Part shown: positions 1-64,000 of the stretch, in pieces | Position numbering within the stretch: position 1 is the stretch's first letter | Layout: every line of letters begins with the position of its first letter | DNA from: Halapricum desulfuricans | GTDB lineage: Archaea > Halobacteriota > Halobacteria > Halobacteriales > Haloarculaceae | Assembly: GCF_017094465.1 (NCBI RefSeq) | Contig: NZ_CP064791.1 | Location: 1,240,001 to 1,304,000 of the forward strand | DNA length: 64,000 nt | Direction: 5' to 3' | Notes under the pieces: model-generated | Databases searched by the model: none | What the model saw: only the letters and a program-made list of their open reading frames with translations | Told to the model about the DNA's origin: nothing | Translations under genes and position numbers: made by a program

Positions 1-768
1 CAACCGTAGCGTCGCCGGTACGCTCGGGCGATCGGGAACGGCATCCGTCCCCGTGATTCCGCCGGTCCAGACGAATTGGTCGTACGGGACGGTCGAGCCG
101 TCTTCGAGATCGATGGTTGCCTCGTCGGCGCGGGTCACGCCTGCGCCAGTTCGGATATCGATCCCGCGATCGGTCAGCTCCTCGCGCAGTCCGCGGCGGA
201 GATCCGATGGGAACGACGGCGCGATCTTCGGGGCCTGTTCGAGTAGCGTGACCGTCGCGTCGGCGTCTTCTTCGCGTGCCAGCGCCGCGAGTTCGCCCGC
301 GGCCTGGATTCCCGAGAGGCCGGCTCCCCCGACGACAATTCGACCGTCCGCTTCGAACGCCTCGAAGGCGTCCGCGCGGATCTGTCGGGCGTGATCGACA
401 GTCCGAAGCGGTGTCGCGTGCTCGCGAACGCCGTCGAGACCGTAGAACGCGGTCTCGATACCGAGCGTGATCGCACCCGCGTCGTAGGTAACTGTCTCGC
501 CGCCGGCGAGCGTCGCTACCTGCCGCTCGGGATCGATATCGGTCACACGCTGCTGTCGGTGCCGTGCGCCGTCGAGAATCTCGGAGAAGGGGATCGTGAT
601 CGCCTCGGCCATGTCGGGTCGCCGAATGACGCGATGGACCTCGTGGCGCACGGTGTGTGTCGGGCTGTCGTCGAACAGGACGATCTCGTCGGTCGCCGGC
701 AGCCGTCGTTCGAGCCGTCGAACGAGCGGGAGACCGGCGTATCCGCCGCCGAAGACTGCGACTCGCAT
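1..768 (-). CDS. NDH-2-like FAD-dependent NAD(P)H oxidoreductase (partial, C-terminus off the left edge)
   Basis: The frame stays open to base 1, so only about 256 N-terminal residues are present. It starts MRVAVFGGGYAG with a dinucleotide-binding GxGxxG motif at residues 7-12 (FAD site) and has a second glycine motif, GGAGLSGIQ, near residues 147-155 (NAD(P)H site). This two-motif layout is that of type II NADH dehydrogenases and related pyridine-nucleotide disulfide oxidoreductases, which pass electrons from NADH to quinone at the membrane. No redox-active CxxxxC pair is visible after the first glycine motif, which favours the NDH-2 side of the family. The ATG at 766-768 was chosen because the FAD motif begins directly after it. 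The same frame stays open upstream to a TAA near 1024 without an ATG (see findings). The exact substrate is unknown. Confidence 0.8.
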   Translation of the reverse strand, partial: MRVAVFGGGYAGLPLVRRLERRLPATDEIVLFDDSPTHTVRHEVHRVIRRPDMAEAITIPFSEILDGARHRQQRVTDIDPERQVATLAGGETVTYDAGAITLGIETAFYGLDGVREHATPLRTVDHARQIRADAFEAFEADGRIVVGGAGLSGIQAAGELAALAREEDADATVTLLEQAPKIAPSFPSDLRRGLREELTDRGIDIRTGAGVTRADEATIDLEDGSTVPYDQFVWTGGITGTDAVPDRPSVPATLRL

Positions 769-1049
769 AAGCGGTGTTCGGGTCGGATCGACGTAAACGC
801 GTGGGTCGGCGATATGCCAGGGATGAATGGCTCTGGCAGTACTCCGGATCACTTCCGCCGAGAGACCGAGATCGGCGGAGGCCAGCGACACGGGAAACCG
901 AGCACGGCCGTCGCCATACCGACGAATCTCCAGCAAGCCCACCTCGACGACGAGCAACAGATCAAAGCCGTCGTCGAGTTCGCTCGACTGGACGATATCT
1001 CGGATCAATAACAAAGGACTGATTTATTCGCTCGTAGAATAACGTTGTA
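769..1049. other. Intergenic region between the flavoprotein and the trmB-like gene
   Basis: No gene with its own ATG is convincing here. The arginine-rich plus-strand frames do not look haloarchaeal. On the minus strand the flavoprotein frame stays open back to about 1024. A promoter-like A/T-rich stretch (tgatttattc, about 1019-1029) lies about 25 bases before the ATG of the plus-strand regulator at 1050. Confidence 0.5.
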
Positions 1050-2102
1050 ATGGCGTCAGACGACCTACTCTCGTCGCTGGAGCACATCGCCGAGCGGCTC
1101 GATTTCGGCGAGTACGAGGCGAAAGCATACCTGACGATCCTCGAACACGGCGAACTCACGGCCGCGGAGATCGCCGAATACACCGATATCCCCCAGCCGC
1201 GGGTGTACGACACGGTGCGGAGCCTCAGCGACAGCGGGCTGGTCGAACTTCGCGAGTCCCGACCGATGAAGGTGCTGGCGATCGACCCGCAGGAGGCGTT
1301 CGCCGACTATCGCGATTCGCTGTCGTCGCTCGTCACCGGGCTCAACGAGCGATACACGCAGCCGGCACGCGAGGCGGAGGGCGTCTCGCTGGTGAAGTCC
1401 CGGCCGACGATGCTGCGGTATCTCGAAGACGTGATCGAGTCAGCCGAGTACGAGCTGATGGTGTCGCTGACGCCCGACCTTCTCGAACGATATCACGAGA
1501 CGCTCGCGGACGTCCAGAGCAAGGGTGTCGCGGTCGAGATCCTCCTCTCGCCGGCCGCAGCGGTGCCGGGGCCCGACGAGTTCGATTACGTCGACGTCGC
1601 CACGACCGTCCGGACGCGCCGCGGCGTGACGACGCCGATCGTAGCTGTCGCCGACGGCGAGTACGCGATGTACGCGACCAGAGAAGGGATCGAAGGCGCG
1701 GAGGACCGCTACGGCGTGATCTTCAACCGTTCGGAACTGGGCTTTCTGCTATCGGGTTTCCTGAACACGGTCCTGTGGACCACGGCCGAAACGATCGTCG
1801 AAGAGCCCGTCGCGGACCAGTTCCCGCGTCGATACGGGACGATCCGCCGGTGCGTGTCGGATCTCGAACAACTAGAGGGAACGTACTACGCCTCGATCGA
1901 GGGCCGAGACGTGGAGACGGGCGAGCACACCCTGGTCGAAGGGAAAATCGTTGACGTGCTCTCGGAGAACAACTGGGTCGCGGCCTCGCTTGTCGTCGAC
2001 ACCGGCGATCGTGAACTCGAAATCGGCGGCCAGGTCGCTGCGCTGGAAGATATCGAGGCGCACGAAATCGTCATCGGTAGGGACGGGCCGCCCGGCGTGT
2101 GA
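1050..2102 (+). CDS. TrmB family transcriptional regulator
   Basis: This 350-residue protein has the TrmB two-domain layout. An N-terminal winged helix (about residues 15-80; LDFGEYEAKAYL, then EIAEYTDIPQPRVYDTV) is followed by a longer effector domain from about residue 110 to the end, with KSRPTMLRYLEDVIESAEY near the junction. The family includes sugar-responsive regulators of archaeal sugar transport and glycolysis genes, and the C-terminal half is the usual sugar-sensing part. The ligand here cannot be told from sequence. It is transcribed alone, away from the flavoprotein at its left and convergent with the lipoprotein gene at its right. An A/T-rich promoter lies about 25 bases before the ATG, suggesting a nearly leaderless mRNA. 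Confidence 0.88.
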   Translation: MASDDLLSSLEHIAERLDFGEYEAKAYLTILEHGELTAAEIAEYTDIPQPRVYDTVRSLSDSGLVELRESRPMKVLAIDPQEAFADYRDSLSSLVTGLNERYTQPAREAEGVSLVKSRPTMLRYLEDVIESAEYELMVSLTPDLLERYHETLADVQSKGVAVEILLSPAAAVPGPDEFDYVDVATTVRTRRGVTTPIVAVADGEYAMYATREGIEGAEDRYGVIFNRSELGFLLSGFLNTVLWTTAETIVEEPVADQFPRRYGTIRRCVSDLEQLEGTYYASIEGRDVETGEHTLVEGKIVDVLSENNWVAASLVVDTGDRELEIGGQVAALEDIEAHEIVIGRDGPPGV

Positions 2103-2124
2103 CGGCCAGAAGTAGGTCGGCCGA

Positions 2125-3240
2125 TCAGACAGTCGTCGTCCCGCTGCTCATCCCGAAGAGCATCAGCATCCCGATCAACTCGCCGACGTACTCCTCGGCG
2201 TAGGATTTCACCTCTTCGATGTCCTCCTCGTAGGACATCGTCGTCGTCTGGCCGGACGTTTCGACTTCCACGTCTTCGATGCGGGTCGCAAGTTCGTCCG
2301 AGGTGTCTTCCATGCGAGCCGCGGCATCGAGAGCGAACTCGATGTCGTCTGCGAGATCGCTTGCCGCATCGCCCGCCCACATGCTCGTTTCGACGCCGTA
2401 GGCGGAGTCGGTCTTGTAGACGCTGCCGGACATATACTCGATCTGCCCGACACTTTCGATCGTGATCTCGTCCGTGCTGAAGTCCTCCTCAGTGAGGGCG
2501 TCGTCCGGCACAACGGTCGCGAACGCCATGTGTCCGTCCGTCGTGTCGCTGTACAGCGTCGCTAACTCGCCAGCGATCGCATCGCCGTCGCCGTTCGACA
2601 CGTCGATGACGTCCTCGATGACCTCCGTCGGGCCGATGACGTATCGACCGTCCGAAAGGACGGCCATGCCGCCGTCGTCCGAATCCGGCGCCGAATAGAT
2701 CGTTTTCCCGCCGTATTCGGACTGCTCGAGTTCGCTGTCGCCGTCGGATTCGAGGAAGCCGATGAGTTCGTCTTCGGACCAGTCCGTCTCCATGACGACG
2801 CCGGCGTATTCCTCGTCGGTCCCGGACGACTCGACTTCCATGAACAGCAGGCCCTCGTTGAACCCCGTCGGATCGAGATCGGCCTCTTCGCGGGCCATCT
2901 CGATGGCGGACTCCACGTCCTGGGGGAACTCGCCTCCCTCGCCGAACTTCGCGAGTTCGCCCAGTGCCGTATTCACCACGTCCCGGAGGTCGTCATCGTC
3001 CAACATGGCCTGCATATCCACCGAGACGACGGCTCCCGCCTGCGCGGGTACGATACTACCGGGATTGAGCCCGCCGCTCGTCCCGGGCCCATCCCCAGTG
3101 GGTGTCTCGGTTCCGGTGGGCGTTCCGTCTTCACCGCTGTCACCGCCGCTACACCCCGCGAGCGAGCCGAGTGCGATGAATCCCGCCCCCGCCGCTCCCT
3201 TCTGCATGAGGCTCCGCCGAGTGAACTCTCTGGATGCCAT
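2125..3240 (-). CDS. Tat-exported lipoprotein of unknown function, iron-box promoter
   Basis: The 371-residue product begins MASREFTRRSLMQKG. The twin arginine (FTRRSLM), a hydrophobic stretch and the lipobox LAGC (Cys about residue 30) mark a haloarchaeal Tat lipoprotein anchored outside the membrane. A Thr/Gly/Pro-rich linker follows, then an acidic mature domain that I do not recognise. An ATG 26 codons further upstream is in frame, but it would bury the signal peptide and run through the promoter, so ATG 3240 is preferred. A degenerate copy of the TTTAGGC-N2-GCCTAAA operator lies 18-33 bases upstream. The divergent GT2 gene has a better copy. The link to iron is by promoter and neighbourhood only. 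Confidence 0.75.
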   Translation of the reverse strand: MASREFTRRSLMQKGAAGAGFIALGSLAGCSGGDSGEDGTPTGTETPTGDGPGTSGGLNPGSIVPAQAGAVVSVDMQAMLDDDDLRDVVNTALGELAKFGEGGEFPQDVESAIEMAREEADLDPTGFNEGLLFMEVESSGTDEEYAGVVMETDWSEDELIGFLESDGDSELEQSEYGGKTIYSAPDSDDGGMAVLSDGRYVIGPTEVIEDVIDVSNGDGDAIAGELATLYSDTTDGHMAFATVVPDDALTEEDFSTDEITIESVGQIEYMSGSVYKTDSAYGVETSMWAGDAASDLADDIEFALDAAARMEDTSDELATRIEDVEVETSGQTTTMSYEEDIEEVKSYAEEYVGELIGMLMLFGMSSGTTTV

Positions 3241-3257
3241 AGCTGTACTCTCGTATC

Positions 3258-3273
3258 TGTTGGCAAAGCTAAA
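3258..3273 (-). promoter_or_regulatory. Degenerate iron-box-like operator before the Tat lipoprotein gene
   Basis: On the minus strand it reads TTTAGCTTTGCCAACA. It keeps the TTTAG..nn.GCC frame of the operators at 10707, 11926 and 13001 but has two mismatches per half. An A/T-rich TATA-like stretch (ggttatttta in the minus sense, about 3272-3281) overlaps it, so it lies where a repressor could block initiation. It is weak by itself and gains weight from the stronger copies nearby. Confidence 0.4.
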
Positions 3274-3335
3274 ATAACCTCCGTCTCTCCGTTTAAACCC
3301 ACCGCGGGAACACGGCAATATATTCCGCTATATGT

Positions 3336-3351
3336 TTTTGGCAAGCCTAAA
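3336..3351 (+). promoter_or_regulatory. Iron-box-like operator before the GT2 gene
   Basis: TTTTGGCAAGCCTAAA matches the consensus TTTAGGC-N2-GCCTAAA with one mismatch. A TATA-like ctatatg lies just upstream (3328-3334), so the operator overlaps the region between TATA and the likely start site. It resembles DtxR/SirR/Idr-type metal-dependent repressor sites. The repressor gene is not in this window. Confidence 0.6.
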
Positions 3352-3382
3352 ACTCAAGACAGTCCGTCTCGAACGACGGGTA

Positions 3383-4066
3383 ATGAGTGCGTACACGTTT
3401 GAGGATGTCGCGGTCGTCATGGGGACGTACAACGAACAGCAGGCGATCGGAACAGTACTCGACGATATCGATCGCGTGACTGACGGGCAGGCGTCGATCG
3501 TCTGTGTGGACAGTTCCAGCGACCGGACTCCGGAGATCGCCCGCGAGAAGGGCGCGCGGGTCATCGAACAGGAACCCCAGGGGTATGGTGTCGCGGTCGA
3601 GCGCGCGCTTCGCGCGGCTGACCGACCGGTCGTGGTCACGACCGACTGTGACGACACCTATCCGATGGATCGGTTGCCCGATTTTCTGGACGCGATCAAC
3701 GACGGTGCCGACGTGGTCAGCGGCGACCGACTCTCCGGCGGCGCCGAGGCGATGCCAGGGTTCAACCGGCTGGGCAACCGCCTGTTCGCCGTGCTCGCGA
3801 GCCTGCTGATCGACCATCCCGTCCGCGATACGACGACCGGGATGCGCGCCTACCGGACGTCCGTCATCGAGGATATCGAGTGGACCGAGAACACCGGCCT
3901 CTCGGCGGAGTTGCTGTTGCGACCGCTGTCTCGGGGATACGACGTCCGCGAGATCGAGATCGAGTACGGCGAGCGGGCGGGCGAGACGACGCTGGATCCG
4001 ATCGCCGGCGGCGCCGAGATTGCCGGGTCGATTCTGCGCGTGGGCGTCCAGGAGCGACGCCGGTAG
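3383..4066 (+). CDS. GT2 family glycosyltransferase (dolichyl-phosphate mannose synthase-like)
   Basis: The 227-residue product has a single GT-A domain and no membrane helix. The N-terminal strand and loop VVMGTYNEQQAI bind the nucleotide, and the DCDD acidic motif (about residues 88-91, in VVTTDCDDTYPMD) is the metal and sugar-nucleotide site. The size fits soluble DPM1-like enzymes that charge a polyprenyl phosphate with one sugar at the cytoplasmic membrane face. A longer frame from 3332 would translate through the operator and TATA, so ATG 3383 (MSAYTFEDVAV) is chosen. An iron-box-like operator precedes it. The gene converges on the operon ending at 4075. Sugar donor and acceptor are unknown. 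Confidence 0.82.
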   Translation: MSAYTFEDVAVVMGTYNEQQAIGTVLDDIDRVTDGQASIVCVDSSSDRTPEIAREKGARVIEQEPQGYGVAVERALRAADRPVVVTTDCDDTYPMDRLPDFLDAINDGADVVSGDRLSGGAEAMPGFNRLGNRLFAVLASLLIDHPVRDTTTGMRAYRTSVIEDIEWTENTGLSAELLLRPLSRGYDVREIEIEYGERAGETTLDPIAGGAEIAGSILRVGVQERRR

Positions 4067-4074
4067 TGTAGCGC

Positions 4075-4668
4075 TCATCGCGGGCCGCGCTGGTAGCTGT
4101 CGAGACCCCCAGGGTGGCCTGGTGGGTTCTCGAGGCCGACGAGTTCGCCACCGGCCGGCGACGAATAGAAGGCAAAGAGCAGTTCGTTGAGCAGGTAATA
4201 CCGGACCTGTTCGCGCTCTGACCCTTCCGGGTCCGGAGCACTGTCGGCCAGTCCGTAGTCGTCGAAGACGGTCTGTCGGGTCGATCGGTCGAGCGCGGCG
4301 AACGGCCGGTCGTGCCAGTAACGGGCGTATTCGTCGATATTTCCGGCCGCCCGCTGCACGCCGTCGAGGTACGTCTGCCGATCCTGCACGCGACCCACGA
4401 CGTAGGTCTCGACGAACGACTCGACGCCCGACACGGACGCCGGATACAGGGCTTCCGCTGCGGCAACGACCGTCTCCCGCCAGGTGGGGTCGTCGTCGGA
4501 CCCGCGTCGGGGCGGCTCATCATCGAGTTCGTCCCATACCAGTGCGCCGAGCCCGCCGGCTCCGACGCCGGCCGCTCCGAGCGCGATCACCGCGTCCCGT
4601 CGCGTGAGGGTAGGGTTTCCGGTGTCGTCTTCCGCACTGTTCGCCTGCTCGTCCGTCTCGTTCCTCAT
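4075..4668 (-). CDS. Gluconate 2-dehydrogenase subunit 3-like Tat protein
   Basis: The 197-residue protein has a twin-arginine signal (TLTRRDAVIALGAAG, about residues 20-34), a hydrophobic segment, then a soluble domain of the gluconate-2-dehydrogenase subunit 3 type (ALYPASVSGVESFVETYV near residues 72-90; NELLFAFYSSPAGG near the end). These small subunits normally accompany a membrane-bound GMC or FAD sugar dehydrogenase. No such large subunit is present nearby. It is the last gene of the iron transporter operon, and its ATG overlaps the stop of the membrane glycosyltransferase by 4 bases (ATGA), so the two are probably translated together. Its role in an iron operon is unexplained. Confidence 0.72.
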   Translation of the reverse strand: MRNETDEQANSAEDDTGNPTLTRRDAVIALGAAGVGAGGLGALVWDELDDEPPRRGSDDDPTWRETVVAAAEALYPASVSGVESFVETYVVGRVQDRQTYLDGVQRAAGNIDEYARYWHDRPFAALDRSTRQTVFDDYGLADSAPDPEGSEREQVRYYLLNELLFAFYSSPAGGELVGLENPPGHPGGLDSYQRGPR

Positions 4669-6731
4669 TGCTTGGTCACCTCGAGAGTCGTATGCAGAGA
4701 CTGCCCCGGGCGCGTCTCGCCGGGCACGTACGCGGCGGCACCGTCACAGCGGTGGGCCAGCTCACACAACTGGAGACGCGGGGAAATCGCCCGCACGTCG
4801 CCGTCGCTCGCTTCGACCGGCATCGAGAGCGCGTAGCTGAACCCGGCCCCGGTCCCGTAGTCGACGAACAGTTCGAGTTCGAGCGTCTCCCGGCCGTCGA
4901 CGGTGACTTCCAGCGGCTCCGAAACATCGGGCCCCTCGAGCGTGGCGACACTCTCCGAGAGGTCGACAGTGACGTTCGTCGACGCTCCGTCTGCCGGGAC
5001 CGCGGTTCGGGCGTGGTCGTCGCTGCCTGCAAGCCGGATCGAGACGCTCTCGGCGTACTGGGGGAGCCCTGCACTGGCGGTGAGTGTCACCGCCTCGCCC
5101 TCGACCGCCCGAATCGGACGGAGCCGCGGCTCGACCGGCTCGCCAGCGGTCGGCGGCCACGGGTTCCGGAAGCTGTACCGGTAGAGCTGCCGGTCCTCGA
5201 ACGAATCGACCACTTCGAACGGCCGCTCTTCGAGAGCGTACACCGCCGGGCCGTCGTAGCCGGGATCGTTGCGGAGCGGCTGGAAAGGGTGGTTCAACCA
5301 CGGGCCGTAGGGCTGTGGTAGCAAGACCAGCGCGTCCTCGAAGGAGTGGTTCTCGAAGGGCCCGTAGGCGGCTTCGTAGTGGTCAGTTATCGCCTGATTC
5401 CGGTCGATCGGATCGGCCGCGGTCGTGACCGCTACGCCACCACCGACCGCGGCAACGACAGCAGCCAGCGCCATCGATACCGCAAGCGCCTGTCGGGGTT
5501 CGAACTGCCGGTTTAGCGCTGTCCACGTCCGCTGGCTGGCGGTCCGGATCGCCAGCGCCGCCAGCAGCGACAGCGGAACGAGCAGATCGAGGTGATAGTA
5601 CGGTCCCAGGTATGCGATCAGTCCGTCGCCGGACTCGGCGATGTCGCCCAGGATATTCAGCGTGCCCCAGAAGTACGCCTCGCCGACGGGCACGGAGACG
5701 GCGAGCCCGGTGACTGCGAGCCGCCGGGGCGTTCGGTTCCGGAGTACCACCGCGAGGCCGACGACCGCCGTGAGGACGCCGAGCAGGCCGGCCGGAGCCC
5801 AGTCTCTCGCGAACGTCTCCAGCGCGCGGGCGTTCGACCGCGCGGCGAGTTCGGGGGTGTATGCTATTTCCCGGCCGAGCAACTCGCGCGTGCCGAAGCC
5901 GACGCCGTCTCGCGGAGCGAACGCGTGATAGGGAAACTCCAGTGCGGAGCCAGTGACGGCGGCGTTGTATCCCAGCGCAGCGGCGACGCCGACCAGCCCG
6001 ACGGCCGCGACGGTCCCCTGACGGACCCACACGCCGCGCTCGCGGGTTCGCAGTGTCCACAGCGCGTGGAGGATGAACGGGACGGCAAACAGGACAGCTG
6101 TGTAGGGTCGGGCGAAAAACGCGAGCCCGATCGCACCGCCGGCGACGGCCGCCAGTCGGCGGCTCCCCATTCGATCGGCCCGGAGATACGCCAGTGCGAA
6201 CGCCAGGTTCAACAGCGTCGTCGGCGCGTACGGCAGAAAGGTTGCCGCGTTGATCAGAAACAGCGGCGACCCGAGCACGACGAGACCCGCGAGCAAGCCG
6301 GTCGGGCGATCGAACAGTTCCGCGCCCAGCCCAGCCATGAGGGCGACGATCCCCGCGCCGACGACCGCGAGCGTCATTCGCGGCACGCCGAGTGCGAGCC
6401 CCGGGGCGTACATCGCCGGGACCACCGGCGAGTACTTCGAGTACATCCCTCCGGGGCTCTCGACGAAGAACCACGGCCGGAACGCCTCCGGGACGGGTGG
6501 CCGGAGAAAGAGCTGTCCGTCGAGCAACATTCGGGCCTGCTGGAGGTAGACGCCCTCGTCGTGATTGAGCGAGTGATAAGGGAAGACGCGCGTGGCGATC
6601 AGAAAGACGACTGCCCCGGCGAGCAGCGCCAGCAGCCCGACTGCGACGCGCCAGCGCGTCTCCGGGTTACGCACTCGCTTCCGGAGGGACGCGGGCAGGC
6701 GCCGCATGAGGGCGTCCGGACCCGACATCAC
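4665..6731 (-). CDS. GT-C type multi-pass membrane glycosyltransferase (ArnT/PMT-like)
   Basis: The 688-residue protein has one helix near residues 28-48 followed by an exterior loop with acidic residues (NHDEGVYLQQARMLLDG, about 57-73). This is the metal/donor loop of GT-C enzymes that transfer sugars from a lipid-phosphate carrier outside the cell. Around ten more hydrophobic segments follow to about residue 450, then a soluble exterior domain of about 230 residues. The stop overlaps the next gene's ATG by 4 bases, and its own start overlaps the upstream ATPase stop by 4 bases. It is thus embedded in the iron ABC operon. The acceptor could be a lipid, a glycan or a surface protein, and the sequence does not decide. 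Confidence 0.75.
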   Translation of the reverse strand: MMSGPDALMRRLPASLRKRVRNPETRWRVAVGLLALLAGAVVFLIATRVFPYHSLNHDEGVYLQQARMLLDGQLFLRPPVPEAFRPWFFVESPGGMYSKYSPVVPAMYAPGLALGVPRMTLAVVGAGIVALMAGLGAELFDRPTGLLAGLVVLGSPLFLINAATFLPYAPTTLLNLAFALAYLRADRMGSRRLAAVAGGAIGLAFFARPYTAVLFAVPFILHALWTLRTRERGVWVRQGTVAAVGLVGVAAALGYNAAVTGSALEFPYHAFAPRDGVGFGTRELLGREIAYTPELAARSNARALETFARDWAPAGLLGVLTAVVGLAVVLRNRTPRRLAVTGLAVSVPVGEAYFWGTLNILGDIAESGDGLIAYLGPYYHLDLLVPLSLLAALAIRTASQRTWTALNRQFEPRQALAVSMALAAVVAAVGGGVAVTTAADPIDRNQAITDHYEAAYGPFENHSFEDALVLLPQPYGPWLNHPFQPLRNDPGYDGPAVYALEERPFEVVDSFEDRQLYRYSFRNPWPPTAGEPVEPRLRPIRAVEGEAVTLTASAGLPQYAESVSIRLAGSDDHARTAVPADGASTNVTVDLSESVATLEGPDVSEPLEVTVDGRETLELELFVDYGTGAGFSYALSMPVEASDGDVRAISPRLQLCELAHRCDGAAAYVPGETRPGQSLHTTLEVTKQ

Positions 6732-7846
6732 TCCCCGGGATACCAGGCCAGCGAGTGGTCGGCTTCGAGTTCGACACAGACCCGGGTTCCGTGGTCGAAC
6801 TCGGTCGCGTGGTTGTGCTGGCAGTGAACCACGTCGCCGGCGTCGAGTTCGACCCGGTAGACGAACGATGGGCCGGTGTACTGGCGGTGAACGACCTCGC
6901 CGTCGGTGCTTGCTCCGGGACAGGGGATCGCCCGGAGGTCGTCCGGGCGGACCAGCACCTCGATCTCGGCGCCGCGATACTCTTCGATCGAACCGTCGAG
7001 TTGCCGATCGTCGAGCAGTCCCAGTGACGTGTCGACGCCGCCCTCGACGACAGTCCCGGTGAGGAAACTCGCCTGGCCGAGGAAGCTCGCGACGAACCGC
7101 GATTCGGGATGGCCGAACACGTCCTCCGGGCGGCCGATCTGTTCGAGGCGCCCGTCGTTCATGATCGCGACGCGGTCGGAGATCGACAGCGCCTCTTCCT
7201 GGTCGTGGGTGACCGACACCGCCGTCACGCCCGCGGCCTTGAGGATCCGGCGGACCTCCTCGCGCATCTCCTCGCGCAGCCGCACGTCGAGATTCGAGAA
7301 CGGCTCGTCAAGCAACAGCACGTCCGGTTCCGGGGCGAGCGATCGGGCGAGCGCGACCCGCTGGCGCTCCCCGCCCGAGAGGCTCTCCGGACTCCGGTCG
7401 GCGTAGCCCTCGAGGTCGACGAGTTCGAGCAGCTCTTCGACGCGCTCGTCGGCCCCGTCTTCGAGCCCGAAGGCGACGTTCTCGCCGACGGTCAGATGCG
7501 GGAACAGGGCGTACTCCTGAAAGACCAGGCCGACGTCTCGCTGTTCGGGCGGCGTCGCGTCGCGAGCCCCGGCCACGCGTTCGTCGCCGATCGTGATCGT
7601 CCCCTCGGAAGGAGTCTCGAGCCCGGCGATCATCCGCAGCGTCGTCGTCTTGCCACAGCCGCTGGGTCCGAGCAGCGTCACAAGCTCACCTTCCCGAACG
7701 TCCAGCGAGACGCCGTCGACGGCCCGCTCGTCGCCGAAGCGTTTGGTCACGTCCGCCAGCGACAGGATCGGCTCGCCGAAGGAGTCGGTCTCGGGGGTCG
7801 GTTCGATGGACTGTTCGACCGTCGTAGTGAGATCATTCCTTGACAT
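6728..7846 (-). CDS. ABC transporter ATP-binding protein, Fe(III)/thiamine (FbpC-like) type
   Basis: The 372-residue ATPase has all nucleotide-binding motifs: Walker A GPSGCGKTT (about 60-68), signature LSGGERQRVALA, Walker B VLLLDEPFSNLD and the switch SVTHDQEEAL. A C-terminal TOBE-like regulatory domain (about 265-372) is typical of the FbpC/PotA/MalK group. It powers the permease encoded just upstream, whose gene overlaps it by 14 bases, and the substrate-binding protein before that. The set matches bacterial Fbp/Afu/Fut Fe(III) importers, and the operon's iron-box promoter supports iron as substrate. Thiamine or 2-aminoethylphosphonate relatives cannot be excluded by sequence. Confidence 0.88.
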   Translation of the reverse strand: MSRNDLTTTVEQSIEPTPETDSFGEPILSLADVTKRFGDERAVDGVSLDVREGELVTLLGPSGCGKTTTLRMIAGLETPSEGTITIGDERVAGARDATPPEQRDVGLVFQEYALFPHLTVGENVAFGLEDGADERVEELLELVDLEGYADRSPESLSGGERQRVALARSLAPEPDVLLLDEPFSNLDVRLREEMREEVRRILKAAGVTAVSVTHDQEEALSISDRVAIMNDGRLEQIGRPEDVFGHPESRFVASFLGQASFLTGTVVEGGVDTSLGLLDDRQLDGSIEEYRGAEIEVLVRPDDLRAIPCPGASTDGEVVHRQYTGPSFVYRVELDAGDVVHCQHNHATEFDHGTRVCVELEADHSLAWYPGE

Positions 7847-9467
7847 CGTATCGCTCCCGTCCGAGTATCACGAGCATCGACAGCGCCGAGATCCCGATCA
7901 ACACCAGCGCCGGGACGGCGGCCTGCCCGTAGACCGCTGCTTCCTGGACCTGCCAGATGTAGGTTACGAGCGTCTCGAAACCGAACGGCCGCAACAGAAG
8001 CGTCGCGGCCAGCTCCTTCATACTGGTGAGAAAGACCAGCGCGGCCCCGGCGACGATCCCGGGCATCACCAGCGGCAACACGATCTTCCGAAACGCCGCA
8101 AGCGGGGGCTTCCCGAGCGTCCGCGCGGCCTCCAGCAGTTGCGGGTCGACCTGCAGGATCGACGACCGGGTCGTTCCGACGGCCTGGGGGAGGAACCGAA
8201 CGACGTAGGCGAACACCAGCACCGCGATCGAACCGTAGAGGAACGGCGTCACGTTCAGCGCCACGGACAACAGTCCGAACCCGACGATGACGCCCGGAAC
8301 GGCGTAGCCGACGTAACTCGCCCGCTCGGGCAGCGACGCGAGTCGCCCCTCCCCGCGTGCCGAGAGATACGCGAGCGGTAGCGCCGCGAGGACGGACACG
8401 CCCGCCGCCAGCCCCGAAACCAACACCGAGTTCCAGGCGAATTCCCACTGGAAATCGACCGCCGCGCCGGCCAGCTCCGGCGTCGATCGCCCGAGCCACG
8501 TCAGCAAGATTGCCGGCGGCAGCGCGAGCGCCAGCGCCGCGATGGCGAGCGGGAACAGCGTCGCCATCCAGCGCCATCGGCCGAGCCGGACGACGCCCGG
8601 TCGATCCGTGCCGCGGTTGACGTATGCGGACGTCTCGCCGCCGCGCTCGATTCGCGATTCGGCCAGCAGGATGACGACCGTCAGTCCGACCAGCAGGATC
8701 GAGAAGATCGACGCGATATCGACCTGTCGGGCGGTCGTGCGCACGTAGATGATCCGGGTGAACACGTCGAACTGCATGATTGCCGGCGTCCCGAAATCCG
8801 AGAGCGTGTACAGCGCGACCAGCAGTGCCCCCGCGGCGATACCGGGCTTCAGCTGCGGCAGTGTGACCCGTCGGAACGCCGCCAGACGCGTGTGATTGAG
8901 CGTCCGGGCGGCCTCGACGCTGCGACCGTCGATCGACAGCAGCGACGCACGCGTCGTGAGAAACACGTAGGGATAGGTGAACAGCGTCAGCACGATCACC
9001 GAGCCGCCGAGCCCGTAGATCGACGGAATCTGTTCGATCCCGAGCGGCGCGAGTACGGTAGCGAGTTCGCCCCGCGGGCCGAACGCCGAGACGAACGCGA
9101 AGGCACCGATGTAACTCGGGACGACCAGCGGCAGCGCAGCGAGCACGGTAAACAGCCGCCGGAATGGCATATCGGTCTGGGCAGTCAGCACGGCCAGCGG
9201 GACGCCGATCAGGATCGACAACGCCGTGACCGCGACGACGAGCACGACAGTATTGAGGAGGATATCGAATGTCGTCTGTCGCAGCAGGATCTCCAGGAAC
9301 CGATCGATAGGCACCGATCGAGCGCTGTTGAGCACCCACAAAAGCGGTGTCAGAACTGCGACCGCGACCGAACCTGCGAGCAGCGCCAGCACGAGCGTCT
9401 GGACGTCGCTCGGCGAGCGGCGCTTGAACCGCCGGGAGACGGCGTCGATCCGGTCGCTGACTGACAT
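7833..9467 (-). CDS. ABC transporter permease, FbpB-like fused two-domain type
   Basis: The 544-residue protein contains two tandem permease halves, each about six helices with an EAA loop (first half VEAARTLNHTRLAAFRRVTLP; second half LEAARTLGKPPLAAFRKIVLP, near residues 465-485). This internal duplication is the mark of FbpB/FutB/ThiP-type permeases, where one chain supplies both membrane domains. It lies 8 bases after the substrate-binding protein gene and overlaps the ATPase gene by 14 bases, a tight operon. It is expected to move an iron (III) ion or small complex into the cell. Confidence 0.88.
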   Translation of the reverse strand: MSVSDRIDAVSRRFKRRSPSDVQTLVLALLAGSVAVAVLTPLLWVLNSARSVPIDRFLEILLRQTTFDILLNTVVLVVAVTALSILIGVPLAVLTAQTDMPFRRLFTVLAALPLVVPSYIGAFAFVSAFGPRGELATVLAPLGIEQIPSIYGLGGSVIVLTLFTYPYVFLTTRASLLSIDGRSVEAARTLNHTRLAAFRRVTLPQLKPGIAAGALLVALYTLSDFGTPAIMQFDVFTRIIYVRTTARQVDIASIFSILLVGLTVVILLAESRIERGGETSAYVNRGTDRPGVVRLGRWRWMATLFPLAIAALALALPPAILLTWLGRSTPELAGAAVDFQWEFAWNSVLVSGLAAGVSVLAALPLAYLSARGEGRLASLPERASYVGYAVPGVIVGFGLLSVALNVTPFLYGSIAVLVFAYVVRFLPQAVGTTRSSILQVDPQLLEAARTLGKPPLAAFRKIVLPLVMPGIVAGAALVFLTSMKELAATLLLRPFGFETLVTYIWQVQEAAVYGQAAVPALVLIGISALSMLVILGRERYDVKE

Positions 9468-9475
9468 CGTGCGCG

Positions 9476-10702
9476 TTACAGCACCCCTGCCTCGGTCAAT
9501 AGATCCGTCGTCGGTCCGGTGTTCGACAGCTCTGTCAGGTCGATATCGGGCGTCTCCAGCTCGTCGATCGTCGGCAGGTCACCCACCGGCTGCACGCCGG
9601 GGAGCATCGGGTAGGCGTAGGTCCGGGTGGCGAAGAACTCCTGGGCCTCCGCCGAGAGGAGGTGCCGGACGAACACGTCGGCGAGCCCGGCGTTCTCGTC
9701 GCGATCGAGCAGCGCGGCCCCGGAGACGTTGACCAGCGACCCGGCGTCGCCGCGGGTGAAGTGGAGATCCAGCGGTCGGTCGGGCGAGCCGTTGAGCACC
9801 CGCATCGCGTAGTAGTGGTTGGCGAACCCAGCGTCGAGTTCGCCGGTCGAGACCGCATCCGAGATCAAAAACTCGTTGTCGTACGATTGGATCCCCGCCG
9901 CCTGCATGTCCTCGAGCCACTGCAGGGTCGCGTCTTCGCCTTCCAGCAGTCGCATCGCGGTGACAAAGTCCTGGAACGCGCCGTAGGTCGGCGCCCAACC
10001 CATCGCATTCTGGAGCGGGTCGGCATTGGGGATGTCCATCACACTGTCGGGGAGGTCGCTCTCATCGAGCTGGTCAGTGTTGTACGGAATCGCACGGGCA
10101 CGACCGGCGATGCCGACCCAGTTGTTGTCCGGTTCGACGAACGCCCCGGGGACGGGCTCGACAGTTTCGGCAGTCAGTGGTCGGGTCGCCCCCTCCTCGA
10201 CGACGGCCCCGAGCGACCCCGCGCCGATCGAGATGAACACGTCCGCCTGGAGTTGTCCCGTCTGGGCCTCCTCGGCGATCTGGGCGGCGAGTTCGCTCGA
10301 AGGCTTCGGCTGTGCTGTATAGGAGAAGTCGGGATAGACAGCTTCGAGTACGTCGAACAGATCGCGGTACAGCCCGCCCTCGCCGCCGCCGAGATAGATC
10401 GCAAGCTCACCCGAGAGGTTCGGCAGATCCTCCATCGAACGCCCGCCCGGAGCGGGCCGTCCTTCGAGGATCGCACCGGACCCCTGAAACTCCGAGATAG
10501 CCATCGCTTCCATCGCCGCGTCTGCCGCGTCGTAGTCGGGCGGCCCGTAGTCGCCGTCGTCACCGCCACCGAACAGCCCGGTACAGCCCGCGAGCGCGCC
10601 AGTCGCGGCCACACCGCCTGCCGCGAGAAATCGCCGGCGAGAGGGACGATGGCGTTCGCTCGTGGATCCGTCATCGCGCGTGTCGTCGTCAGTTGTCATC
10701 AT
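9476..10702 (-). CDS. Substrate-binding Tat lipoprotein of an Fe(III)-type ABC importer
   Basis: The 408-residue protein starts with two adjacent methionine codons (10702 or 10699). The leader has a twin arginine run (SRRRFLAAGG), a hydrophobic core and lipobox LAGC (about residues 37-40), so the mature protein is anchored outside the membrane. The periplasmic-binding fold follows from about residue 75 (GELAIYLGGGEGGLYRDLFD). Conserved tyrosines (THYYAMRV-like NHYYAM; RTYAYPML) resemble iron ligands of Fbp/Fut proteins. It is the first gene of a five-gene operon. A perfect-arm iron-box operator begins only 5 bases before the first ATG, implying leaderless, repressible transcription. Confidence 0.87.
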   Translation of the reverse strand: MMTTDDDTRDDGSTSERHRPSRRRFLAAGGVAATGALAGCTGLFGGGDDGDYGPPDYDAADAAMEAMAISEFQGSGAILEGRPAPGGRSMEDLPNLSGELAIYLGGGEGGLYRDLFDVLEAVYPDFSYTAQPKPSSELAAQIAEEAQTGQLQADVFISIGAGSLGAVVEEGATRPLTAETVEPVPGAFVEPDNNWVGIAGRARAIPYNTDQLDESDLPDSVMDIPNADPLQNAMGWAPTYGAFQDFVTAMRLLEGEDATLQWLEDMQAAGIQSYDNEFLISDAVSTGELDAGFANHYYAMRVLNGSPDRPLDLHFTRGDAGSLVNVSGAALLDRDENAGLADVFVRHLLSAEAQEFFATRTYAYPMLPGVQPVGDLPTIDELETPDIDLTELSNTGPTTDLLTEAGVL

Positions 10703-10706
10703 TGCT

Positions 10707-10722
10707 TTTAGGCTGGCCTAAA
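10707..10722 (-). promoter_or_regulatory. Iron-box operator of the ABC transporter operon
   Basis: Seven-base inverted arms with a 2-base spacer, TTTAGGCTGGCCTAAA. On the minus strand a TATA element (cttatatc, about 10724-10731) comes first, then this operator, then 4 bases to the ATG, so the operator covers the expected start site. It is nearly identical to the sites at 11926 and 13001. The pattern fits DtxR/SirR/Idr-type Fe(II)-dependent repressors. Confidence 0.82.
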
Positions 10723-10745
10723 GGATATAAGCCTGGCGGTTCGGT

Positions 10746-11909
10746 TCAGTCGTCGGCCGCCGACCTGGCGGACCGAGTGGTTCGAACGCCGTCGGCATCG
10801 ATCGCAGCGAGGCAGTCGAGCCAGTCGTGCATGTGCTCGCCGACGTAGGCGAAGAACTCGCCGTTCTCGTAGTCGGACACGTCGGCAGCGAGCAACTCGT
10901 CGGCCATGCGCTCGAACGCGTCGGCGAACCCCGCTGCTTCGGGGACGCGATCGGCCAGTTCCCAGACGTGTTCGTTCAGTTCGAGCCCGGCCACCTCGTT
11001 GGCCAGGTCGCCGAACGTCGAACGCGGGGCCTTGTTGTGCTCACACAGCGGTGCTCCGTTGTAGATCTGCTTGCCCAGCAGGTCCGCGGCCCGCTTGAGG
11101 AAGACGCCGCTCCAGATGTCGTCGAACCGGCCGACGTCCCAGGGGTTGTCGTCCATCGGCAACTGATAGAACGCCGGGACGATCTCTCGCCTGAACGCGA
11201 GGTTCATCGAGCAGACAGTCAGGTACTGACCGGGTGCGGCCACGAAATCCTCACCGTAGTCGTCCGCGTCGAGTCGGGTCTGAGCCTGCCCGTCGAGGTC
11301 GCCGTCCATCAGGATTCGGACGGCGTCGAGGTCGGGGACGTTCGTCCACAGCCCCTGGGAAGCAACGACCTCAGAGACGGTCGTCGTCTCCGTCCGGACG
11401 GTCTCGTCCATTGCACTGTAGGGGTAGCCACGTGGGTACAGGTCCGTGTCCGTCTCGTGGAGGACGTTCACCCACTGCTCGTCGGACTCGACCGATTCGA
11501 TCGACCCCTGATAGTGGAGGTTGTCCATATGTGTGCCGAAGAAGTCACTATCCTCGTGTGGCAGCGTGTCGTCGTCGATGAACACGCCGTACTCGAACTC
11601 GCCCGCCCAGAGATACAGCAGGCCGAAACTCGTCTGGGCGTGGCTGGCTTCGGGGATCAGATGGCTGTATTCCTCGATCCCCTGCTCGGCGAACCACGCC
11701 TCGCGGGCGCTCCCGTCGAAGATGTCCCCCGAGACGTCAATTTCTTCGAGCATCGACTCCATACTGCCGGTGTCACAGAAATCCTCCGTGACGAGCACGA
11801 AATGCAACCGGTCGGTATCGAACCCGTGGCGGCGAGCGTTCGCCACGTACTCGCGCACACACTCGTGCTCTCTGATCGTCGGTACGATCACGCAAATATC
11901 GGCGGTCAT
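10746..11909 (-). CDS. RGP / UDP-arabinopyranose mutase-like (GT75) protein
   Basis: The 387-residue protein resembles the reversibly glycosylated polypeptide family. It has an N-terminal GT-A start (CVIVPTIREHECVREYV), a triple-Asp motif in GVFIDDDTLPHE (about residues 115-126), and a downstream RFDDIWSGVFLKRAADLLG block like the D-D-I-W region of that family. Known members interconvert UDP-arabinose ring forms or self-glycosylate at an arginine. The role in archaea is not established. It is not overlapped with the ABC operon but lies just upstream of it on the same strand with its own iron-box operator at 11926-11941. Confidence is moderate for the family and low for the reaction. Confidence 0.62.
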   Translation of the reverse strand: MTADICVIVPTIREHECVREYVANARRHGFDTDRLHFVLVTEDFCDTGSMESMLEEIDVSGDIFDGSAREAWFAEQGIEEYSHLIPEASHAQTSFGLLYLWAGEFEYGVFIDDDTLPHEDSDFFGTHMDNLHYQGSIESVESDEQWVNVLHETDTDLYPRGYPYSAMDETVRTETTTVSEVVASQGLWTNVPDLDAVRILMDGDLDGQAQTRLDADDYGEDFVAAPGQYLTVCSMNLAFRREIVPAFYQLPMDDNPWDVGRFDDIWSGVFLKRAADLLGKQIYNGAPLCEHNKAPRSTFGDLANEVAGLELNEHVWELADRVPEAAGFADAFERMADELLAADVSDYENGEFFAYVGEHMHDWLDCLAAIDADGVRTTRSARSAADD

Positions 11910-11925
11910 TGATTACTCACCCTTC

Positions 11926-11941
11926 TTTAGGCCAGCCTAAA
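11926..11941 (-). promoter_or_regulatory. Iron-box operator before the RGP-like gene
   Basis: TTTAGGCCAGCCTAAA has seven-base inverted arms and a 2-base spacer and is the exact reverse complement of the operator at 10707-10722. It ends 16 bases before the ATG at 11909. No clear separate TATA is visible upstream. Confidence 0.8.
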
Positions 11942-11983
11942 GAGTGTGTCGTTCCGGTGCCTGTGGTCGGTGAGAGATGCTGC

Positions 11984-12397
11984 CTACGGATACCGACTGC
12001 CGACAACTGCGAAGGACGCCGCACCGAGACAGATGAACGCGACAACGAGCAGGCTGTAAGCTGACTTGCCGGTCGGATCCGAGAGCGACTGCCCGAGTGA
12101 ACCGAGGCCGACAATAAGCAGTCCACCGACGAGAGCGGCGTCGGCGTAGCCGTTCCAGACGTCTTCGAGGGTGGTCTCGACGCGCCCCAGCCACCACTCG
12201 TCAGTGGGCCGGAACAGCGACTCCAGGCCCCCGGCGCCGACCACGGCGAGAACTGCAATGACGCCGATGCCAGCGAGCGACACGAGCAACCACGGCGGAC
12301 CGATTCGCGTCCTGGCGAGCACGAAGAGGAGGACGAATGCGACGACTGCGGCCCCGCTGAGAAGTCCAACGAGCACGCTACGGACGGTCTCGGTCAT
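11984..12397 (-). CDS. Small four-helix membrane protein, unknown function
   Basis: The 137-residue product shows four hydrophobic segments (about residues 6-28, 36-55, 88-103 and 115-133) separated by short charged loops, with a WWLGRVETTLEDVWNGY loop in the middle. I do not recognise a family. It follows the upstream acidic coiled protein by 9 bases on the same strand, so the two are probably one transcript. Both lie between two iron-box promoters but have no operator of their own. Confidence 0.62.
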   Translation of the reverse strand: MTETVRSVLVGLLSGAAVVAFVLLFVLARTRIGPPWLLVSLAGIGVIAVLAVVGAGGLESLFRPTDEWWLGRVETTLEDVWNGYADAALVGGLLIVGLGSLGQSLSDPTGKSAYSLLVVAFICLGAASFAVVGSRYP

Positions 12398-12406
12398 ACT
12401 CGGTCC

Positions 12407-12931
12407 CTACTCTTCGTCGTCGTTCTCGACCTGGTCTTTGATGGAGCGGAGTTCGGACTCGACATCGACGGACGGACCAGTCTCAACCGTCTCCTCCTCG
12501 TCGAGTCGATCTTCAATATCAGCCTGGAGTCGCTGGGCGTCTTCGAGCAGGTCGCGTGCCTCACTGTCCGGGGGCTGTCCGTCGAGCGCGGACTGGACGT
12601 CTTCGAGAGCACCCTCCAGACGTGTCAGTGCCCTCGACCCGGCCCGCTCGGCCCGCCGGGAGACTGACTCCTCGCCAGCGTCGGTGTCGCGATCGTCGGC
12701 CAGCCGGAGCGTGCGCTGGAAGAGTTCCAGCGCGCGGACGTTCGTTTCGAGAAGCAGTATCGCTCCCGGGATCGCGACTTCGCTGGTGAACTGCCTGAGA
12801 TCCTCGGATCCCGGCGGTCGCGGGGCCAGCGGGAACCGACGCTCGCGTTTGAGCTGCTCGCGTAACTGGGCGACCGTTCGAGTGAGCTCCGCGAGTTGCT
12901 GTTCGACGTCCGGGGGTTCGTCCTCGGCCAT
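12407..12931 (-). CDS. Conserved haloarchaeal acidic protein (DUF7547-like), unknown function
   Basis: With ATG 12931 (MAEDEPPDVEQQLAEL) the product is 174 residues. An N-terminal heptad-like segment (residues 8-30) is followed by a block PRPPGSEDLRQFTSEVAIPG and a helical, charged C-terminus. From memory this layout resembles a haloarchaeal family of unknown function (DUF7547), which is not confirmed. A longer frame from 13084 would run antisense through the operator and the 49-residue gene, so it is rejected. It is divergent from that small gene, sharing the 12932-13024 promoter region. Confidence 0.6.
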   Translation of the reverse strand: MAEDEPPDVEQQLAELTRTVAQLREQLKRERRFPLAPRPPGSEDLRQFTSEVAIPGAILLLETNVRALELFQRTLRLADDRDTDAGEESVSRRAERAGSRALTRLEGALEDVQSALDGQPPDSEARDLLEDAQRLQADIEDRLDEEETVETGPSVDVESELRSIKDQVENDDEE

Positions 12932-13000
12932 ACCGACCCGTTCGTCCGCCACCGCCCTAAAACCGACGCGGCGCGTCGGGAACATCCGAACGCTTTTATC

Positions 13001-13016
13001 TTTAGGCCCGCCTAAT
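13001..13016 (+). promoter_or_regulatory. Iron-box operator before the 49-residue gene
   Basis: TTTAGGCCCGCCTAAT matches the other operators except for the last base. A TATA-like cttttatc (12992-12999) sits immediately upstream and the ATG follows 8 bases downstream (13025), repeating the TATA-operator-ATG order seen at 10707. Confidence 0.78.
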
Positions 13017-13024
13017 CCAGTGCG

Positions 13025-13174
13025 ATGGCAGATACCCAAACTCCCGACAATGCGGACGACGAGCGGCCGTCGGTGTCGGCTCACTCACCCACCGAAGAGC
13101 GGACGGTCTTCACGGAGGACGGGAACGCCGACGCCTGGATCGCGACGGACACGACCGTCGAGCCACCGCGGTAG
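13025..13174 (+). CDS. 49-residue iron-box-controlled small protein (DUF7331-like)
   Basis: The frame encodes 49 residues from MADTQTPDNADDERP to a TAG. The C-terminal half (FTEDGNADAWIATDTTVE) resembles, from memory, small haloarchaeal DUF7331 proteins that carry a DAW/LAW-I motif. No cysteine or histidine cluster for metal binding is present. It has its own TATA and an iron-box operator ending 8 bases before the ATG, so it should be leaderless and repressed when iron is plentiful. It converges on dpsA, whose stop lies 22 bases away. Function is unknown. Confidence 0.7.
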   Translation: MADTQTPDNADDERPSVSAHSPTEERTVFTEDGNADAWIATDTTVEPPR

Positions 13175-13196
13175 TCCTAAACTGTTGTCTCCCGCG

Positions 13197-13733
13197 TTAC
13201 TCGCTGACGACTAGCGTATCGTCTTCGAGGTAGTGATCGATGTGGTGAGCGTCCTCCTCGACTTCGATGAGGAGTTGCCGGAGGATCTCGGCGGTCGCGT
13301 GATCGCCGAGGTTCGTGGCGAGATCGACGTGATCCCGGAGGCTCTCGATGATATCGCCGTAGATCTCCAGGTCGTTCTCCAGGGACGTGCGCACGTCGTA
13401 GACGTCGTCACCCTCGGGGTCGACCGGCGCGTGCGCTTCGAGGTTCTTTCCGCCCGCGACCGGAGCGCCGCCGATCGCCTGTAGCCGTTCGGCGAGTTCG
13501 TCGGCGGCCTCTTCGGCGCGTCCGGCGGCCTCTCCGAGGAACTCGTGTACGTCCCGGAACTCCGCGCCCTCGACGTTCCAGTGGTGCTTTTTGAGCTGGT
13601 GGTACAGGACGTACGTCGAAGCGAGATCCGTATTCAGCGCTTCGACGATCTGTTCGGCCTTTCCCTGTTCCAGACGGAGGCGGTTCTCATCGACGGTCCC
13701 TGCCTGTTGGCGGACTTCTTCTTGGGTGCTCAT
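13197..13733 (-). CDS. dpsA: DNA starvation/stationary-phase protection protein DpsA (ferritin-like)
   Basis: The 178-residue protein has the Dps four-helix fold. The ferroxidase ligands sit in YHQLKKHHWNVEG (about residues 43-55), followed by RDVHEFLGEAAGRAEE. Dps proteins form dodecamers that oxidise and store Fe(II) and protect DNA from peroxide. The haloarchaeal DpsA is an iron store. ATG 13733 (MSTQEEVRQQ) is preferred over an upstream in-frame ATG because a TATA-like cctataag lies about 27 bases before it. A GTTTCT-N5-AGAAAC repeat (13768-13784) lies just upstream of that TATA. Storage next to iron-import genes makes functional sense. Confidence 0.93.
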   Translation of the reverse strand: MSTQEEVRQQAGTVDENRLRLEQGKAEQIVEALNTDLASTYVLYHQLKKHHWNVEGAEFRDVHEFLGEAAGRAEEAADELAERLQAIGGAPVAGGKNLEAHAPVDPEGDDVYDVRTSLENDLEIYGDIIESLRDHVDLATNLGDHATAEILRQLLIEVEEDAHHIDHYLEDDTLVVSE

Positions 13734-13767
13734 TGCGTTCGATCGTATGGACGGAACCCCCTTATAG

Positions 13768-13784
13768 GTTTCTGATTTAGAAAC
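13768..13784 (-). promoter_or_regulatory. Inverted repeat upstream of the dpsA TATA element
   Basis: GTTTCT and AGAAAC form perfect 6-base arms around a 5-base spacer. It is adjacent to the likely TATA/BRE of dpsA (about 13760-13767) and differs from the iron box. It may bind a different regulator, or an activator. Confidence 0.35.
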
Positions 13785-13932
13785 GAGTTTTCGCAAAACG
13801 GAAATTGAAATTCCAAATGGCGGAAACACTTGCGTCAGTCTATGACACTCGCGACGAACGGCTGACGGTCGAAACAGAGTGAAAAACAGTCACCTGATCG
13901 CAATTGCGATCCTGGGTGGCGGGAAAATGCGG

Positions 13933-14985
13933 CTACTCGTCGGCTGTCGAACCGTACCGCTCGGGATACGCCTCGGCAAGCAGTTCCGGCTGGTCGTTCA
14001 GCCGCGTCCGGATCGGATCGATCACGTCGGAGATGTACTCACCGGCGGCGTTTTTGAGGTCTTGCGGGTGCAGTTCCTCTTCGAGGAAGTCGGCTTCGAG
14101 GTCCTCGTAGCTGTCATAGACCAGGTCACCGCCGTATTTGTCGGGGCGTTCGACCACGAACGACTCACCGCGCTGGCCGAGAATCGGGAAGACGAGATGC
14201 TGGACGTACTCCAGGACCCCGTTGTCCTCGACCTCGCCCATCGGACAGTAGGCGCCGTCCAGTTTCTCGGCGACGTCCTCGGGAGAGTCGTTCAGATTGA
14301 CTTTCGAAGCCGCGTCGGAGGCACTCATCTTCCCGCCCGACAGGCCCGATAGCAGCGGCGCGAACAGACAGATCGGCGCGTCGCCACCGTGATCGGGCAG
14401 AATCTCCCGGGAGAGCATGTAGATGCCACGCTGGTCGACCCCGCCGTACGCGATGTCGGCGTCCAGCGCATCCACGTCCAGCGTCTGCATCAGCGGGTAC
14501 AGCAGGCCGCCGAGCTTCGGCGAGTCGGACTCGCGGACGACTTCGCTGGCGGCGCGCTTGGCACGGGAAATCGTCGTCTCGGCGGCCATCCGGAGCAACT
14601 CCAGGGAGTACTCCTCGTCGAGTTCGAACTCGCGACCGCGGACGAACTCGATCCGGTCGGGATCGGCTCCGGCGGCGTCGATCATCGCCCGGATAGTTTC
14701 CTCGTAGTAGGTCGAACGGGCCGCAAGCAGATCGAAGGGGCTCTTCTCGTCGTCGAGATGCGCGTGCAGGTCGGCGATCAGGACGGTCACGTCCAGTCCG
14801 GCCTCGACGAAGTCGGCGAGTTTGCGCATCGTCGTGAAGTGGCCGATGTGCATCTCGCCGGTCGGAGCGTAGCCGATGTACGCTCGCGGCTGATCGCGTT
14901 CCTCGAACAGCGCCTGTAGTTCCTCCTCAGTGACGACCTCCTGAGTGTGGCGGGTCGTCAGTTCCAGTTGCTCGTCGACGTCCAT
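13933..14985 (-). CDS. tyrS: Tyrosyl-tRNA synthetase
   Basis: The 350-residue class I synthetase has the HIGH-type motif in APTGEMHIGHF (about residues 40-50) and the KMSKS-type loop GGKMSASDAASK. It attaches tyrosine to tRNA-Tyr. The length fits archaeal TyrRS without the bacterial S4 domain. ATG 14985 (MDVDEQLELTTRH) is chosen over a 48-codon longer frame because that extension is not acidic and reaches the transposable element flank. It stands alone, with dpsA downstream. Confidence 0.95.
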   Translation of the reverse strand: MDVDEQLELTTRHTQEVVTEEELQALFEERDQPRAYIGYAPTGEMHIGHFTTMRKLADFVEAGLDVTVLIADLHAHLDDEKSPFDLLAARSTYYEETIRAMIDAAGADPDRIEFVRGREFELDEEYSLELLRMAAETTISRAKRAASEVVRESDSPKLGGLLYPLMQTLDVDALDADIAYGGVDQRGIYMLSREILPDHGGDAPICLFAPLLSGLSGGKMSASDAASKVNLNDSPEDVAEKLDGAYCPMGEVEDNGVLEYVQHLVFPILGQRGESFVVERPDKYGGDLVYDSYEDLEADFLEEELHPQDLKNAAGEYISDVIDPIRTRLNDQPELLAEAYPERYGSTADE

Positions 14986-15100
14986 ACCCAACGTTGCCCT
15001 GTCGCCCGGTAAAACGGTTGTTATCGGGATCCGAAATCTGGAACAGGTATTTGCTGATCCGACTGCAACGTGGAGCGTGCACAGGCGGAACAAGGCGACT

Positions 15101-15110
15101 ACCCCGGGGT
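15101..15110. repeat. Left-end repeat of the AbrB-TnpB element
   Basis: The 10-base palindrome ACCCCGGGGT occurs here, about 50 bases before the AbrB gene, and again at 16587-16596 at the tnpB stop. The pair brackets the cassette and probably marks its subterminal ends. The exact ends of the element are not defined. Confidence 0.5.
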
Positions 15111-15160
15111 TGAAGCCGATCACACACAACGTTAATACAATTGAGTGCGAATAATTCGCA

Positions 15161-15289
15161 ATGAGTCCGATGGAATGCTACCCGACACTCAGAGAACGCG
15201 GGCAAGTCACGATACCAGAAGAGGTCCGAAAGGGACTTAATCTGGAAGAAGGCGACCAGTTGAAACTTACCGTCGAAAAGATCGATTAA
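15161..15289 (+). CDS. AbrB/SpoVT-like small DNA-binding protein preceding tnpB
   Basis: The frame encodes 42 residues: MSPMECYPTLRERGQVT followed by IPEEVRKGLNLEEGDQLKL. The RGQVTIPEEVR core is the swapped-hairpin AbrB/MazE fold, about the full length of one domain. Such proteins bind DNA as dimers. The stop is 5 bases before the tnpB ATG, so the two are co-transcribed inside the element. A repressor of the transposon's own promoter is a reasonable inference, not shown. Confidence 0.82.
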   Translation: MSPMECYPTLRERGQVTIPEEVRKGLNLEEGDQLKLTVEKID

Positions 15290-15294
15290 CAACA

Positions 15295-16587
15295 ATGAAA
15301 CACACGCTTCGCTTCCGTGCGTACCTGCCCGACGACGTGGCCAGCGAAGCGTGGCGTCATATCGATATTCTCAGACAGATTCGCAATCACGCTGTCCGAG
15401 ACTACTATAACTCGGACTACAACGACCGGCCATCCGATTACGACCAACACAGCAAACTCAAAGAGTGGACAGACCAGTGGCCGACCTTTGCCGAACCCTC
15501 TCAACACGCCGCACAACAAGCCATCAGCCGGATTCACAGCGATTTGGAAACGCTTCAAGAACGCCGAAACGAAGGCTACGATGTTGGGCGGTTGCGGTGG
15601 CAGGGTGCAGGCGAATTTCGGTCGGTGTCGTACAATCAGTCCAGTCGCTTCAACGTGGATCACAACACGGGCGACGACCGGTTCGTGCGACTCCGACTCG
15701 AAAAGATTGGCTGGTTCAAAATTCGATCAGAACGTGACGTGCCACCAGCAGAGGACATTGACGAGGTTATCCTGAAAAAAGAGACAACGGGTGAGTGGTA
15801 CGTCTCACTGGTGACTACCATAGAAGACACACCAGAGAAACCGCCACTCAGTGAGATTGAACTAGAAGACTGTGTGGGTGTTGACCTTGGCATCACCAGC
15901 TACATCCACACATCCGAAAACCTGTCTGTGGATACGCTTGACCTGTCGGATGAGTACGACTGCTATGCACGCGAGCAGCGAAAACTCGACCGGAAAGAAC
16001 ACGGCTCTGCCAACTGGGAGAGGCAACGCCGGAAAGTAGCCCAAGCGAAACGAAAAATCAAGCGGAGGGTGCGAGACTACCAGCACAAGCTCACGACGTG
16101 GTTGGTCACAGAGTATGACGTCGTGGCCGTCGAAGACTTGAACGTGAAGCCAATGCTGGAAACCACCCAGAACGGCAAAAACAAGCAAGATGCCGCGTGG
16201 TCACGATTTATCGAGCTTCTGGAGTACAAGGCTGACCTACACGGAACGCACGTCGAAAAGGTGAAGCCAGAAGGAACGACGAAAGAGTGCGCTGTGTGTG
16301 GGGTCGAGACAAATAAGCCGATTTGGGTGCGGGAGCACTCCTGTCCTGCGTGTGGGCATACAGACGACCGCGACCTCAACGCAGCGAAGAATATTCTCAG
16401 CCGAGGACTCAAGCAGTTAGGGGCGGGACGCTCCGAATCAACGCCTGTGCAGACTGCGCTCCCTACGTTCACACCTCAGCGAGAGGTTGTGGATGCAAAG
16501 CGCGTCGTTGAAGCAGGAAGCCCCGGGGTCGTACGGAAGACATCGTCTTCCGTGATGACGAGAGACGGAGCCTCTCGAACCACTTGA
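15295..16587 (+). CDS. tnpB: IS200/IS605 family TnpB (RNA-guided endonuclease), solo
   Basis: The 430-residue protein contains an N-terminal helical/WED-like part, then a RuvC domain with the first Asp in CVGVDLGITS, Glu in VAVEDLNVKPM, a zinc ribbon (CAVCG...CPACG) and the final Asp in DDRDLNAAKNI. All catalytic positions are present, so it should be an active omega-RNA-guided nuclease. No tnpA is nearby, as in IS1341-type solo elements. The AbrB gene lies 5 bases upstream. The C-terminal tail after the RuvC-III motif overlaps a strongly folded DNA segment that may encode the guide-RNA scaffold. The element sits between tyrS and a truncated small gene. Confidence 0.93.
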   Translation: MKHTLRFRAYLPDDVASEAWRHIDILRQIRNHAVRDYYNSDYNDRPSDYDQHSKLKEWTDQWPTFAEPSQHAAQQAISRIHSDLETLQERRNEGYDVGRLRWQGAGEFRSVSYNQSSRFNVDHNTGDDRFVRLRLEKIGWFKIRSERDVPPAEDIDEVILKKETTGEWYVSLVTTIEDTPEKPPLSEIELEDCVGVDLGITSYIHTSENLSVDTLDLSDEYDCYAREQRKLDRKEHGSANWERQRRKVAQAKRKIKRRVRDYQHKLTTWLVTEYDVVAVEDLNVKPMLETTQNGKNKQDAAWSRFIELLEYKADLHGTHVEKVKPEGTTKECAVCGVETNKPIWVREHSCPACGHTDDRDLNAAKNILSRGLKQLGAGRSESTPVQTALPTFTPQREVVDAKRVVEAGSPGVVRKTSSSVMTRDGASRTT

Positions 16588-16600
16588 CCCCGGGGTGGGT
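16515..16600 (+). ncRNA. Candidate omega-RNA (reRNA) scaffold at the tnpB 3' end
   Basis: Within the last codons of tnpB the DNA can fold into stacked hairpins. ACGGAAGAC pairs with GTCTTCCGT around an ATC loop (about 16533-16553), GAGAG pairs with CTCTC (about 16561-16577), and an outer GCCCCGGGGTC / GACCCCGGGGT pair closes them. TnpB guide RNAs are processed from exactly this position, with the guide taken from the sequence past the element's right end (about 16597 onward). The boundaries are inferred. Confidence 0.5.
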
Positions 16601-16889
16601 TCACGTCTGCGAGAGCGACTGGGAGCTGATCGAGGAGCTCGTGCTGGACGTGGGAGTTCTGCCGCTCTCGCGGTGTAACGCCGCACGGGCGAGCTTCGAC
16701 CTTCGGGCTGACTTCGAGGCGCTGTTGAACGATGTCCGAGACGAGCCCGACCAGCAGCCGCTGGAGGCGGAGATGCTATCGGCTGCCGAGGACGCGATTC
16801 GGGCGTACAAGCGCGGCGAAAACGTCGGTACTCAGCGACTCGTCCAGGCCCGGATCGTCAAGTGGGCGCTTGCGGAACTCGACGACTAG
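16584..16889 (+). CDS. Small hypothetical protein, probably truncated at its 5' end by the TnpB element
   Basis: The open frame has only a TTG at 16584, inside the element's right-end repeat. The convincing part begins at WVHVCESDWELIEEL (about 16597) and runs about 97 residues to VKWALAELDD. Composition is haloarchaeal. Joining the bases left of 15101 to those right of 16596 restores an in-frame GTG start (15070, MERAQAEQGD) before WVHV, which suggests one gene split by insertion. No family is recognised. Confidence 0.45.
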   Translation: MTPGWVHVCESDWELIEELVLDVGVLPLSRCNAARASFDLRADFEALLNDVRDEPDQQPLEAEMLSAAEDAIRAYKRGENVGTQRLVQARIVKWALAELDD

Positions 16890-16968
16890 GGACGTGCATC
16901 GGCTGCTCAGTCCTATCAGACACATTACTATTGGAAAAAAGCTTGTAGGTTGCCACCGAAAGGCATGT

Positions 16969-17982
16969 ATGGACGCAATTGTCCTCGCTGGCGGGTTCGC
17001 GACCAGGCTCTGGCCGATCACGCGCAACCGTCCGAAGATGTTTCTCCCGATTGGGGAAACGACGGTCATCGATCGGATATTCAGGGAACTCGAAGACGAC
17101 GACCGCATCGATGACGTGTACGTCTCGACGAACGAGGAGTTCGCGGACGTCTTCAGGAAGCACCTGGAGGAGTCGCCCTTCGAGAAGCCGCGGTTGTCGG
17201 TCGAAGAGGCCCGCGAGGAAGACGAGAAGTTCGGCGTCGTCGGCGCGCTCGGCGAGCTGGTCGAGCGTGAGGGAATCGACAGCGATACGCTCGTGATCGC
17301 GGGCGACAACCTCATCAGCTTCTCGCTGTCGGAGTTCATCGACACGTTCGAGGACAACGACGCGACGACGATCGCCGCCTACGACGTCGGGAACCTCGAG
17401 CGGGCGACCCAGTACGGCGTGATCGACGTCGAGGACGACCGCGTCGTCGCCTTCGAGGAAAAGCCCGACGACCCGCCGAGCACGCTCGTCTCGATCGCCT
17501 GCTACGCGTTCCCTGCGAACGCGATCGGGCTGTTCGAGACGTACCTCTCGGGGGAGAACAACCCCGACGAACCCGGCTGGTTCATCCAGTGGCTGCTCGA
17601 ACGCAGCCCCGTCTACGCTTACACCTTCGAGGACGCGTGGTTCGATATCGGGACGCCCGACGCGTATCTCGACACCGTCGAGTGGTACCTCGACGGCGGA
17701 ACGCTCGTCCACCCATCGGCGACCGTCGAGAACAGCGATCTGGGGCAGAACGTCCACGTCATGGAGGGTGCGGAGGTGATCGACGCCTCGCTCGAACGGG
17801 CGGTCGTCTTCCCGAACGCGCGGATCAAGGACTGTCGGATCTACTCATCGATCATCGACGAGAACACCGAACTGGAGGAAGTCAACCTCTCGGAGGCACA
17901 GATCGGCGCACATACCTCGCTCGCACAGCAGCAGTCGCCGCCGGCCGAGTGGATCTGGGAACAGAACCGGGATTCGGAGTGA
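16969..17982 (+). CDS. Sugar nucleotidyltransferase (glucose-1-phosphate thymidylyl/uridylyl type)
   Basis: The 337-residue protein starts with the signature AIVLAGGFATRLWPITRNRPKMFLPIG (described here in two parts: LAGGFATRLWP and NRPKMFLPIG), the NTP-binding loop of RmlA/GlmU-like pyrophosphorylases. A metal Asp lies in VIAGDNLI, and the C-terminus from about residue 245 is a left-handed beta-helix-like repeat region (PSATVENSDLGQNVHVMEGA). It makes an NDP-sugar from sugar-1-phosphate. A tight gap of 6 bases to the next gene suggests an operon. Several glycosyltransferases in the window could use its product. Confidence 0.87.
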   Translation: MDAIVLAGGFATRLWPITRNRPKMFLPIGETTVIDRIFRELEDDDRIDDVYVSTNEEFADVFRKHLEESPFEKPRLSVEEAREEDEKFGVVGALGELVEREGIDSDTLVIAGDNLISFSLSEFIDTFEDNDATTIAAYDVGNLERATQYGVIDVEDDRVVAFEEKPDDPPSTLVSIACYAFPANAIGLFETYLSGENNPDEPGWFIQWLLERSPVYAYTFEDAWFDIGTPDAYLDTVEWYLDGGTLVHPSATVENSDLGQNVHVMEGAEVIDASLERAVVFPNARIKDCRIYSSIIDENTELEEVNLSEAQIGAHTSLAQQQSPPAEWIWEQNRDSE

Positions 17983-17988
17983 CGACCG

Positions 17989-18369
17989 ATGAGCGAGTCC
18001 GATTCCACCGACGACGATCCGCGGATGGCCTTCGACGTTGAGGTGAGGGCCGACCGAACGATCCTGACGATCGAGGCAGTGCGCGACGCGGCCGTCATCG
18101 TCCGCTCCGAAGCGGGCGAGCGGATCTATCTCCCGCCCGAGGAGTTCGACACGGAGTCGAAGACGACCAGCCCCTACAGTACGAGCCCGTACAGTGCAAC
18201 GTCAGAGACCGAAGACGACGCGGACGCAGACGACGATATGCCGTCACCGTACAGCAAGACCACGGACGACGCGCCCGCCGACGGTCCGGAATACGGCCGA
18301 ACCCGCACGCCCCAGGGCATCCGGATCGTCCATCCTGATCCGGTGACGGACGTTCGCATCGTTCGGTAA
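17989..18369 (+). CDS. Conserved haloarchaeal protein with SPY-rich linker, unknown function
   Basis: This 126-residue acidic protein has a short N-terminal beta-rich domain (VEVRADRTILTIEAVRDAAV, then SEAGERIYLPPEEF), a low-complexity linker with repeated SPYS motifs (about residues 60-90) and a C-terminal GIRIVHPDPVTDVRIVR segment. The ends look conserved and the middle is disordered. I do not know its function. It is 6 bases downstream of the nucleotidyltransferase gene and faces the GT4 gene tail to tail. Confidence 0.65.
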   Translation: MSESDSTDDDPRMAFDVEVRADRTILTIEAVRDAAVIVRSEAGERIYLPPEEFDTESKTTSPYSTSPYSATSETEDDADADDDMPSPYSKTTDDAPADGPEYGRTRTPQGIRIVHPDPVTDVRIVR

Positions 18370-18405
18370 CGAGTGGGACCGCCCAGTGACGGCTGGCTGA
18401 CTCCG

Positions 18406-19461
18406 CTACGCCTCCTCGAGAATCTCCCGGTAGAACGCCTCGTGGTCGTCGGCGACGTCGCCCCAGGTTCGCGTCTCGTACTCGATCGGGCCATCCATCG
18501 CGAGTCCGCGCTGGATCCCGCCCGCGACCGCTCGCGAGTCGGGCGTCACCTGGACAAGCACGTCATCAGGGAGGATCTCGGCGGCCCCGCAGTCGGTCGT
18601 GACGACCCGGGTGTCGACTGAGAGGGCCTCGACGATCGTGATTCCGAACGGCTCCGCCAGCGACGGCGAGACGAACAGGTCCGCACTGGCGTAGTAGTCG
18701 GCCAGTTCCTCCTCCGGGACGTACCCGACGAACTGGACCTGGTCTTCGATGTCCAGCGCGTCGGCGAAGCGTTTGAGCTGATCGGTCAAGTGCCCGGTCC
18801 CACCGACGACGAGCGTGATGTCCTCGCGACTGAGACGCTCGACTGCGGCCAGTAGATACGACAGCCCCTTCTGGTGGGTGTGTCGCCCGACGAAAAACAG
18901 CATCTCCCCGTCGATGCCCAGTTCGGCCTTGACGTCTCGGCCGGTCGGCGTCACCGACGGGAAGCCGTTGTGGATGACGTGTGCGTCCCCGCCGTGGTGC
19001 TCGGCGATCCGCTCGCGGGTGACGTTGCTCACAGTGAGTAGGTGATCGGCCTCGTCGACGATCCGTTGTTCGGCCTCGAGTTCCTGCGGTGGCGGGTCGA
19101 GGTTGCGCTCGATCGACAGCGAGTGAAACGTCGTTACCCAGGGGATGTCGTGTGCCTGCTGGGCGCTCGCGCCGGGTCGGTAGCCGAACCAGTCGTTCGT
19201 GTGGACGATGTCCGCGTCGCTCGCCAGCCGGACGAACTCTTCTTCCATCTGGTGGACCCGAGTGATGAGATCACCGGAGCCGGTCTCGATGCCGTGGACG
19301 TTCTCCCGATCGCCGGGGTCGAACTCCGCGGGCAACGCGATCTGCATATCGACGGTCTCGCGGCCCTCGAAGACCTCAAATAACTCGGCGATTGCGGTGT
19401 CCAGCCCGCCGGTAATCTTCGGGGGGAATCCCCAGCCCAGGTGTAGCACTGTCGGGGCCAT
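18406..19461 (-). CDS. GT4 family glycosyltransferase (glycogen-synthase-like)
   Basis: The 351-residue GT-B enzyme has an N-terminal loop GWGFPPKITGGLD (like the KxGGL loop of glycogen synthases), a linker near residue 170, and the C-terminal donor site with FVGRHTHQKGL and SLAEPFGITIVEAL (the E-x7-E motif, about residues 275-290). It transfers a sugar from an NDP-sugar with retention. The donor and acceptor are not evident. It is convergent with the nucleotidyltransferase pair and has its own 120-base upstream region. Confidence 0.87.
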   Translation of the reverse strand: MAPTVLHLGWGFPPKITGGLDTAIAELFEVFEGRETVDMQIALPAEFDPGDRENVHGIETGSGDLITRVHQMEEEFVRLASDADIVHTNDWFGYRPGASAQQAHDIPWVTTFHSLSIERNLDPPPQELEAEQRIVDEADHLLTVSNVTRERIAEHHGGDAHVIHNGFPSVTPTGRDVKAELGIDGEMLFFVGRHTHQKGLSYLLAAVERLSREDITLVVGGTGHLTDQLKRFADALDIEDQVQFVGYVPEEELADYYASADLFVSPSLAEPFGITIVEALSVDTRVVTTDCGAAEILPDDVLVQVTPDSRAVAGGIQRGLAMDGPIEYETRTWGDVADDHEAFYREILEEA

Positions 19462-19582
19462 ACGTCGTCACCGCCTCACCACTGAGGATGTGATGTGCAT
19501 ACGTGTCAAGATGTGTGGGGCCCGGTTAAGACTAGCGGCGCAAAACAGGCAATACGAAATCGAGATCCCGGTACCTCTCGCC

Positions 19583-20644
19583 CTATTCGCCGATCAGGAG
19601 ATCGACGTCAGCGTGATCTTCGAGCAGTTTTTCCATGCGATCGACCGTTTCCGGGTTCCGAGTCGGGCCGCTCTGGAGGACGTCTTCGGCACGGTCGATC
19701 GCCATGCGAGTATCGGACTGCAACAGCAACACGGGGACGCCGCGCTTCTCGGCCTCGCCGAGAACGGCACCGGTCGGGCGGAAGCCGCCCCCGAGGATGA
19801 TGCACTTGATGCCGGACGCCTGCAGCGCCGCGGTGACGATCTCCGAGCGGTCGCCGCCGGTGATCATCGCGGCGTTCTGGGTGCGCCGGAACTGCGTGAG
19901 CGCGCCCTCGGCGGACATCGCGCCGACGGAGAACCGCTCGATGAACACGTCCGTCGAGACGTCGGTCGTCAGCACTTCCGCGCCGAGGCGCTCGGCGAGT
20001 TCGCCGACGGTCATCCCGGCCAGTTCCTTGACGCGAGGCATGACGCCCAACACGTCGATCCCGCGGCTCTCCAGGAACGGGACCACGTCGGTCGTCAACT
20101 GGTCGAGTTCGCTGTCCGGCACGGCGTTGAACAGCACGCCGGCGAAGTTGTCACCGATCTGCTCGGCCGCGGCGATAATCTCGTCGACATCGTCGGCCTC
20201 GTCGTAGCGGGACAGCAACACGACGTTCGCGCCGATCATCTCTGCGATCTCGGGATCGGTGAGATCGACGATCCCACCGGTCGAGAGGCGATCGGTCCCC
20301 TCGACGACCATCAGGTCGCGATCCTCGGCCAGTTTCTCGTAGTTCTCGAGGACGCGCTCGCGAAGCTCCTCGGGCTGCTCTCGCCCGCGGATGGCCTCCT
20401 CGATGAACGTCGGCGTGTAGACGATCGGTTCGAGTTCGTGCATCTCGGCATCGAGGTCCAGCAACTCGCGCGCGAGCATCGGGTCCTCGTCGCGGGTCTT
20501 GCCGGTCGCGCTCTGCAGGCGCGTGCCTTTGGGCTTCATGTAACCGACGCTGTGGCCCGCTGCCTTGGCTAGCTGGGCGATTCCGAGGCTGACGGCCGTC
20601 TTGCCGGTCGCCGCTTCCGTGGAGGTGACAACTATTGGGTCCAT
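19583..20644 (-). CDS. DRTGG-domain phosphotransacetylase-family protein (BioD-like N-terminus)
   Basis: The 353-residue protein has a P-loop near its start (STEAATGKTAVSLG), a BioD-like NTPase domain to about residue 210, then a DRTGG domain (about 220-340; TGGDRSEIVTAALQASGIKCIILGGG). This combination occurs next to acyl-CoA ligases and phosphotransacetylases and is thought to be regulatory. The actual transacetylase catalytic domain is absent. It lies 52 bases after the ADP-forming acetate-CoA ligase gene on the same strand, consistent with a shared role in acetate/acetyl-CoA metabolism. Confidence 0.82.
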   Translation of the reverse strand: MDPIVVTSTEAATGKTAVSLGIAQLAKAAGHSVGYMKPKGTRLQSATGKTRDEDPMLARELLDLDAEMHELEPIVYTPTFIEEAIRGREQPEELRERVLENYEKLAEDRDLMVVEGTDRLSTGGIVDLTDPEIAEMIGANVVLLSRYDEADDVDEIIAAAEQIGDNFAGVLFNAVPDSELDQLTTDVVPFLESRGIDVLGVMPRVKELAGMTVGELAERLGAEVLTTDVSTDVFIERFSVGAMSAEGALTQFRRTQNAAMITGGDRSEIVTAALQASGIKCIILGGGFRPTGAVLGEAEKRGVPVLLLQSDTRMAIDRAEDVLQSGPTRNPETVDRMEKLLEDHADVDLLIGE

Positions 20645-20696
20645 AATGTAATCCGTGTGTGTGAATCGTTATAGTTCTTCGTCTATCTGTAACTCA

Positions 20697-22790
20697 TTAT
20701 AGCTCTTCGTGGTCGATCGTCGCGCGGATGTCGACGGCCTCGACGCCGTCGGGTGTCGCGACCAGCGGATTGATATCCAGCTCCAGGATCTGTGGGAAGT
20801 CTGTCACGAGCTGTGAGATCCGCTGGATCGTCTCGATGACGCCGTTCTCGTCGACGGGGTCCCGACCGCGGGCCCCGCGCAGCAGCGGTGCCGAGTCGAT
20901 CTCGTCGATCATATCGCTGGCTTCGTCCTCGCTGACAGGCGCGACCCGGAAGGTCGCGTCCTCCAGGACTTCGACGAAGATTCCGCCGAGACCGAACATG
21001 ACGAGCGGTCCGAACTGCGGGTCGCGGTTCATCCCGACGATCGTCTCCGTACCGGCGTCGAGATCCGCCATCTCCTGGACCTGTACGCCCAGGATATTGG
21101 CGTCGGGCTGATAGTTGCGCGCCCGGCTGATGATGTCGTCGTAGGTCGATGCGACCTCCTCTACGGCGACGTTGACCTCGACGCCACCGATGTCGGACTT
21201 GTGGAGGATGTCCGGGCTGACGATCTTCATGACGACGTTGCCCTCGATCTCCTTGGCGGCCTCGACGGCAGCCTGCTTGTCCGTGACGATAGCGCTGTCT
21301 GGCGTGGGGATTCCGTAGGCGTCGAGCAGATCCATCGCCTCGATGCCGAGTTTGTTCGTCTCGCGCTCTTTGGTCCGTTCGAGGATCTCGCGAGCGCGTT
21401 CGCGGTCGACGTCGAAGTCGGAGGCAACACCGTAGTCGGTCGTCTTGATCTCGCTGTACTCCCGCAGTGCGTCGAGGCTCTTGACGCCGCGAGCGGGATC
21501 GAAATAGGTCGGGACGCCGACCTCGTCGATGATGTCTTTGGCGTTGCGAGCAGTTTCGCCACCCATCAGGCTGGCGGCGATCGGGGCGCCGTACTCCTGC
21601 TGTTTCTCGGCGATGACCTCCGCGAGATCCCGGAAGTCGATCGACTGGGGTGAAGCAACGACGATCGCCGAACCGACATTCGGGTCCTCGAGCACGATGT
21701 CGAGCGCCTGCTCGTACCGGTCGGCCGGCGCGTCACCGAGCACGTCCACGGGGTTGAAGATGTTGGCCTCTTCGGGCATCGACTCCTCGAGGGATTCGAG
21801 GGTCTCGTCGGTGAACGATGCCATCTGCAGACCCGAATCGCCAACCGCGTCGGTCGACATCACGCCCGGACCGCCGGCGTTGGTCACGATGGCGATTTCG
21901 TCGTTGTCGGGCAGGGGCTGGCCCTCCAGGATCGAGGCGTAATCGAACAGCTCCTGGACGCTTTCGGCACGGATGACGCCCGCCTGCTGGAGACCCGCCT
22001 CGTAGGCGCGTTCGCTGCCGGCGATCGCACCGGTGTGAGAGGACGCAGCCGAAGCGCCGGCTTCGGTGCGGCCGGACTTGACGACGACGATCGGCGTGTC
22101 CTGTGTCACCTTGCGGGCGGACTCGATGAACTCCCGGCCGTTCTCGATGTCCTCCAGATAGCCGAGAATGACATCGGTACTGGAATCGTCTCCCCAGTGC
22201 TCGATGAAATCGCCCTCGTCGAGGACGGCCTTGTTACCGAGCGAGACGACGTCTTTAAATCCGATGTTGTGGTCGCTCGACCAGTCGAGAACAGCAGAAA
22301 TGAACGCACCCGACTGGCTCATAAAGGAGATCGAGCCTTCGAGTGCGGACTTGGTGGTGAACGTGGCGTTCATACCGACGGGCGTCGAGATGACGCCGAG
22401 ACAGTTCGGACCGACGAGGTTCATGTCGTACTTCTCGGCGATCTCCTGCATCTCCTGCTCGCGGGCAGCCCCTTCGCTCCCGGACTCGCCGAATCCGGCA
22501 GTGATCACGGCGACGTCCCGGACACCGGCTTCCCCGGCTTCCTCGAGCACGCCGTTGACGATCTGTGGCGGGACGACGACAATAGCGAGGTCGATCCCGG
22601 CAACATCAGTGATACTATCGTAGGCTTCGAGACCGAGTACCTTGTCGGCGTTCGGGTTGATCGGGACGACATCGCCTTCGTATCCATCAAGAAGGTTCTC
22701 CATCACGGAGCGTCCGACGGCCCCTTCGCTCTCTGTCGCACCGATCACGGCCACACGTTCCGGTGAAAACAGCGTTTCTAGGTTACCCAT
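20697..22790 (-). CDS. acd: Acetate-CoA ligase (ADP-forming), fused alpha-beta subunits
   Basis: The 697-residue chain joins the alpha part (CoA-binding Rossmann domain, GATESEGAVGRSVMENL near residue 17; succinyl-CoA-ligase-like middle with the conserved catalytic-type His in ASSHTGAIAGSE, about residue 250) to the beta ATP-grasp part (from about residue 475; EGNVVMKIVSPDILHKSDIGG written across two strands). It converts acetyl-CoA, ADP and Pi to acetate, ATP and CoA, the archaeal route of acetate formation with energy capture. The fused form is typical of haloarchaea. A DRTGG gene follows it. Confidence 0.93.
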   Translation of the reverse strand: MGNLETLFSPERVAVIGATESEGAVGRSVMENLLDGYEGDVVPINPNADKVLGLEAYDSITDVAGIDLAIVVVPPQIVNGVLEEAGEAGVRDVAVITAGFGESGSEGAAREQEMQEIAEKYDMNLVGPNCLGVISTPVGMNATFTTKSALEGSISFMSQSGAFISAVLDWSSDHNIGFKDVVSLGNKAVLDEGDFIEHWGDDSSTDVILGYLEDIENGREFIESARKVTQDTPIVVVKSGRTEAGASAASSHTGAIAGSERAYEAGLQQAGVIRAESVQELFDYASILEGQPLPDNDEIAIVTNAGGPGVMSTDAVGDSGLQMASFTDETLESLEESMPEEANIFNPVDVLGDAPADRYEQALDIVLEDPNVGSAIVVASPQSIDFRDLAEVIAEKQQEYGAPIAASLMGGETARNAKDIIDEVGVPTYFDPARGVKSLDALREYSEIKTTDYGVASDFDVDRERAREILERTKERETNKLGIEAMDLLDAYGIPTPDSAIVTDKQAAVEAAKEIEGNVVMKIVSPDILHKSDIGGVEVNVAVEEVASTYDDIISRARNYQPDANILGVQVQEMADLDAGTETIVGMNRDPQFGPLVMFGLGGIFVEVLEDATFRVAPVSEDEASDMIDEIDSAPLLRGARGRDPVDENGVIETIQRISQLVTDFPQILELDINPLVATPDGVEAVDIRATIDHEEL

Positions 22791-23099
22791 CGTATCATCG
22801 AAAGTTTGGGGTGCCCCCGGAAATACTTACCTCATTGGCGGCGCGAATGACAACCTACAACAAACAGATGTAAACGATCGTATTCCATCCATCTTACCTG
22901 ATTTCGACGGATTCACGGAATATTCGACAGTCCGTCACAAAGTATAATACAGTATGCTGACAGTTATCCCGTCGATCGATGACGGTCGGTGGTGGTCATA
23001 ATTGCATACAATCCGCTCTCGGATTACTTCTACTGCTTCAGCGAATGAACGTCAGACGCCGTCGAAATCCTTTTTTCTGTCGACTGAGTTGGTAAGACA
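22791..23099. other. Divergent promoter region between acd and dacZ
   Basis: These 309 bases are clearly more A/T-rich than their surroundings and carry no credible frame. Promoters for both divergent genes must lie here, with A/T-rich stretches near 22820-22850 and 22930-22950. No clear repeat or operator was recognised. Confidence 0.5.
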
Positions 23100-23909
23100 A
23101 TGACCGCTGTCGGAACCTTCCTCGATGCGTTCGCGGACGACGTCGAGGGTATCTGTCTGTTCTCGCCGAGTTCGTCGCTGTACAGCACGTTCGCCGACGC
23201 GGACGAGCCAGTCGTGGTGATCGGGGCCGAAAACACCGTCGACGCCGACGTGTTCGTCGAGCTACCACTGGAGTTTCGGGACCCCACCGAACGAATCCGG
23301 TTCGGCGTCGAGGGTGCGCTCGGACAGGACGAACTCGACGAAGAGATGGAGCTGTTGTGCGTTCTGGGGAGCTTCGGCGACGACATGGACACTGTGATGC
23401 GTGTCCGTGCGGGCGATTTCTCCGACTCGGGTGTCTACGACCTGTTTGCGAACTCGCGGGCCGACCCGTCAGTGGTGCGCAACGTCCTCGAAGTCTCAGT
23501 CGAACTCGGAAAGAAGGGACAGAAGGGCAAGCCGGTCGGGGCACTGTTCGTCGTCGGCGACGCGGGGAAAGTGATGAACAAGTCACGGCCGCTCAGTTAC
23601 AATCCCTTCGAGAAATCGCACGTCCACGTCGGCGACCCGATCGTCAACGTCATGCTCAAGGAGTTCTCGCGGCTCGACGGCGCGTTCGTGATCTCGGACT
23701 CGGGAAAGATCGTCTCCGCCTACCGGTATCTCGAACCCTCCGCCGCAGGCGTGGACATCCCGAAGGGACTGGGAGCCCGACACATGGCCGCTGGGGCGGT
23801 CACCCGCGATACGAACGCTATCGCGATCGTGCTCAGCGAGAGCGACGGACTCGTCCGGGCGTTCAAAAGCGGTGAGCTGATCCTGGAACTCGATCCGGAG
23901 GACTACTGA
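23100..23909 (+). CDS. dacZ: Archaeal diadenylate cyclase DacZ (DisA_N family)
   Basis: The 269-residue protein has a family-specific N-terminal domain and a DAC domain from about residue 125. The catalytic motifs LDGAFVISDSGKI (DGA) and GLGARHMAAGAV (RHxxA) are intact. It should condense two ATP into cyclic di-AMP, which in haloarchaea is essential and linked to osmotic balance. Its stop overlaps the mscS ATG (TGATG), so a mechanosensitive channel is translated directly after it. Confidence 0.9.
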   Translation: MTAVGTFLDAFADDVEGICLFSPSSSLYSTFADADEPVVVIGAENTVDADVFVELPLEFRDPTERIRFGVEGALGQDELDEEMELLCVLGSFGDDMDTVMRVRAGDFSDSGVYDLFANSRADPSVVRNVLEVSVELGKKGQKGKPVGALFVVGDAGKVMNKSRPLSYNPFEKSHVHVGDPIVNVMLKEFSRLDGAFVISDSGKIVSAYRYLEPSAAGVDIPKGLGARHMAAGAVTRDTNAIAIVLSESDGLVRAFKSGELILELDPEDY

Positions 23910-24706
23910 TGATACTCGCGCAGGTCGACCTCCCGGCGCTGATCAGATCGCTCTTCTCGGAACGGGGCGCGGTCGCGGTCGCAGTGCTGACACTGTTTGT
24001 CGGGGCCGTGGCCGGTTATCTCGTCTGGCGCGGCACGACGAACTTCCTGCGCCGACAGGGTGTCGACGACGCCGTCGAAGGGACCTTGTTCGAGCGGACA
24101 GTCAACAACCTGGGCCTTTCGACGGTCGGAATTCTCTCGCAGCTGGCGGCGCTGGCCGTGTATCTCCTCAGTGTCATTCTCGCGCTGAACGTCACCCAGT
24201 TGGTCGACACCGAGTTCTTCTGGATTCGATTCACGACGCTGCTCCCGCGGCTGTTCGTCGCCGCCCTGGCCGTCATCCTCGGCCTCGTCGTCGGCGATAA
24301 GGCCAAACTCGTCGTCAGCGACCGGCTCAAGAGCATCAAGCTCCCCGAGGTATCGCTCATTCCGGAACTCGTCAAGTACAGTATCTTCTACATCGCCGCG
24401 CTCATCGCGCTCGGGCAACTGGGCGTGACTACGGCCGCCCTGCTCGTGTTGCTGGCCGTCTACGCGTTCGGTCTCGTCTTTCTCGGCGGACTCGCGTTCA
24501 AAGATCTGCTCGCCGCCGGTGCTGCCGGTGTCTATCTGCTGCTCTCCCAGCCCTATGGCATCGGCGACGAGGTGGAGATCGACGGCACGCGCGGAATCGT
24601 CCAGGAGATCAACGTCTTCGTCACGCACGTCGAGAGCGACGACGTCGAGCACATCATCCCGAACCAGCGGGTGTTCAAGCGCGGGATCGTCCGTATTCGT
24701 CAGTAG
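23909..24706 (+). CDS. mscS: Small-conductance mechanosensitive channel (MscS family)
   Basis: The 265-residue protein has about four hydrophobic segments (residues 24-45, 72-95, 108-130, 150-180), the last being a Gly/Ala-rich pore helix (FKDLLAAGAAGVYLLLSQPYGIGDE), followed by the short MscS beta domain (IDGTRGIVQEINVFVTHV). It lacks the larger C-terminal vestibule domain of E. coli MscS, ending soon after the beta domain. It would release solutes on hypo-osmotic shock. Overlap with dacZ by one base suggests coupled expression. Confidence 0.87.
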   Translation: MILAQVDLPALIRSLFSERGAVAVAVLTLFVGAVAGYLVWRGTTNFLRRQGVDDAVEGTLFERTVNNLGLSTVGILSQLAALAVYLLSVILALNVTQLVDTEFFWIRFTTLLPRLFVAALAVILGLVVGDKAKLVVSDRLKSIKLPEVSLIPELVKYSIFYIAALIALGQLGVTTAALLVLLAVYAFGLVFLGGLAFKDLLAAGAAGVYLLLSQPYGIGDEVEIDGTRGIVQEINVFVTHVESDDVEHIIPNQRVFKRGIVRIRQ

Positions 24707-24756
24707 GGCGCGAAAAATCGGTGAGTGGGTCGGGGGGATGCGCGATTCGACGGCGC

Positions 24757-25755
24757 TCAGCGCTTGAGCGCCGGGGTATCGGCCTCGTAGGCGAGCAACT
24801 CCTTGAGTTCGTCGTCGACAGTCGCGACCGTGATCGACGCGCCCATCATGTCCAGAGAGGTCATGTAATCGCCGACCATGGGGTCCCAGACCTCCAGGCC
24901 GTGCTCGTCCATCAGTTCCTGGACCTTGCGGTTGAGCACGAACAGTTCCATCAGCGGCGTCCCTCCCATGCCGTTGACGATCGTGACGACCTCGTCACCC
25001 TCGTCGGGGTCGAGGTCGTCAAGCACCTCACCAGTCAACTCTTCGGCGATGTCGTCGGCTGGCATCATGTCGACCCGTTCGGTTCCGGGTTCGCCGTGAA
25101 TCCCGATCCCGAGTTCGATCTCGTCTTCGCCGAGGTCGAAGGTCGGCTCGCCCTTCTCGGGCGTGACACAGGAGGTCAGGGCCGTCCCCATCGTCCGGAC
25201 GTTGTCGATCATCTTCTCGGCGAGCCGTGCGACCTCTTCGAGATCCTCACCGCGGTGGGCGGCTGCGCCCGCGACCTTGTGGACGAGGATCGTCCCGGCG
25301 ACGCCGCGCCGGCCGGACGTGTACAGCGAGTCCTCGACGGCGACGTCGTCGTTGACGACGACCTGTTCGACGTCCTCGACGCCCTCCATCTCGGCCATCT
25401 CGGCGGCCGTCTCGAAGTTCATCACGTCGCCCTCGTAGTTTTTCACTACGCAGAGGACGCCCTCGCCCGAGTCGGTCGCCTGGAGCATCTCGCTCAACTC
25501 GTCGGCCGTCGGCGACGTGAACACTTCGCCTGCGGCCGCACCGTCGAGCATGCCGTCACCGATGTAGCCCGCGTGTGTCGGTTCGTGGCCCGACCCGCCG
25601 CCGCTGACAACTGCGACTTTCCCGTCGACCGGTGCATCCGATCGTACCATCACGTTCGTCCCGTCGAGCCGGCGTAGTCGGTCGGGATAGGCTGCCTCCA
25701 TCCCGTCTAGCATCTCGTCTACGACGTCTTCCGGATCGTTGATCAACTTCTTCAT
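24757..25755 (-). CDS. dhaK: Dihydroxyacetone kinase subunit DhaK
   Basis: The 332-residue protein contains the substrate loop SGGGSGHEPTHAGYIG (about residues 50-65) and the His-bearing GIGIHGEPG that covalently holds dihydroxyacetone in DhaK. Together with DhaL and a phosphoryl donor (DhaM or ATP) it forms dihydroxyacetone phosphate, a glycerol breakdown step in haloarchaea. No dhaL or dhaM gene follows: the next sequence is the convergent mscS end. Its partners must be elsewhere. The start is the ATG with a leader of about 40 A/T-richer bases. Confidence 0.92.
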   Translation of the reverse strand: MKKLINDPEDVVDEMLDGMEAAYPDRLRRLDGTNVMVRSDAPVDGKVAVVSGGGSGHEPTHAGYIGDGMLDGAAAGEVFTSPTADELSEMLQATDSGEGVLCVVKNYEGDVMNFETAAEMAEMEGVEDVEQVVVNDDVAVEDSLYTSGRRGVAGTILVHKVAGAAAHRGEDLEEVARLAEKMIDNVRTMGTALTSCVTPEKGEPTFDLGEDEIELGIGIHGEPGTERVDMMPADDIAEELTGEVLDDLDPDEGDEVVTIVNGMGGTPLMELFVLNRKVQELMDEHGLEVWDPMVGDYMTSLDMMGASITVATVDDELKELLAYEADTPALKR

Positions 25756-25891
25756 GGTTCATTGTGAATGACAACGCGTGACGCCAAATAGCTTTTCTTA
25801 CCTGTCACTCCTCGTTCACTGGCACACCTCGGGTAGTGGCTCTCTGTTCGCCACAAGAGTCGCCGTCTCGACATCGCACGCGCTCGAACGA

Positions 25892-27241
25892 CTACCCCAA
25901 TTTCCCGTTCAGCACCTTCGCCGTCGTCAACACCGGATCCCAGGTTGGGCTGAAGGGCGGAGCGTAAGCCAGATCGAGATACTCGACGTCCTCGACAGTC
26001 AGCCCCTCGTGCAGCGCTGTCGCGACGGTGTCGATCCGCTTTGCGACGCCCTCCCGGCCGACGATACTCGCGCCCAGCACCTGCTCGGTCTCCCGGTCGG
26101 CAACCATCGTCAGTTCCAGCTTGTCACCGCCCGGATAGTAGTGAGCCCGTGACGGGGCGTCGATCGTCACTGACACGGGGTCGAACCCGGCTTCGTTGGC
26201 CCGCTGCTCGTCGGTGATCCCGGTTCGAGCGGCCGCGAGGTCGAACGCTTTGACGACGGCTGTCCCGGCGATCTCTCCCACTGGCGTCTCCGTTCCGGTG
26301 ACGGTCTGACCGATGGCCCGGCCGGCGCGGTTGGCCGTCAGCGCCAGCGGCACGTGGTCGGGCTCGCCGGTCACCGTGTGGGTCATCTCCGCGACGTCAC
26401 CGGCAGCGTAGACGTCCTCGACGTTCGTCCGCCCGTATTCGTCGGTCGCGATCGCGCCCGTCTCGCCCAGTTCGATCCCCGCGTCGTCGGCGATTTCGGC
26501 GTTGGGCACGACGCCTGCCCCGACGAGTACCGCATCGACTGGGACCGAATCGTCGTCGGTTTCGACGGCCTCGACCGTTCCGTCGCCGACCAGGCGATCG
26601 ACCTGTGTCGAGAGGCGGAGATCGACGCCCTGCTCGCGCAGTTCGTCGCCGACGGCCTCGCCGACGCTCTCGCCGAAGGTGGGCAGAACCTGCGGGAGCA
26701 TCTCGAACAGCGCCACGTCCAGATCGTGGGCCTCGAATGCCTCGGCCATCTCGATGCCGACGTAGCCACCGCCGATAACTGCCACCCGGTCGAGGTCCTC
26801 GTTCTCGACGTAGGACTTGATCTCCCGGCCGGCGTCCATGCTGTGGAGCGTGAACACGCCTTCGAGATCCAGTCCGTCGATCAGCGGTTCCAGCGCCCGC
26901 GCCCCGGTCGAGATCAGCAGGTCATCGTAGGACTGTTCGTAGGTCTCCGCGTCGCTCTCGACGGTGACGATCCGCTCGTCGGTGTCGATCGCCGTCGCTT
27001 CGTGGCCCATCCGCAGGTCGATGTCCCGCTCGTCGATGAACCGCTCGGGCGTGACCGCCACCAGGTCCTCGAGGTCCGATATCTCTCCCTTGACGTAGTA
27101 GGGCAGGCCACAGGCCCCATACGAGACCCACTCGCCGCGTTCGAGGACGACGACCTCGCGGTCGGGATCGTCGCGCTTGGCCTTGCTTGCCGCGCTCATC
27201 CCCGCCGCGTCGCCGCCGACGATCAGAAACGTCTCACTCAT
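25892..27241 (-). CDS. CoA-disulfide reductase / NADH oxidase-like flavoprotein
   Basis: The protein has about 449 residues. FAD site IVGGDAAGMSAASKAKR is at the start. The single redox Cys in SYGACGLPYYV (about residue 43) is characteristic of CoADR/Nox-type enzymes rather than CxxxxC disulfide reductases. The NAD(P)H site is VAVIGGGYVGIEMAEAF and the FAD signature is DVYAAGDVAEM. The C-terminal dimer domain is complete. It likely reduces a low-molecular-weight disulfide or oxygen using NAD(P)H. An ATG three codons earlier (27250) is equally possible. Longer upstream extension is not acidic and is rejected. Confidence 0.87.
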   Translation of the reverse strand: MSETFLIVGGDAAGMSAASKAKRDDPDREVVVLERGEWVSYGACGLPYYVKGEISDLEDLVAVTPERFIDERDIDLRMGHEATAIDTDERIVTVESDAETYEQSYDDLLISTGARALEPLIDGLDLEGVFTLHSMDAGREIKSYVENEDLDRVAVIGGGYVGIEMAEAFEAHDLDVALFEMLPQVLPTFGESVGEAVGDELREQGVDLRLSTQVDRLVGDGTVEAVETDDDSVPVDAVLVGAGVVPNAEIADDAGIELGETGAIATDEYGRTNVEDVYAAGDVAEMTHTVTGEPDHVPLALTANRAGRAIGQTVTGTETPVGEIAGTAVVKAFDLAAARTGITDEQRANEAGFDPVSVTIDAPSRAHYYPGGDKLELTMVADRETEQVLGASIVGREGVAKRIDTVATALHEGLTVEDVEYLDLAYAPPFSPTWDPVLTTAKVLNGKLG

Positions 27242-27373
27242 ACCTGTCATTTCGATGCCCCACCGGTAAAGAATTGCGGTGAAAACACAATTCTGGCGCC
27301 GATATCGGTGGCAGCGTACGTTCACCTATCGCTCCTCCGTCACGTATAATTCGCTTGCCGTACACGACCAAAT

Positions 27374-27991
27374 ATGAACGACGTAACCGTCGTCATCCCG
27401 GCGTACAACGAAGCCGGTCGCGTGGGACAGGTCGTCGAGGAACTGATCGAGGACTACGACGTGCTGGTCGTCGACGACGGTTCGACCGACGGGACGGTCG
27501 CCGAAGCCGGAGACGCCGGCGCACGGGTCGTCGAGCAACCGACGAACCGGGGATACATCGCGGCGCTCAAACGAGGGTTCCGCGAGGCCGACACTGAGAC
27601 CGTCGTCACCTACGACGCCGACGGCGAGCACCGGCCGGCGGATGTCGCACGGGTCGCCGAACCGATCGACACCCACGATCTGGATCTGGTACTGGGTGCA
27701 CGATCACACGTGCCGCGCCCGTCCGAGCGCTTTCTCAACGCTCTCACCCGGCTCAAAGTGCCCGTCAGCGACTCGGGGACGGGATTGCGAGCGCTCCGGC
27801 GTGAGCTAGCGGTCGAACTGGCGTTGGATACGACCTGTACCTGTGGGACGCTCGTTCTGGAAGCGACCGCGAAGGGCGCGCGGATCGGCGAGGTGCCGAT
27901 CGAGACCCGCGAGATAGCGAAGCCACGCGGGATCGCGTGGGGCCACGGCCGGCAACTGCTGCACGTGTTACGGCATCTCCGAAAGATCTGA
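27374..27991 (+). CDS. GT2 family glycosyltransferase (dolichyl-phosphate sugar synthase-like)
   Basis: The 205-residue single GT-A domain starts VTVVIPAYNEAGRVGQVV, with LVVDDGSTDGT (residues 33-43) and the DxD motif in VTYDADGEHRPADV (about 75-78). It has no membrane helices. It probably charges a polyprenyl phosphate with a sugar. A short structured element begins directly at its stop codon. It is divergent from the flavoprotein and convergent with cheF. Confidence 0.85.
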   Translation: MNDVTVVIPAYNEAGRVGQVVEELIEDYDVLVVDDGSTDGTVAEAGDAGARVVEQPTNRGYIAALKRGFREADTETVVTYDADGEHRPADVARVAEPIDTHDLDLVLGARSHVPRPSERFLNALTRLKVPVSDSGTGLRALRRELAVELALDTTCTCGTLVLEATAKGARIGEVPIETREIAKPRGIAWGHGRQLLHVLRHLRKI

Positions 27992-28072
27992 TAGTGATTG
28001 CTGTAACGATTTACCGGTGCAACCGCACGGAGTCGTGCGGTTGACCCGGAACGGACTTACAACAATCACTAT
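27991..28072. repeat. 82-bp palindromic (MITE/REP-like) element
   Basis: The ends are long inverted repeats, ATAGTGATTGCTGTAA and TTACAACAATCACTAT (15 of 16 pair). In the middle CAACCGCACG and CGTGCGGTTG form a perfect 10-bp stem with a GAGT loop (about 28019-28042). The whole can form a nested cruciform. It starts on the last base of the GT2 stop codon. No coding capacity. Could also act as a bidirectional terminator for the convergent genes. Confidence 0.75.
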
Positions 28073-28094
28073 GAGGCCACGTCCCGCGTCTGAT

Positions 28095-28955
28095 TCACCC
28101 GTCGCCGATCGTCTCGCCGGCGACCTGCCTCCCCTCCGGTGTCAGCGCGACCTCGGTCCGCTCGCGCTCGACTTCGATGACGTCGTATTCGATCAGTCGG
28201 TCGAATATCTCCTCGACCCGCTCGACGTCCCGATCGACGAATTCGGGAATGTCGAACGGTGAGACGCCCGTGTGCAAGGCCATGATGACCTGTTTTTCCA
28301 CGCCGTCGAGATCTAGGTTCGCCCGGTGGCGCTCGACTCCCTCCTCGAGTAACGCACCCATGACGGCGGTGTGGTGGGGCTCGCCGGTCAGGTGCGTCTC
28401 GACGCTGCGGTCGTCCTCGGTGTGTTCGACCTCGTAGACGGTTCGGTCCTGGCCGTCGATCGTCCGCTCGTCGGTGTCTACGTCGCCGATGTCGTTTCGG
28501 TCGATCGTGACTTTCTGTCCGTCGGCCACCGCGAGACGGATCGCCTCTTCGGAGATCTTCACTTTCGCTTTGGTCCACTCGACGTCCTGAATCACGCCGC
28601 CCTCGACGGCCGGATGCTGGACGAGCAGGATGCCGTTGTTGAGCGAGGCCTTGTACAGTGCCGTCTCGAACGCACCCTGATCGGGCGTCGTGACGAGAAA
28701 GACCGTCCCCTCCGTTTTGAGGGCGGTATAGCTCCCCTCGACGGCCGCGGCCTGGTTTACGTCGAATCGGTCGTTGACCTGTTCGAGCGCGTCGATCGTG
28801 ACCGAGCGCTTCTCGTCGCCGATCAACACGACCCGGTCGGTCGTCAGGACCACGCGACAGGTCGTCCAGTCGGCGTCGCGGATCTCGCGGCCGTCCTTGA
28901 CGGCCTGCATGAACTGCCCGCGCTCGTCGTAGAGTTTGTGTTCGCCCTCGCTCAT
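28095..28955 (-). CDS. cheF: Archaeal taxis protein CheF
   Basis: The 286-residue protein matches the DUF439/CheF family that links the Che signalling proteins to the archaellum motor in haloarchaea. The N-terminal two thirds are two related beta-rich domains (DWTTCRVVLTTDRVVLIGDE and EWTKAKVKISEEAIRLAV), and the C-terminus is a winged-helix-like segment (KQVIMALHTGVSPFDIPEF to YDVIEVERE). ATG 28955 (MSEGEHKLYDERG) is preferred to one six codons earlier. No other che or arl genes are in the window, so this is either a second copy or separated from the main cluster. Confidence 0.8.
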   Translation of the reverse strand: MSEGEHKLYDERGQFMQAVKDGREIRDADWTTCRVVLTTDRVVLIGDEKRSVTIDALEQVNDRFDVNQAAAVEGSYTALKTEGTVFLVTTPDQGAFETALYKASLNNGILLVQHPAVEGGVIQDVEWTKAKVKISEEAIRLAVADGQKVTIDRNDIGDVDTDERTIDGQDRTVYEVEHTEDDRSVETHLTGEPHHTAVMGALLEEGVERHRANLDLDGVEKQVIMALHTGVSPFDIPEFVDRDVERVEEIFDRLIEYDVIEVERERTEVALTPEGRQVAGETIGDG

Positions 28956-29076
28956 GGCAGGTCGATCGACCACTGCGGATCGATCTGTTCAGTATTCCGT
29001 TGGGCACACGTCCGATTAGGGTTTTCGGGTGCTCTTCGGTATCGACAGCTCGTACAAAAACCGCTGATTAGCACTG

Positions 29077-29376
29077 TTACCGGGGTGACGGGGGCGACTG
29101 GCGACCGACGTACATCGAATACGTGACGATCAGCAGACCGATCGCGACGAACGTAGCACTCACGCTGGCTGCGTGGACGGCCTGTGCGACGTTGAGACTG
29201 ATGAGTGCTCCACCCAAGAGTGCGCCGACAGCCACGAACGCCATCCCCCCGAACAACGCACCGAGCGCACGCGACTGCCGACGCCGGTACGCACGATAGG
29301 AGAGGGAGGCGAGCATCCCGCTACAGACGAAAATGACCGTCTCGGCCGCGACGAGGAGCGACGTACTTCCGTACAT
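29077..29376 (-). CDS. DUF7521-like small membrane protein (paralogue 1)
   Basis: The 99-residue product has three hydrophobic segments (residues 5-25, 38-60, 68-90) and a basic loop SYRAYRRRQSRALGAL after the first. The layout and the loop are shared with the 100-residue protein at 29560-29862 (SYRAYKRTRAPSLRAL), so the two are paralogues. From memory this resembles the haloarchaeal DUF7521 family, usually beside winged-helix regulators. Function unknown. Confidence 0.7.
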   Translation of the reverse strand: MYGSTSLLVAAETVIFVCSGMLASLSYRAYRRRQSRALGALFGGMAFVAVGALLGGALISLNVAQAVHAASVSATFVAIGLLIVTYSMYVGRQSPPSPR

Positions 29377-29559
29377 GAGTCAGTTACCATCCCGTATGCA
29401 TCGATTCCAGATATACCCTGATAGCATTACCAGGAGACGGGAATAGCGACCCCCTCACTCGTCACTGCTCGCAGTCACCCGCAACCCACTCGGAGCCGAC
29501 ACCGCTGGAACCCGTTTCTCGCGCGAGCGGACACGTTTCCGGACGTGGCCGCACCAGGG

Positions 29560-29862
29560 TCACTTCTGCGTGTACAGCGAGTAGACAATCACGCCGAACC
29601 CGATCATCGTGAGTCCACTTTCTATCGTCAGGCTCACGTAGATCGGGACGTCGATAAACCGGTTCAACAGGAGATTCGAGACGCCTGCCAGTAACGATCC
29701 AGTCGTGACGAGCCCGAAGCCGATCGCGAGCGCTCGCAGCGACGGCGCCCGAGTTCGTTTGTACGCACGGTACGAGAAGTACGTGATGAGGCCCCCGAGG
29801 ATCAGCGTCAGCGTCTTGAATGCGATGGCGGTTGGCGGGAGCGTATACGTGTGTGGACTCAT
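29560..29862 (-). CDS. DUF7521-like small membrane protein (paralogue 2)
   Basis: The 100-residue product has three hydrophobic segments (about 12-30, 45-62, 75-95) and the basic loop SYRAYKRTRAPSLRAL, matching paralogue 1. Its ATG overlaps the stop of the winged-helix regulator gene by 4 bases (ATGA), so regulator and membrane protein are translated as a pair. The pairing suggests the membrane protein may sense or be controlled by that regulator, which is an inference. Confidence 0.72.
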   Translation of the reverse strand: MSPHTYTLPPTAIAFKTLTLILGGLITYFSYRAYKRTRAPSLRALAIGFGLVTTGSLLAGVSNLLLNRFIDVPIYVSLTIESGLTMIGFGVIVYSLYTQK

Positions 29863-30236
29863 GTTTCTTTGCGCACCTCCGACCAGAGGTTCTCCAGGCG
29901 CTCGTCGGCCGTCCGCGCACGGCGGGCGATCGAGACGTCGAACTCCTGATCGTCCGTCACCCCGATGATGACCTCCTTGAAGTCGAGCTCGTACGTGCTC
30001 GCGTGCTGACCGTCGGGACGGATTTCGACACCCTCACTGAGCAGTGATGCCTCGGTCAGCAATTCGAGTTTCCGATAGGTCGTCGACAGCGGGATGTCAC
30101 TCGCATCGGAGATCTCGCTTGCGGTCATCGGTTCGTCGAGCTCACTGATGATCGCCCGGCATTCGGGGTCGTCGAGTGCATCGAGCACGTCCTGGAGGTC
30201 AGGAGCGTCCTCGTCCGCGAACGGGTCACGGACCAT
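29859..30236 (-). CDS. Winged-helix transcriptional regulator (ArsR-like)
   Basis: With ATG 30236 (MVRDPFADEDAPD) the product is 125 residues. The helix-turn-helix lies in PMTASEISDASDIPLSTTYRKLELLTEA (about residues 35-62; first and second halves MTASEISDASD and STTYRKLELL), followed by a wing and an acidic-basic C-terminus. Similar haloarchaeal regulators are found upstream of DUF7521 genes, as here with a 4-base overlap. A 32-codon longer frame is hydrophobic and unlikely. Confidence 0.82.
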   Translation of the reverse strand: MVRDPFADEDAPDLQDVLDALDDPECRAIISELDEPMTASEISDASDIPLSTTYRKLELLTEASLLSEGVEIRPDGQHASTYELDFKEVIIGVTDDQEFDVSIARRARTADERLENLWSEVRKET

Positions 30237-30346
30237 TTCACTCAGCCATACGACACTCACGGGTTTAACGGCACCGACATCTCCGGGCGAGCACACCGCT
30301 ATCTGTAGGGCGGCGCTTATATACTGGGCCACCGAACCCCCAACGC

Positions 30347-30799
30347 ATGCACGACTCCAGTCCGAGGGCGGACCGGCGCGCCGTCTCGGAACTCGCCAGT
30401 GCCGTCGTGCTGATCGTGATCGTCATCGGGATAGTAACTGCGATCGGATCGAGCGTCCTCTTTCTGGAGAACGAGCAGTCCGGCCCCCAGGCACAGTTCA
30501 GCTTCGATTACAACGAGGACCGCCAGTACATTCTCATCGAACACGACGGCGGAGACACGTTCGCAGCCGGAAACCTCTCGGTTCAGGGACCGGACGACGC
30601 GTCCGCACGCTGGTCGGAGCTTGCGAGCGTCAGCGAATCGACGACGGTCGGCCCCGACTCGGTTCCGGTCCGAGTCGGCGAAACCGGCGCGTACGGTGAG
30701 CCTGTCGGCTCCCAGGATTCCCTGCGGATCGTCTACATCGACCCGGAATCCGGCGATGCAACTGTCCTCGACACCTGGAACGGGACGAGCGGTATCTAG
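30347..30799 (+). CDS. Archaeal type IV pilin-like protein
   Basis: The 150-residue protein has a short basic leader ending RRAVSELASA followed by an uninterrupted hydrophobic helix (VVLIVIVIGIVTAIG, about residues 19-33). This is the class III (prepilin) signal recognised by the archaeal peptidase PibD. The acidic beta-rich remainder is exported. Such pilins assemble into adhesion pili. No PilB/PilC genes are present here, so the assembly machine is elsewhere. The stop overlaps the convergent rtcB stop by 4 bases. Confidence 0.85.
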   Translation: MHDSSPRADRRAVSELASAVVLIVIVIGIVTAIGSSVLFLENEQSGPQAQFSFDYNEDRQYILIEHDGGDTFAAGNLSVQGPDDASARWSELASVSESTTVGPDSVPVRVGETGAYGEPVGSQDSLRIVYIDPESGDATVLDTWNGTSGI

Positions 30800-32256
30800 C
30801 CTTTGATATTACAGACAGGATATGTCCGGGCGACCTTGTCCCCGATTCCCAGCGCGTCCGAGACGTTCACCACCTCGTCGACATCCTTGTAGACGCCGGG
30901 GGCCTCCTCGGCGACGGTCGCACCGCTGTTTGCCTTAACATAGACGTGCTGTTGATCCCGGAGTTCGTCCTGGACGTCCTCGCCCCAGTAGGTGTTTTTC
31001 GCTTCCGTCCGGGACATCAACCGTCCCGCGCCGTGGGCGGTCGAGCCGAACGTCTCTTCGAGTGATCGCTCGCCCCCGCGAAGCACGTAGCTGCCCGCAC
31101 CCATACTGCCCGGGATGATGATCGGCTGGCCCACATCGGCGTAAGCCGGCGGCAGTTCCGGCCGACCCGCCGGGAACGCCCGCGTCGCGCCCTTCCGGTG
31201 GACGTACAGCTCGACGTCCTCCCCATCGACGGTGTGGGTCTCCTTTTTGGCGATGTTGTGTGCTACGTCGTACAGCAACTCCATCCCCATGTCATCCCAC
31301 GATCGGTCGAAAACGTCCTCGAAGACCGCTCGGGCCTGGTGAGTGATCAACTGCCGATTGACCCACGCGAAGTTGATCGCCGCACACATCGCCCCGTAGT
31401 ACTCCTCGGCCAGGTGTGACCCCGCCGGCGCGGCCGCCAGTTCCTTGTCGGGCAGTCGGTTCAACAGGCCTTGATGCGCCTGTTCGATCTCCCGGAGGTA
31501 ATCCGTACAGATCTGGTGACCCAGCCCCCGCGAGCCACAGTGAATCAACACGACGATCTGCTCCTCCCGAAGGCCGAACTCCGCGGCGACGTCTTCGTCG
31601 AAAATATCGGTCACTCGCTGGACCTCCAGGAAGTGGTTCCCCGAACCGAGCGAGCCCACCTGTGCTTTGCCGCGGTCCTTGGCCTTCTGTGAGACTGCAT
31701 CGGGATCGGCATCCGGCCGCTTGCCCTCGTCCTCGCAATGGGCGAGGTCTTCGGGGACGGCATATCCCTCCCGTAACGCCCACTCGACGCCGTCCGCCAG
31801 GATCTCGTCGATATCGTCTCGGGAGCCCTCGAAAATCCCGCCGCCACCGAGACCTGACGGAATAGCGTCAAATAGTGCGTCGACGAGTTCCTCTTCTCGC
31901 CCTTCGACGTCGCTATAGGCCATATTCGTCCGAATCATTCTGACGCCGCAATTTATATCATATCCGACAGCTCCCGGCGAGATACAGCCGTTCTCGGCGT
32001 CGATTCCGGCGACGCCGCCGACGGGGAAGCCGTAGCCCTGGTGACCGTCGGGCATACAGACGGCGTACTTCCGGATGCCGGGCAGGTGTGTCGTGTTCTT
32101 GAGTTGTTCGAGGGTCCTGTCGTCACTGATCTCCTCGAGGAGCGATTCGCTGGCGAGCACACGAGCGGGGACGTTCATCTCCCCTTCCCTCGGGATCTCC
32201 CAGACGTACTCACGGATCTTCTGCAGGGTGATGTCGCCGGCGTCGTAGGTGGTCAT
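30796..32256 (-). CDS. rtcB: RNA-splicing ligase RtcB
   Basis: The 486-residue protein carries the family's metal and guanylylation residues: GYDINCGVRMI (Cys ligand, about residue 98), GSGNHFLEVQ, HCGSRGLGHQ and the C-terminal STAHGAGRLMSR with the guanylylated His. It joins 2',3'-cyclic phosphate and 5'-OH ends, completing archaeal tRNA intron splicing. Length is normal. It is monocistronic, and a short multi-hairpin element lies in the 150 bases upstream. Confidence 0.95.
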   Translation of the reverse strand: MTTYDAGDITLQKIREYVWEIPREGEMNVPARVLASESLLEEISDDRTLEQLKNTTHLPGIRKYAVCMPDGHQGYGFPVGGVAGIDAENGCISPGAVGYDINCGVRMIRTNMAYSDVEGREEELVDALFDAIPSGLGGGGIFEGSRDDIDEILADGVEWALREGYAVPEDLAHCEDEGKRPDADPDAVSQKAKDRGKAQVGSLGSGNHFLEVQRVTDIFDEDVAAEFGLREEQIVVLIHCGSRGLGHQICTDYLREIEQAHQGLLNRLPDKELAAAPAGSHLAEEYYGAMCAAINFAWVNRQLITHQARAVFEDVFDRSWDDMGMELLYDVAHNIAKKETHTVDGEDVELYVHRKGATRAFPAGRPELPPAYADVGQPIIIPGSMGAGSYVLRGGERSLEETFGSTAHGAGRLMSRTEAKNTYWGEDVQDELRDQQHVYVKANSGATVAEEAPGVYKDVDEVVNVSDALGIGDKVARTYPVCNIKG

Positions 32257-32324
32257 ACGTGCATATCGACGCCCGACGATAAAGAAAGGTCCCTGTCGTT
32301 CACGACCGGGCTATCTTTCTGCGA

Positions 32325-32408
32325 GGAGAGAATCCCGCCGTCGTCGGGCTACGCCCGACTGCCTGAGGGATCTTCGATCCCTCTCCGTTTACGGCGGGGA
32401 GGATGTCA
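32325..32408. repeat. Multi-hairpin element, copy 1
   Basis: An outer stem, CCCGCCGT (32334-32341) with ACGGCGGG (32391-32398), encloses two triloop hairpins: GTCGGGC-TAC-GCCCGAC (32343-32359) and GAGGGATC-TTC-GATCCCTC (32365-32383). The flanks GAGAGAAT and GAGGATGTCA look like the right end of haloarchaeal IS1341-type (tnpB-only) elements. Related copies lie at 56100-56180 and 56465-56615. No tnpB is attached. Confidence 0.65.
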
Positions 32409-33539
32409 CCCGGAGCGAGTCTCCCCGCGCCCCTCCGAAGTGGCCCGCCGATCGGGTTCGACCGACGATTCGAGCCAGTCGTCGATCGAGAGCGGTCCGG
32501 CCCCGAGCGTGAACACCGCCGACGCGAGTCCGAACATCGTGATGTGCGCGAGCACGGGATCGTCCGGTAGCGCGAACAGGGTGACCGTGAACAGGACGAA
32601 CGCCCCGGCCGCGGTCGCACGGGTCAGCAGTCCGAGGAGCAGCGCGATCCCGAACGCGATCTCGGCCAGCCCCGCACCGACGACCCAGACGCCGGGATCG
32701 ACCGGGATCACCGCTGTGAGGTCGTACTTGGCGACGACCGCCAGTCCCGGGCCCGGTTGCAGGAGCTTCTCGCCGAGTCCGAGTAACACGAACGTCGCCC
32801 CGAGACCGACCCGGAGGACGGTCGGGACGTACGTGGTGTAGGGATCGATCCGCCGTCGGAGTCGTTCGGCGCGGCGATGGATCGGATCGACGCGGCTGTA
32901 GTAGGTCCCCGGGGCGCTCGCGAGCCGGCTGAGCAGGTGATCGGCACTCGGCCGGCCGCTCCCGAGCAGCGCGATCGCGAGAAACCCCGGCACGTACTCG
33001 AGTGCGAGGAACGTCGTCGGGAACAGCGCGACGGAGACGCCGTAAGTTGCCAGCCCGACCAGCGCGACCAGCCGCGTCGCCAGTCCGAACAGCAGGAAAA
33101 ATCCGATCCCGATCAGCAGAATCCGGGCCTGAGCCTGCCCGGTCGCCGTGAGTACGTCGGCGGTCCGGACGCTCGGGCTGAAAAGATAGCCGATAAAGCC
33201 CGCCCCGACCAGCGGGAGGCCGAGGCTCAACCGAAGCATCCAGGGGACGTACGTGAGATACTCCGCCAGCGCCGACTGGAGCACCTCGAAGTCGGGCACT
33301 GTCGGCCGGACCAGCAGATACGCGCCGACGGCGAGGACGGCGAGCAGGCCAGTCCCCCCGAACAGGAGGGCGTTGGCCGGTTCGGTCAGCACTCCGATCG
33401 TGAACTCCAGGCCGTCATCGGGCGGATCTTCGGTGACGTATCGAACGTGCGCAGCGGCCGGACGGACGGCCGTCCACAGCAGTGCGATGGCGGCGAGCAC
33501 CAGTCCGGAACGGCCGGCCGTCGCGCGGAGCGATGTCAT
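32406..33539 (-). CDS. DoxX-family multi-pass membrane protein
   Basis: The 377-residue protein has an N-terminal signal-like helix (about 10-30), then about eight to nine hydrophobic segments. The C-terminal part from about residue 235 (RVGLGATFVLLGLGEKLLQPGPG) is a recognisable DoxX domain. The middle (YVPWMLRLSLGLPLVGAGFIGYL) looks like a second, more diverged DoxX unit. DoxX proteins are tied to thiosulfate:quinone or respiratory redox functions, but most are uncharacterised. It lies 27 bases after the lactate-utilisation gene on the same strand and may be co-transcribed. Confidence 0.78.
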   Translation of the reverse strand: MTSLRATAGRSGLVLAAIALLWTAVRPAAAHVRYVTEDPPDDGLEFTIGVLTEPANALLFGGTGLLAVLAVGAYLLVRPTVPDFEVLQSALAEYLTYVPWMLRLSLGLPLVGAGFIGYLFSPSVRTADVLTATGQAQARILLIGIGFFLLFGLATRLVALVGLATYGVSVALFPTTFLALEYVPGFLAIALLGSGRPSADHLLSRLASAPGTYYSRVDPIHRRAERLRRRIDPYTTYVPTVLRVGLGATFVLLGLGEKLLQPGPGLAVVAKYDLTAVIPVDPGVWVVGAGLAEIAFGIALLLGLLTRATAAGAFVLFTVTLFALPDDPVLAHITMFGLASAVFTLGAGPLSIDDWLESSVEPDRRATSEGRGETRSG

Positions 33540-33566
33540 AGTGGCCCTTCTATGTGCTGTATACGC

Positions 33567-35756
33567 TTAAGCGCGCTCCAGTGGTGCGACGAGTTCGATC
33601 GGATGCGGAACGTCCTGTTTCATCAGATCGGTCAGCTGGTCGTGACAGGAGGTCCCACTCGCGACGATCGTCCGCCCTTCGGCTTCCGGCGTCGAGAACT
33701 GCTCGCGGAGGTCCTCGCCGACGGCCATACTGACGTCGTAGTACTGCTGTTTGAAGCCAAAGGAGCCGGCCATCCCGCAGCACTCGACGTCGGACGTGAT
33801 GAGATCGTAGCCCAGTTCTTCCAGTACCGCCTCGGTGTGGGCCGCCAGCCCGAGCGTCCGCTGCTGGCAGTGGCCGTGATACGCGATTTCCTCGCCGTCA
33901 CCGTCGGCGAGTGCGTCTGCACTTGCGCCGTTTTCCAGCAGTCCGTAGACGTATTCGAGGATCTCGTAGCTGTTCTCCGAGAGTTGCTCGTAGGTCTTCT
34001 CGTCGAGCAACTGGCCGTAGTCGTCCCGGAGCATCGCCAGGTCGCTCGGCTCGACCATCACGATGTCCCGGCCCGCCTCGATGTGTGGCAGCAGTTCCTC
34101 GGCGACTGCCTCGCCGTGTTTGGTCGCGGTCTCGACCATCCCCTGGGAGAGAGCCGCGCGCCCGCTTTCGGTGACATCAGCAACCTCGACGGAGACGCCA
34201 AGTGCCTCCAGCGTCCGGACGGCCGCTTTCCCGCGCTCGACGTGCATGTAGTTGGTGTAGGTATCAGCCAGCATGAGGACCTCCCGATCGGGATCAGTCG
34301 GACCGTCACGGTCGCCAGCCCACTCCTTGAGTGTCTCGCGCTGGAAGGTCGGCATATCCCGGCGCTGGTCGACGCCGAGCAGTTTCTCGGCGATCCAGCG
34401 GTTGGGTCCGAAGTCGGCCAGCCAGTTCGAGACCGGCGCGAAGAGACTGCCGAGTTTCGCCACGGTGACGAAGTTCCCGAAGAAGCGTTTCTGGTAGCTC
34501 ATCCCGCCGGACTCGGCGTCCGGCGTGAGGCCGTCGACGAGGAAGTCGTAGGCGTGGTCGTCGGCCCCGCGGTTGATCCGATCCCGGACGACCGTGTTGA
34601 TCCAGGGGATGTCGATCCCGACCGGGCAGGCCTCGACGCAGCGCGAACAGCCGGTACAGAGGTCGACGAACTCCTCGGAGCTGTCCAGGCCGTGGACGCC
34701 AGTCTCCCAGCCGCCGGCGATGCCGCCGGTGTAAGTCTCGCCGCCGAACTCGTGGCCGCCGACCTGCTGGAAGTTCGCGCAGGTGTTTGCACACGCCGAA
34801 CACCGGATGCAGTACAGCGTTTCCCGGAGCTGCTCGTCCTCGCGCATTTCCATGCGACCGTTGTCGATCAACACGAGGTGGAACTCCCGGTCTTCGGCGC
34901 CCTCGATCGTCTCATCGCCAAAGGTTGCAGTGTCGACCGGGGGTGTCAGCAGTGAGATATACGAGGTGATGTCCTGGCCGGTCCCCGAGCGCCCGATCAG
35001 CTCGACGAACGGCTGGAGGTCCTCGACGCTTGGGACGATTTTCTCGACACCTGCGACGGCGACGTGAGTGTCCGTCGCGGCGACGGTCTTGCGGGCGTTG
35101 CCCTCGCTGGTGACGAGCATCATCGTCCCGCTGTCGGCGGTGAGGAAGTTCGCGCCGGTCATCCCCACGTCCGCATCGTCGAACTTGCTCGCGAGTTGCT
35201 CGCTGGCGAACGCGGTCAGGTCCTCCGGAGTCTCCAGAGGGCGGTCGGGGTCGAACCGTTCGCGGAACAGCTCGGCGATCGACGCCCGGGACTTGTGGAT
35301 CGCGGGCGCGACGATGTGGCTGGGTTCCTCCTCGGCCAGCTGGAGCACCCACTCCCCGAGGTCGGTCTCGACGACCTCTGCCCCCGCAGATTCGAGGTGT
35401 TCGTTGACCTCGATCTCCTCGCTGGTCATCGACTTGCTCTTGACGACCGTCTCGCCCGACTCTACCAGCGACTGGATGTACTCGTTGGCGTCAGCCTCGT
35501 CCTCGGCGAGATAGACCGTCCCGCCGTTTTCCTCGACGGTCTCAGTGAGTTGCTCGATCAACTCCGGCAGCTGTTCGATCGCCGCTTCTTTGATCTGGCG
35601 CGCTTCGTCTTTCAGCCCCTGGTAGTCCTCCAGATCGGCGACCGAGTCGTATCGGCCCTGGTTGAACCCCTTCGTGTTCTCCTGGACCGCCTCGCCTTCG
35701 GCGGCCATCGTTTCGCGGATCTGTGCGGCCTTCGCGCGCTTGGATTGCTTGCTCAT
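33567..35756 (-). CDS. Fused LutB-LutA-like lactate-utilisation iron-sulfur protein
   Basis: The 729-residue protein joins three parts: an LUD domain (residues about 60-300), two 4Fe-4S sites (CIRCSACANTCANFQ and CTGCSRCVEACPVG, about 320-395), and a CCG-type domain (about 460-720) with YHGHCQQRTLG and VECCGMAGSFG. In bacteria these are separate LutB and LutA subunits. The complex oxidises L-lactate to pyruvate and passes electrons onward. The ATG overlaps the stop of the LutC-like gene by 4 bases, so both are one unit. The true donor could also be another 2-hydroxyacid. Confidence 0.88.
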   Translation of the reverse strand: MSKQSKRAKAAQIRETMAAEGEAVQENTKGFNQGRYDSVADLEDYQGLKDEARQIKEAAIEQLPELIEQLTETVEENGGTVYLAEDEADANEYIQSLVESGETVVKSKSMTSEEIEVNEHLESAGAEVVETDLGEWVLQLAEEEPSHIVAPAIHKSRASIAELFRERFDPDRPLETPEDLTAFASEQLASKFDDADVGMTGANFLTADSGTMMLVTSEGNARKTVAATDTHVAVAGVEKIVPSVEDLQPFVELIGRSGTGQDITSYISLLTPPVDTATFGDETIEGAEDREFHLVLIDNGRMEMREDEQLRETLYCIRCSACANTCANFQQVGGHEFGGETYTGGIAGGWETGVHGLDSSEEFVDLCTGCSRCVEACPVGIDIPWINTVVRDRINRGADDHAYDFLVDGLTPDAESGGMSYQKRFFGNFVTVAKLGSLFAPVSNWLADFGPNRWIAEKLLGVDQRRDMPTFQRETLKEWAGDRDGPTDPDREVLMLADTYTNYMHVERGKAAVRTLEALGVSVEVADVTESGRAALSQGMVETATKHGEAVAEELLPHIEAGRDIVMVEPSDLAMLRDDYGQLLDEKTYEQLSENSYEILEYVYGLLENGASADALADGDGEEIAYHGHCQQRTLGLAAHTEAVLEELGYDLITSDVECCGMAGSFGFKQQYYDVSMAVGEDLREQFSTPEAEGRTIVASGTSCHDQLTDLMKQDVPHPIELVAPLERA

Positions 35757-36262
35757 TCGACGATCACCACGTGGACGTCACCGGGGCCGTGGACGCCTTC
35801 GACGAGCGCGCCCATATCTGCAGTCGCGCTGGGGCCGGTCGCGACGATCGCGTTCCCCCGCCCTTCGCGCAGACGCGGCCCGAGTGATTCGAGCGCGGCG
35901 GTCATCGAGTCGACGATATCCGATTCGCGGACGACAGCGACGTGGGTGTCCGCGTAGAGGCTGACGAGCTCGGCTTCGGGCGGCGTCGACTCGATCAGGA
36001 CGCTCCCGTAGTCAGCAATCCCGAGCGTGCCGGCCGTGACGCCGCTCGCGGCCGCTTTGACGCTCTCTGGATCGTCTGCCCGTGTGATCGCGTTCGGTAA
36101 CGAAATCCCTTCGAACGGGAGCGGGGCACCGACGATCGGTTCGGGAAACGCCGTGAGCGTCTCGGACAACGCCTCGGCAGTCGTTGTGCGCCAGCCGACG
36201 TCTAGTTCATCGAGCGCTGTCGTGAAGCGCTCGGACGTCGAATCGCCAGCAGTGGTTGCCAT
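35753..36262 (-). CDS. LutC-like LUD domain protein
   Basis: With ATG 36262 (MATTAGDSTSERF) the protein is 169 residues. The LUD domain C-terminus is evident (GTLGIADYGSVLIES, SLYADTHVAVVRESDIV, GPSATADMGALVEGVHGP), matching LutC/YkgG. It is the third component of the lactate oxidation complex and overlaps the fused LutB-LutA gene by 4 bases. An in-frame extension upstream to 36430 is His/Cys-rich and basic, unlike haloarchaeal coding sequence, and is rejected. Confidence 0.85.
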   Translation of the reverse strand: MATTAGDSTSERFTTALDELDVGWRTTTAEALSETLTAFPEPIVGAPLPFEGISLPNAITRADDPESVKAAASGVTAGTLGIADYGSVLIESTPPEAELVSLYADTHVAVVRESDIVDSMTAALESLGPRLREGRGNAIVATGPSATADMGALVEGVHGPGDVHVVIVE

Positions 36263-36525
36263 TGGGCGCGGTTTCGGTCCGACGTGTAAATCATGTTCGG
36301 AAACGGTAAACAATGAGGATGTTTCCGGGACAGATATCGAGCACTGGGACCCTACTGTGTGACGATACTCGGCACTCCGGAAGTGTCGATATTCTTCATT
36401 TCGTATCTCAGAGACCGAACAGTCACGCAATCGGTTGTCGACAACGCGATACTGCTCGGTATCAAGACGGCGCGGTACCAGCCAGCGGCGTACGTTTTAT
36501 ACTACGCCACCGGCAATAGGGGCAT
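36263..36525. other. Divergent intergenic region, lutC-like / mbf1
   Basis: No gene is seen. A TATA-like gttttatac (about 36495-36503) lies about 25 bases before the mbf1 ATG. No operator was recognised. Confidence 0.45.
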
Positions 36526-37077
36526 ATGGTTCAGTGTGAGATGTGCGGGAAGGAGACGAGCTCACCGAACACCGTCAAGATCGAGGGAGCGGAACTACAG
36601 GTCTGCGACGAGTGTGCTGACTTCGGGACCGAAGTGAAAACCCAGGAGCAGTCGACCACGAGTACGAAGTACTCTACGGGATCGTCGGGGTCGAGTGGCT
36701 CGAGCAGTTCAAGCGGTGGTTCGTCCGGTTCTGGCGCTTCGGGCGGTTCTGGCGGCTCTAGTGGTGGGCGGCGGCGCGACATGTTCGACGAGATGGACGA
36801 GGTCGTCCAGGACTACGACGAGCGGATCCGTTCGGCCCGTGAATCCGCCGGGCTCAGTCAGGAAGACCTGGCCAAAGAGCTCAACGAGAAGGCAAGTCTG
36901 ATCCGAAAACTCGAACACGGCGAGACGCTACCCAGCGACGACGTCCAGCGCAAACTTGAGCAAAAGCTCGGGATCGACCTCTCGGAGGGAGCGGCCCCAG
37001 ACGAGGACACGGACTGGGAGGGCGGCTCCGCGACGGGCGAGTACACGCTCGGAGATGTCGTCGAGCGCAAGGACTGA
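36526..37077 (+). CDS. mbf1: Archaeal MBF1-like transcription factor (zinc ribbon + HTH)
   Basis: The 183-residue protein begins with a zinc ribbon (C4, C7 in VQCEMCGKE and C27, C30 in VCDECADF), then a long Ser/Gly linker (about residues 48-85, almost only S, G and A), then an HTH_3 domain (RIRSARESAGLSQEDLA to LIRKLEHGETLP). This is the multiprotein bridging factor type 1 layout. Archaeal MBF1 acts in transcription or on ribosomes. The unusually long Ser/Gly linker is typical of haloarchaea. Confidence 0.9.
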   Translation: MVQCEMCGKETSSPNTVKIEGAELQVCDECADFGTEVKTQEQSTTSTKYSTGSSGSSGSSSSSGGSSGSGASGGSGGSSGGRRRDMFDEMDEVVQDYDERIRSARESAGLSQEDLAKELNEKASLIRKLEHGETLPSDDVQRKLEQKLGIDLSEGAAPDEDTDWEGGSATGEYTLGDVVERKD

Positions 37078-37120
37078 TCGCGGCCGACACCGGCGTCCGA
37101 CGTGACGCGGGTCTGTGCGC

Positions 37121-37681
37121 TCAGTGCTTGCTGATCAGGTCCTCTTCGGAGAGGTCCTCGGAGAGCTCATCCAGTTTGCGTTCGAGCCGGTCTATTTCCG
37201 CCTCGAGTTCGGCGTATCGCTCGCTCTCGCGTAGTTCCGACGCCGGTTTTTCGACCTGGAGGACGTTTCGTTTGAGCTTTTTCGACGTCAGCTCCTGCAG
37301 TCGCTCGCTGTACTCGGTGATCGTCAGCAGTCGATCGACGACATCCAGCAGCGCGTTCTTGCTGACGGGCTTGACCAGGTAGTCGTCGACACCGAGGTCG
37401 ATGATGTCGAAGTCCGGATCGACGGCGGTCACCATCGCGACCCGACACTCGTTGCCGTCCTCTTCAATCGCGGCAAGCACTTCGTTACCGGAGATGACTG
37501 GCATCCGTCGGTCCAGCAAGACGACATCGAGGTCGTCAGCAAGCATTTCGATGGCTTCCCGCCCGCTATAGGCGGTTCTGACCTCGTAGCGTTCGCTCAG
37601 ATAGTCCGTGTACAGATCGGCGAGATGTTGTTCGTCCTCGACGACGAGTACCGTTCCTCGATCCGCAGGCGAAGTGCTCAC
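37121..37681 (-). CDS. HalX-domain response regulator
   Basis: The 186-residue protein has a receiver domain (residues 10-125) with acidic pocket VVEDEQHL, phospho-accepting Asp57 in VVLLDRRMP, Thr in AMVTAVDP and Lys in DDYLVKPVS, followed by a C-terminal HalX helix (about 130-186) of charged heptads. HalX is restricted to haloarchaea. Its function is unknown, but the protein should act as the output of a histidine kinase. No kinase is adjacent. Confidence 0.9.
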   Translation of the reverse strand: MSTSPADRGTVLVVEDEQHLADLYTDYLSERYEVRTAYSGREAIEMLADDLDVVLLDRRMPVISGNEVLAAIEEDGNECRVAMVTAVDPDFDIIDLGVDDYLVKPVSKNALLDVVDRLLTITEYSERLQELTSKKLKRNVLQVEKPASELRESERYAELEAEIDRLERKLDELSEDLSEEDLISKH

Positions 37682-37788
37682 GGGTCCACCGTACCGACGT
37701 TCGTCTCGACCCCATCTTAACCTTTCCTTCGCAACCGGAGAGAAAACTCGAAATCTATTTTCCGGTGGGCTGAGAACCCTTACTCGGA

Positions 37789-38436
37789 ATGTTCGTTCTT
37801 GTCAACTTGAAGACGTATCCGTGCGACCCGATCGAGGTGGCCCAAGCCGCCGCCGACGTCGCTGACGACAGCGGCGTCCGAGTCGGTGTCGCACCCCAGG
37901 ACGCGGATCTCGAAGCCGTCGCGGAGACCGGTGTCGAGACCTGGGCACAGCACGTAGACCCCATCGATTACGGGAGCAACACCGGCCACACGCTCGCCGA
38001 GACGGTCGCCGAGGCCGGGGCGGACGGCACGCTGATCAACCACTCCGAGAACCGCCTGAAACTGGCTGACATCGACGGGTCAGTGCAGGCCGCCGAACGC
38101 GCCGGACTGGAGACGATCGTCTGTGCGAACAATCCCGAACAGATCGGTGCCGTGACGGCACTCGGTCCCGACGCGGTCGCCGTCGAACCGCCGGAGCTGA
38201 TCGGCGGAGACGTCTCGGTCGCGACGGCCGACCCCGACATTGTCACCGACGCAGTCGAGGCGGCCGCCAACGTCGACGAGGACGTCGACGTGTTCTGTGG
38301 GGCCGGCATCTCAAGCGGTGACGACGTCGACGCCGCCGGAGACCTGGGTGCCAGCGGCGTCCTGCTGGCCAGCGGCGTTGCCAAGGCTGACGACCCGCGC
38401 GCTGTCCTCGAAGACCTCGTCGATCCGCTGGTCTGA
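37789..38436 (+). CDS. tpiA: Triosephosphate isomerase
   Basis: The 215-residue protein has the short archaeal TIM form. The Lys in LVNLKTYP (residue 8), the catalytic His in [11 protein letters not shown] (about 84), and the catalytic Glu in [10 protein letters not shown] (about 130) are present, with the phosphate loop [13 protein letters not shown]. It interconverts DHAP and glyceraldehyde-3-phosphate. It is monocistronic. Confidence 0.95.
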
Positions 38437-38493
38437 TCGGTCCAACCGTCTCCGTTTTTTCGCGAGTTGAGGGTACCGGCGATAGAGTTAAGT

Positions 38494-38690
38494 ATGCGTG
38501 GCACTCACTCGCATGTGGAACCTCGTTCCGTGGGGTTCCCGACGGGAACCACCGTCGTGAACGTCCGGAATTGGCATCGTCGACGAACCGCGCGGTCCCG
38601 GCGGTGGACTGGCCACCGCACCGCCGGGGTTCTCCGAACCGTTCGATACGCATTAGCGAATCATCCCGCCAGCGCAACTGTAACAACGTT
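38494..38690 (+). ncRNA. Candidate structured RNA between tpiA and dinB
   Basis: After a TATA-like gagttaag the segment contains several compact stems: GGTTCCC-GAC-GGGAACC (about 38537-38553), GCGGTGG-ACTGG-CCACCGC (about 38600-38618) and GGTTC-TCC-GAACC (about 38628-38640). The open frames here are rich in Arg, His and Thr and poor in Asp and Glu, unlike haloarchaeal proteins. It does not match tRNA, RNase P RNA or SRP RNA as I know them. Confidence 0.35.
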
Positions 38691-38708
38691 CGAGCCATAG
38701 CTCCGTGT

Positions 38709-39950
38709 ATGCCCGGACGCGGCCGCCTCCCGGGGACCGACCGTCGCCCCGAGCAGGTGGTCTGTCACGTCGACATGGACTGCTTTTACGCCGCCTGTGA
38801 GCGACTGCGCGAGCCCGAACTGCGCGGCGAGGCGCTGGTCGTCGGGATGGGCTACGAGGCCGGCGCGGACAACGGCGCGGTCGCGACGGCGAGTTACGAG
38901 GCGCGCGAGTCCGGCGTCGAGAGCGCGATGGCGATCTCGGAGGCACTGGAGTTGCTCCCCAGGAAAGCCGTCGCCAGAGAGGACCCGGATGCCGACTCCG
39001 AGGCGGCGGGCTATTACCGGCCGGTCGATATGGGTTACTACGAGTCGGTCGCCGAGGACGTCAAGGCGATCTTACACGATAGCGCGGATGTCGTCCGGGA
39101 GGTCAGCATCGACGAGGCGTATCTGGACGTGACCGACCGCACCGACTGGGGCGGCGTCGAGCGGTTCGCCCGCGATCTGAAACGCCGCATCGAGGCCGAA
39201 GTGGGCGTCGTCGCCAGCGTCGGCGTCGCACCGACGATGAGCGCCGCCAAGATCGCCAGCGACGCCGACAAGCCCGACGGCCTGGTCGTCATCGAGCCCG
39301 GCGACGTGCAGGACTTCCTGGGGCCGATGGACGTCGAGGCCGTCCACAACGTCGGTCCCGTCACTGCCCGCGAGTTGCGGGAGATGGGTATCGAGACCGC
39401 GGGCGAACTGGCCGAATCCGATCCCGACCGGCTGGCCGACCGCTTCGGCGAGCGGGGCCTAGAGATCTACCGGTTCGCCCGCGGCGAGGACGCCCGCACA
39501 GTCACGCCCCGGGACGACCCCAAGAGCTTCTCGCGGGAGTCGGCGTTTCCGGACGCGATCGACGATCACGACCGCGTTCGCGAGCGGGTTCGGACGCTCG
39601 CAGGGGCGGTCGCCGAACGTGCGACCCGCGAGGGTGCGCTCTATCAGACTGTTGGGATCAAAATCGTCACGCCACCGTACGACGTCAACACGCGTGCCCG
39701 ATCGCTGTCGGGCCCGGTCGACGATCCGGAGCTGGTCGAGGCGATCGCACTCGATCTGCTGGCCGAGTTCGAGACTGCCCGCGTCCGGAAGGTCGGCGTC
39801 CGCGTCTCGAAACTCTCCTTTACCGAGCGCGAGCAGGTCAGTCTCGATGGATTCACCGGAAGCGGCCACGAACGGGATGGAGGACAGCCACCAGAAATCG
39901 AAGACGAGGGGAGTCTCAGCGGGCAGTTGACGCTTTCGGATTTCCGCTGA
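38709..39950 (+). CDS. dinB: DNA polymerase IV (Y-family)
   Basis: The 413-residue translesion polymerase has the catalytic motifs VCHVDMDCFYAACE and VSIDEAYLDVT, the thumb HhH region (VHNVGPVTARELREMG) and a little-finger domain. The extreme C-terminus GQLTLSDF looks like a PCNA-interacting PIP box. It copies past damaged bases. ATG 38709 (MPGRGRLPGTDRR) is preferred over an upstream frame through the structured segment. Its stop is adjacent to that of the convergent citrate synthase gene. Confidence 0.94.
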   Translation: MPGRGRLPGTDRRPEQVVCHVDMDCFYAACERLREPELRGEALVVGMGYEAGADNGAVATASYEARESGVESAMAISEALELLPRKAVAREDPDADSEAAGYYRPVDMGYYESVAEDVKAILHDSADVVREVSIDEAYLDVTDRTDWGGVERFARDLKRRIEAEVGVVASVGVAPTMSAAKIASDADKPDGLVVIEPGDVQDFLGPMDVEAVHNVGPVTARELREMGIETAGELAESDPDRLADRFGERGLEIYRFARGEDARTVTPRDDPKSFSRESAFPDAIDDHDRVRERVRTLAGAVAERATREGALYQTVGIKIVTPPYDVNTRARSLSGPVDDPELVEAIALDLLAEFETARVRKVGVRVSKLSFTEREQVSLDGFTGSGHERDGGQPPEIEDEGSLSGQLTLSDFR

Positions 39951-41072
39951 TCAGCGCTCGTCGACCGGTGTCCACGAGCGGTTACGGTCGCCGGTGTACC
40001 GGGACTCGGGACGGATCAGCCGGTTGTCCTCCAGCTGTTCCAGTGCGTGGGCCATCCAGCCACCGACCCGAGAGACCCCGAACGTCGCGGGGAACAGCTC
40101 CTGGGGGACGCCGACGCCGTGCAACAGTGCCGCCGTGTAGAACTCGACGTTCGTCTCCAGGTCTCGGTCGGGCTTGTACTCCGCAAGCAACTCGACGGCA
40201 ACGTCTTCGAATTCCGTGATCGTCTCGAAGAAGTCGTCATCGTCGTCGTAGAACTGCTCGGCGGCCGACTCGAGTACGGCCGCACGCGGGTCCCGGACGC
40301 GATAGATCCGGTGGCCGAATCCCATCAGGCGCTCGTCGGCTTCGAGTTTCTCGCGGACGTACGCTTCGGGATCGTCCGACGCGTGAACTGATTTGAGCAT
40401 GTCCAGCACGGGTCCCGGTGCACCGCCGTGAAGCGGCCCCTTCAGCGTCCCGACCGCGGCCGTCGCCGCCGAGACCACGTCCGATTCAGTCGAGACGACG
40501 ACCCGCGCCGTGAACGTCGAGGCGTTGAGTCCGTGGTCGACGACGGCGTTGAGATACGTCTCCAGTCCGCGAACCGCGCTCTCCTCGGGTCGCTCGCCGG
40601 TCAGCATGTAGAGGTAGTTCGCGGCGTGGCGAAGATCCGGGTCGGGCGCGATCGGCTCGTTGCCCTCTCGGTAGCGCCAGTATGCGGCGACGATGGTCGG
40701 GAACGTGGCGACGACTCGCAGCGCGTCGGACTCGGGATCGTCCCCGTCAACACCGAGGTTCGCGGCGGCAGCTCCCATGCGGAGGGCGTCCATCGCCGGC
40801 TTCTCCTCGTCGGCAGCCCGCTGTAGCACCGCCAGCACCTCGTCGCCGATCTCCCGTCGTGCGGCCAGGTCGGTACGGAACTCCGACAACTCCCCAGCGT
40901 CCGGCAGGCGGTCGTGAAAGAGGAGATACAACGTCTCTTCGAACGTGGCGTCGTCGGCCAACTCCTCGACGGGGAACCCCCCGATGATCAACTCGCCGGC
41001 CTCGCCGTCCATCGTGCTCAGACGCGTCTCGGCGACGGCGACACCGTCGAGGCCCCGATTGACTCCAGTCAT
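39951..41072 (-). CDS. citZ: Citrate synthase (or 2-methylcitrate synthase-like)
   Basis: The 373-residue protein is a type II short citrate synthase. The catalytic His residues lie in VVDHGLNASTFTARVV and FGHRIYRVRDPRA, and the catalytic Asp region follows near NVEFYTAALL. It condenses oxaloacetate with acetyl-CoA. Methylcitrate synthases share these motifs, so specificity is not proven. It ends directly against dinB (no spacer). Confidence 0.93.
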   Translation of the reverse strand: MTGVNRGLDGVAVAETRLSTMDGEAGELIIGGFPVEELADDATFEETLYLLFHDRLPDAGELSEFRTDLAARREIGDEVLAVLQRAADEEKPAMDALRMGAAAANLGVDGDDPESDALRVVATFPTIVAAYWRYREGNEPIAPDPDLRHAANYLYMLTGERPEESAVRGLETYLNAVVDHGLNASTFTARVVVSTESDVVSAATAAVGTLKGPLHGGAPGPVLDMLKSVHASDDPEAYVREKLEADERLMGFGHRIYRVRDPRAAVLESAAEQFYDDDDDFFETITEFEDVAVELLAEYKPDRDLETNVEFYTAALLHGVGVPQELFPATFGVSRVGGWMAHALEQLEDNRLIRPESRYTGDRNRSWTPVDER

Positions 41073-41170
41073 GGTCCCTGGTTCCAGTGCCGGCGATAAA
41101 TGTGTCTCGGGTTCGAATCGCTTCCGACCCCGCAGTCTCGCCGTTCGGCTCCACGCGAACGACGAACCGA

Positions 41171-41521
41171 CTAGTCCAGCCCGTTTTCGAGATTCTCCAG
41201 TAGCTTTCCGACGAACAGACCCATTCTCGGGGGAATCGCATCGGAATCGTCCGTTGCTATCTCCGCCGGATGGGCCGCTAGCGTCTCGACGAACCGCTCG
41301 CTGTGGGTCATCGTCTGGAGCATGTCCACCACGTCCACTGTCAGCCCCTCATCGGAGGTGTCCATCTCGGGGTGACGCTGCTTCTCCTCGTCAGTGTATC
41401 GTATCGTCCAGGCCGGACCGCCGACGTGCTCGACGATCTCCCCGACCGGACCGATCTCTAGCCGCCGCTCGAAGCCGACGTACACCGTGCCGTTCTCGAC
41501 GAACGTCTCGTAGCGCGTCAT
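41171..41521 (-). CDS. Conserved hypothetical protein
   Basis: With ATG 41521 (MTRYETFVENGTVYV) the product is 116 residues: a beta-rich N-terminus (VGFERRLEIGPVGEIVEHVGG) and helical C-terminus (MLQTMTHSERFVETLAAH). In-frame starts at 41602 (ATG) and 41614 (GTG, overlapping the upstream stop by 4 bases as GTGA) would add 27-31 polar residues. Operon logic favours the overlap and the sequence style favours 41521. I do not recognise the family. Confidence 0.55.
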   Translation of the reverse strand: MTRYETFVENGTVYVGFERRLEIGPVGEIVEHVGGPAWTIRYTDEEKQRHPEMDTSDEGLTVDVVDMLQTMTHSERFVETLAAHPAEIATDDSDAIPPRMGLFVGKLLENLENGLD

Positions 41522-41610
41522 TCCTGAATCCGGATCGGTCCTGTCAGCGCTTCCGGAGCGATCGCTACCGGTATTTCGTTGCCGATCGACAAAGAGTTTC
41601 ATGCGGGCGG

Positions 41611-42342
41611 TCACTCGCGCTCGCGGTGTTCGGCCAGCGCCTCCTCGATCGAGAGGTCACCGACCGCGACCCGCCGGGCAAGCGTCTCGTCGATGGCCCT
41701 GTTGGTCTCGCTTTCCTCCCGTGAGCGATCCTTGATGCGCTGAATCTCGCCGGCCGTGGGCTCGATGTCCCGAGATTCGACCGGGTTGCCGTCCATGCGA
41801 GCGATATTGGTCGCCGCCAGCACGTCGCCCATGCCACGGGCCCCGCTGCCGAGATACGGGGTCGTCCCGGTCTCGTCGACCAGTTCGACGGGCGCGTCGA
41901 TGTCGTCGATGATCCGCGCACCGACGAGTCTCGCGCCGTCGCCGATCCGTACGAGCGGGTCGACGGCGTCCTCGACCTCACGGGCGACCACCTCGGCGGC
42001 CCCGGCCGCAGGGACCTGAAACGCCGCGACGACGATGTCGTCCACGAGGACAGCGATCCCCGGTTTCTCACCCGGATCGATTCCGACGACCGTCCGGCCG
42101 TCCCCGCCCCGGAGTCTGGCGAGGGCGTCCTCGACGGCACGACGCGGCGTCTCGGGGCTGGCCGTGACGACCGGCACGTCCGTCGGTGCCTCGATCGCTT
42201 CTCCGGGGCCGACGATCGCGAGCGATGCGCGCTCCGGCAGCGGCCCATCGGCATCGACGGTCGTGAACTCGACGTTGCGGTCCCGCAACGCCTGGACGAC
42301 CCCGTGATACACTTCGAAATCCGCTGTAGCGACGACGATCAC
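41611..42342 (-). CDS. RNase H-fold haloarchaeal protein, unknown function
   Basis: A GTG start at 42342 (MIVVATADFEVYHG) gives 243 residues. An N-terminal nucleotide-binding-like domain precedes a RuvC/RNase H-like core that starts VVGIDPGEKPGIAVLVDD (about residues 88-105), the first strand with its catalytic-type Asp. Later acidic positions (LVDETGTTPYL; ARGMGDVLAATNIARM) could complete a metal site. It may be a nuclease or a degenerate relative of Holliday-junction resolvases. It lies divergent to another RNase H-fold gene. A GTG 18 codons further upstream is less likely. Confidence 0.65.
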   Translation of the reverse strand: MIVVATADFEVYHGVVQALRDRNVEFTTVDADGPLPERASLAIVGPGEAIEAPTDVPVVTASPETPRRAVEDALARLRGGDGRTVVGIDPGEKPGIAVLVDDIVVAAFQVPAAGAAEVVAREVEDAVDPLVRIGDGARLVGARIIDDIDAPVELVDETGTTPYLGSGARGMGDVLAATNIARMDGNPVESRDIEPTAGEIQRIKDRSREESETNRAIDETLARRVAVGDLSIEEALAEHRERE

Positions 42343-42437
42343 ACTGGTTCCCGTCTTCCGATCACGTCGCTGCGAAAGTAAAACCCTCGACAGCACTGTT
42401 GGCCGGGATTTACTAACGTCCCCACCGAATTGCGACT

Positions 42438-43172
42438 ATGGCCCCGTACGTCGGCGTCGACTGGGCATCGAGCGGGTGGCTGACCGTCGCCACTGACGGC
42501 GACGGCTGGACGGCGACGATGCATCCCTCGATACACAGCGTCTGGTTCACACACCGCGACGCGACCGCGATCCTGGTCGACATTCCCATCGGCCTCCCCG
42601 ATACCGAGCGCCGGGCCTGCGACCGCGCGGCGAAGGAGTTTCTCGACGACCGGGCGAGCAGCGTCTTCTGGACGCCGTGTCGGGCGGCCGTCGAGGCGCG
42701 GACCTACGAACGGGCGAAGGAAGCAAACCAGAACTGCCGGGGCGACAGCCTGTCGAGTCAGGCGTGGGGGTTGATACCGCGGATCCGCGAGGTCGATCGG
42801 CTCCTCCGGGACGGCGTCGATACGGAGTCGGTCATCCTCGAATCCCATCCGGAGGTCTGTTTCACCGCGCTCGGCGGTGAGGGGTCCCTGCCGTCGAAAC
42901 ACGACGAGGACGGGATCGAAGCGCGACTGGACATCCTGGAATCGGTCGACGATTCGCTTGCGGACGTCTACGAGCGGTTCGAGGCGTCGCTCATCGAGGA
43001 GCAACCCACCTGGGCGCGACGGATCGGCGCGTCGAACCGCGACGATCTGCTCGACGCGATGGTACTGGCGCTGACCGCGAAACTCGGCGGCGGCGACTTC
43101 CGGACGCTTCCGGAGGAACCGCCGCTGGACGCCGAAGGACTTCCGATGCAGATCGTGTATACCGAGAGTTAA
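42438..43172 (+). CDS. DUF429 family protein (predicted RNase H-fold)
   Basis: The 244-residue protein fits DUF429. The first strand is YVGVDWASSGWLT with Asp8, then ILVDIPIGLPD, ERRACDRAAKEFL, SVFWTPCRAAVEA and the C-terminal NRDDLLDAMVLALTA with conserved Asp pairs. These acidic positions match RNase H-like metal sites, and members are predicted nucleases of unknown substrate. It is divergent from the GIDPGEKPG protein, with 95 bases between them. Confidence 0.82.
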   Translation: MAPYVGVDWASSGWLTVATDGDGWTATMHPSIHSVWFTHRDATAILVDIPIGLPDTERRACDRAAKEFLDDRASSVFWTPCRAAVEARTYERAKEANQNCRGDSLSSQAWGLIPRIREVDRLLRDGVDTESVILESHPEVCFTALGGEGSLPSKHDEDGIEARLDILESVDDSLADVYERFEASLIEEQPTWARRIGASNRDDLLDAMVLALTAKLGGGDFRTLPEEPPLDAEGLPMQIVYTES

Positions 43173-43249
43173 GCACGGCGCGCTGGCCGTTCGTCCAGCG
43201 ATCTCCACCCGTGCAGGCGGGGAGAGCGAGGCAGGGCCTGCGCCAGCGT

Positions 43250-44536
43250 TCACAACGCGTCGGTGTCGAGGCTGGCATCGGGAACGGCAGCGGTAAGCGA
43301 ACCGCGGGCGCGAACGGCCGCGATCGCGACCTCGATCGGGTCGATCCGCGTTCGGGAGTCGTCGTGCTCGACGACCAGGACCATCCGGCCCATATCGTCC
43401 CAGTCCGCGCTACGCTGGCGGCGCAGTACCTCCGCGAGATAGCCCGCGACGCCGACGACGTGGGCGGTCAGTAGCATGGATTCCTGATCACTCTCGTCGC
43501 CGAGTTCCACGTCGACGAAGCGGTCGCGATCGAGTTCCGTTTCGAGGAGCGTATCGAGCCGATCGAGCGACTCGACGGTGAAATCGAGGTCGTACTCCGG
43601 CCACCGCTCCGCGAGGTCTTCGGCTCCGGCACGGAGGCGTTCGGCGGCGTCCTCGATTTCACCGTCGGAAGCGACAGTCTCGATGTCCGCCCGGTCGAGG
43701 TCGACTGGCGTGTCGCCGTCGCCTGCCCGGCCGGAGAGGTTGAGTCGATCGGCCAGCGCGTCGTGCATCCCGGTGAACGTCGATTCGCCGGTCAGGCAGT
43801 CCTCGGCGACCTGGAACACGGTCACTGTCGCACCGGCGGCCTCGCTGTCGGGCCCGGACGGGACGGCAACCGTCCAGCCGGTGCCGGTCTCCTGTTGCCA
43901 GGTACCGTCGTGCTGTCGGACCAGCACTTCCCCGAAGTAGCTGCCTAATTGCGTTGCCGTCTCGGTGTACACGTCCGCGTCGTAGCCATCGTCGCCGAAC
44001 TCGACGTCCTCGAATCGCTCCGCGTCCCACTGTTCGGCGACGAGATCGTCCAGACGTGTGAGCGACTCCAGCGCGAAGTCGAGGTCGTACTCGCCCCAGA
44101 ATCCGGCGAGTTCGTCCGCGGCCTCGACGAACTCGACTCGGGGGTCGTCCTCGGGAACCATGTCAACCTCACTCGAGTCAGTCACACCTGCGTCAGCATC
44201 GTCCGTTTCGGCCTCGGTGATCAATTCGGCGGCGTCGTCGGCCATATCGGGCCCGTCGTCGACCGTCTCTGTCGTTAGGTGATCGAAGTCACTCTCGTCG
44301 CCCGCCGGACCGTCTTCGACCGCTTCGTCGGGATCGTGAGTGTCCGGCTGCTCGGTGTGTTCGGGTTCGGACGTGGCGGCTTCGGTCGATGAGTCGGCGG
44401 CTTCCGAGGCCGATGTGTCGCCCGTTTCCGGCTCCGGCTCGTCGCCCGTTTCCGGTTTCGATTCGGGCGGCTCCGATTCGGCCGACTCCGACTCGCGCGC
44501 TCCGAGCACCGACCTGATCGTATCGAGCAGCCCCAT
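43250..44536 (-). CDS. Acidic haloarchaeal protein with two tandem copies of a novel domain
   Basis: The 428-residue protein has a very acidic, low-complexity N-terminus (residues 10-125, mostly E, D, S, T, P), then two related domains. The first (about 140-270) begins AGFWGEYDLDFALESLTRLD and the second (about 295-425) begins ERWPEYDLDFTVESLDRLD. Both share an EFGD/ELGD strand and a hydrophobic GSYFGEVL / AGYLAEVL helix. No signal peptide. The fold is not one I recognise. The first 11 residues (MGLLDTIRSVLG) may be an amphipathic helix. Confidence 0.7.
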   Translation of the reverse strand: MGLLDTIRSVLGARESESAESEPPESKPETGDEPEPETGDTSASEAADSSTEAATSEPEHTEQPDTHDPDEAVEDGPAGDESDFDHLTTETVDDGPDMADDAAELITEAETDDADAGVTDSSEVDMVPEDDPRVEFVEAADELAGFWGEYDLDFALESLTRLDDLVAEQWDAERFEDVEFGDDGYDADVYTETATQLGSYFGEVLVRQHDGTWQQETGTGWTVAVPSGPDSEAAGATVTVFQVAEDCLTGESTFTGMHDALADRLNLSGRAGDGDTPVDLDRADIETVASDGEIEDAAERLRAGAEDLAERWPEYDLDFTVESLDRLDTLLETELDRDRFVDVELGDESDQESMLLTAHVVGVAGYLAEVLRRQRSADWDDMGRMVLVVEHDDSRTRIDPIEVAIAAVRARGSLTAAVPDASLDTDAL

Positions 44537-44715
44537 ACAGGTGGATCACGGCCGGAGAAAAAAGGGGTTTCGACGGGGCGCCAGTACCACGCTGTGAGCC
44601 TTCCCGACTCATCTCGATCACCCTCGAACGGACCGGAACGTCGTCCAGAACCGTCTCTCAAATGGCTCTTTGAACTTTCGCTGGCTTTTGGCACGTTTCG
44701 CGCGTGGCTTCGTAT

Positions 44716-44988
44716 ATGTCCCAAACTGAACCCGCCGTTATACGGCTCGGTTCGACGGCTCTCCATCGACTCGTCACGGCCGTCGAAGCCGCTGGCTTCT
44801 GGGGATCGATCGCTCTCCCGCCCGGCTACGTCTTGGCGCTGGTGTTCGATCCGACGCCCGTGACGATCGCTGCTCTGATCGGTCTGAACGTCGCGTGTCT
44901 GGTAGTCGGCCACCGCCATCAGCCACGGGTCGATACTGCTGTCCTCGCGTCGGGTATCGCAACGACCGGCCGGGAGGGGAGCGACTGA
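44716..44988 (+). CDS. Small membrane protein upstream of a DUF7123 gene
   Basis: The 90-residue product from ATG 44716 (MSQTEPAVIRLGS) has two hydrophobic segments (about residues 26-45 and 50-66) and a polar tail. Its TGA overlaps the next ATG by one base, so both are translated together. An in-frame start at 44704 adds only four residues. Function unknown. Confidence 0.62.
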   Translation: MSQTEPAVIRLGSTALHRLVTAVEAAGFWGSIALPPGYVLALVFDPTPVTIAALIGLNVACLVVGHRHQPRVDTAVLASGIATTGREGSD

Positions 44989-45224
44989 TGTCACAGGCGA
45001 CGGCGGACAAGCGACGGCGCGTCGAACGCCTTCTCGAACAGCGCGTCGGCGACGAACCCATCTACGTCAAGAGCAAATTCCTCGCGGCGAAGCTCGAGCT
45101 GTCCCCACAGGAGATCGGGAGCGTTCTCGGTCGACTCGCCGATTCGTCTTCGAGGCTGACTGTCGAGAAGTGGTCCTACACCAACGCGACGACATGGCGA
45201 GTGGACACGAGCCGCAAAGAGTGA
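44988..45224 (+). CDS. DUF7123-like small winged-helix protein
   Basis: The 78-residue protein contains IYVKSKFLAAKLELSPQEIGSVLG split over a helix-turn-helix (KFLAAKLELS and QEIGSVLGRL) and ends TVEKWSYTNATTWRV. From memory this pattern is the haloarchaeal DUF7123 family, a stand-alone winged helix. It may bind DNA or RNA. No partner is obvious beyond the membrane gene upstream. Confidence 0.75.
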   Translation: MSQATADKRRRVERLLEQRVGDEPIYVKSKFLAAKLELSPQEIGSVLGRLADSSSRLTVEKWSYTNATTWRVDTSRKE

Positions 45225-45282
45225 TCGCACTGCCTGTGCACGGTTCCGAAACGCGGATACGGGCGCCCGACCAGCGGTGGGT

Positions 45283-45942
45283 ATGGACAGCGGAGGTGAG
45301 GATTATCAGGCCCGGGATGTCCGCGAGACCTACGAGACGATTGCGGAACACTTCTCGGAGACGCGTGCCCATCCCTGGCCCGAAGTCGAGACGTTCGTTT
45401 CGGACGCGTCGCCGGTGCACGTCGGCCTGGATCTGGGCTGCGGGAACGGTCGCCACGCCGCAGTGCTCCGGGACCGCTCCGAACTCGTGGTCGGGCTAGA
45501 CGCCAGCCGAAACCTCCTTGGGGAGGCCCGCGACCGCCTCGATGGGGGGTGGTCGCGGCTGGTCCAGGGCGATGCGGGCAGGTTGCCGCTCCGGTCGGAC
45601 AGTGTGGGGCTCGCAGTGTACGTCGCGACCTTGCATCACTTGCCCGGTCGAGAGCTGCGACGACGAAGCCTGGACGAACTGGCTCGCGTCCTCGGTCCCG
45701 ACGGGCGGGCGCTCGTGAGCGCCTGGAGTACCGCCCACGATCGGTTCGACGCGGACGCTGACACCGAGATCGGCTTCGATACGACCATCGACTGGACGCT
45801 GCCTGACGATACCGTCGTCCCGCGGTTCTACCACATCTATGCGCCCCAGGAGTTCGAGGCCGATCTGGCGGATAGCAATCTCCGGGTCGAGCGCGTCCGC
45901 GTGTCTAGCGGGAACTGTTACGCGGAGGTCCGAGGCGAGTGA
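45283..45942 (+). CDS. Class I SAM-dependent methyltransferase (Trm9/ABH8-like)
   Basis: The 219-residue protein has SAM motif I VGLDLGCGNGRHAAVL (about residues 47-62), acidic motif II VVGLDASRNLL, and GDAGRLPLRSDSVGLAVYV with the following LHHLP. This set, including YETIAEHFSETRAHPWPEV at the start, resembles yeast Trm9 and the ALKBH8 methyltransferase domain, which complete wobble-uridine modification. An archaeal tRNA role is plausible but unproven. The IS605 element begins within a few bases of its TGA. Confidence 0.82.
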   Translation: MDSGGEDYQARDVRETYETIAEHFSETRAHPWPEVETFVSDASPVHVGLDLGCGNGRHAAVLRDRSELVVGLDASRNLLGEARDRLDGGWSRLVQGDAGRLPLRSDSVGLAVYVATLHHLPGRELRRRSLDELARVLGPDGRALVSAWSTAHDRFDADADTEIGFDTTIDWTLPDDTVVPRFYHIYAPQEFEADLADSNLRVERVRVSSGNCYAEVRGE

Positions 45943-45978
45943 ACCGCCTCGGGGTCAAGCCCCGAGGCTTCCCGTGGT

Positions 45979-47253
45979 TTAGTCGGATACTCCCATCTGA
46001 CCATCGGCCTGATAGCCACGGGCGGTCGGATGGGTCACGGTCGGGGCGTCCACGGCCCCCGATGCCTGCCGTCGCACCTTCCGAACAACGGGAAGGCTGT
46101 TGAGAGCAGGCACATTCCAATCGAGTTTCTTCACGCCTTTTAGCGCGATATTGACGCTTGCACCACGGTCGCTGTGGTCTTGATGCTCACAATCCCGACA
46201 CTTGAACCGCTTCTTGTTGCGGTTCGCATGCTCCGTGTGTCCGCACATCGGACACCGCTGGCTCGTGTACTCGGGGTTAATCCACGCGGTCGGAATCCCC
46301 TCGAACAACGCCTTGTACGACGTATAGAACTGAAGGGCGCGGAACGGCAGGTGGTGCAAGCGTCGGTTCATCCGCGTACCGTAGTCGATACTGTCGCGCA
46401 TCTCTTTGAGGTCTTCAAAGACGATACACGGCTTCTCGAACTGACGGCTCCACTTCACGATGTGCCGAGACACCTTGTGAAGGCGGTCGCGGACGAACCG
46501 TTCCTCACGCCCTTCCAACGTGTCGTGGATGCTGTCTTTCCCCGCGTTCTGGACGCGCTTCCGCATCGTGAAGTAGCGGTGGCGCTCGAACTTGATTTCG
46601 GGGAAGTCGATAACTAACGTGTCTTCAGCCCCGTCTTTGGACAGAGCGGTGAGGGCCACGTTGTCCTCGTTCACGTCCACACCAACGACCGTCCGCGAGT
46701 CCTGCTTGTCTCGAACGGTCTGTTCGGTGTTGGTGACGTTGACGTGCAACTCGGCGTTGTCGTTGTGGAATAGGGCTTCTGCTGTCCCAATCTTCCACTC
46801 GTCACTTTCGAGCGCGGTCTTGAGAATGTCGAGGTGAGCGTCACTCCCTTTGAGAACGCCCTTGACGTGCTTGTAGGGCTTCGCGCTGATTCGGAACGTC
46901 ACGTCACCGTCGTCGGTGAGCGACAGGTTGTACCCTTCCTCGTAGTTCGCTCGAAGCGGGTACGCACCGCCCTTTGTGTGGCTCGGCTGGCCGAAGTCGT
47001 CGTACTCGTAGTAGTTCTCCATCGCGCCGAGAGCCTTAGCGACGACACGCTGGGTCGTGTTCTTCACGAGGTTAGCGTCGGCGGCCACGCGGTCAGGAAT
47101 CACATCCCAGTCCACGCCTTGTTTAGCGAGGCGGATGCTTTCGTTGTACACCGAGCGGGCTTCGAGCGTGGCGTCGTACAACAGACCCTCGTTGTCACTC
47201 TGAATGTCGAGTTGGAAGTCAAGCGTCTTGACGAGGGTCTGAGTGTCGGTCAT
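45979..47253 (-). CDS. tnpB: IS605-family TnpB (RNA-guided endonuclease)
   Basis: The 424-residue protein has the RuvC first Asp in TVVGVDVNEDNVAL, the Glu in CIVFEDLKEMRD, a zinc ribbon (CPMCG...CRDCE) and the third acidic site in HSDRGASVNIA. Catalytic residues appear intact. It belongs to a different lineage from the solo TnpB at 15295 (low similarity outside motifs). Its start overlaps the RHH gene stop by 4 bases. Its guide-RNA scaffold would cover the 3' end and the hairpin at 45946-45968, with the guide read out of the 3' end of the methyltransferase gene. Confidence 0.93.
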   Translation of the reverse strand: MTDTQTLVKTLDFQLDIQSDNEGLLYDATLEARSVYNESIRLAKQGVDWDVIPDRVAADANLVKNTTQRVVAKALGAMENYYEYDDFGQPSHTKGGAYPLRANYEEGYNLSLTDDGDVTFRISAKPYKHVKGVLKGSDAHLDILKTALESDEWKIGTAEALFHNDNAELHVNVTNTEQTVRDKQDSRTVVGVDVNEDNVALTALSKDGAEDTLVIDFPEIKFERHRYFTMRKRVQNAGKDSIHDTLEGREERFVRDRLHKVSRHIVKWSRQFEKPCIVFEDLKEMRDSIDYGTRMNRRLHHLPFRALQFYTSYKALFEGIPTAWINPEYTSQRCPMCGHTEHANRNKKRFKCRDCEHQDHSDRGASVNIALKGVKKLDWNVPALNSLPVVRKVRRQASGAVDAPTVTHPTARGYQADGQMGVSD

Positions 47254-47387
47254 TCTTCGGAGTCGTTGAGCCAGTCGTTGACGAGTCCACGCACTACGTC
47301 GGACTTGGTTTCATCAGCCTCGATGCATTTCTTCGAGAACTCCTTGTACACGTCGTCCTCGAAGTCCACAGACAGTCGTTTCGTCAT
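47250..47387 (-). CDS. Ribbon-helix-helix (CopG-like) protein of the IS605 element
   Basis: The 45-residue frame MTKRLSVDFEDDVYKEF... ends LVNDWLNDSEE. The short N-terminal strand (KRLSVDF) and two helices (DVYKEFSKKCIE, TKSDVVRGLVNDWL) are the RHH DNA-binding fold. It overlaps tnpB by 4 bases (ATGA), and its ATG is about 55 bases from that of the divergent tnpA. It therefore sits at the element's bidirectional promoter and probably represses it, by analogy with RHH antitoxins. Confidence 0.85.
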   Translation of the reverse strand: MTKRLSVDFEDDVYKEFSKKCIEADETKSDVVRGLVNDWLNDSEE

Positions 47388-47442
47388 CTCACACCCTTAC
47401 TCAGATACTGAAATACTTAAGACTTGTCCACGTACTGTCTGT

Positions 47443-47841
47443 ATGGGTGAGAAGCGGTCGAACCACACGGTGTACAACGTCAACTACCACTTTGTGTGGT
47501 GCCCGAAGTACCGCCACGCGATACTCGAACCAATCGAGGAATCGCTGGAAGCAAGTTTCCGCGACGTGTGCAACGGGTACGGCTACGAGATACTGTCGCT
47601 AAACATCTCGCCCGACCACGTGCATCTGTTCCTCTCCGCTCACCCGAAGCACGCGCCAAGCAAGATTGTGCGGACGGCCAAGAGCATCACGGTGCGGGAG
47701 ATGTGGGAACAGCACGAACCATTCTTGGAGGAGTATCTGTGGGGTGGTGGGTCTTGGGAGGAATCGTACTACGTTGGGACAGCAGGCGATGTTTCGACTG
47801 ACACGATTGAGCGGTATATCGAGCGCACGGAACACGTTTAG
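47443..47841 (+). CDS. tnpA: IS200/IS605 transposase TnpA (HUH Y1)
   Basis: The 132-residue protein has the full Y1 transposase fold: start HTVYNVNYHFVWCPKYR, HUH motif in SPDHVHLFL (His about 59 and 61), and the catalytic Tyr near the end in GGSWEESYYVG (about 109-110). It cuts and joins single-stranded DNA at the subterminal hairpins. Length is complete, so the element could be active. Start ATG 47443 follows an A/T-rich stretch (gaaatacttaagac). Confidence 0.94.
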   Translation: MGEKRSNHTVYNVNYHFVWCPKYRHAILEPIEESLEASFRDVCNGYGYEILSLNISPDHVHLFLSAHPKHAPSKIVRTAKSITVREMWEQHEPFLEEYLWGGGSWEESYYVGTAGDVSTDTIERYIERTEHV

Positions 47842-47885
47842 CGGAGCGTACGGCCTTCACCCTCGGAGTCAAGCCCCGAGGCACT

Positions 47886-48149
47886 CGGCCTGCTCCGCCC
47901 GTAGATCCCGGCCGGGTATGGCGAGTCCGAAAGGAAACACCCTTAGTGACCCCCCCGCTACAGACGGGTGCAAAGCGCGCGCCGGTGTCCAGTCGGGCAC
48001 TGGTGAGCAGAGTGAACGAGTGCCGGTGGTGAGCAAATCCGGAGGATTTGCGAGCCTCGGCGCACGAGCGAACAACGTGAGCGATGTGCGCCGGTGTTGA
48101 GACGGACGCAGTCCGTCGATGCACGGCGTGATGTGAACGAAGTGAACGA
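47886..48149. repeat. Non-coding region with tRNA-Gly 5'-end fragments and small hairpins
   Basis: The tRNA-Gly 5' sequence GCGCCGGTG recurs at 47979-47987 and 48088-48096, with a near copy (GTGCCGGTGGT) at 48020-48030, before the real tRNA at 48150. Triloop hairpins AAATCC-GGA-GGATTT (about 48035-48049) and GACGGAC-GCA-GTCCGTC (about 48101-48117) lie between them. No gene is present. It looks like debris of repeated insertions at the tRNA. Confidence 0.5.
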
Positions 48150-48220
48150 GCGCCGGTGGTCTAGTGGTATGACAAGGGCCTTCCAAGCCCTCGACCCGGG
48201 TTCAATTCCCGGCCGGCGCA
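48150..48220 (+). tRNA. tRNA-Gly (anticodon UCC)
   Basis: 71 bases fold as a cloverleaf: acceptor GCGCCGG with CCGGCGC and discriminator A, D-arm with TCTAGTGGTATGA, anticodon stem AGGGC/GCCCT with loop CTTCCAA (anticodon TCC at loop positions 3-5), and T-arm CCGGG-TTCAATT-CCCGG. No intron. The 3' CCA is not encoded. Confidence 0.95.
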
Positions 48221-48305
48221 TTTCTGGCGCTTGCAAACCCGCGAGCGCCGAATGCGTTTTGAGGGAATTGAATTACGGCAGACCGAACGGAGTGAGGTCT
48301 GGCAT

Positions 48306-48320
48306 CGGGTTCAATTCCCG
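48306..48320 (+). repeat. Repeat of the tRNA-Gly T-arm
   Basis: CGGGTTCAATTCCCG repeats 15 bases of the tRNA-Gly T-arm (48197-48211), 109 bases downstream. There is no acceptor or anticodon arm around it, so it is not a tRNA gene. It may be an attachment-site remnant of an element integrated at the tRNA 3' half. Confidence 0.5.
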
Positions 48321-48416
48321 TAGCGAGTTTCTCCGGCATGCCGCCAGAGACGCGGTGAACATCGGCGATGGTGATGGAGGCGATACACCTTTTCGACAAC
48401 CATCCGTATTGTAGTT

Positions 48417-49067
48417 ATGGCAATTGAAGCGACGTTCACTGCGACTGACGGTGAATTTCCACTAGCTGCCGTCTTCGCGGAGTTTCCCACCGCCGAAATA
48501 GAACTAGACCGCGTCGTTCCGACGGATAAATTCATCATCCCGTATTTTTGGGTTCGGGATGTCGATATCGAGACCATCTCGATGGAGAACGTCACGCACC
48601 CGGGCATCCACGATATTCGGGCGGTCGATAACGTGGACGGGGCTGCGTTTATTCGCATCGACTGGGACTTGGCCTACGAGAGCGTCTTAACCGCAATTAT
48701 CGAAACCGACGTAAACCTCATCTCCGCGCTCGGGAGAGAAAACCGATGGTCGTTCGAATTTCGGGCTGAATCACGACAGGCTCTGGCCGACTTCCAGTCG
48801 TACTGTCGAGACCACGACATTCCGCTCGAACTGACGCAACTTCACGCCCTCTCGCCGCTAGAGTCGGGCCAGGAGTACGACCTGACCGACGCACAGCGCG
48901 AAGCAATGACAGTCGCGTACACGCTGGGCTATTATGATTCTCCACGAGAGGCGACTCGACAGGACGTAGCGAACGAACTCGGTATTTCACCGCAGGCTGT
49001 TGGGTCTCGGCTTCAGAGAGGAACTCGACGATTGATCTCAAGCACACTTAAGCGCCACGATGAATAG
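48417..49067 (+). CDS. Bat-type helix-turn-helix (HTH_10) regulator
   Basis: The 216-residue protein has an N-terminal beta-rich sensor-like region (1-150) and a C-terminal HTH_10 domain: LTDAQREAMTVAYTLGYYDSPR then QDVANELGISPQAVGSRLQRGTRRL (helices near residues 160-210). This is the bacterioopsin-activator family, very common in haloarchaea. It lacks the PAS/GAF parts of Bat itself. Codon use is less GC-rich than surrounding housekeeping genes, and it lies just after the tRNA, consistent with acquisition by transfer. Target genes unknown. Confidence 0.87.
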   Translation: MAIEATFTATDGEFPLAAVFAEFPTAEIELDRVVPTDKFIIPYFWVRDVDIETISMENVTHPGIHDIRAVDNVDGAAFIRIDWDLAYESVLTAIIETDVNLISALGRENRWSFEFRAESRQALADFQSYCRDHDIPLELTQLHALSPLESGQEYDLTDAQREAMTVAYTLGYYDSPREATRQDVANELGISPQAVGSRLQRGTRRLISSTLKRHDE

Positions 49068-49128
49068 TATAAAAATACATTTCTAGCGAAAAAGTCAGTA
49101 GCATCCCGCCGACCCTCATATTCAAGGT

Positions 49129-49431
49129 ATGGAATATACACTGAGAGGTGGCGATGAAGAGGAAGAGTTCGAGGACGAGGATCTGATATACAAAATTATC
49201 CATCTTATTGCTGAAGAGACTGATACGGATATCTGTGAATTACCCCCCGTGTACGAAACCATCGATCCAGACGCTCTCAATGCATTTCTCCGATGCTCGG
49301 ACAGCTCCGACACTCGTCCAAAGCGGTCGGTCGAGTTCTCGTACTGTGGCTATCGCGTTATGGTTGATTCGACCAGACAGGTCACACTCCACCCGGAATC
49401 TGGGCCCACGGATTCAATACCGGCTATCTGA
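49129..49431 (+). CDS. HalOD1 output-domain protein
   Basis: The 100-residue protein matches the haloarchaeal output domain HalOD1: IHLIAEETDTDICELPPVYE then TIDPDALNAFL, and the C-terminal strand pair VEFSYCGYRVMVD. HalOD1 is usually found alone or fused to receivers and is thought to be a signalling output, mechanism unknown. It precedes a 48-residue frame and a receiver gene in the same direction. Low GC compared with the chromosome. Confidence 0.82.
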   Translation: MEYTLRGGDEEEEFEDEDLIYKIIHLIAEETDTDICELPPVYETIDPDALNAFLRCSDSSDTRPKRSVEFSYCGYRVMVDSTRQVTLHPESGPTDSIPAI

Positions 49432-49446
49432 GGCTGAGACAGATCC

Positions 49447-49593
49447 ATGTCTACAACAGATGCCAGAAAATTGTACGCCGAGGACGAAATCCTGCTGAAA
49501 TTAGAGAACGCGATGGCAGAGGCGTCAGGTGCAGTTAAATCTGACATCCAAGCTGCAATCGAAGAGAGAAAAAAGGAACTACGCGATAACTGA
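49447..49593 (+). CDS. 48-residue helical protein
   Basis: The frame MSTTDARKLYAEDEIL... ends IEERKKELRDN and is almost wholly helical, without hydrophobic membrane segments. Its TGA shares one base with the ATG of the receiver gene. This placement between HalOD1 and a receiver suggests a small accessory signalling protein. It has no family I know. Confidence 0.55.
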   Translation: MSTTDARKLYAEDEILLKLENAMAEASGAVKSDIQAAIEERKKELRDN

Positions 49594-50033
49594 TGCCACC
49601 CTCGTCCTCTCAGCAAACCGAAGAAGGAACGTTCCGCGTCCTTCACGTCGATGATAAGCCCGATCTCTTGGAGATGGTCAGTATCTTTCTCGAGCGTGAA
49701 GACGATCGATTCGAAATCGTACAGGCGACCAGCGCTAGCAACGGTTTGGACCAACTTTCCGAGCAAGCGTTCGACTGCGTTATTTCCGATTACGATATGC
49801 CCAGCTGCAATGGGATCGAATTCCTTCAAGAGGTTCGAGAGGATTCTCCTGATCTCCCATTTATTTTGTTCACTGGGAAAGGCATCGAAGAGATTGCGAG
49901 TGACGCGATTTCGGCAGGAGTCACCGATCTCCTCCAGAAGCAAGGGGCTACAGATTGTTATACCGTCTTGGCGAATTCCGTTTCGAACGCCATCGAGCAT
50001 TACCCGGACACTCCAGACAATCCGACACCGTGA
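49593..50033 (+). CDS. Response-regulator receiver protein, probably the 5' part of a broken sensor kinase
   Basis: The 146-residue frame has a full receiver: acidic pair in LHVDDKPDLL, phospho-Asp66 in CVISDYDMPSC, Thr in ILFTGKGIEE. It then ends in a frameshifted tail, YPDTPDNPTP. In the next frame the sequence continues as REEQLQAVIGRVTDAIVEVD, a PAS-domain start. The receiver is intact but the original receiver-PAS protein is disrupted. It resembles the receiver of the intact receiver-PAS protein at 54106. Confidence 0.75.
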   Translation: MPPSSSQQTEEGTFRVLHVDDKPDLLEMVSIFLEREDDRFEIVQATSASNGLDQLSEQAFDCVISDYDMPSCNGIEFLQEVREDSPDLPFILFTGKGIEEIASDAISAGVTDLLQKQGATDCYTVLANSVSNAIEHYPDTPDNPTP

Positions 50034-50293
50034 GGAACAGCTTCAGGCCGTCATCGGGCGCGTAACTGATGCAATCGTCGAGGTGGATGCGAATTGGCGT
50101 TTCATTCTCGTCAATCAGCAGACTGAGTAACTCTACGAGATGGACGAGGAACCCCTCCTTGGCCGGAACTTCTGGAGGTCTTCAGCGAGGTGCTCGACAC
50201 TCGATTCGAAGATGAGTATCGACAGGTCATGGAAACACGAGAACTTACCTCGTTCGTCGAACACCGAAGCGGCGCGTACACCGCTGACGACTA
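50010..50293 (+). pseudogene. PAS-domain remnant of a degraded receiver/sensor kinase gene
   Basis: After a frameshift near 49999-50030 the +1 frame reads REEQLQAVIGRVTDAIVEV and DANWRFILVNQQTE, a PAS core, then meets an in-frame TAA (about 50128). The sequence past it (LYEMDEEPLLGRNFW, then in another frame TRFEDEYRQVMETREL and TSFVEHRSGAYTADD) continues the PAS. No histidine-kinase core follows. The next gene starts at 50298 on the other strand, so the 3' end is deleted. Confidence 0.7.
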
Positions 50294-50297
50294 ACCG

Positions 50298-51419
50298 CTA
50301 TCGCACGGCGTCCGTCGCCGCGTCCATAATCTCGATCGCTTCCTTCAGGTCCTCCATCCCGGTGGCATACGAGATGCGGGCGTAGCCTTCGCCGTGTTCG
50401 CCGAAGGCGTCGCCGGGGACGACGACGACGCCGCGGTCGATCACTGCATCGACCCAGCCATCGGGAACCTCCGGCATCGCGTAGAAGGCACCCTTCGGCG
50501 TCGGGTACTCGAGCCCCATATCGTCTAACCCGTCCAGCAGCACGTCACGCCGACGCTCGAAGGCCGCGACCATCTCCCCGACGGCGTCCTGGGGTCCCGA
50601 GAGTGCGGCCTCGGCGGCGTACTGTGCGGGCGCGCTGGCGCAGGCCTGGGCGTACTGATGGACCCGGAGCATCCGTTCGATCCGGTCGGTACTCCCGGTC
50701 ACCCAGCCCAGCCGCCAGCCGGTCATCGAGTAGCTCTTCGAGCAGGCGTTGACGACGACGACGTTGTCACTGTCTGCAAACTCCATCGGCGAGCGGTGTT
50801 CGCCCTCGAAGACGATGTGTTCGTACACCTCGTCGGAGATGCAGAGCACGTCGTGTTCGTCGGCGATGCGGGCGAACTCCCGCATATCCTCGGGCGACTG
50901 GACCGCACCCGTCGGATTTGCAGGGCTGTTGACCACGAACGCGGCGGTGTCGTCAGTAATCGCCGCTTCGACTGCGGCGGGGTCGAGCGTCAAGTCATCG
51001 CGCAGCGGGATCGGCTTCGGCGTTCCGCCGGCGAGGTGGGTCAGCGCCTCGTAGGAGACGAAGCCCGGATCCGGGAAGAGCACCTCGTCGCCCGCGTCGA
51101 CGTGGGCTTCCATGGCGATATGTAGCGCCTCGCTCCCACCGGAGGTGGCGATGACGTCCCCGGGGTCGACATCAAGGTCGTTGTCTCGGGCGTGCTTCTC
51201 GCTGATGGCGTCCCGGAGCTCCGGAGTCCCCTTGTTGGAGGTGTACCCGTCGGCTTCGCCCGCACGGATGGCCTCGACGGCGGCCTCGCGGGCGTGTTGG
51301 GGCGTCGGGAAGTCCGGCTGTCCCAGTCCGAGGTTGATCGCGTCCTCGCTTGCGGCCTCGAACACTTCGCGGATCCCCGAGATCGACACCTGTTCGACTC
51401 GCCGTGAGAAGTCGGTCAT
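50298..51419 (-). CDS. Pyridoxal-phosphate aminotransferase, class I/II
   Basis: The 373-residue fold-type I aminotransferase shows the N-terminal INLGLGQPDFPTP, the substrate/PLP segment NSPANPTGAV, DEVYEHIVF, and the PLP Lys in ACSKSYSMTGWRLGW (about residue 232). A C-terminal arginine lies in YARISYATG. Aspartate, alanine or aromatic specificity cannot be assigned safely; archaeal AspC-type is most likely. It is the last gene before the degraded signalling locus, convergent with it. Confidence 0.92.
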   Translation of the reverse strand: MTDFSRRVEQVSISGIREVFEAASEDAINLGLGQPDFPTPQHAREAAVEAIRAGEADGYTSNKGTPELRDAISEKHARDNDLDVDPGDVIATSGGSEALHIAMEAHVDAGDEVLFPDPGFVSYEALTHLAGGTPKPIPLRDDLTLDPAAVEAAITDDTAAFVVNSPANPTGAVQSPEDMREFARIADEHDVLCISDEVYEHIVFEGEHRSPMEFADSDNVVVVNACSKSYSMTGWRLGWVTGSTDRIERMLRVHQYAQACASAPAQYAAEAALSGPQDAVGEMVAAFERRRDVLLDGLDDMGLEYPTPKGAFYAMPEVPDGWVDAVIDRGVVVVPGDAFGEHGEGYARISYATGMEDLKEAIEIMDAATDAVR

Positions 51420-51464
51420 ATCTCCGTTCGAGAGTCCAAGGGCGATAACTATTGATGATCGCGT

Positions 51465-51899
51465 CTACGAGAGTTCCCGGTCCGGCTCGCGGTCGTCGGC
51501 TGTTGTTCCGCGATCCGACGCGGTACGGGATCGGTCCTCGACATCCTCAAGCGTCTCCGTTTCGAGCAGTCGTTCGACCTTTCGCTCGAACTGCTCGTCC
51601 GTGAGTTCCCCGCGGGCGTATCGCTCCCGGAGCGTCTCCAGCGCGTCGAGTTGTTCGTCGGTGTGCGCGTCCGTCGTCGCCTCGACCTCGTCATCGTCGT
51701 CCCACCACTCCTCGATATCGTCCTCGTCGCCGAACAGGAGCGCAGTCAGCGGGACGATGACGACGTATCCGACCAGCATGAACGGGAGCCACCAGCCCTG
51801 CCCGGTGAACATCGCAGCGAGCCAGACGCCGGTCACAAGTACGGAGACAATTTCGGTGAGGTTCTCCCGGGCACGTCCCAGCGCCGAGCGCTCGTTCAT
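51465..51899 (-). CDS. SHOCT-domain membrane protein
   Basis: With ATG 51899 (MNERSALGRAREN) it has 144 residues. Two hydrophobic helices (about 16-34 and 40-58) are followed by an acidic loop (DEDDIEEWWDDDDEVE), a SHOCT motif (ALETLRERYARGELTDEQFERKVE in two parts: LETLRERYARGELT and DEQFERKVERLL) and a disordered acidic tail. SHOCT segments are short C-terminal helices on many membrane proteins, role unclear. A start nine codons upstream is possible. Confidence 0.8.
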   Translation of the reverse strand: MNERSALGRARENLTEIVSVLVTGVWLAAMFTGQGWWLPFMLVGYVVIVPLTALLFGDEDDIEEWWDDDDEVEATTDAHTDEQLDALETLRERYARGELTDEQFERKVERLLETETLEDVEDRSRTASDRGTTADDREPDRELS

Positions 51900-51931
51900 A
51901 GGCCGGGATTCGGCGACCACCGACAAAAATC

Positions 51932-54061
51932 CTACAGTTCGTCCTCGATGACCGCGCGCAGTTCGGACACCTCGGTCGCGTCGACGGCCAGCGACGCGTC
52001 GCCGGCCTCGATCGAGAGCGTCCCGTCGGCAGTCGCCTCGCCCAGTTTCCGGACGGGTGCGATCCCGTCGAAAGCGTCCCGGACTGCCACAGGGTCGGTC
52101 GTCTCGACGACGACCTGCCCGGGCTGTTCGTCGAAGGCCGCGAGCGGACTCTCGACGGTCACGTCGGCGCCGGCGTCGTGCGTGACCATCTCCGCGAGTG
52201 TGACCGCGAGCCCGCCGTGGCTGACGTCGTGGGTCGCCAGCGTGCTCTCGAAGTCGGCGACTGCGGCGATCGTCTCGATCAACTCGCCCGACGATTCGGG
52301 GAGTGCCGGGAAGCGATCGCTTCCGCCGAGTCGGGCGAGCAACTCGGAGCCACCCAGCGCCGGTTCGTCGTCGGTCCCGCCGACCAGCACCACCGTCCCC
52401 TCGCCGGAGAGGGTCATCGACGGGGCGTCGTAGCCGTCTTTCGTTCCGATCATCGTGAGCGTCGGCGTCGGCGGAATCGGCCCCTCGACGGAATCGTTGT
52501 ACAACGAGACGTTGCCGCCGATCACGGGCACGTCGACGTCCCGGCAGCCGTCAGCGAGTCCGTCGACGATCGCCTTGAAGTTCCCGTAGACGTCGGGTTT
52601 CTCGGGGTTGCCGCCGTTGAGACAGTCCACCGCGGCCAGCGGCGTCGCGCCCTTGGCGGCGATGTTGGTCGCGTTTTCCAGCCCGACCGCTCGGGCCCCC
52701 TCGTAGGGGGCGGCGCTGGTCCAGTTGGGATCCGCGCCGGCGGAGATCGCCAGGCCCTGCTCCGCCTCCCTGATGGCCAGCAGCGCCGCGTCGTCGCCCG
52801 GAGGCGTCGCCGTCCGGACCTGCACCTCGTGGTCGTACTGGCGGTAGACCCAGCGCTTGCTCGCAGTGTTGGGCGACCCGACGACGGCCTCGAAGGCCGT
52901 TTCGAGATCGAACTCCGGCAGGTCACACTCGGGCTGGTCGGGCTGGACGTACTCGAGGTCGTTCATCGGCGCGCCCTCGCCGAGGAACTCCGCGTCGGCT
53001 TCGACGACCGTCTCGCCCTCGAAGGTGCAGTGGTAGATCCCGTCGTCGGTGGTCTCGCCGATGACCGAGGCCTGCAGGTCGTAGCGCTCGGCGATCTCGC
53101 CGACGCGGTCGACGTTTTCGGGCTCGATCTCGTAGACCATCCGCTCCTGGGATTCGGAGAGGAGGATCTCGGTCCCGTTCATCCCGGGCTCGCGCTGGTG
53201 GACCTTCGAGAGTTCGATCTCGGCACCGAGGTTGCCCTTCGCGACGAGCTCCGAAGACGCGCCGCCGAGTCCGGCCGCTCCGAGGTCACGGGCCGACTCG
53301 ACCAGGTCCTCGTCGAGCAGTTGCTCGTTGCACTCGATCAGCAGTTTCTCGCTGTAGGGGTCGCCGACCTGCACCGCGGGCCGATCCTCGGTCTCGGCGT
53401 CCTCCGCGAGGTCCTCGCTGGCGAAGGAAGCCCCGCCCATGCCGTCCCGGCCGGTCTCCCGACCGACGAGGACGAGCTTGTTGCCCGCCTGTTGGGCCTC
53501 GGCAGTCACGAGCCGATCGGCGTCGGTCACCCCGACGCAGGCGACGTTGACCAGGGGATTGCCCTCGTACTCGTCGTGGAAGGCGACGCTGCCGGCGACG
53601 GTGGGGACGCCGATGCTGTTGCCGTAGTGGGAGATCCCCTCGACGACCCCCTCGAAGAGATAGCGGGGGTGTTCGTCCTCGAAGGGACCGAAATAGAGGC
53701 TATCGGTCAGCGCGATAGGGTAAGCGCCCATCGAGAGGATGTCCCGGACGATGCCGCCGACGCCCGTGGCCGCGCCGTCGAACGGGTCGACGTAGCTGGG
53801 ATGGTTGTGGCTCTCGATGCCCATCGCGATGTACGTGTCCTCGCTGCCGTCGGACGACGGGATCGCCACGACACCGGCGTCGTCACCGGGCGGGACGATC
53901 ACGTTCTCGCCGTCGGTCTCGAACGCGCCGAGTAGCGGGCGCGAGGAGCGATACGCACAGTGTTCGCTCCAGAGGTTTTCGAACAGGGCTGTTTCGGCCT
54001 GCGTCGGCTCGCGACCGAGGTGCTCGGTCACGAGCTCGTGATCCGAGTCGCTGAGGCTCAT
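51932..54061 (-). CDS. purL: Phosphoribosylformylglycinamidine synthase subunit PurL
   Basis: The 709-residue protein is a small-type PurL with two tandem AIRS-like halves: [14 protein letters not shown] near the start (active-site His), [34 protein letters not shown] with the ATP/substrate His, and the second half (about 380-700) with GDDAALLAI and [14 protein letters not shown]. It forms FGAM from FGAR in purine synthesis, with PurS and PurQ encoded elsewhere. ATG 54061 ([14 protein letters not shown]) is preferred to one nine codons earlier. Confidence 0.95.
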
Positions 54062-54105
54062 TACCGGACCCTCGCGCAGGCCCACCAAAAGCGCTTTCTA
54101 TCCCC

Positions 54106-54888
54106 TCACGCGTCCTCGACGACCTCGACGCGTTTGGCGACCACTTGCGCGACCGGCTGCCCGCGGTACGTCCCGGGTGCGGTTGCCACGACAGCGCGTT
54201 TGATCCGGTCCTCGAGCGTCCGGATCCGGAACTCCACTTCCGGGACCGACTCGTTCGTCTCGAAGAGCGTCTCGAACCGCTCCAGGGCCTGTTCGCGGTG
54301 GATATCGTCGACGAGATCAGGCATCCTGACCTCGTCCAGGACTTTCCTCTCGTCGGCGTCGAGGAACTCGACCGCCGCGTCGTTGGCATAGACGATGACT
54401 GCCTCCCGATCGAACAGCAGAATCGGCACCGGTGACGTATCGACGAGGTTGTGGTAGCTGCGGTCGGCCGCGGCGGCCGCTGACTGGGCGCGCTGGCGTT
54501 CGACGACGTTCCGGATCTGGTTGGCCAGGACCGTGTACTGTTCGGTGTGTGTCTCCTTCTGGAGGTAATCGTCGACCCCGGCGGAGATCGCCTCGCTGGC
54601 GATCTCTTCGCTGCCCTTGCCAGTATACAGGATGAACGGCAGATCCGGGTGCTCCGCTCGAACGTCCCTGAGGAAATCGAGACCGTCCAGACCGGGCATG
54701 TCGTAGTCGCTGACCACGCAGTCGATACCGCCCGCGCGGATCCGTTCGAGGGCGCTCTCGGCGTCCGGTGCCGTCTCGACGGAGAGCCACTCGTGTTCGC
54801 GTTCCAGAAACGACGCGACCAGATCGCACAGTTCGGGCTCGTCGTCGACGTGGAGGACGGTCACGGGCGCGGAGCGATCCCGCTGCAT
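54106..54888 (-). CDS. Response regulator with PAS output domain
   Basis: The 260-residue protein has a receiver (residues 8-130) with HVDDEPELC, Asp61 in CVVSDYDMPGLDG, and FILYTGKGSEEIA (Thr/Lys positions), a linker of Ala-rich helix, then a PAS domain (about 145-255; DTSPVPILLFDREAVIVYAND). It has no kinase or DNA-binding part. Haloarchaeal receiver-PAS proteins may act as signal relays between kinases. It resembles the broken receiver-PAS gene at 49593, suggesting paralogy. Transcribed alone, upstream of purL. Confidence 0.87.
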   Translation of the reverse strand: MQRDRSAPVTVLHVDDEPELCDLVASFLEREHEWLSVETAPDAESALERIRAGGIDCVVSDYDMPGLDGLDFLRDVRAEHPDLPFILYTGKGSEEIASEAISAGVDDYLQKETHTEQYTVLANQIRNVVERQRAQSAAAAADRSYHNLVDTSPVPILLFDREAVIVYANDAAVEFLDADERKVLDEVRMPDLVDDIHREQALERFETLFETNESVPEVEFRIRTLEDRIKRAVVATAPGTYRGQPVAQVVAKRVEVVEDA

Positions 54889-55070
54889 CGTCCGATATGG
54901 GACGTTCCAGACCGAAAGCCCTTCCGCCAGCGGAAATCCGGACGCAGACCTCGCGTGCTCGATAGCGGGTCGACCGATCGCACCTGCAGCGTCCGGTTCG
55001 GGACGATCGGCGTCATCGAACGCGACTGGCCGCTCCCGGATTTATGTCTCCGGAGCCCCTCTCTCCGAGT

Positions 55071-55346
55071 ATGGAACTGACGCTGCGTTTTTTCGCTAAC
55101 TTCCGGGAGGTCGTCGGGCAGAAGACGATCGTCCGGAAGTACGAGGGCATCTCGACTGTCGGGGACGCCCTCGCGGAACTCAAATCGGAGTATCCCACTC
55201 TGGAACTGTACGACGAGGACGGCTCACTCCGGGAGTACATCACCGTCATGCGCGACGGGAAGGACGTGATCCATATCGAGGGGCTGGAGACGGAACTCGC
55301 GGGCGGGGAGACGCTCAGTCTGTTCCCGCCGGTCGCAGGCGGGTGA
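55071..55346 (+). CDS. MoaD/ThiS-like ubiquitin-fold protein (SAMP3-like)
   Basis: The 91-residue protein MELTLRFFANFREVVGQKT ends LSLFPPVAGG. The beta-grasp fold and the exposed C-terminal Gly-Gly are the marks of MoaD and the SAMP ubiquitin-like modifiers. From memory it is closest to Haloferax SAMP3 (similar MELELRFFATFREVVGQK start). It may serve sulfur transfer in molybdopterin/tungstopterin synthesis, protein conjugation, or both. The nearby tungsten enzyme makes the cofactor role attractive. ATG 55071 is chosen because the beta strand begins there. Confidence 0.87.
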   Translation: MELTLRFFANFREVVGQKTIVRKYEGISTVGDALAELKSEYPTLELYDEDGSLREYITVMRDGKDVIHIEGLETELAGGETLSLFPPVAGG

Positions 55347-55446
55347 GTCCCGGCGACCGTCGGAGGTGAATGGGGACCGAATCTGAGAGAACGATCGCCG
55401 TACGTCGCTGCCGAAGCTATTTGACGCCGCCGGCTGTACCCCCAGT

Positions 55447-55830
55447 ATGGATACCGTTTCCCTCGGCGTACCCCAGCAGATTCTCGAAGCGCTCCCGGAG
55501 GAAGGCGTGGATGCAGGTTCCGATATGAAACGCGTCGTCGCGTCCTGGCAAGAGCGGATCAACGAGGCAATCGAGACGGCCGATTCCGACCGAGATGCCG
55601 CAAGTAGCGTCGCCGACGCCGTCGAAGCCCTCGAAGACCGTCACGAGCGCTACGACGAACACGTCGTCGAGCTGCGCGCCTGGGGCCAGTCGCCGATCTA
55701 CGCGATCGCGTGGCGAAACCTCTATGCGGATCTGGTCGCGCAGCTGTACGACCACGACGAACTCGCCGATCGGATGAATCGCGAGCGAAACGCGCGGCTC
55801 GTCGAGGACGGGATCCGGTTCAACGGGTAA
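55447..55830 (+). CDS. Conserved haloarchaeal helical protein, unknown function
   Basis: The 127-residue protein is mostly helical and acidic, with MKRVVASWQERINEAIETAD in the first half, and SPIYAIAWRNLYADLVAQL and DRMNRERNARLVEDGI in the second. No membrane helix or cysteine pattern. It lies between the SAMP-like gene and a MoaD-related gene, 14 bases before the latter, likely an operon. I do not recognise its family. Confidence 0.62.
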   Translation: MDTVSLGVPQQILEALPEEGVDAGSDMKRVVASWQERINEAIETADSDRDAASSVADAVEALEDRHERYDEHVVELRAWGQSPIYAIAWRNLYADLVAQLYDHDELADRMNRERNARLVEDGIRFNG

Positions 55831-55844
55831 CACTCTCAGAGACG

Positions 55845-56102
55845 ATGGAACGGATCGAACGGTCTTTCCGCGGCATCTCCGCCCGGCTGGCGCGTCACTA
55901 CCTCTCGGGGCTCGGCGGCGAGGTTCTCGACGAGACAACCGTCGAGGGGTCGGACTGGACGGCGACACTTTCGACGGAGACGGTCGAGATCGGTCCCTCG
56001 ATCGAACTCACCGAAGTGACCGTCGTCGTCGAAGGCGACGAGGAGACCGTGCCGCCGCTCGTCGAGTCGTTCGCGCAAAAGGCGATACGAGCGGGCGGGT
56101 GA
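55845..56102 (+). CDS. MoaD-related C-terminal domain-like protein (DUF1952-like)
   Basis: The 85-residue protein MERIERSFRGISARLARHYL ends AQKAIRAGG. Size and pattern (beta-strand pair around WTATLSTETVEIGP, helix at the end) resemble the MoaD-related C-terminal domain family, in my judgement from memory. Its terminal GG is unusual. In some genomes this domain is fused to MoaD. Here a MoaD/SAMP-like gene lies 0.5 kb upstream. The adjacent tungsten enzyme suggests a pterin cofactor link, not proven. Confidence 0.55.
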   Translation: MERIERSFRGISARLARHYLSGLGGEVLDETTVEGSDWTATLSTETVEIGPSIELTEVTVVVEGDEETVPPLVESFAQKAIRAGG

Positions 56103-56180
56103 CCTCCTCCTCGCCGTAAACGGAGAGGGATCGAAGATCCCTCAGGCAGCGGGCTACGCCCGACGACGGCGAGGCTTCCC
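56103..56180. repeat. Multi-hairpin element, copy 2 (inverted relative to copy 1)
   Basis: Outer stem CTCGCCGT (56110-56117) and ACGGCGAG (56166-56173) enclose GAGGGATC-GAA-GATCCCTC (56125-56143) and CGGGC-TAC-GCCCG (56150-56162). Order and sequence are the reverse complement of copy 1 at 32325-32408. It begins directly after the stop of the MoaD-related gene. Confidence 0.65.
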
Positions 56181-56185
56181 GAACC

Positions 56186-56464
56186 GCACCGCAAGCGTTG
56201 GGAGATTTACTGGTTTGCAGACCGGTCGGCACGACCAGTCTGCTGGCGGGGCCAGACCGCCGTTACTCCTATCCCTGATATGGGATTCAGAGTTACCGTA
56301 CTGTTGGGAATCCAGCGACCCGAAGGTAATTCCTTCGAATGTAGATTCTCGTGAATCCGATATTATCCGTTTAATTGGGCGAGCAGACCGCCTCGGTGTA
56401 CATTATAATATGTATTCAAGAAAAATAAATCTTAGGATGGAGAAAGAGTAGTGAATGGTTCCTG
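56186..56464. other. A/T-rich intergenic segment
   Basis: About 280 bases with lower GC than the rest, especially 56330-56450, without a credible frame. It separates multi-hairpin copies 2 and 3. It may be leftover sequence from a mobile element. Confidence 0.4.
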
Positions 56465-56615
56465 AAGTGGGCGCGATTCACGCCCGCCGTGAACAGAGAG
56501 GAATCGAAGATTCCTTAGGCAGTCGGCCGTAGGCCGACGACAGCGTGGCGTCGAAGACGCCACGAGCAGACGGCGCGAAGTGCCGTCGACGACGGGATTC
56601 TCTCGCTGAATCAAG
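56465..56615. repeat. Multi-hairpin element, copy 3 (expanded)
   Basis: Outer arms CCCGCCGT (56483-56490) and ACGACGGG (56589-56596) hold four inner hairpins: AGGAATC-GAA-GATTCCT (56499-56515), GTCGGCC-GTA-GGCCGAC (56522-56538), GTGGCGTC-GAA-GACGCCAC (56545-56563) and GACGGC/GCCGTC (56568-56587). The first two match the pair in copies 1 and 2 and the last two are extra. Flanking GGGATTCTCTCGC matches the copy 1 end in reverse. Confidence 0.65.
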
Positions 56616-56672
56616 ATAGGTGACGATCGACGCGGCCCTCGGCAGCTGAGCGAAACGCGACGACGATCCCGA

Positions 56673-58595
56673 TCAGTCGTCGGCCGACGCGCCGGCCGAG
56701 ACGCCGGTCCCAGGACCGATCGCGATGCCGAGTTCGTCGAGGCGCTCGTCCGGGACGACACCGTCGACCCACTGACGGGCCTCGTAGTACTCGTCTTTGA
56801 GTTGATCGAGCTCGACGAGCTGTCCCTCGGCGGCCCCCATGCCGGGGATGGCGTCCTCGTGCCCTTCGACGAATCGGTCCGGCAGCGAGTCGTCCTCGCC
56901 GTCGAAGCCCACGAGATTGTTGTAGTACCGTTCCAGCGTGTAGATGCGCTTGCCGGCCTCGATGAGGTCCTCTTCGCTCACGTCACGCCCAGTCATCCCG
57001 TTGTACTGCAACACGTACTCCTCGATGCCCTCCGCGAAGGCGTTGAACTTGCAGATGTCGAACGAATCGGAGATAGCGTGCAGGTCCTGGAAGGTGACCT
57101 GCAGTTCGCCCTTGCCCTCTGGATCGGCGGGATCGACGGCCTCCGGGATGCCGAGGATCTCGGCCGCGGGCGTGTACCCGCGCAGGTGACACGCACCGCG
57201 GTTGGAAGTGGCGTAGCCGATAGCCATACCCTTCATCGAACGCGGGTCGTAGGCGGGGATCGTCTGGTTTTTGACGTCCAGCCGGGAGTCCTCGGCGTCG
57301 AACCGCTCGGCCGCGCCCGCCGCCCCCTCCGCGAGGGCGTCCGCGAGTTCGCCCTCGCGTTCGGCGATCTTGCGCAGCATCTCGTACATGGCGTCGTGGT
57401 CGCCCCAGTCGATGCCGTCGTCGACCTGCCCCTTCTCGGTCATCTCCATGGCCATCGCGAGCATGTTGCCCGACTCGATGGCGTCGATGCCGTACTTGTT
57501 ACAGCGGTCGATCAGGACCGCGGTCACTTCGGCGTCGTCGTTCATCGAGTTCGACCCGAAGGTGAAGGCCGGCTCGTACTCCAGCGATTCCATCCGGACG
57601 CTCTGTGTCTCGCCACCGAGTTCCGTCTCGACTTCGACTTCCTTCTTGCAGGCGACCGGGCAGGAGTGACAGGTCGGCTCGTCGACCAGAATGTTCTCCC
57701 GGACCCACTCCCCGGAGGTGTTCTCGGCGTCGATGTTCGGCTCGCTCGGGTCGTCTTCGCGTTCCGCGGACGTCGAGGTGTACCGGCCGTTGCGGGTCGG
57801 CAACCCGTCCATCTCCTCGGTCAGGTTCGTCAGGACGTTGGTCCCGTAGACCGACAGTCCACCCTCGTTGGGCGCGGTCACGTCCGATTCCTGGATGACC
57901 TTCATGGCCTGTTTGTGGCCCTCCGCGAACGTCTCCTCGTCGGCCGGTTTCGGCATATCGGTGCCCGACTTGACCACGACGGCCTTGAGGTTCTTCGAGC
58001 CCATGACCGCACCCGTCCCGCCGCGGCCGGAGGCGCGGTCGTCCTCGTTGATGATACAGCCGAACCGGACCTCGTTCTCGCCGCCGGGGCCGATCCCCAT
58101 GAAGCTCAGGCTCTTGCCGTACTCGCCGTCGAGTTCGTCCTCGATGATCTCGCGGGCCTCGTGGGTGGTCTTGCCCCACAGGTGCGAGGCGTCCCGCAAC
58201 TCGACCTCGTCGTCTTCGACGTAGGCGTAGACCGGCTCGTCGGCCTGTCCCTCGAACAGCAGGGCGTCGAAACCGGCCCACTTGAGCCGGGCGGCCGACC
58301 AGCCGCCGTGATGGGAGTCGGTCACTGTATTGGTCAGCGGCGACTTGGTGACGACGGCCATCCGGCCGCTCATTGTCGTCTGTGTGCCCGTCAACGGGCC
58401 GTTCATGAACGCCAGCAGGTTCTCGGGGCCGAGCGGATCCACGTCCGGACCCTGCTCGAAGACGTACTTGACGCCCAGGCCACGCCCCCCGATGTACTTC
58501 TTGGCGTCCTCCTCGTCGATGCCCTCGTACTGTACGTCCCCCTCGCTCAGGTCGACGCGTGCGACGCGATCGCGATAACCGCCGAGTTCCGTCAT
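56673..58595 (-). CDS. aor: Aldehyde:ferredoxin oxidoreductase (tungsten enzyme)
   Basis: The 640-residue protein has the three AOR domains. The N-terminal pterin-binding domain has KYIGGRGLGVKYVF. A conserved core follows (SHHGGWSAARLKWAG, GRGGTGAVMGSKNLKAV). The 4Fe-4S ligands are CHSCPVACKKE (C-x2-C-x3-C, about residue 295) and a distant Cys in FDICKFNAF. A CHLRGYTPAAE block precedes the last Cys. It oxidises aldehydes to acids with ferredoxin as acceptor and needs a tungsten bis-pterin. A TATA-like gtatttaatc lies about 25 bases before the ATG. A tungstate transporter is encoded 0.7 kb upstream on the same strand. Confidence 0.93.
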   Translation of the reverse strand: MTELGGYRDRVARVDLSEGDVQYEGIDEEDAKKYIGGRGLGVKYVFEQGPDVDPLGPENLLAFMNGPLTGTQTTMSGRMAVVTKSPLTNTVTDSHHGGWSAARLKWAGFDALLFEGQADEPVYAYVEDDEVELRDASHLWGKTTHEAREIIEDELDGEYGKSLSFMGIGPGGENEVRFGCIINEDDRASGRGGTGAVMGSKNLKAVVVKSGTDMPKPADEETFAEGHKQAMKVIQESDVTAPNEGGLSVYGTNVLTNLTEEMDGLPTRNGRYTSTSAEREDDPSEPNIDAENTSGEWVRENILVDEPTCHSCPVACKKEVEVETELGGETQSVRMESLEYEPAFTFGSNSMNDDAEVTAVLIDRCNKYGIDAIESGNMLAMAMEMTEKGQVDDGIDWGDHDAMYEMLRKIAEREGELADALAEGAAGAAERFDAEDSRLDVKNQTIPAYDPRSMKGMAIGYATSNRGACHLRGYTPAAEILGIPEAVDPADPEGKGELQVTFQDLHAISDSFDICKFNAFAEGIEEYVLQYNGMTGRDVSEEDLIEAGKRIYTLERYYNNLVGFDGEDDSLPDRFVEGHEDAIPGMGAAEGQLVELDQLKDEYYEARQWVDGVVPDERLDELGIAIGPGTGVSAGASADD

Positions 58596-58765
58596 GTATA
58601 TCCCTCATGATTAAATACGGTCGCCAGCGAGTTAGCTCTACGTCCGTCGATGTAATCGTCATCGGTTACGGTCGCGCTGGTTCGATCTGTCTTGCCGATC
58701 CCATCCGGAGCCACCGACGCCTGTGGACGGTACGTTCTTGGGGACGGGCAGCGAACGTCTCGAAG

Positions 58766-59224
58766 ATGGCGTCACAGGAGTCCGAACCTGCCGTGACGGT
58801 CGCGGGAGACAGCGAGGTCGTGCTCGCTGACACGCCGGCGACCCGCGAGCGGTTCCCGTGGCAGACCCGCGGGTTCACAATCAACTGCCACTCCGGGCGC
58901 GAGATCGAGGGGCGCTGGAGCGGGGTCCCGATCGCGCCGGTGGCCGAAGCCGCACAATTCCCGCCCGAGACCACACATCTGCTGCTGACCGCGGACGACG
59001 GATATCGAGTCTGCATCGACGCCTGGTTCGGCCTCGATGGGTTCGTCGGGTTCGTCTGCGAGGAACTCACCGTCGAAGGTGGCGAGGCGTACGCCCTGCG
59101 TGAGACGCCGCGGTTTCTGGCCCCGGAGATCGACTCCTCGCGGACGATCCGGAACCTCTCGGCGATCAAGGCGACCAAACTGCAACCCGGAGAGGACGCT
59201 CGTGACTACGAGACCGGTCATTGA
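58766..59224 (+). CDS. Small sulfite-oxidase-fold (molybdopterin-binding domain-like) protein
   Basis: The 152-residue protein from ATG 58766 (MASQESEPAVTVAGD) contains INCHSGREIEGRWSGVPIAPV and TTHLLLTADDGYRVCIDAW, patterns seen in the molybdopterin-binding domain of sulfite-oxidase-like enzymes, including the W-x-G-V-P segment. It is shorter than a full domain and the canonical pterin Cys is not clearly placed (Cys in INCHSG is a candidate). It could be a cofactor carrier, a regulator or a degenerate enzyme. It lies between aor and the tungstate transporter, on the opposite strand. Confidence 0.65.
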   Translation: MASQESEPAVTVAGDSEVVLADTPATRERFPWQTRGFTINCHSGREIEGRWSGVPIAPVAEAAQFPPETTHLLLTADDGYRVCIDAWFGLDGFVGFVCEELTVEGGEAYALRETPRFLAPEIDSSRTIRNLSAIKATKLQPGEDARDYETGH

Positions 59225-59244
59225 TCGGTGTCGAGGGTGACCGA

Positions 59245-60057
59245 TCAGTAGACCAATTCCCCTGCAATAAACTTCCGGGTGCGCGGATCCGACGGCTCCT
59301 CGAAAATCGTCGCCGTCGGGCCGACCTCGGTGATCGTCTCGCCGAGCAGGACCGCCACCCGGTCGGCGACGCGCTCGGCCTGATGCATGTCGTGGGTGGC
59401 CACGACGACGCCGATACCTCGGTTTCGCGCCTCGGCGATCGCCTCCTCGATGACGGCGGTGTTTCGCGGATCGAGGTCGGAGGTCGGCTCGTCGAGCAAC
59501 AGCACGTCGGGGTCGTACGCCAGCGCGCGGGCGAAGGAGACGCGCTGGGCTTCCCCGCCCGAGAGCGACTCCGCCTGCTGGTCGGTCTTGTCCCGTAACT
59601 CGACGACGCCGAGCGCTTCGTGGACGGCCTCGGCGGTCCCGTTGGCACTGAGTATCGACTGCAGGCCAGCACGGACCCGTTCGGACCAGGACCGGCGGAC
59701 TCGAAGTCCGTACTCGACGTTGCGGGCGACCGAAGTGTCGAAGAGATTCGCCTCCTGAAAGACCATCCCGATGCGCCGGCGCAGCGAGAGCCGTTCGGAC
59801 GTGCCGACGCCCCAGGCCTCGGTCCCGTCGAAGGTGACAGTCCCGGCGTCCGGCTCGAGCGCGAGCGCGAGCGTCCGCAACAGCGTCGACTTGCCGACGC
59901 CCGAGGGCCCGATGACAGCGACGACCTCGCCACTGCCGATGGCGAGTGAGAGGTCGCGAAACACCGTTTCGTCCCCGTAGGACTGGGCGAGGTCTGTCGC
60001 CCGGAGCGTTGCGTTTCGCGTGTGTGACTGTACGCGTTCAGGTTCCCGGAGCATCAT
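59245..60057 (-). CDS. tupC: Tungstate ABC transporter ATP-binding protein (TupC-like)
   Basis: The 270-residue ATPase has Walker [10 protein letters not shown] (about 52-60), signature [15 protein letters not shown], Walker [13 protein letters not shown] and [11 protein letters not shown]. It lacks the long TOBE tail of ModC and so resembles TupC. The start overlaps the permease stop by 4 bases. It energises tungstate uptake needed for the AOR tungstopterin. Confidence 0.9.
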
Positions 60058-60773
60058 CGGACCCCCTGATCGCCGAGTCGGACGACGACGGCGTTGATCA
60101 CCAGCACGAGCGCGAGCAGGATCGCCCCGAGCACCATCGCCGTCTCGTATTTCCCCTGCCGGGCCTCGAGCTGGATGGCGGTCGTCAGCGTCCGGGTCTT
60201 GGAGACCCCGTCCGCGCCGGTGATGTTGCCCCCGACGATCAGCACGGACCCGACCTCGCTGATCGCGCGGCCGAACCCGGCCAGGATCGCCGTCGCGATC
60301 CCGTAGCGCGCCTCCTTGAGAACGACCAGCGCCACGTCGAGGCGCGTCCCGCCGAGGACGTGGGCGGCGTCGCGAACGCGATCGTTCACGCCGGTGATGG
60401 CGGCGAGGCTGATCGCGGTGATCGGCGGCGTCGCGAGCACGAACTGCGAGATTATCATCGCCTCCTTGGTGAAGATCAGCTCCAGCGATCCCAGCGGTCC
60501 CTGATTGGAAACGAGAAACAGCACGGCAAGTCCGACGACCACGCTGGGAAAGCCCATACCAGTGTTGATCACCGATTTCACGAACTGTCGACCGGGGAAC
60601 GCAGAAAACCCCATCACGATCGCAACCGGGACGCTGACCAGCGTGCTCAACGCGACGGCGGTGAGGCTCACGTACAGCGAGACGTAGATGATGCTCCAGA
60701 CATAGCCGTCTCTGAACGGGAGATCGAAGACGGCCGCCAGCGGATGTTCGATCAGTTCCAGTAGCACGATCAC
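60054..60773 (-). CDS. tupB: Tungstate ABC transporter permease (TupB-like)
   Basis: A GTG start at 60773, overlapping the tupA stop as GTGA, gives 239 residues. An in-frame GTG at 60797 is also possible. About five to six helices are seen, with the permease EAA-like loop [19 protein letters not shown] and the conserved [18 protein letters not shown], a TupB/WtpB hallmark. It forms the membrane channel with TupC. Its order after tupA is the usual one. Confidence 0.88.
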
Positions 60774-61717
60774 TCCTCGGTCGAGTCGCTGCTCCACCCC
60801 TCGGGAACGTACTGCTGGAAGTTCGGGTTCTCGGAGATCGCCTCGGGATAGAACAGCTGTTCGCCGTTACTCTCGTAGTCCGAGATCGCGTCCTGTGTGT
60901 CGGGGCTGGTGAGCCAGCCGATGTAGGCCATCGCGAGGTCGTAGTTGGCGTTGTCGTGGATCGCGGGATTGACCGCCATGACGCCGTAGGGATTGGCGAG
61001 GATCTCCGGCCCGTCCTCGATGGGGCCTTGCACCAGAATGACCAGGTTGGTATCCGCGCGCCGAGAGAGGAAGGTCCCGCGGTCCGAGAGGGTGTACGCG
61101 CTCTGCTGGTTGGCGATGTTCAGCGCCTCGCCCATCCCGGACCCGGTCTCCTGATACCAGCCCCCGCCGGGTTCGGTCCCGGCGGCTTCCCAGAGGTTCA
61201 GCTCCTTGGTGTGGGTGCCGGAGTTGTCCCCGCGCGAGACGAACGTCTCCCCCGCCTCGGCGATGGCGGTGAGCGCCTCGGTCGCCGAATCCATCCCGTC
61301 GATCCCCGCCGGATCGCTCTCCGGGCCGACGATGACGAAGTCGTTGAACATGAGGTCCCGACGGTTGACGCCGTACCCGTTCCGCATGAACTCGTCTTCG
61401 AGGCCGCGGGCGTGGACCATCACAACGTCGGAGTCGCCGTTGCGGGCCGACTCGAGCGCGGCTCCCGTCCCCTGTGCGACCGGGTCGACCTCGACGCCGT
61501 ACAGCCCCTCGAAGTCGGGGTGGATCGCATCGAGCAACCCCGTGTCGTAGGTGCTCGTCGTCGTCGTGAGCGTCAGGGTTTCGCCGGCGACACCCGGCCG
61601 GCCAGTATCGTCATCAAGTCGGCCACAGCCGGCGGTGATCGCCACGGCGCCTGTACCCGCCGCCGCGAGAAACTCCCGGCGGGTGTGCTCGTCGTGACTC
61701 GTGTGCTCGGCACTCAT
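60770..61717 (-). CDS. tupA: Tungstate-binding Tat protein (TupA-like)
   Basis: The 315-residue protein has a twin-arginine leader ([13 protein letters not shown]) with a lipobox-like ITAGCG. The tungstate site loops are [18 protein letters not shown] (residues 48-65) and [15 protein letters not shown] (about 155-170), characteristic TupA motifs (TTTS and RGDxSGTH). The Tat leader suggests folding before export. First gene of the tupABC operon. An inverted repeat resembling a ModE box lies 12 bases before its ATG. Confidence 0.92.
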
Positions 61718-61728
61718 TACTGTCTATC

Positions 61729-61750
61729 GTTATGTCTAACACGACATAAC
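61729..61750 (-). promoter_or_regulatory. ModE-box-like inverted repeat upstream of tupA
   Basis: GTTATGTC and GACATAAC form perfect 8-base arms around a 6-base spacer (TAACAC). Bacterial ModE sites are roughly GTTATAT-N6-ATATAAC, so the arms and spacing agree well. It is 12 bases before the tupA ATG, where a bound regulator would block a leaderless start. The regulator gene is not in the window. Confidence 0.65.
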
Positions 61751-61806
61751 TATTGCTGTTCATTTTTACTGATGGATGGGTGGCGCTGGCGGTCTGTTCC
61801 CGACAC

Positions 61807-62610
61807 ATGTCGAAAGGCACTTTTCAGGTCCCGAACAGAGTTCGGGTAGTGAGTCGCACTGTCGGTCTCGTGGTTCCGGCATACGAACCGGATGTCGATC
61901 GGCTCCGGGGGTATCTCGAATCGATTCGGGAAACGGGGGTTACGGACGAGATTCACGTCGAGCTGGACGATCCGACCGCCTCGACGCCCGAGATCGGAGT
62001 CGCAGACAGCATCAATCGGGTCAGCGAGCGGCGCGGCAAGGGTGCCGCGATCGCCGCGGGTTTCGACACGCTCTCGACGGACGTGCTTGCGTTCGCCGAC
62101 GCCGACGGCGCGACGGACGCACCGTCGCTCGTGGACGTCATCGAACCCGTCCGGGACGGGTCGGTCGGTCTCGCGGTCGGCTCCCGTCGCCACCCGGACG
62201 CGACGATCACGTCCCACCAGACCGTCATACGGCGACGACTGGGTGACGTGTTCGCGTGGCTCGCCCGCCGGCTGTTGGCGGTCCCGTTGTACGATTACCA
62301 GTGCGGTGCCAAGGCCGTCGGCGCCGACCAGTGGGACGAGATTCGGACGCACATGCACGAGAGCGGCTTCGCGTGGGACCTCGAGTTCGTCGCGGTCGCG
62401 GACGCGCTCGGATACGATATCAGGGAGGTGCCGATCACGTGGGACGACAGTTCGGACTCGACGGTCGATCCGATCAGGACGCCGATCGAGATGGCTATCG
62501 CGATGGGTCGGATCCGACGGCACGTCAAGCCACTCCAGCACCACCAATCCGGATCACAGACTGCTACCTCGTCGGAAAGCGAGAGCTCGACACCCGTCGG
62601 TGACAAGTGA
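61807..62610 (+). CDS. GT2 family glycosyltransferase next to a GtrA-like flippase
   Basis: The 267-residue protein has a GT-A domain: GLVVPAYEPDVDRLRGYL at the start, RGKGAAIAAGFDTL, and the DxD in LAFADADGATDAP (about residues 93-96). The C-terminus has conserved YQCGAKAVG and WDLEFVAVADALG, a pattern of dolichyl-phosphate glucose/mannose synthases (AglJ/AglD-like). ATG 61807 is chosen because the upstream frame runs into the tupA promoter. Overlap with the GtrA gene suggests it makes a lipid-linked sugar that GtrA moves across the membrane. Confidence 0.85.
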   Translation: MSKGTFQVPNRVRVVSRTVGLVVPAYEPDVDRLRGYLESIRETGVTDEIHVELDDPTASTPEIGVADSINRVSERRGKGAAIAAGFDTLSTDVLAFADADGATDAPSLVDVIEPVRDGSVGLAVGSRRHPDATITSHQTVIRRRLGDVFAWLARRLLAVPLYDYQCGAKAVGADQWDEIRTHMHESGFAWDLEFVAVADALGYDIREVPITWDDSSDSTVDPIRTPIEMAIAMGRIRRHVKPLQHHQSGSQTATSSESESSTPVGDK

Positions 62611-63056
62611 TGCGGGCGGTGCTGAGAGCCCTGCTGTCGCCGCGTCGGATCGCGCAGTTCACCTCTGTCGGCGTCGTCGGCGCCGTCAGCGAGACGCTCG
62701 TGGTCGCCGCGCTGACGGCGTGGGGAACGGCCGACCCACTGCTGGCGAAGGCGGTCGGCGCCGAAATCTCGATCTCGCTGATGTTCGTGTTCAACGACCG
62801 GGTGACCTTCGCGACGGAGGGCGTCTCGGACCTCCGACATACTCTCTATCGCTGGGGGCGCTCCCATCTCGTCCGGAGCGGTGGGATCAGTATCGCCTTT
62901 ATCGTCCTCTGGGTGCTGACGACGCAGACCACGATCTCGCTGGTCGTCGCCGGCGCGAACCTGTGGCCGACCGTCGCGAATCTCATCGGGATCGGTGTCG
63001 GCCTCTCCGTCAATTACGTCGCCGAGAGCGTCTTCACCTGGCAGGTCCATCGGTGA
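62610..63056 (+). CDS. GtrA-like membrane protein
   Basis: The 148-residue protein has four hydrophobic helices (about 15-35, 45-62, 85-105, 112-135) and the GtrA pattern: QFTSVGVVGAVSETLV at the start, SLMFVFNDRVTFA in the middle, VNYVAESVFTWQV at the end. GtrA proteins are thought to flip polyprenyl-phosphate-linked sugars. The ATG at 62610 shares one base with the GT2 stop. A GTG one codon earlier is also in frame. Confidence 0.88.
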   Translation: MRAVLRALLSPRRIAQFTSVGVVGAVSETLVVAALTAWGTADPLLAKAVGAEISISLMFVFNDRVTFATEGVSDLRHTLYRWGRSHLVRSGGISIAFIVLWVLTTQTTISLVVAGANLWPTVANLIGIGVGLSVNYVAESVFTWQVHR

Positions 63057-63125
63057 CTGTCTCCGCTGTGGCACACGGATTGACGCTACCGGTGGCTCTT
63101 TTCCGATCGAAGCCGAAGGCCATCT

Positions 63126-63539
63126 ATGAACGAGAAAGCGGGCGTCAGCGATCGCTACCTGATGGCCAGTCCCTGGCCGGTGTTCGTCGCGCTCGGCTTC
63201 GCGTTGACCGAGGTTGGACTCGTCCTGGGGCTGTTCCCGGTCGCGGTCGGCGGCGGGTTGCTCTTCGGTGCCAGCGTTGCCGGGATCCTCACTGAAGCCG
63301 ACTACGTCGCCAGCCTCTGGCAAACCACGGCGTACATCGGAGTGGCACTTGTGGTCGTCGGCGCGGGGCTGATGGCACTCGGCGGCCAGATCGGGATCGA
63401 TCTCGTCGTCGCGTCGATCGACCGCCCGAACGTCGCCGGACACCGACTGCTCAGCCGCGGGCTAGCGGTTGCCGTCGCGGGCGTGCTGCTGATCGCGACC
63501 GGCCTCGCCGGCCGGTTCGGCCAGCACCCGACAGCTTAG
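63126..63539 (+). CDS. Small membrane protein, cytochrome-oxidase-associated type (DUF7541-like)
   Basis: The 137-residue product has four hydrophobic helices (about residues 18-36, 38-56, 68-90, 108-130) and short polar ends. In haloarchaea such proteins (from memory DUF7541) lie directly before cytochrome c oxidase subunit genes together with a DUF6684-like protein. The next gene here fits that order. Probably an assembly or accessory factor. Confidence 0.7.
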   Translation: MNEKAGVSDRYLMASPWPVFVALGFALTEVGLVLGLFPVAVGGGLLFGASVAGILTEADYVASLWQTTAYIGVALVVVGAGLMALGGQIGIDLVVASIDRPNVAGHRLLSRGLAVAVAGVLLIATGLAGRFGQHPTA

Positions 63540-63583
63540 CCGGTACCAACAATCTATTTAGCGCACTACCCCACATCGGTGGT

Positions 63584-63880
63584 ATGACAGAGCGTATCTT
63601 CGACCGGGACACGCTGCTCGATCTCACCGTCAACGTCATCCCGCTGGCCATGCTCGGCTTTTTCCTCGTTGCCTTCCTCGTCTACGCGCCCGGCCCCTTT
63701 GCGTTCGATTCGGTCCTCTCGACCGTCCAGCTGGCGATCGTGTTCACGACGTTCGTCCTGCTCGCCGTGCTCACCTACTACGCCGGGAAGGCCATCGCCG
63801 GCGCGGAGAAAAAACACGGCATCCACGCCGAAACGGCGACCGTCCAGCCCGACGAGGACGACGACTCCGGCACAGCCTAG
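63584..63880 (+). CDS. DUF6684-like small membrane protein, cytochrome-oxidase-associated type
   Basis: The 98-residue protein MTERIFDRDTLLDLTVNVIP has two long helices (about 16-37 and 47-67) and an acidic tail. Its LDLTVN start and GKAIAGAEKKHG segment resemble DUF6684. It follows the DUF7541-like gene by 44 bases with its own A/T-rich leader (ctatttagcgc). A terminal oxidase gene would be expected beyond base 64000. Confidence 0.72.
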   Translation: MTERIFDRDTLLDLTVNVIPLAMLGFFLVAFLVYAPGPFAFDSVLSTVQLAIVFTTFVLLAVLTYYAGKAIAGAEKKHGIHAETATVQPDEDDDSGTA

Positions 63881-64000
63881 CGGTCCGCAACTACTCTCGA
63901 AATCGACCCGTCCAGTGCGGCTATTTTAAACCACCCACTATATCAGGGGTAGTGTTTCAAGGCAAAACCGGAACTGACCCTAACATTTCTTTACCCCCCA
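63881..64000. other. Right-end intergenic segment with promoter-like sequence
   Basis: No frame begins here. A/T-rich cttttaaa-type and actatatc sequences near 63925-63945 may be a promoter for a gene beyond the window, which is not seen. Confidence 0.35.

Follow-up and report, generated by a model that had tools for sequence, protein, structure and literature searches.

An iron-boxed GT75 mutase-like gene and its gene module in haloarchaea

Most of what is known of family GT75 comes from plant cell walls and two antibiotic pathways. The described member closest to the protein treated here is MtdL of Marinactinospora (PDB 7xpr, 7yua), a GDP-L-Galp/L-Fucp mutase that serves the synthesis of the antibiotic A201A. 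In MtdL a triple Asp and a His bind Mn, an Arg attacks the sugar and an Asp is catalytic (PMC9937993). Asp87 is required for its mutase activity and the D87S substitution kills the enzyme, whereas Ser stands at this position in active plant enzymes; the plant proteins carry Asp at the position of MtdL S86 (PMC9937993). GT75 enzymes with activity characterised to date work as mutases, and glycosylation of the Arg was proposed as a step of the chemistry (PMC9937993). CAZy includes archaeal members of the family (PMC9937993), and haloarchaeal database records of GT75 proteins carry the name 'alpha-1 4-glucan-protein synthase'.

The window, a stretch of 64,000 nucleotides from Halapricum desulfuricans that was analysed as a whole, encodes a GT75 protein. 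It has in common with MtdL the fold, the DDD/His/Arg/Asp set and a Ser at the base-selecting position (S86 in MtdL, S89 here), at about 22% identity. Whereas MtdL belongs to an antibiotic pathway, the window gene is iron-boxed. The plant RGP/UAM proteins (rice UAM2, PDB 8cid) share PF03214, the triple-Asp motif and the RGYP arginine motif with the window protein, but match it more weakly; we know of no iron regulation of the plant proteins.

The neighbouring genes also have described counterparts. In Haloferax, AglD, AglR and AglS carry out Dol-P-mannose synthesis, membrane transfer and glycan addition. The haloarchaeal module likewise combines a GT2 Dol-P transferase with a GT-C enzyme and, in some genera only, a flippase-like membrane protein. 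The genes are different, however, and the module is iron-boxed and accompanied by GT75 and a sugar dehydrogenase. Its substrate-binding protein (SBP) is nearest to the FbpA-type iron-binding proteins of the FbpABC/Fut ferric iron ABC transporters. Unlike these systems, the transporter is embedded in a sugar module, and its permease and ATPase are absent from the cluster in some genera. The bacterial FAD glucose/fructose dehydrogenases (6a2u, 7w2j) likewise pair a GMC catalytic subunit with a small subunit bearing a twin-arginine signal, but here no cytochrome subunit is seen and the genes are iron-boxed.

Family, fold and catalytic residues of the GT75 protein

10746..11909, minus strand: GT75/RGP-family NDP-sugar mutase-like protein of 387 aa (PF03214, PDB match to MtdL, AlphaFold2 and Foldseek, invariant catalytic residues)

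The original prediction assigned the gene to the RGP (GT75) family from a triple-Asp GVFIDDDTLP and a DDIW block. Both are found in the reading frame, the former at residues 108–117 and the latter within RFDDIW at 261–266. PF03214 (RGP) is the top Pfam family with 55 bits against a cut-off of 23.8, and the profile search did not place the protein in another GT family. PF13641 reached just 14.4 bits, far under its cut-off, and the GT2 matches of the model in Foldseek had TM scores of about 0.4 or less by query length; GT2 was therefore rejected as the family. No NCBIfam model matched the protein. The closest named relative, from Halapricum hydrolyticum, is 89% identical.

The PDB sequence search returned MtdL first (E 4e-22, 82 bits) and rice UAM2 as a weak second (20 bits), and a profile built from 40 homologues gave the same order. 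The AlphaFold2 model has a pLDDT of 82 and a pTM of 0.86. Foldseek aligns the whole model with MtdL (388 columns, TM 0.80/0.83), a match that covers the GT-A domain, the GT75-specific core and the C-terminal helices; rice UAM2 comes next (TM 0.63/0.71). The profile, sequence and model comparisons support the assignment of the product to the GT75/RGP family, as a 'GT75 NDP-sugar mutase-like' protein.

The catalytic residues were compared by sequence alignment, without structural superposition. Residues D109–111, R159, D195, R257, D260 and H287 of MtdL correspond to D112–114, R160, D193, R261, D264 and H291 of the window protein. D193 is invariant in the alignment of 40 sequences and all the others among the 81 haloarchaeal homologues. 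R160 sits in YPRGYPY and is the counterpart of the autoglycosylated R159 of MtdL; its loop is modelled with low confidence (pLDDT <50). The expectation that the DDD site would bear out the family in structure thus holds for the fold and for the alignment and invariance of the residues, while their placement comes from sequence and the Arg loop is poorly modelled.

Other positions have changed. D87, Q229 and R90 of MtdL are replaced by His90, Met235 and Thr93, so the substrate, and even the mutase activity, may differ from those of MtdL. Since Ser at position 87 is compatible with activity in plants yet lethal in MtdL, substrate and chemistry are not to be read from the residues. S89 and H90 also depart from the UDP-selecting Asp and Ser of plant UAM. 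With this and the closer relation to MtdL, UDP-arabinose specificity is not supported and we do not claim it, and the proposed likeness to UDP-arabinopyranose mutase stands for the family while the nearer relative is the GDP-sugar mutase. Mutase chemistry is what we infer for the protein from its family.

The iron box and its conservation

11926..11941, minus strand: iron box of the GT75 gene, a DtxR-family-type palindromic operator at -32 to -17 of the ATG; perfect match, reading TTTAGGCCAGCCTAAA on the plus strand
10707..10722, minus strand: iron box of the Fe(III) ABC transporter, upstream of the SBP gene; perfect match, reading TTTAGGCTGGCCTAAA on the plus strand; at most 1 mismatch in 56/74 orthologous promoters
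3336..3351, plus strand: iron box of the dolichol-phosphate hexose transferase gene, TTTTGGCAAGCCTAAA, at -47 to -32 of the ATG at 3383; 1 mismatch; found in 46/54 orthologous promoters

A scan of the window for TTTAGGCNNGCCTAAA, allowing 3 mismatches, gave 4 boxes, against 0.32 expected from shuffles. The operator of the GT75 gene was said to be the exact reverse complement of the transporter operator, which is correct and trivial. Around a centre of 4 nt the motif is palindromic, so the two boxes differ in the centre only and their complementarity carries no extra information.

Conservation was followed in 81 loci, namely the window's own and the best 80 of 205 related GTDB stretches, all haloarchaeal; the 80 are the most similar ones and hence a biased sample. 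The perfect 12-position TTTAGGNNNNCCTAAA lies within 150 nt upstream of GT75 in 75 of the 81, and a box with at most 2 mismatches in 80. The box predicted over the gene is therefore strong, and far more widespread than the single locus. In nearly all 81 loci it lies at about -27 to -38 relative to the start codon, which in haloarchaea is the expected promoter position of a leaderless transcript. Fewer than 0.4% of dinucleotide shuffles of the 81 upstream regions reach 2 mismatches or better, and at the 3′ ends of the same genes, taken as a control, the best site has 4. Shuffles and conservation together rule out a chance origin of the operator. Four additional loci, from other searches, have boxes with 0–1 mismatch.

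The box also precedes orthologues of the Fe(III) SBP, the GT2 enzyme, the gluconate 2-dehydrogenase subunit 3-like protein and a UPF0104 flippase-like gene. It was not found before internal genes of the module (0/70 orthologous upstream regions for PMT_2 and 0/33 for the ATPase).

The genome of the window contains few copies of the motif. Outside the module it precedes a tandem-boxed siderophore-type ABC transporter (Peripla_BP_2, FecCD), and on this ground it is identified as an iron box. A palindromic TTTAGGNNNNCCTAAA at the promoter is thus common to iron-uptake genes, as in a DtxR-family (ferR-type) regulon, and the genome encodes DtxR-family proteins. Repression of the GT75 gene by a regulator of this family in the presence of iron appears likely from these features. 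Box, position and gene order argue strongly that the gene is iron-regulated and a member of the module.

Composition and distribution of the module

9476..10702, minus strand: FbpA-type Fe(III)-binding lipoprotein, an ABC SBP with a Tat-like signal (PDB 3wae/4elo, E 2.5e-45); adjoins GT75 in 74/81 loci
7833..9467, minus strand: iron ABC transporter permease (PF00528 in two stretches; synteny; named iron ABC permease in Salarchaeum)
6728..7846, minus strand: iron ABC transporter ATPase (PF00005 and TOBE_2; synteny)
4665..6731, minus strand: GT-C membrane glycosyltransferase, PMT_2/GT39-like, with a C-terminal DUF7846 (PF25230, 137 bits; PMT_2 weak)
4075..4668, minus strand: gluconate 2-dehydrogenase subunit 3-like protein (PF13618, 30.3 bits; twin-arginine motif LTRRDAV)
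3383..4066, plus strand: dolichol-phosphate hexose transferase, GT2, DPM1-like (PF00535; PDB Dol-P-Man synthase 5mlz, E 6e-14)

The GT39-like protein gave an AlphaFold2 model with a pLDDT of 86, and its Foldseek matches to oligosaccharyltransferase, ArnT and ALG12 indicate the GT-C fold. The GT2 gene faces the rest of the cluster. AepG of Haloarcula was considered as a Dol-P enzyme and set aside; it belongs to a different cluster (HAH_1202-1214) and has C-terminal membrane helices (PMC9943897).

The GMC gene of the genome lies outside the cluster, directly behind an iron box (G000:C1:888952-890526). Its product is homologous to the catalytic subunit of FAD glucose/fructose dehydrogenases. The subunit 3-like protein of the cluster, small and with a Tat signal, is probably the export subunit of this dehydrogenase.

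The complete arrangement is seen on a Salarchaeum plasmid, in one run of eight genes with four perfect boxes. Alpha-1 4-glucan-protein synthase, SBP, iron permease and ATPase are followed by GT39, gluconate dehydrogenase subunit 3, GMC oxidoreductase and dolichyl-phosphate hexose transferase, the last name being that of the counterpart of the window's GT2 gene. The subunit 3 gene directly before GMC is part of this order. No cytochrome subunit is annotated in the run, and none stands beside GMC in the loci examined.

Downstream of GT75, the SBP is present in 74 of the 81 loci and the PMT_2/DUF7846 membrane protein in 70. Where the GT39-like gene is in range, the whole ABC transporter lies in between in roughly half of the loci. 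The intervening genes are SBP and permease in about 10 others and just the SBP in about 23; in 2 loci neither is present. In roughly one locus in three the order GT75-SBP-GT39 lacks intervening permease and ATPase genes, and the tie of the glycan part to this transporter is hence not a strict one. In L049 and in L064, which is from Halocatena, GT75 and the GT39-like gene have neither SBP nor transporter between them. Both loci have a degenerate box, and no other box with at most 2 mismatches was found in their stretches. This contrast, small in numbers, fits a box retained for an iron-related task.

Among 292 genomes of the class, whose lists were matched by eye, GT75 and the GT39-like gene are both present in 232 and both absent from 60, a perfect co-occurrence; GMC occurs in 224 of the 232 GT75-bearing genomes and in 2 others. 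GT75 is found in about 80% of the sampled haloarchaeal genomes, and outside the class the family is absent from all sampled genomes of the phylum.

Several haloarchaea carry GT75 on plasmids of 179–487 kb (H1-H8; L088, L089); on those of Halobaculum marinum and Salarchaeum the iron-sugar module accompanies it, for the most part or completely. One genome encodes a second strongly RGP-like protein (L086, G010:C2:1525556-1526527; 452 bits to PF03214), which has no iron box nearby and merely 26% identity to the haloarchaeal GT75. In Natrinema and Halorubrum relatives (L025, L055 and similar loci) a boxed LPG_synthase_TM/UPF0104 flippase-like gene lies directly upstream of GT75, with the box in 21/23. 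The UPF0104 gene HVO_1859 of Haloferax volcanii is up 11.6-fold at low iron. It was suspected to be a neighbour of GT75, as in Natrinema, but no tie to GT75 was established.

Three further features lie beyond the GT75 gene in the window.

13026-13175, plus strand: conserved protein of 49 aa with the C-terminal sequence TVFTEDGNADAWIATDTTVEPPR; its gene is iron-boxed at 13001-13016
13197-13733, minus strand: DpsA, the haloarchaeal Dps (NF041388, 300 bits), near the iron module
15295-16587, plus strand: TnpB-type IS605 OrfB protein with a Cas12f1-like TNB domain

The 49-aa protein has no family in Pfam. Across the loci, 10 of its 11 tblastn matches, the window copy included, are boxed upstream with 0–1 mismatch, and the sole unboxed one is a weak match. 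It looks like an undescribed iron-regulated microprotein. An own iron box was not found for the DpsA gene.

The literature search found no paper on iron control of GT75 or on the module; the ferR regulon (Leyn and Rodionov 2015) may already list the site. The suggestion that an iron-controlled mutase-like enzyme had not been described in archaea therefore probably holds as to the iron control, but archaeal GT75 proteins are already in CAZy. The new part is the iron control and the gene module, not GT75 in archaea.

A proposed route and its alternatives

Beside what was computed on family, fold, catalytic residues, box, synteny and co-occurrence, a route can be proposed for the module. In iron-replete cells a DtxR-family regulator would sit on the palindromic box overlapping the promoter and repress the GT75 gene. 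When expressed, the GT75 enzyme, with Mn2+/Mg2+ and the reactive R160, would most likely interconvert the pyranose and furanose forms of an NDP-sugar. In an iron-starvation module it would make the sugar donor in the cytoplasm, probably a furanose. Dolichol phosphate would then receive the sugar from the Dol-P hexose transferase, and its transfer to an extracellular acceptor would fall to the GT39-like membrane enzyme. Up to this point, with GT75 as an iron-regulated step that makes the donor for a surface-sugar module, we regard the chain as probable, and it suggests that iron starvation alters surface sugars in haloarchaea.

Outside the cell, the Tat-exported FAD sugar dehydrogenase, composed of GMC and subunit 3, may oxidise a sugar. 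The product would be a surface glycan or glycolipid, oxidised and of negative charge, which holds Fe(III) or releases it for the transporter, and the FbpA-type lipoprotein with the ABC transporter would import the Fe(III). An oxidised, Fe(III)-holding sugar would join the glycan and transporter halves of the module. The lipid-linked route and the part in iron capture are what the gene content leads us to infer. The last step, the holding of iron by the glycan, is by itself only a tentative suggestion. The same holds for the full sequence as a new haloarchaeal mode of iron acquisition, from a furanose-containing lipid-linked sugar made by GT75, through placement by the GT39-like enzyme and oxidation to an iron-holding sugar acid by the FAD dehydrogenase, to FbpA-type uptake; we offer it as possible, and doubtful as a whole.

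The glycan could instead be exchanged at low iron for its own sake, one protein glycan (on the S-layer or on the FbpA lipoprotein) being swapped for another and the sugar holding no iron. Such remodelling has a precedent in the change of glycan with salinity in Haloferax. The GT2, GT-C and flippase-like UPF0104 proteins resemble the AglD/AglR/AglS last-mannose route (PMC3871713), and many loci have GT75-SBP-GT39 without permease and ATPase. Remodelling alone gives no reason for an FAD sugar dehydrogenase, Tat subunit included, to be iron-boxed, nor for so close a pairing with an Fe(III)-binding protein, and we consider it a conceivable reading of limited credence. The dehydrogenase takes the leading part if its oxidation of sugar serves to reduce Fe(III) outside the cell, the glycan genes supplying or anchoring the sugar. 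GMC is indeed iron-boxed and nearest to FAD glucose/fructose dehydrogenases, which give electrons to external acceptors. The absence of a cytochrome subunit beside GMC in the loci examined, and an FbpA-type protein that binds Fe(III) and not Fe(II), make such an extracellular ferric reductase unlikely.

The remaining explanations concern GT75 itself. Autoglycosylation of the conserved Arg, retained as R160, the loss of MtdL Asp87 and the public name alpha-1,4-glucan-protein synthase would suit a self-glycosylating primer that starts a polysaccharide and is no mutase. Yet the active characterised enzymes are mutases in which Arg glycosylation is proposed as a step (PMC9937993), and the neighbours are Dol-P and GT-C enzymes, with no glycogen or starch enzymes among them, so that a primer appears rather unlikely. 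That GT75 shares the regulation of the iron transporter merely by chance or history is very improbable. The genes are adjacent and a single regulator could spread over them, but GT75, SBP, GT2 and GMC are each boxed, one of them at a distant locus, the boxes are conserved across the class, and GT75 co-occurs perfectly with the GT39-like gene. We thus prefer GT75 as an iron-regulated donor step for surface sugars.

GT75 becomes a conserved iron-boxed gene throughout an archaeal class, and iron starvation is linked to a defined set of surface-sugar enzymes. Genes with vague names, such as alpha-1,4-glucan-protein synthase, GT39 and GMC oxidoreductase, gain a testable role. The module could reveal glycan-based iron capture in brines; if true, a glycan bound to the cell surface would here be the counterpart of a siderophore.
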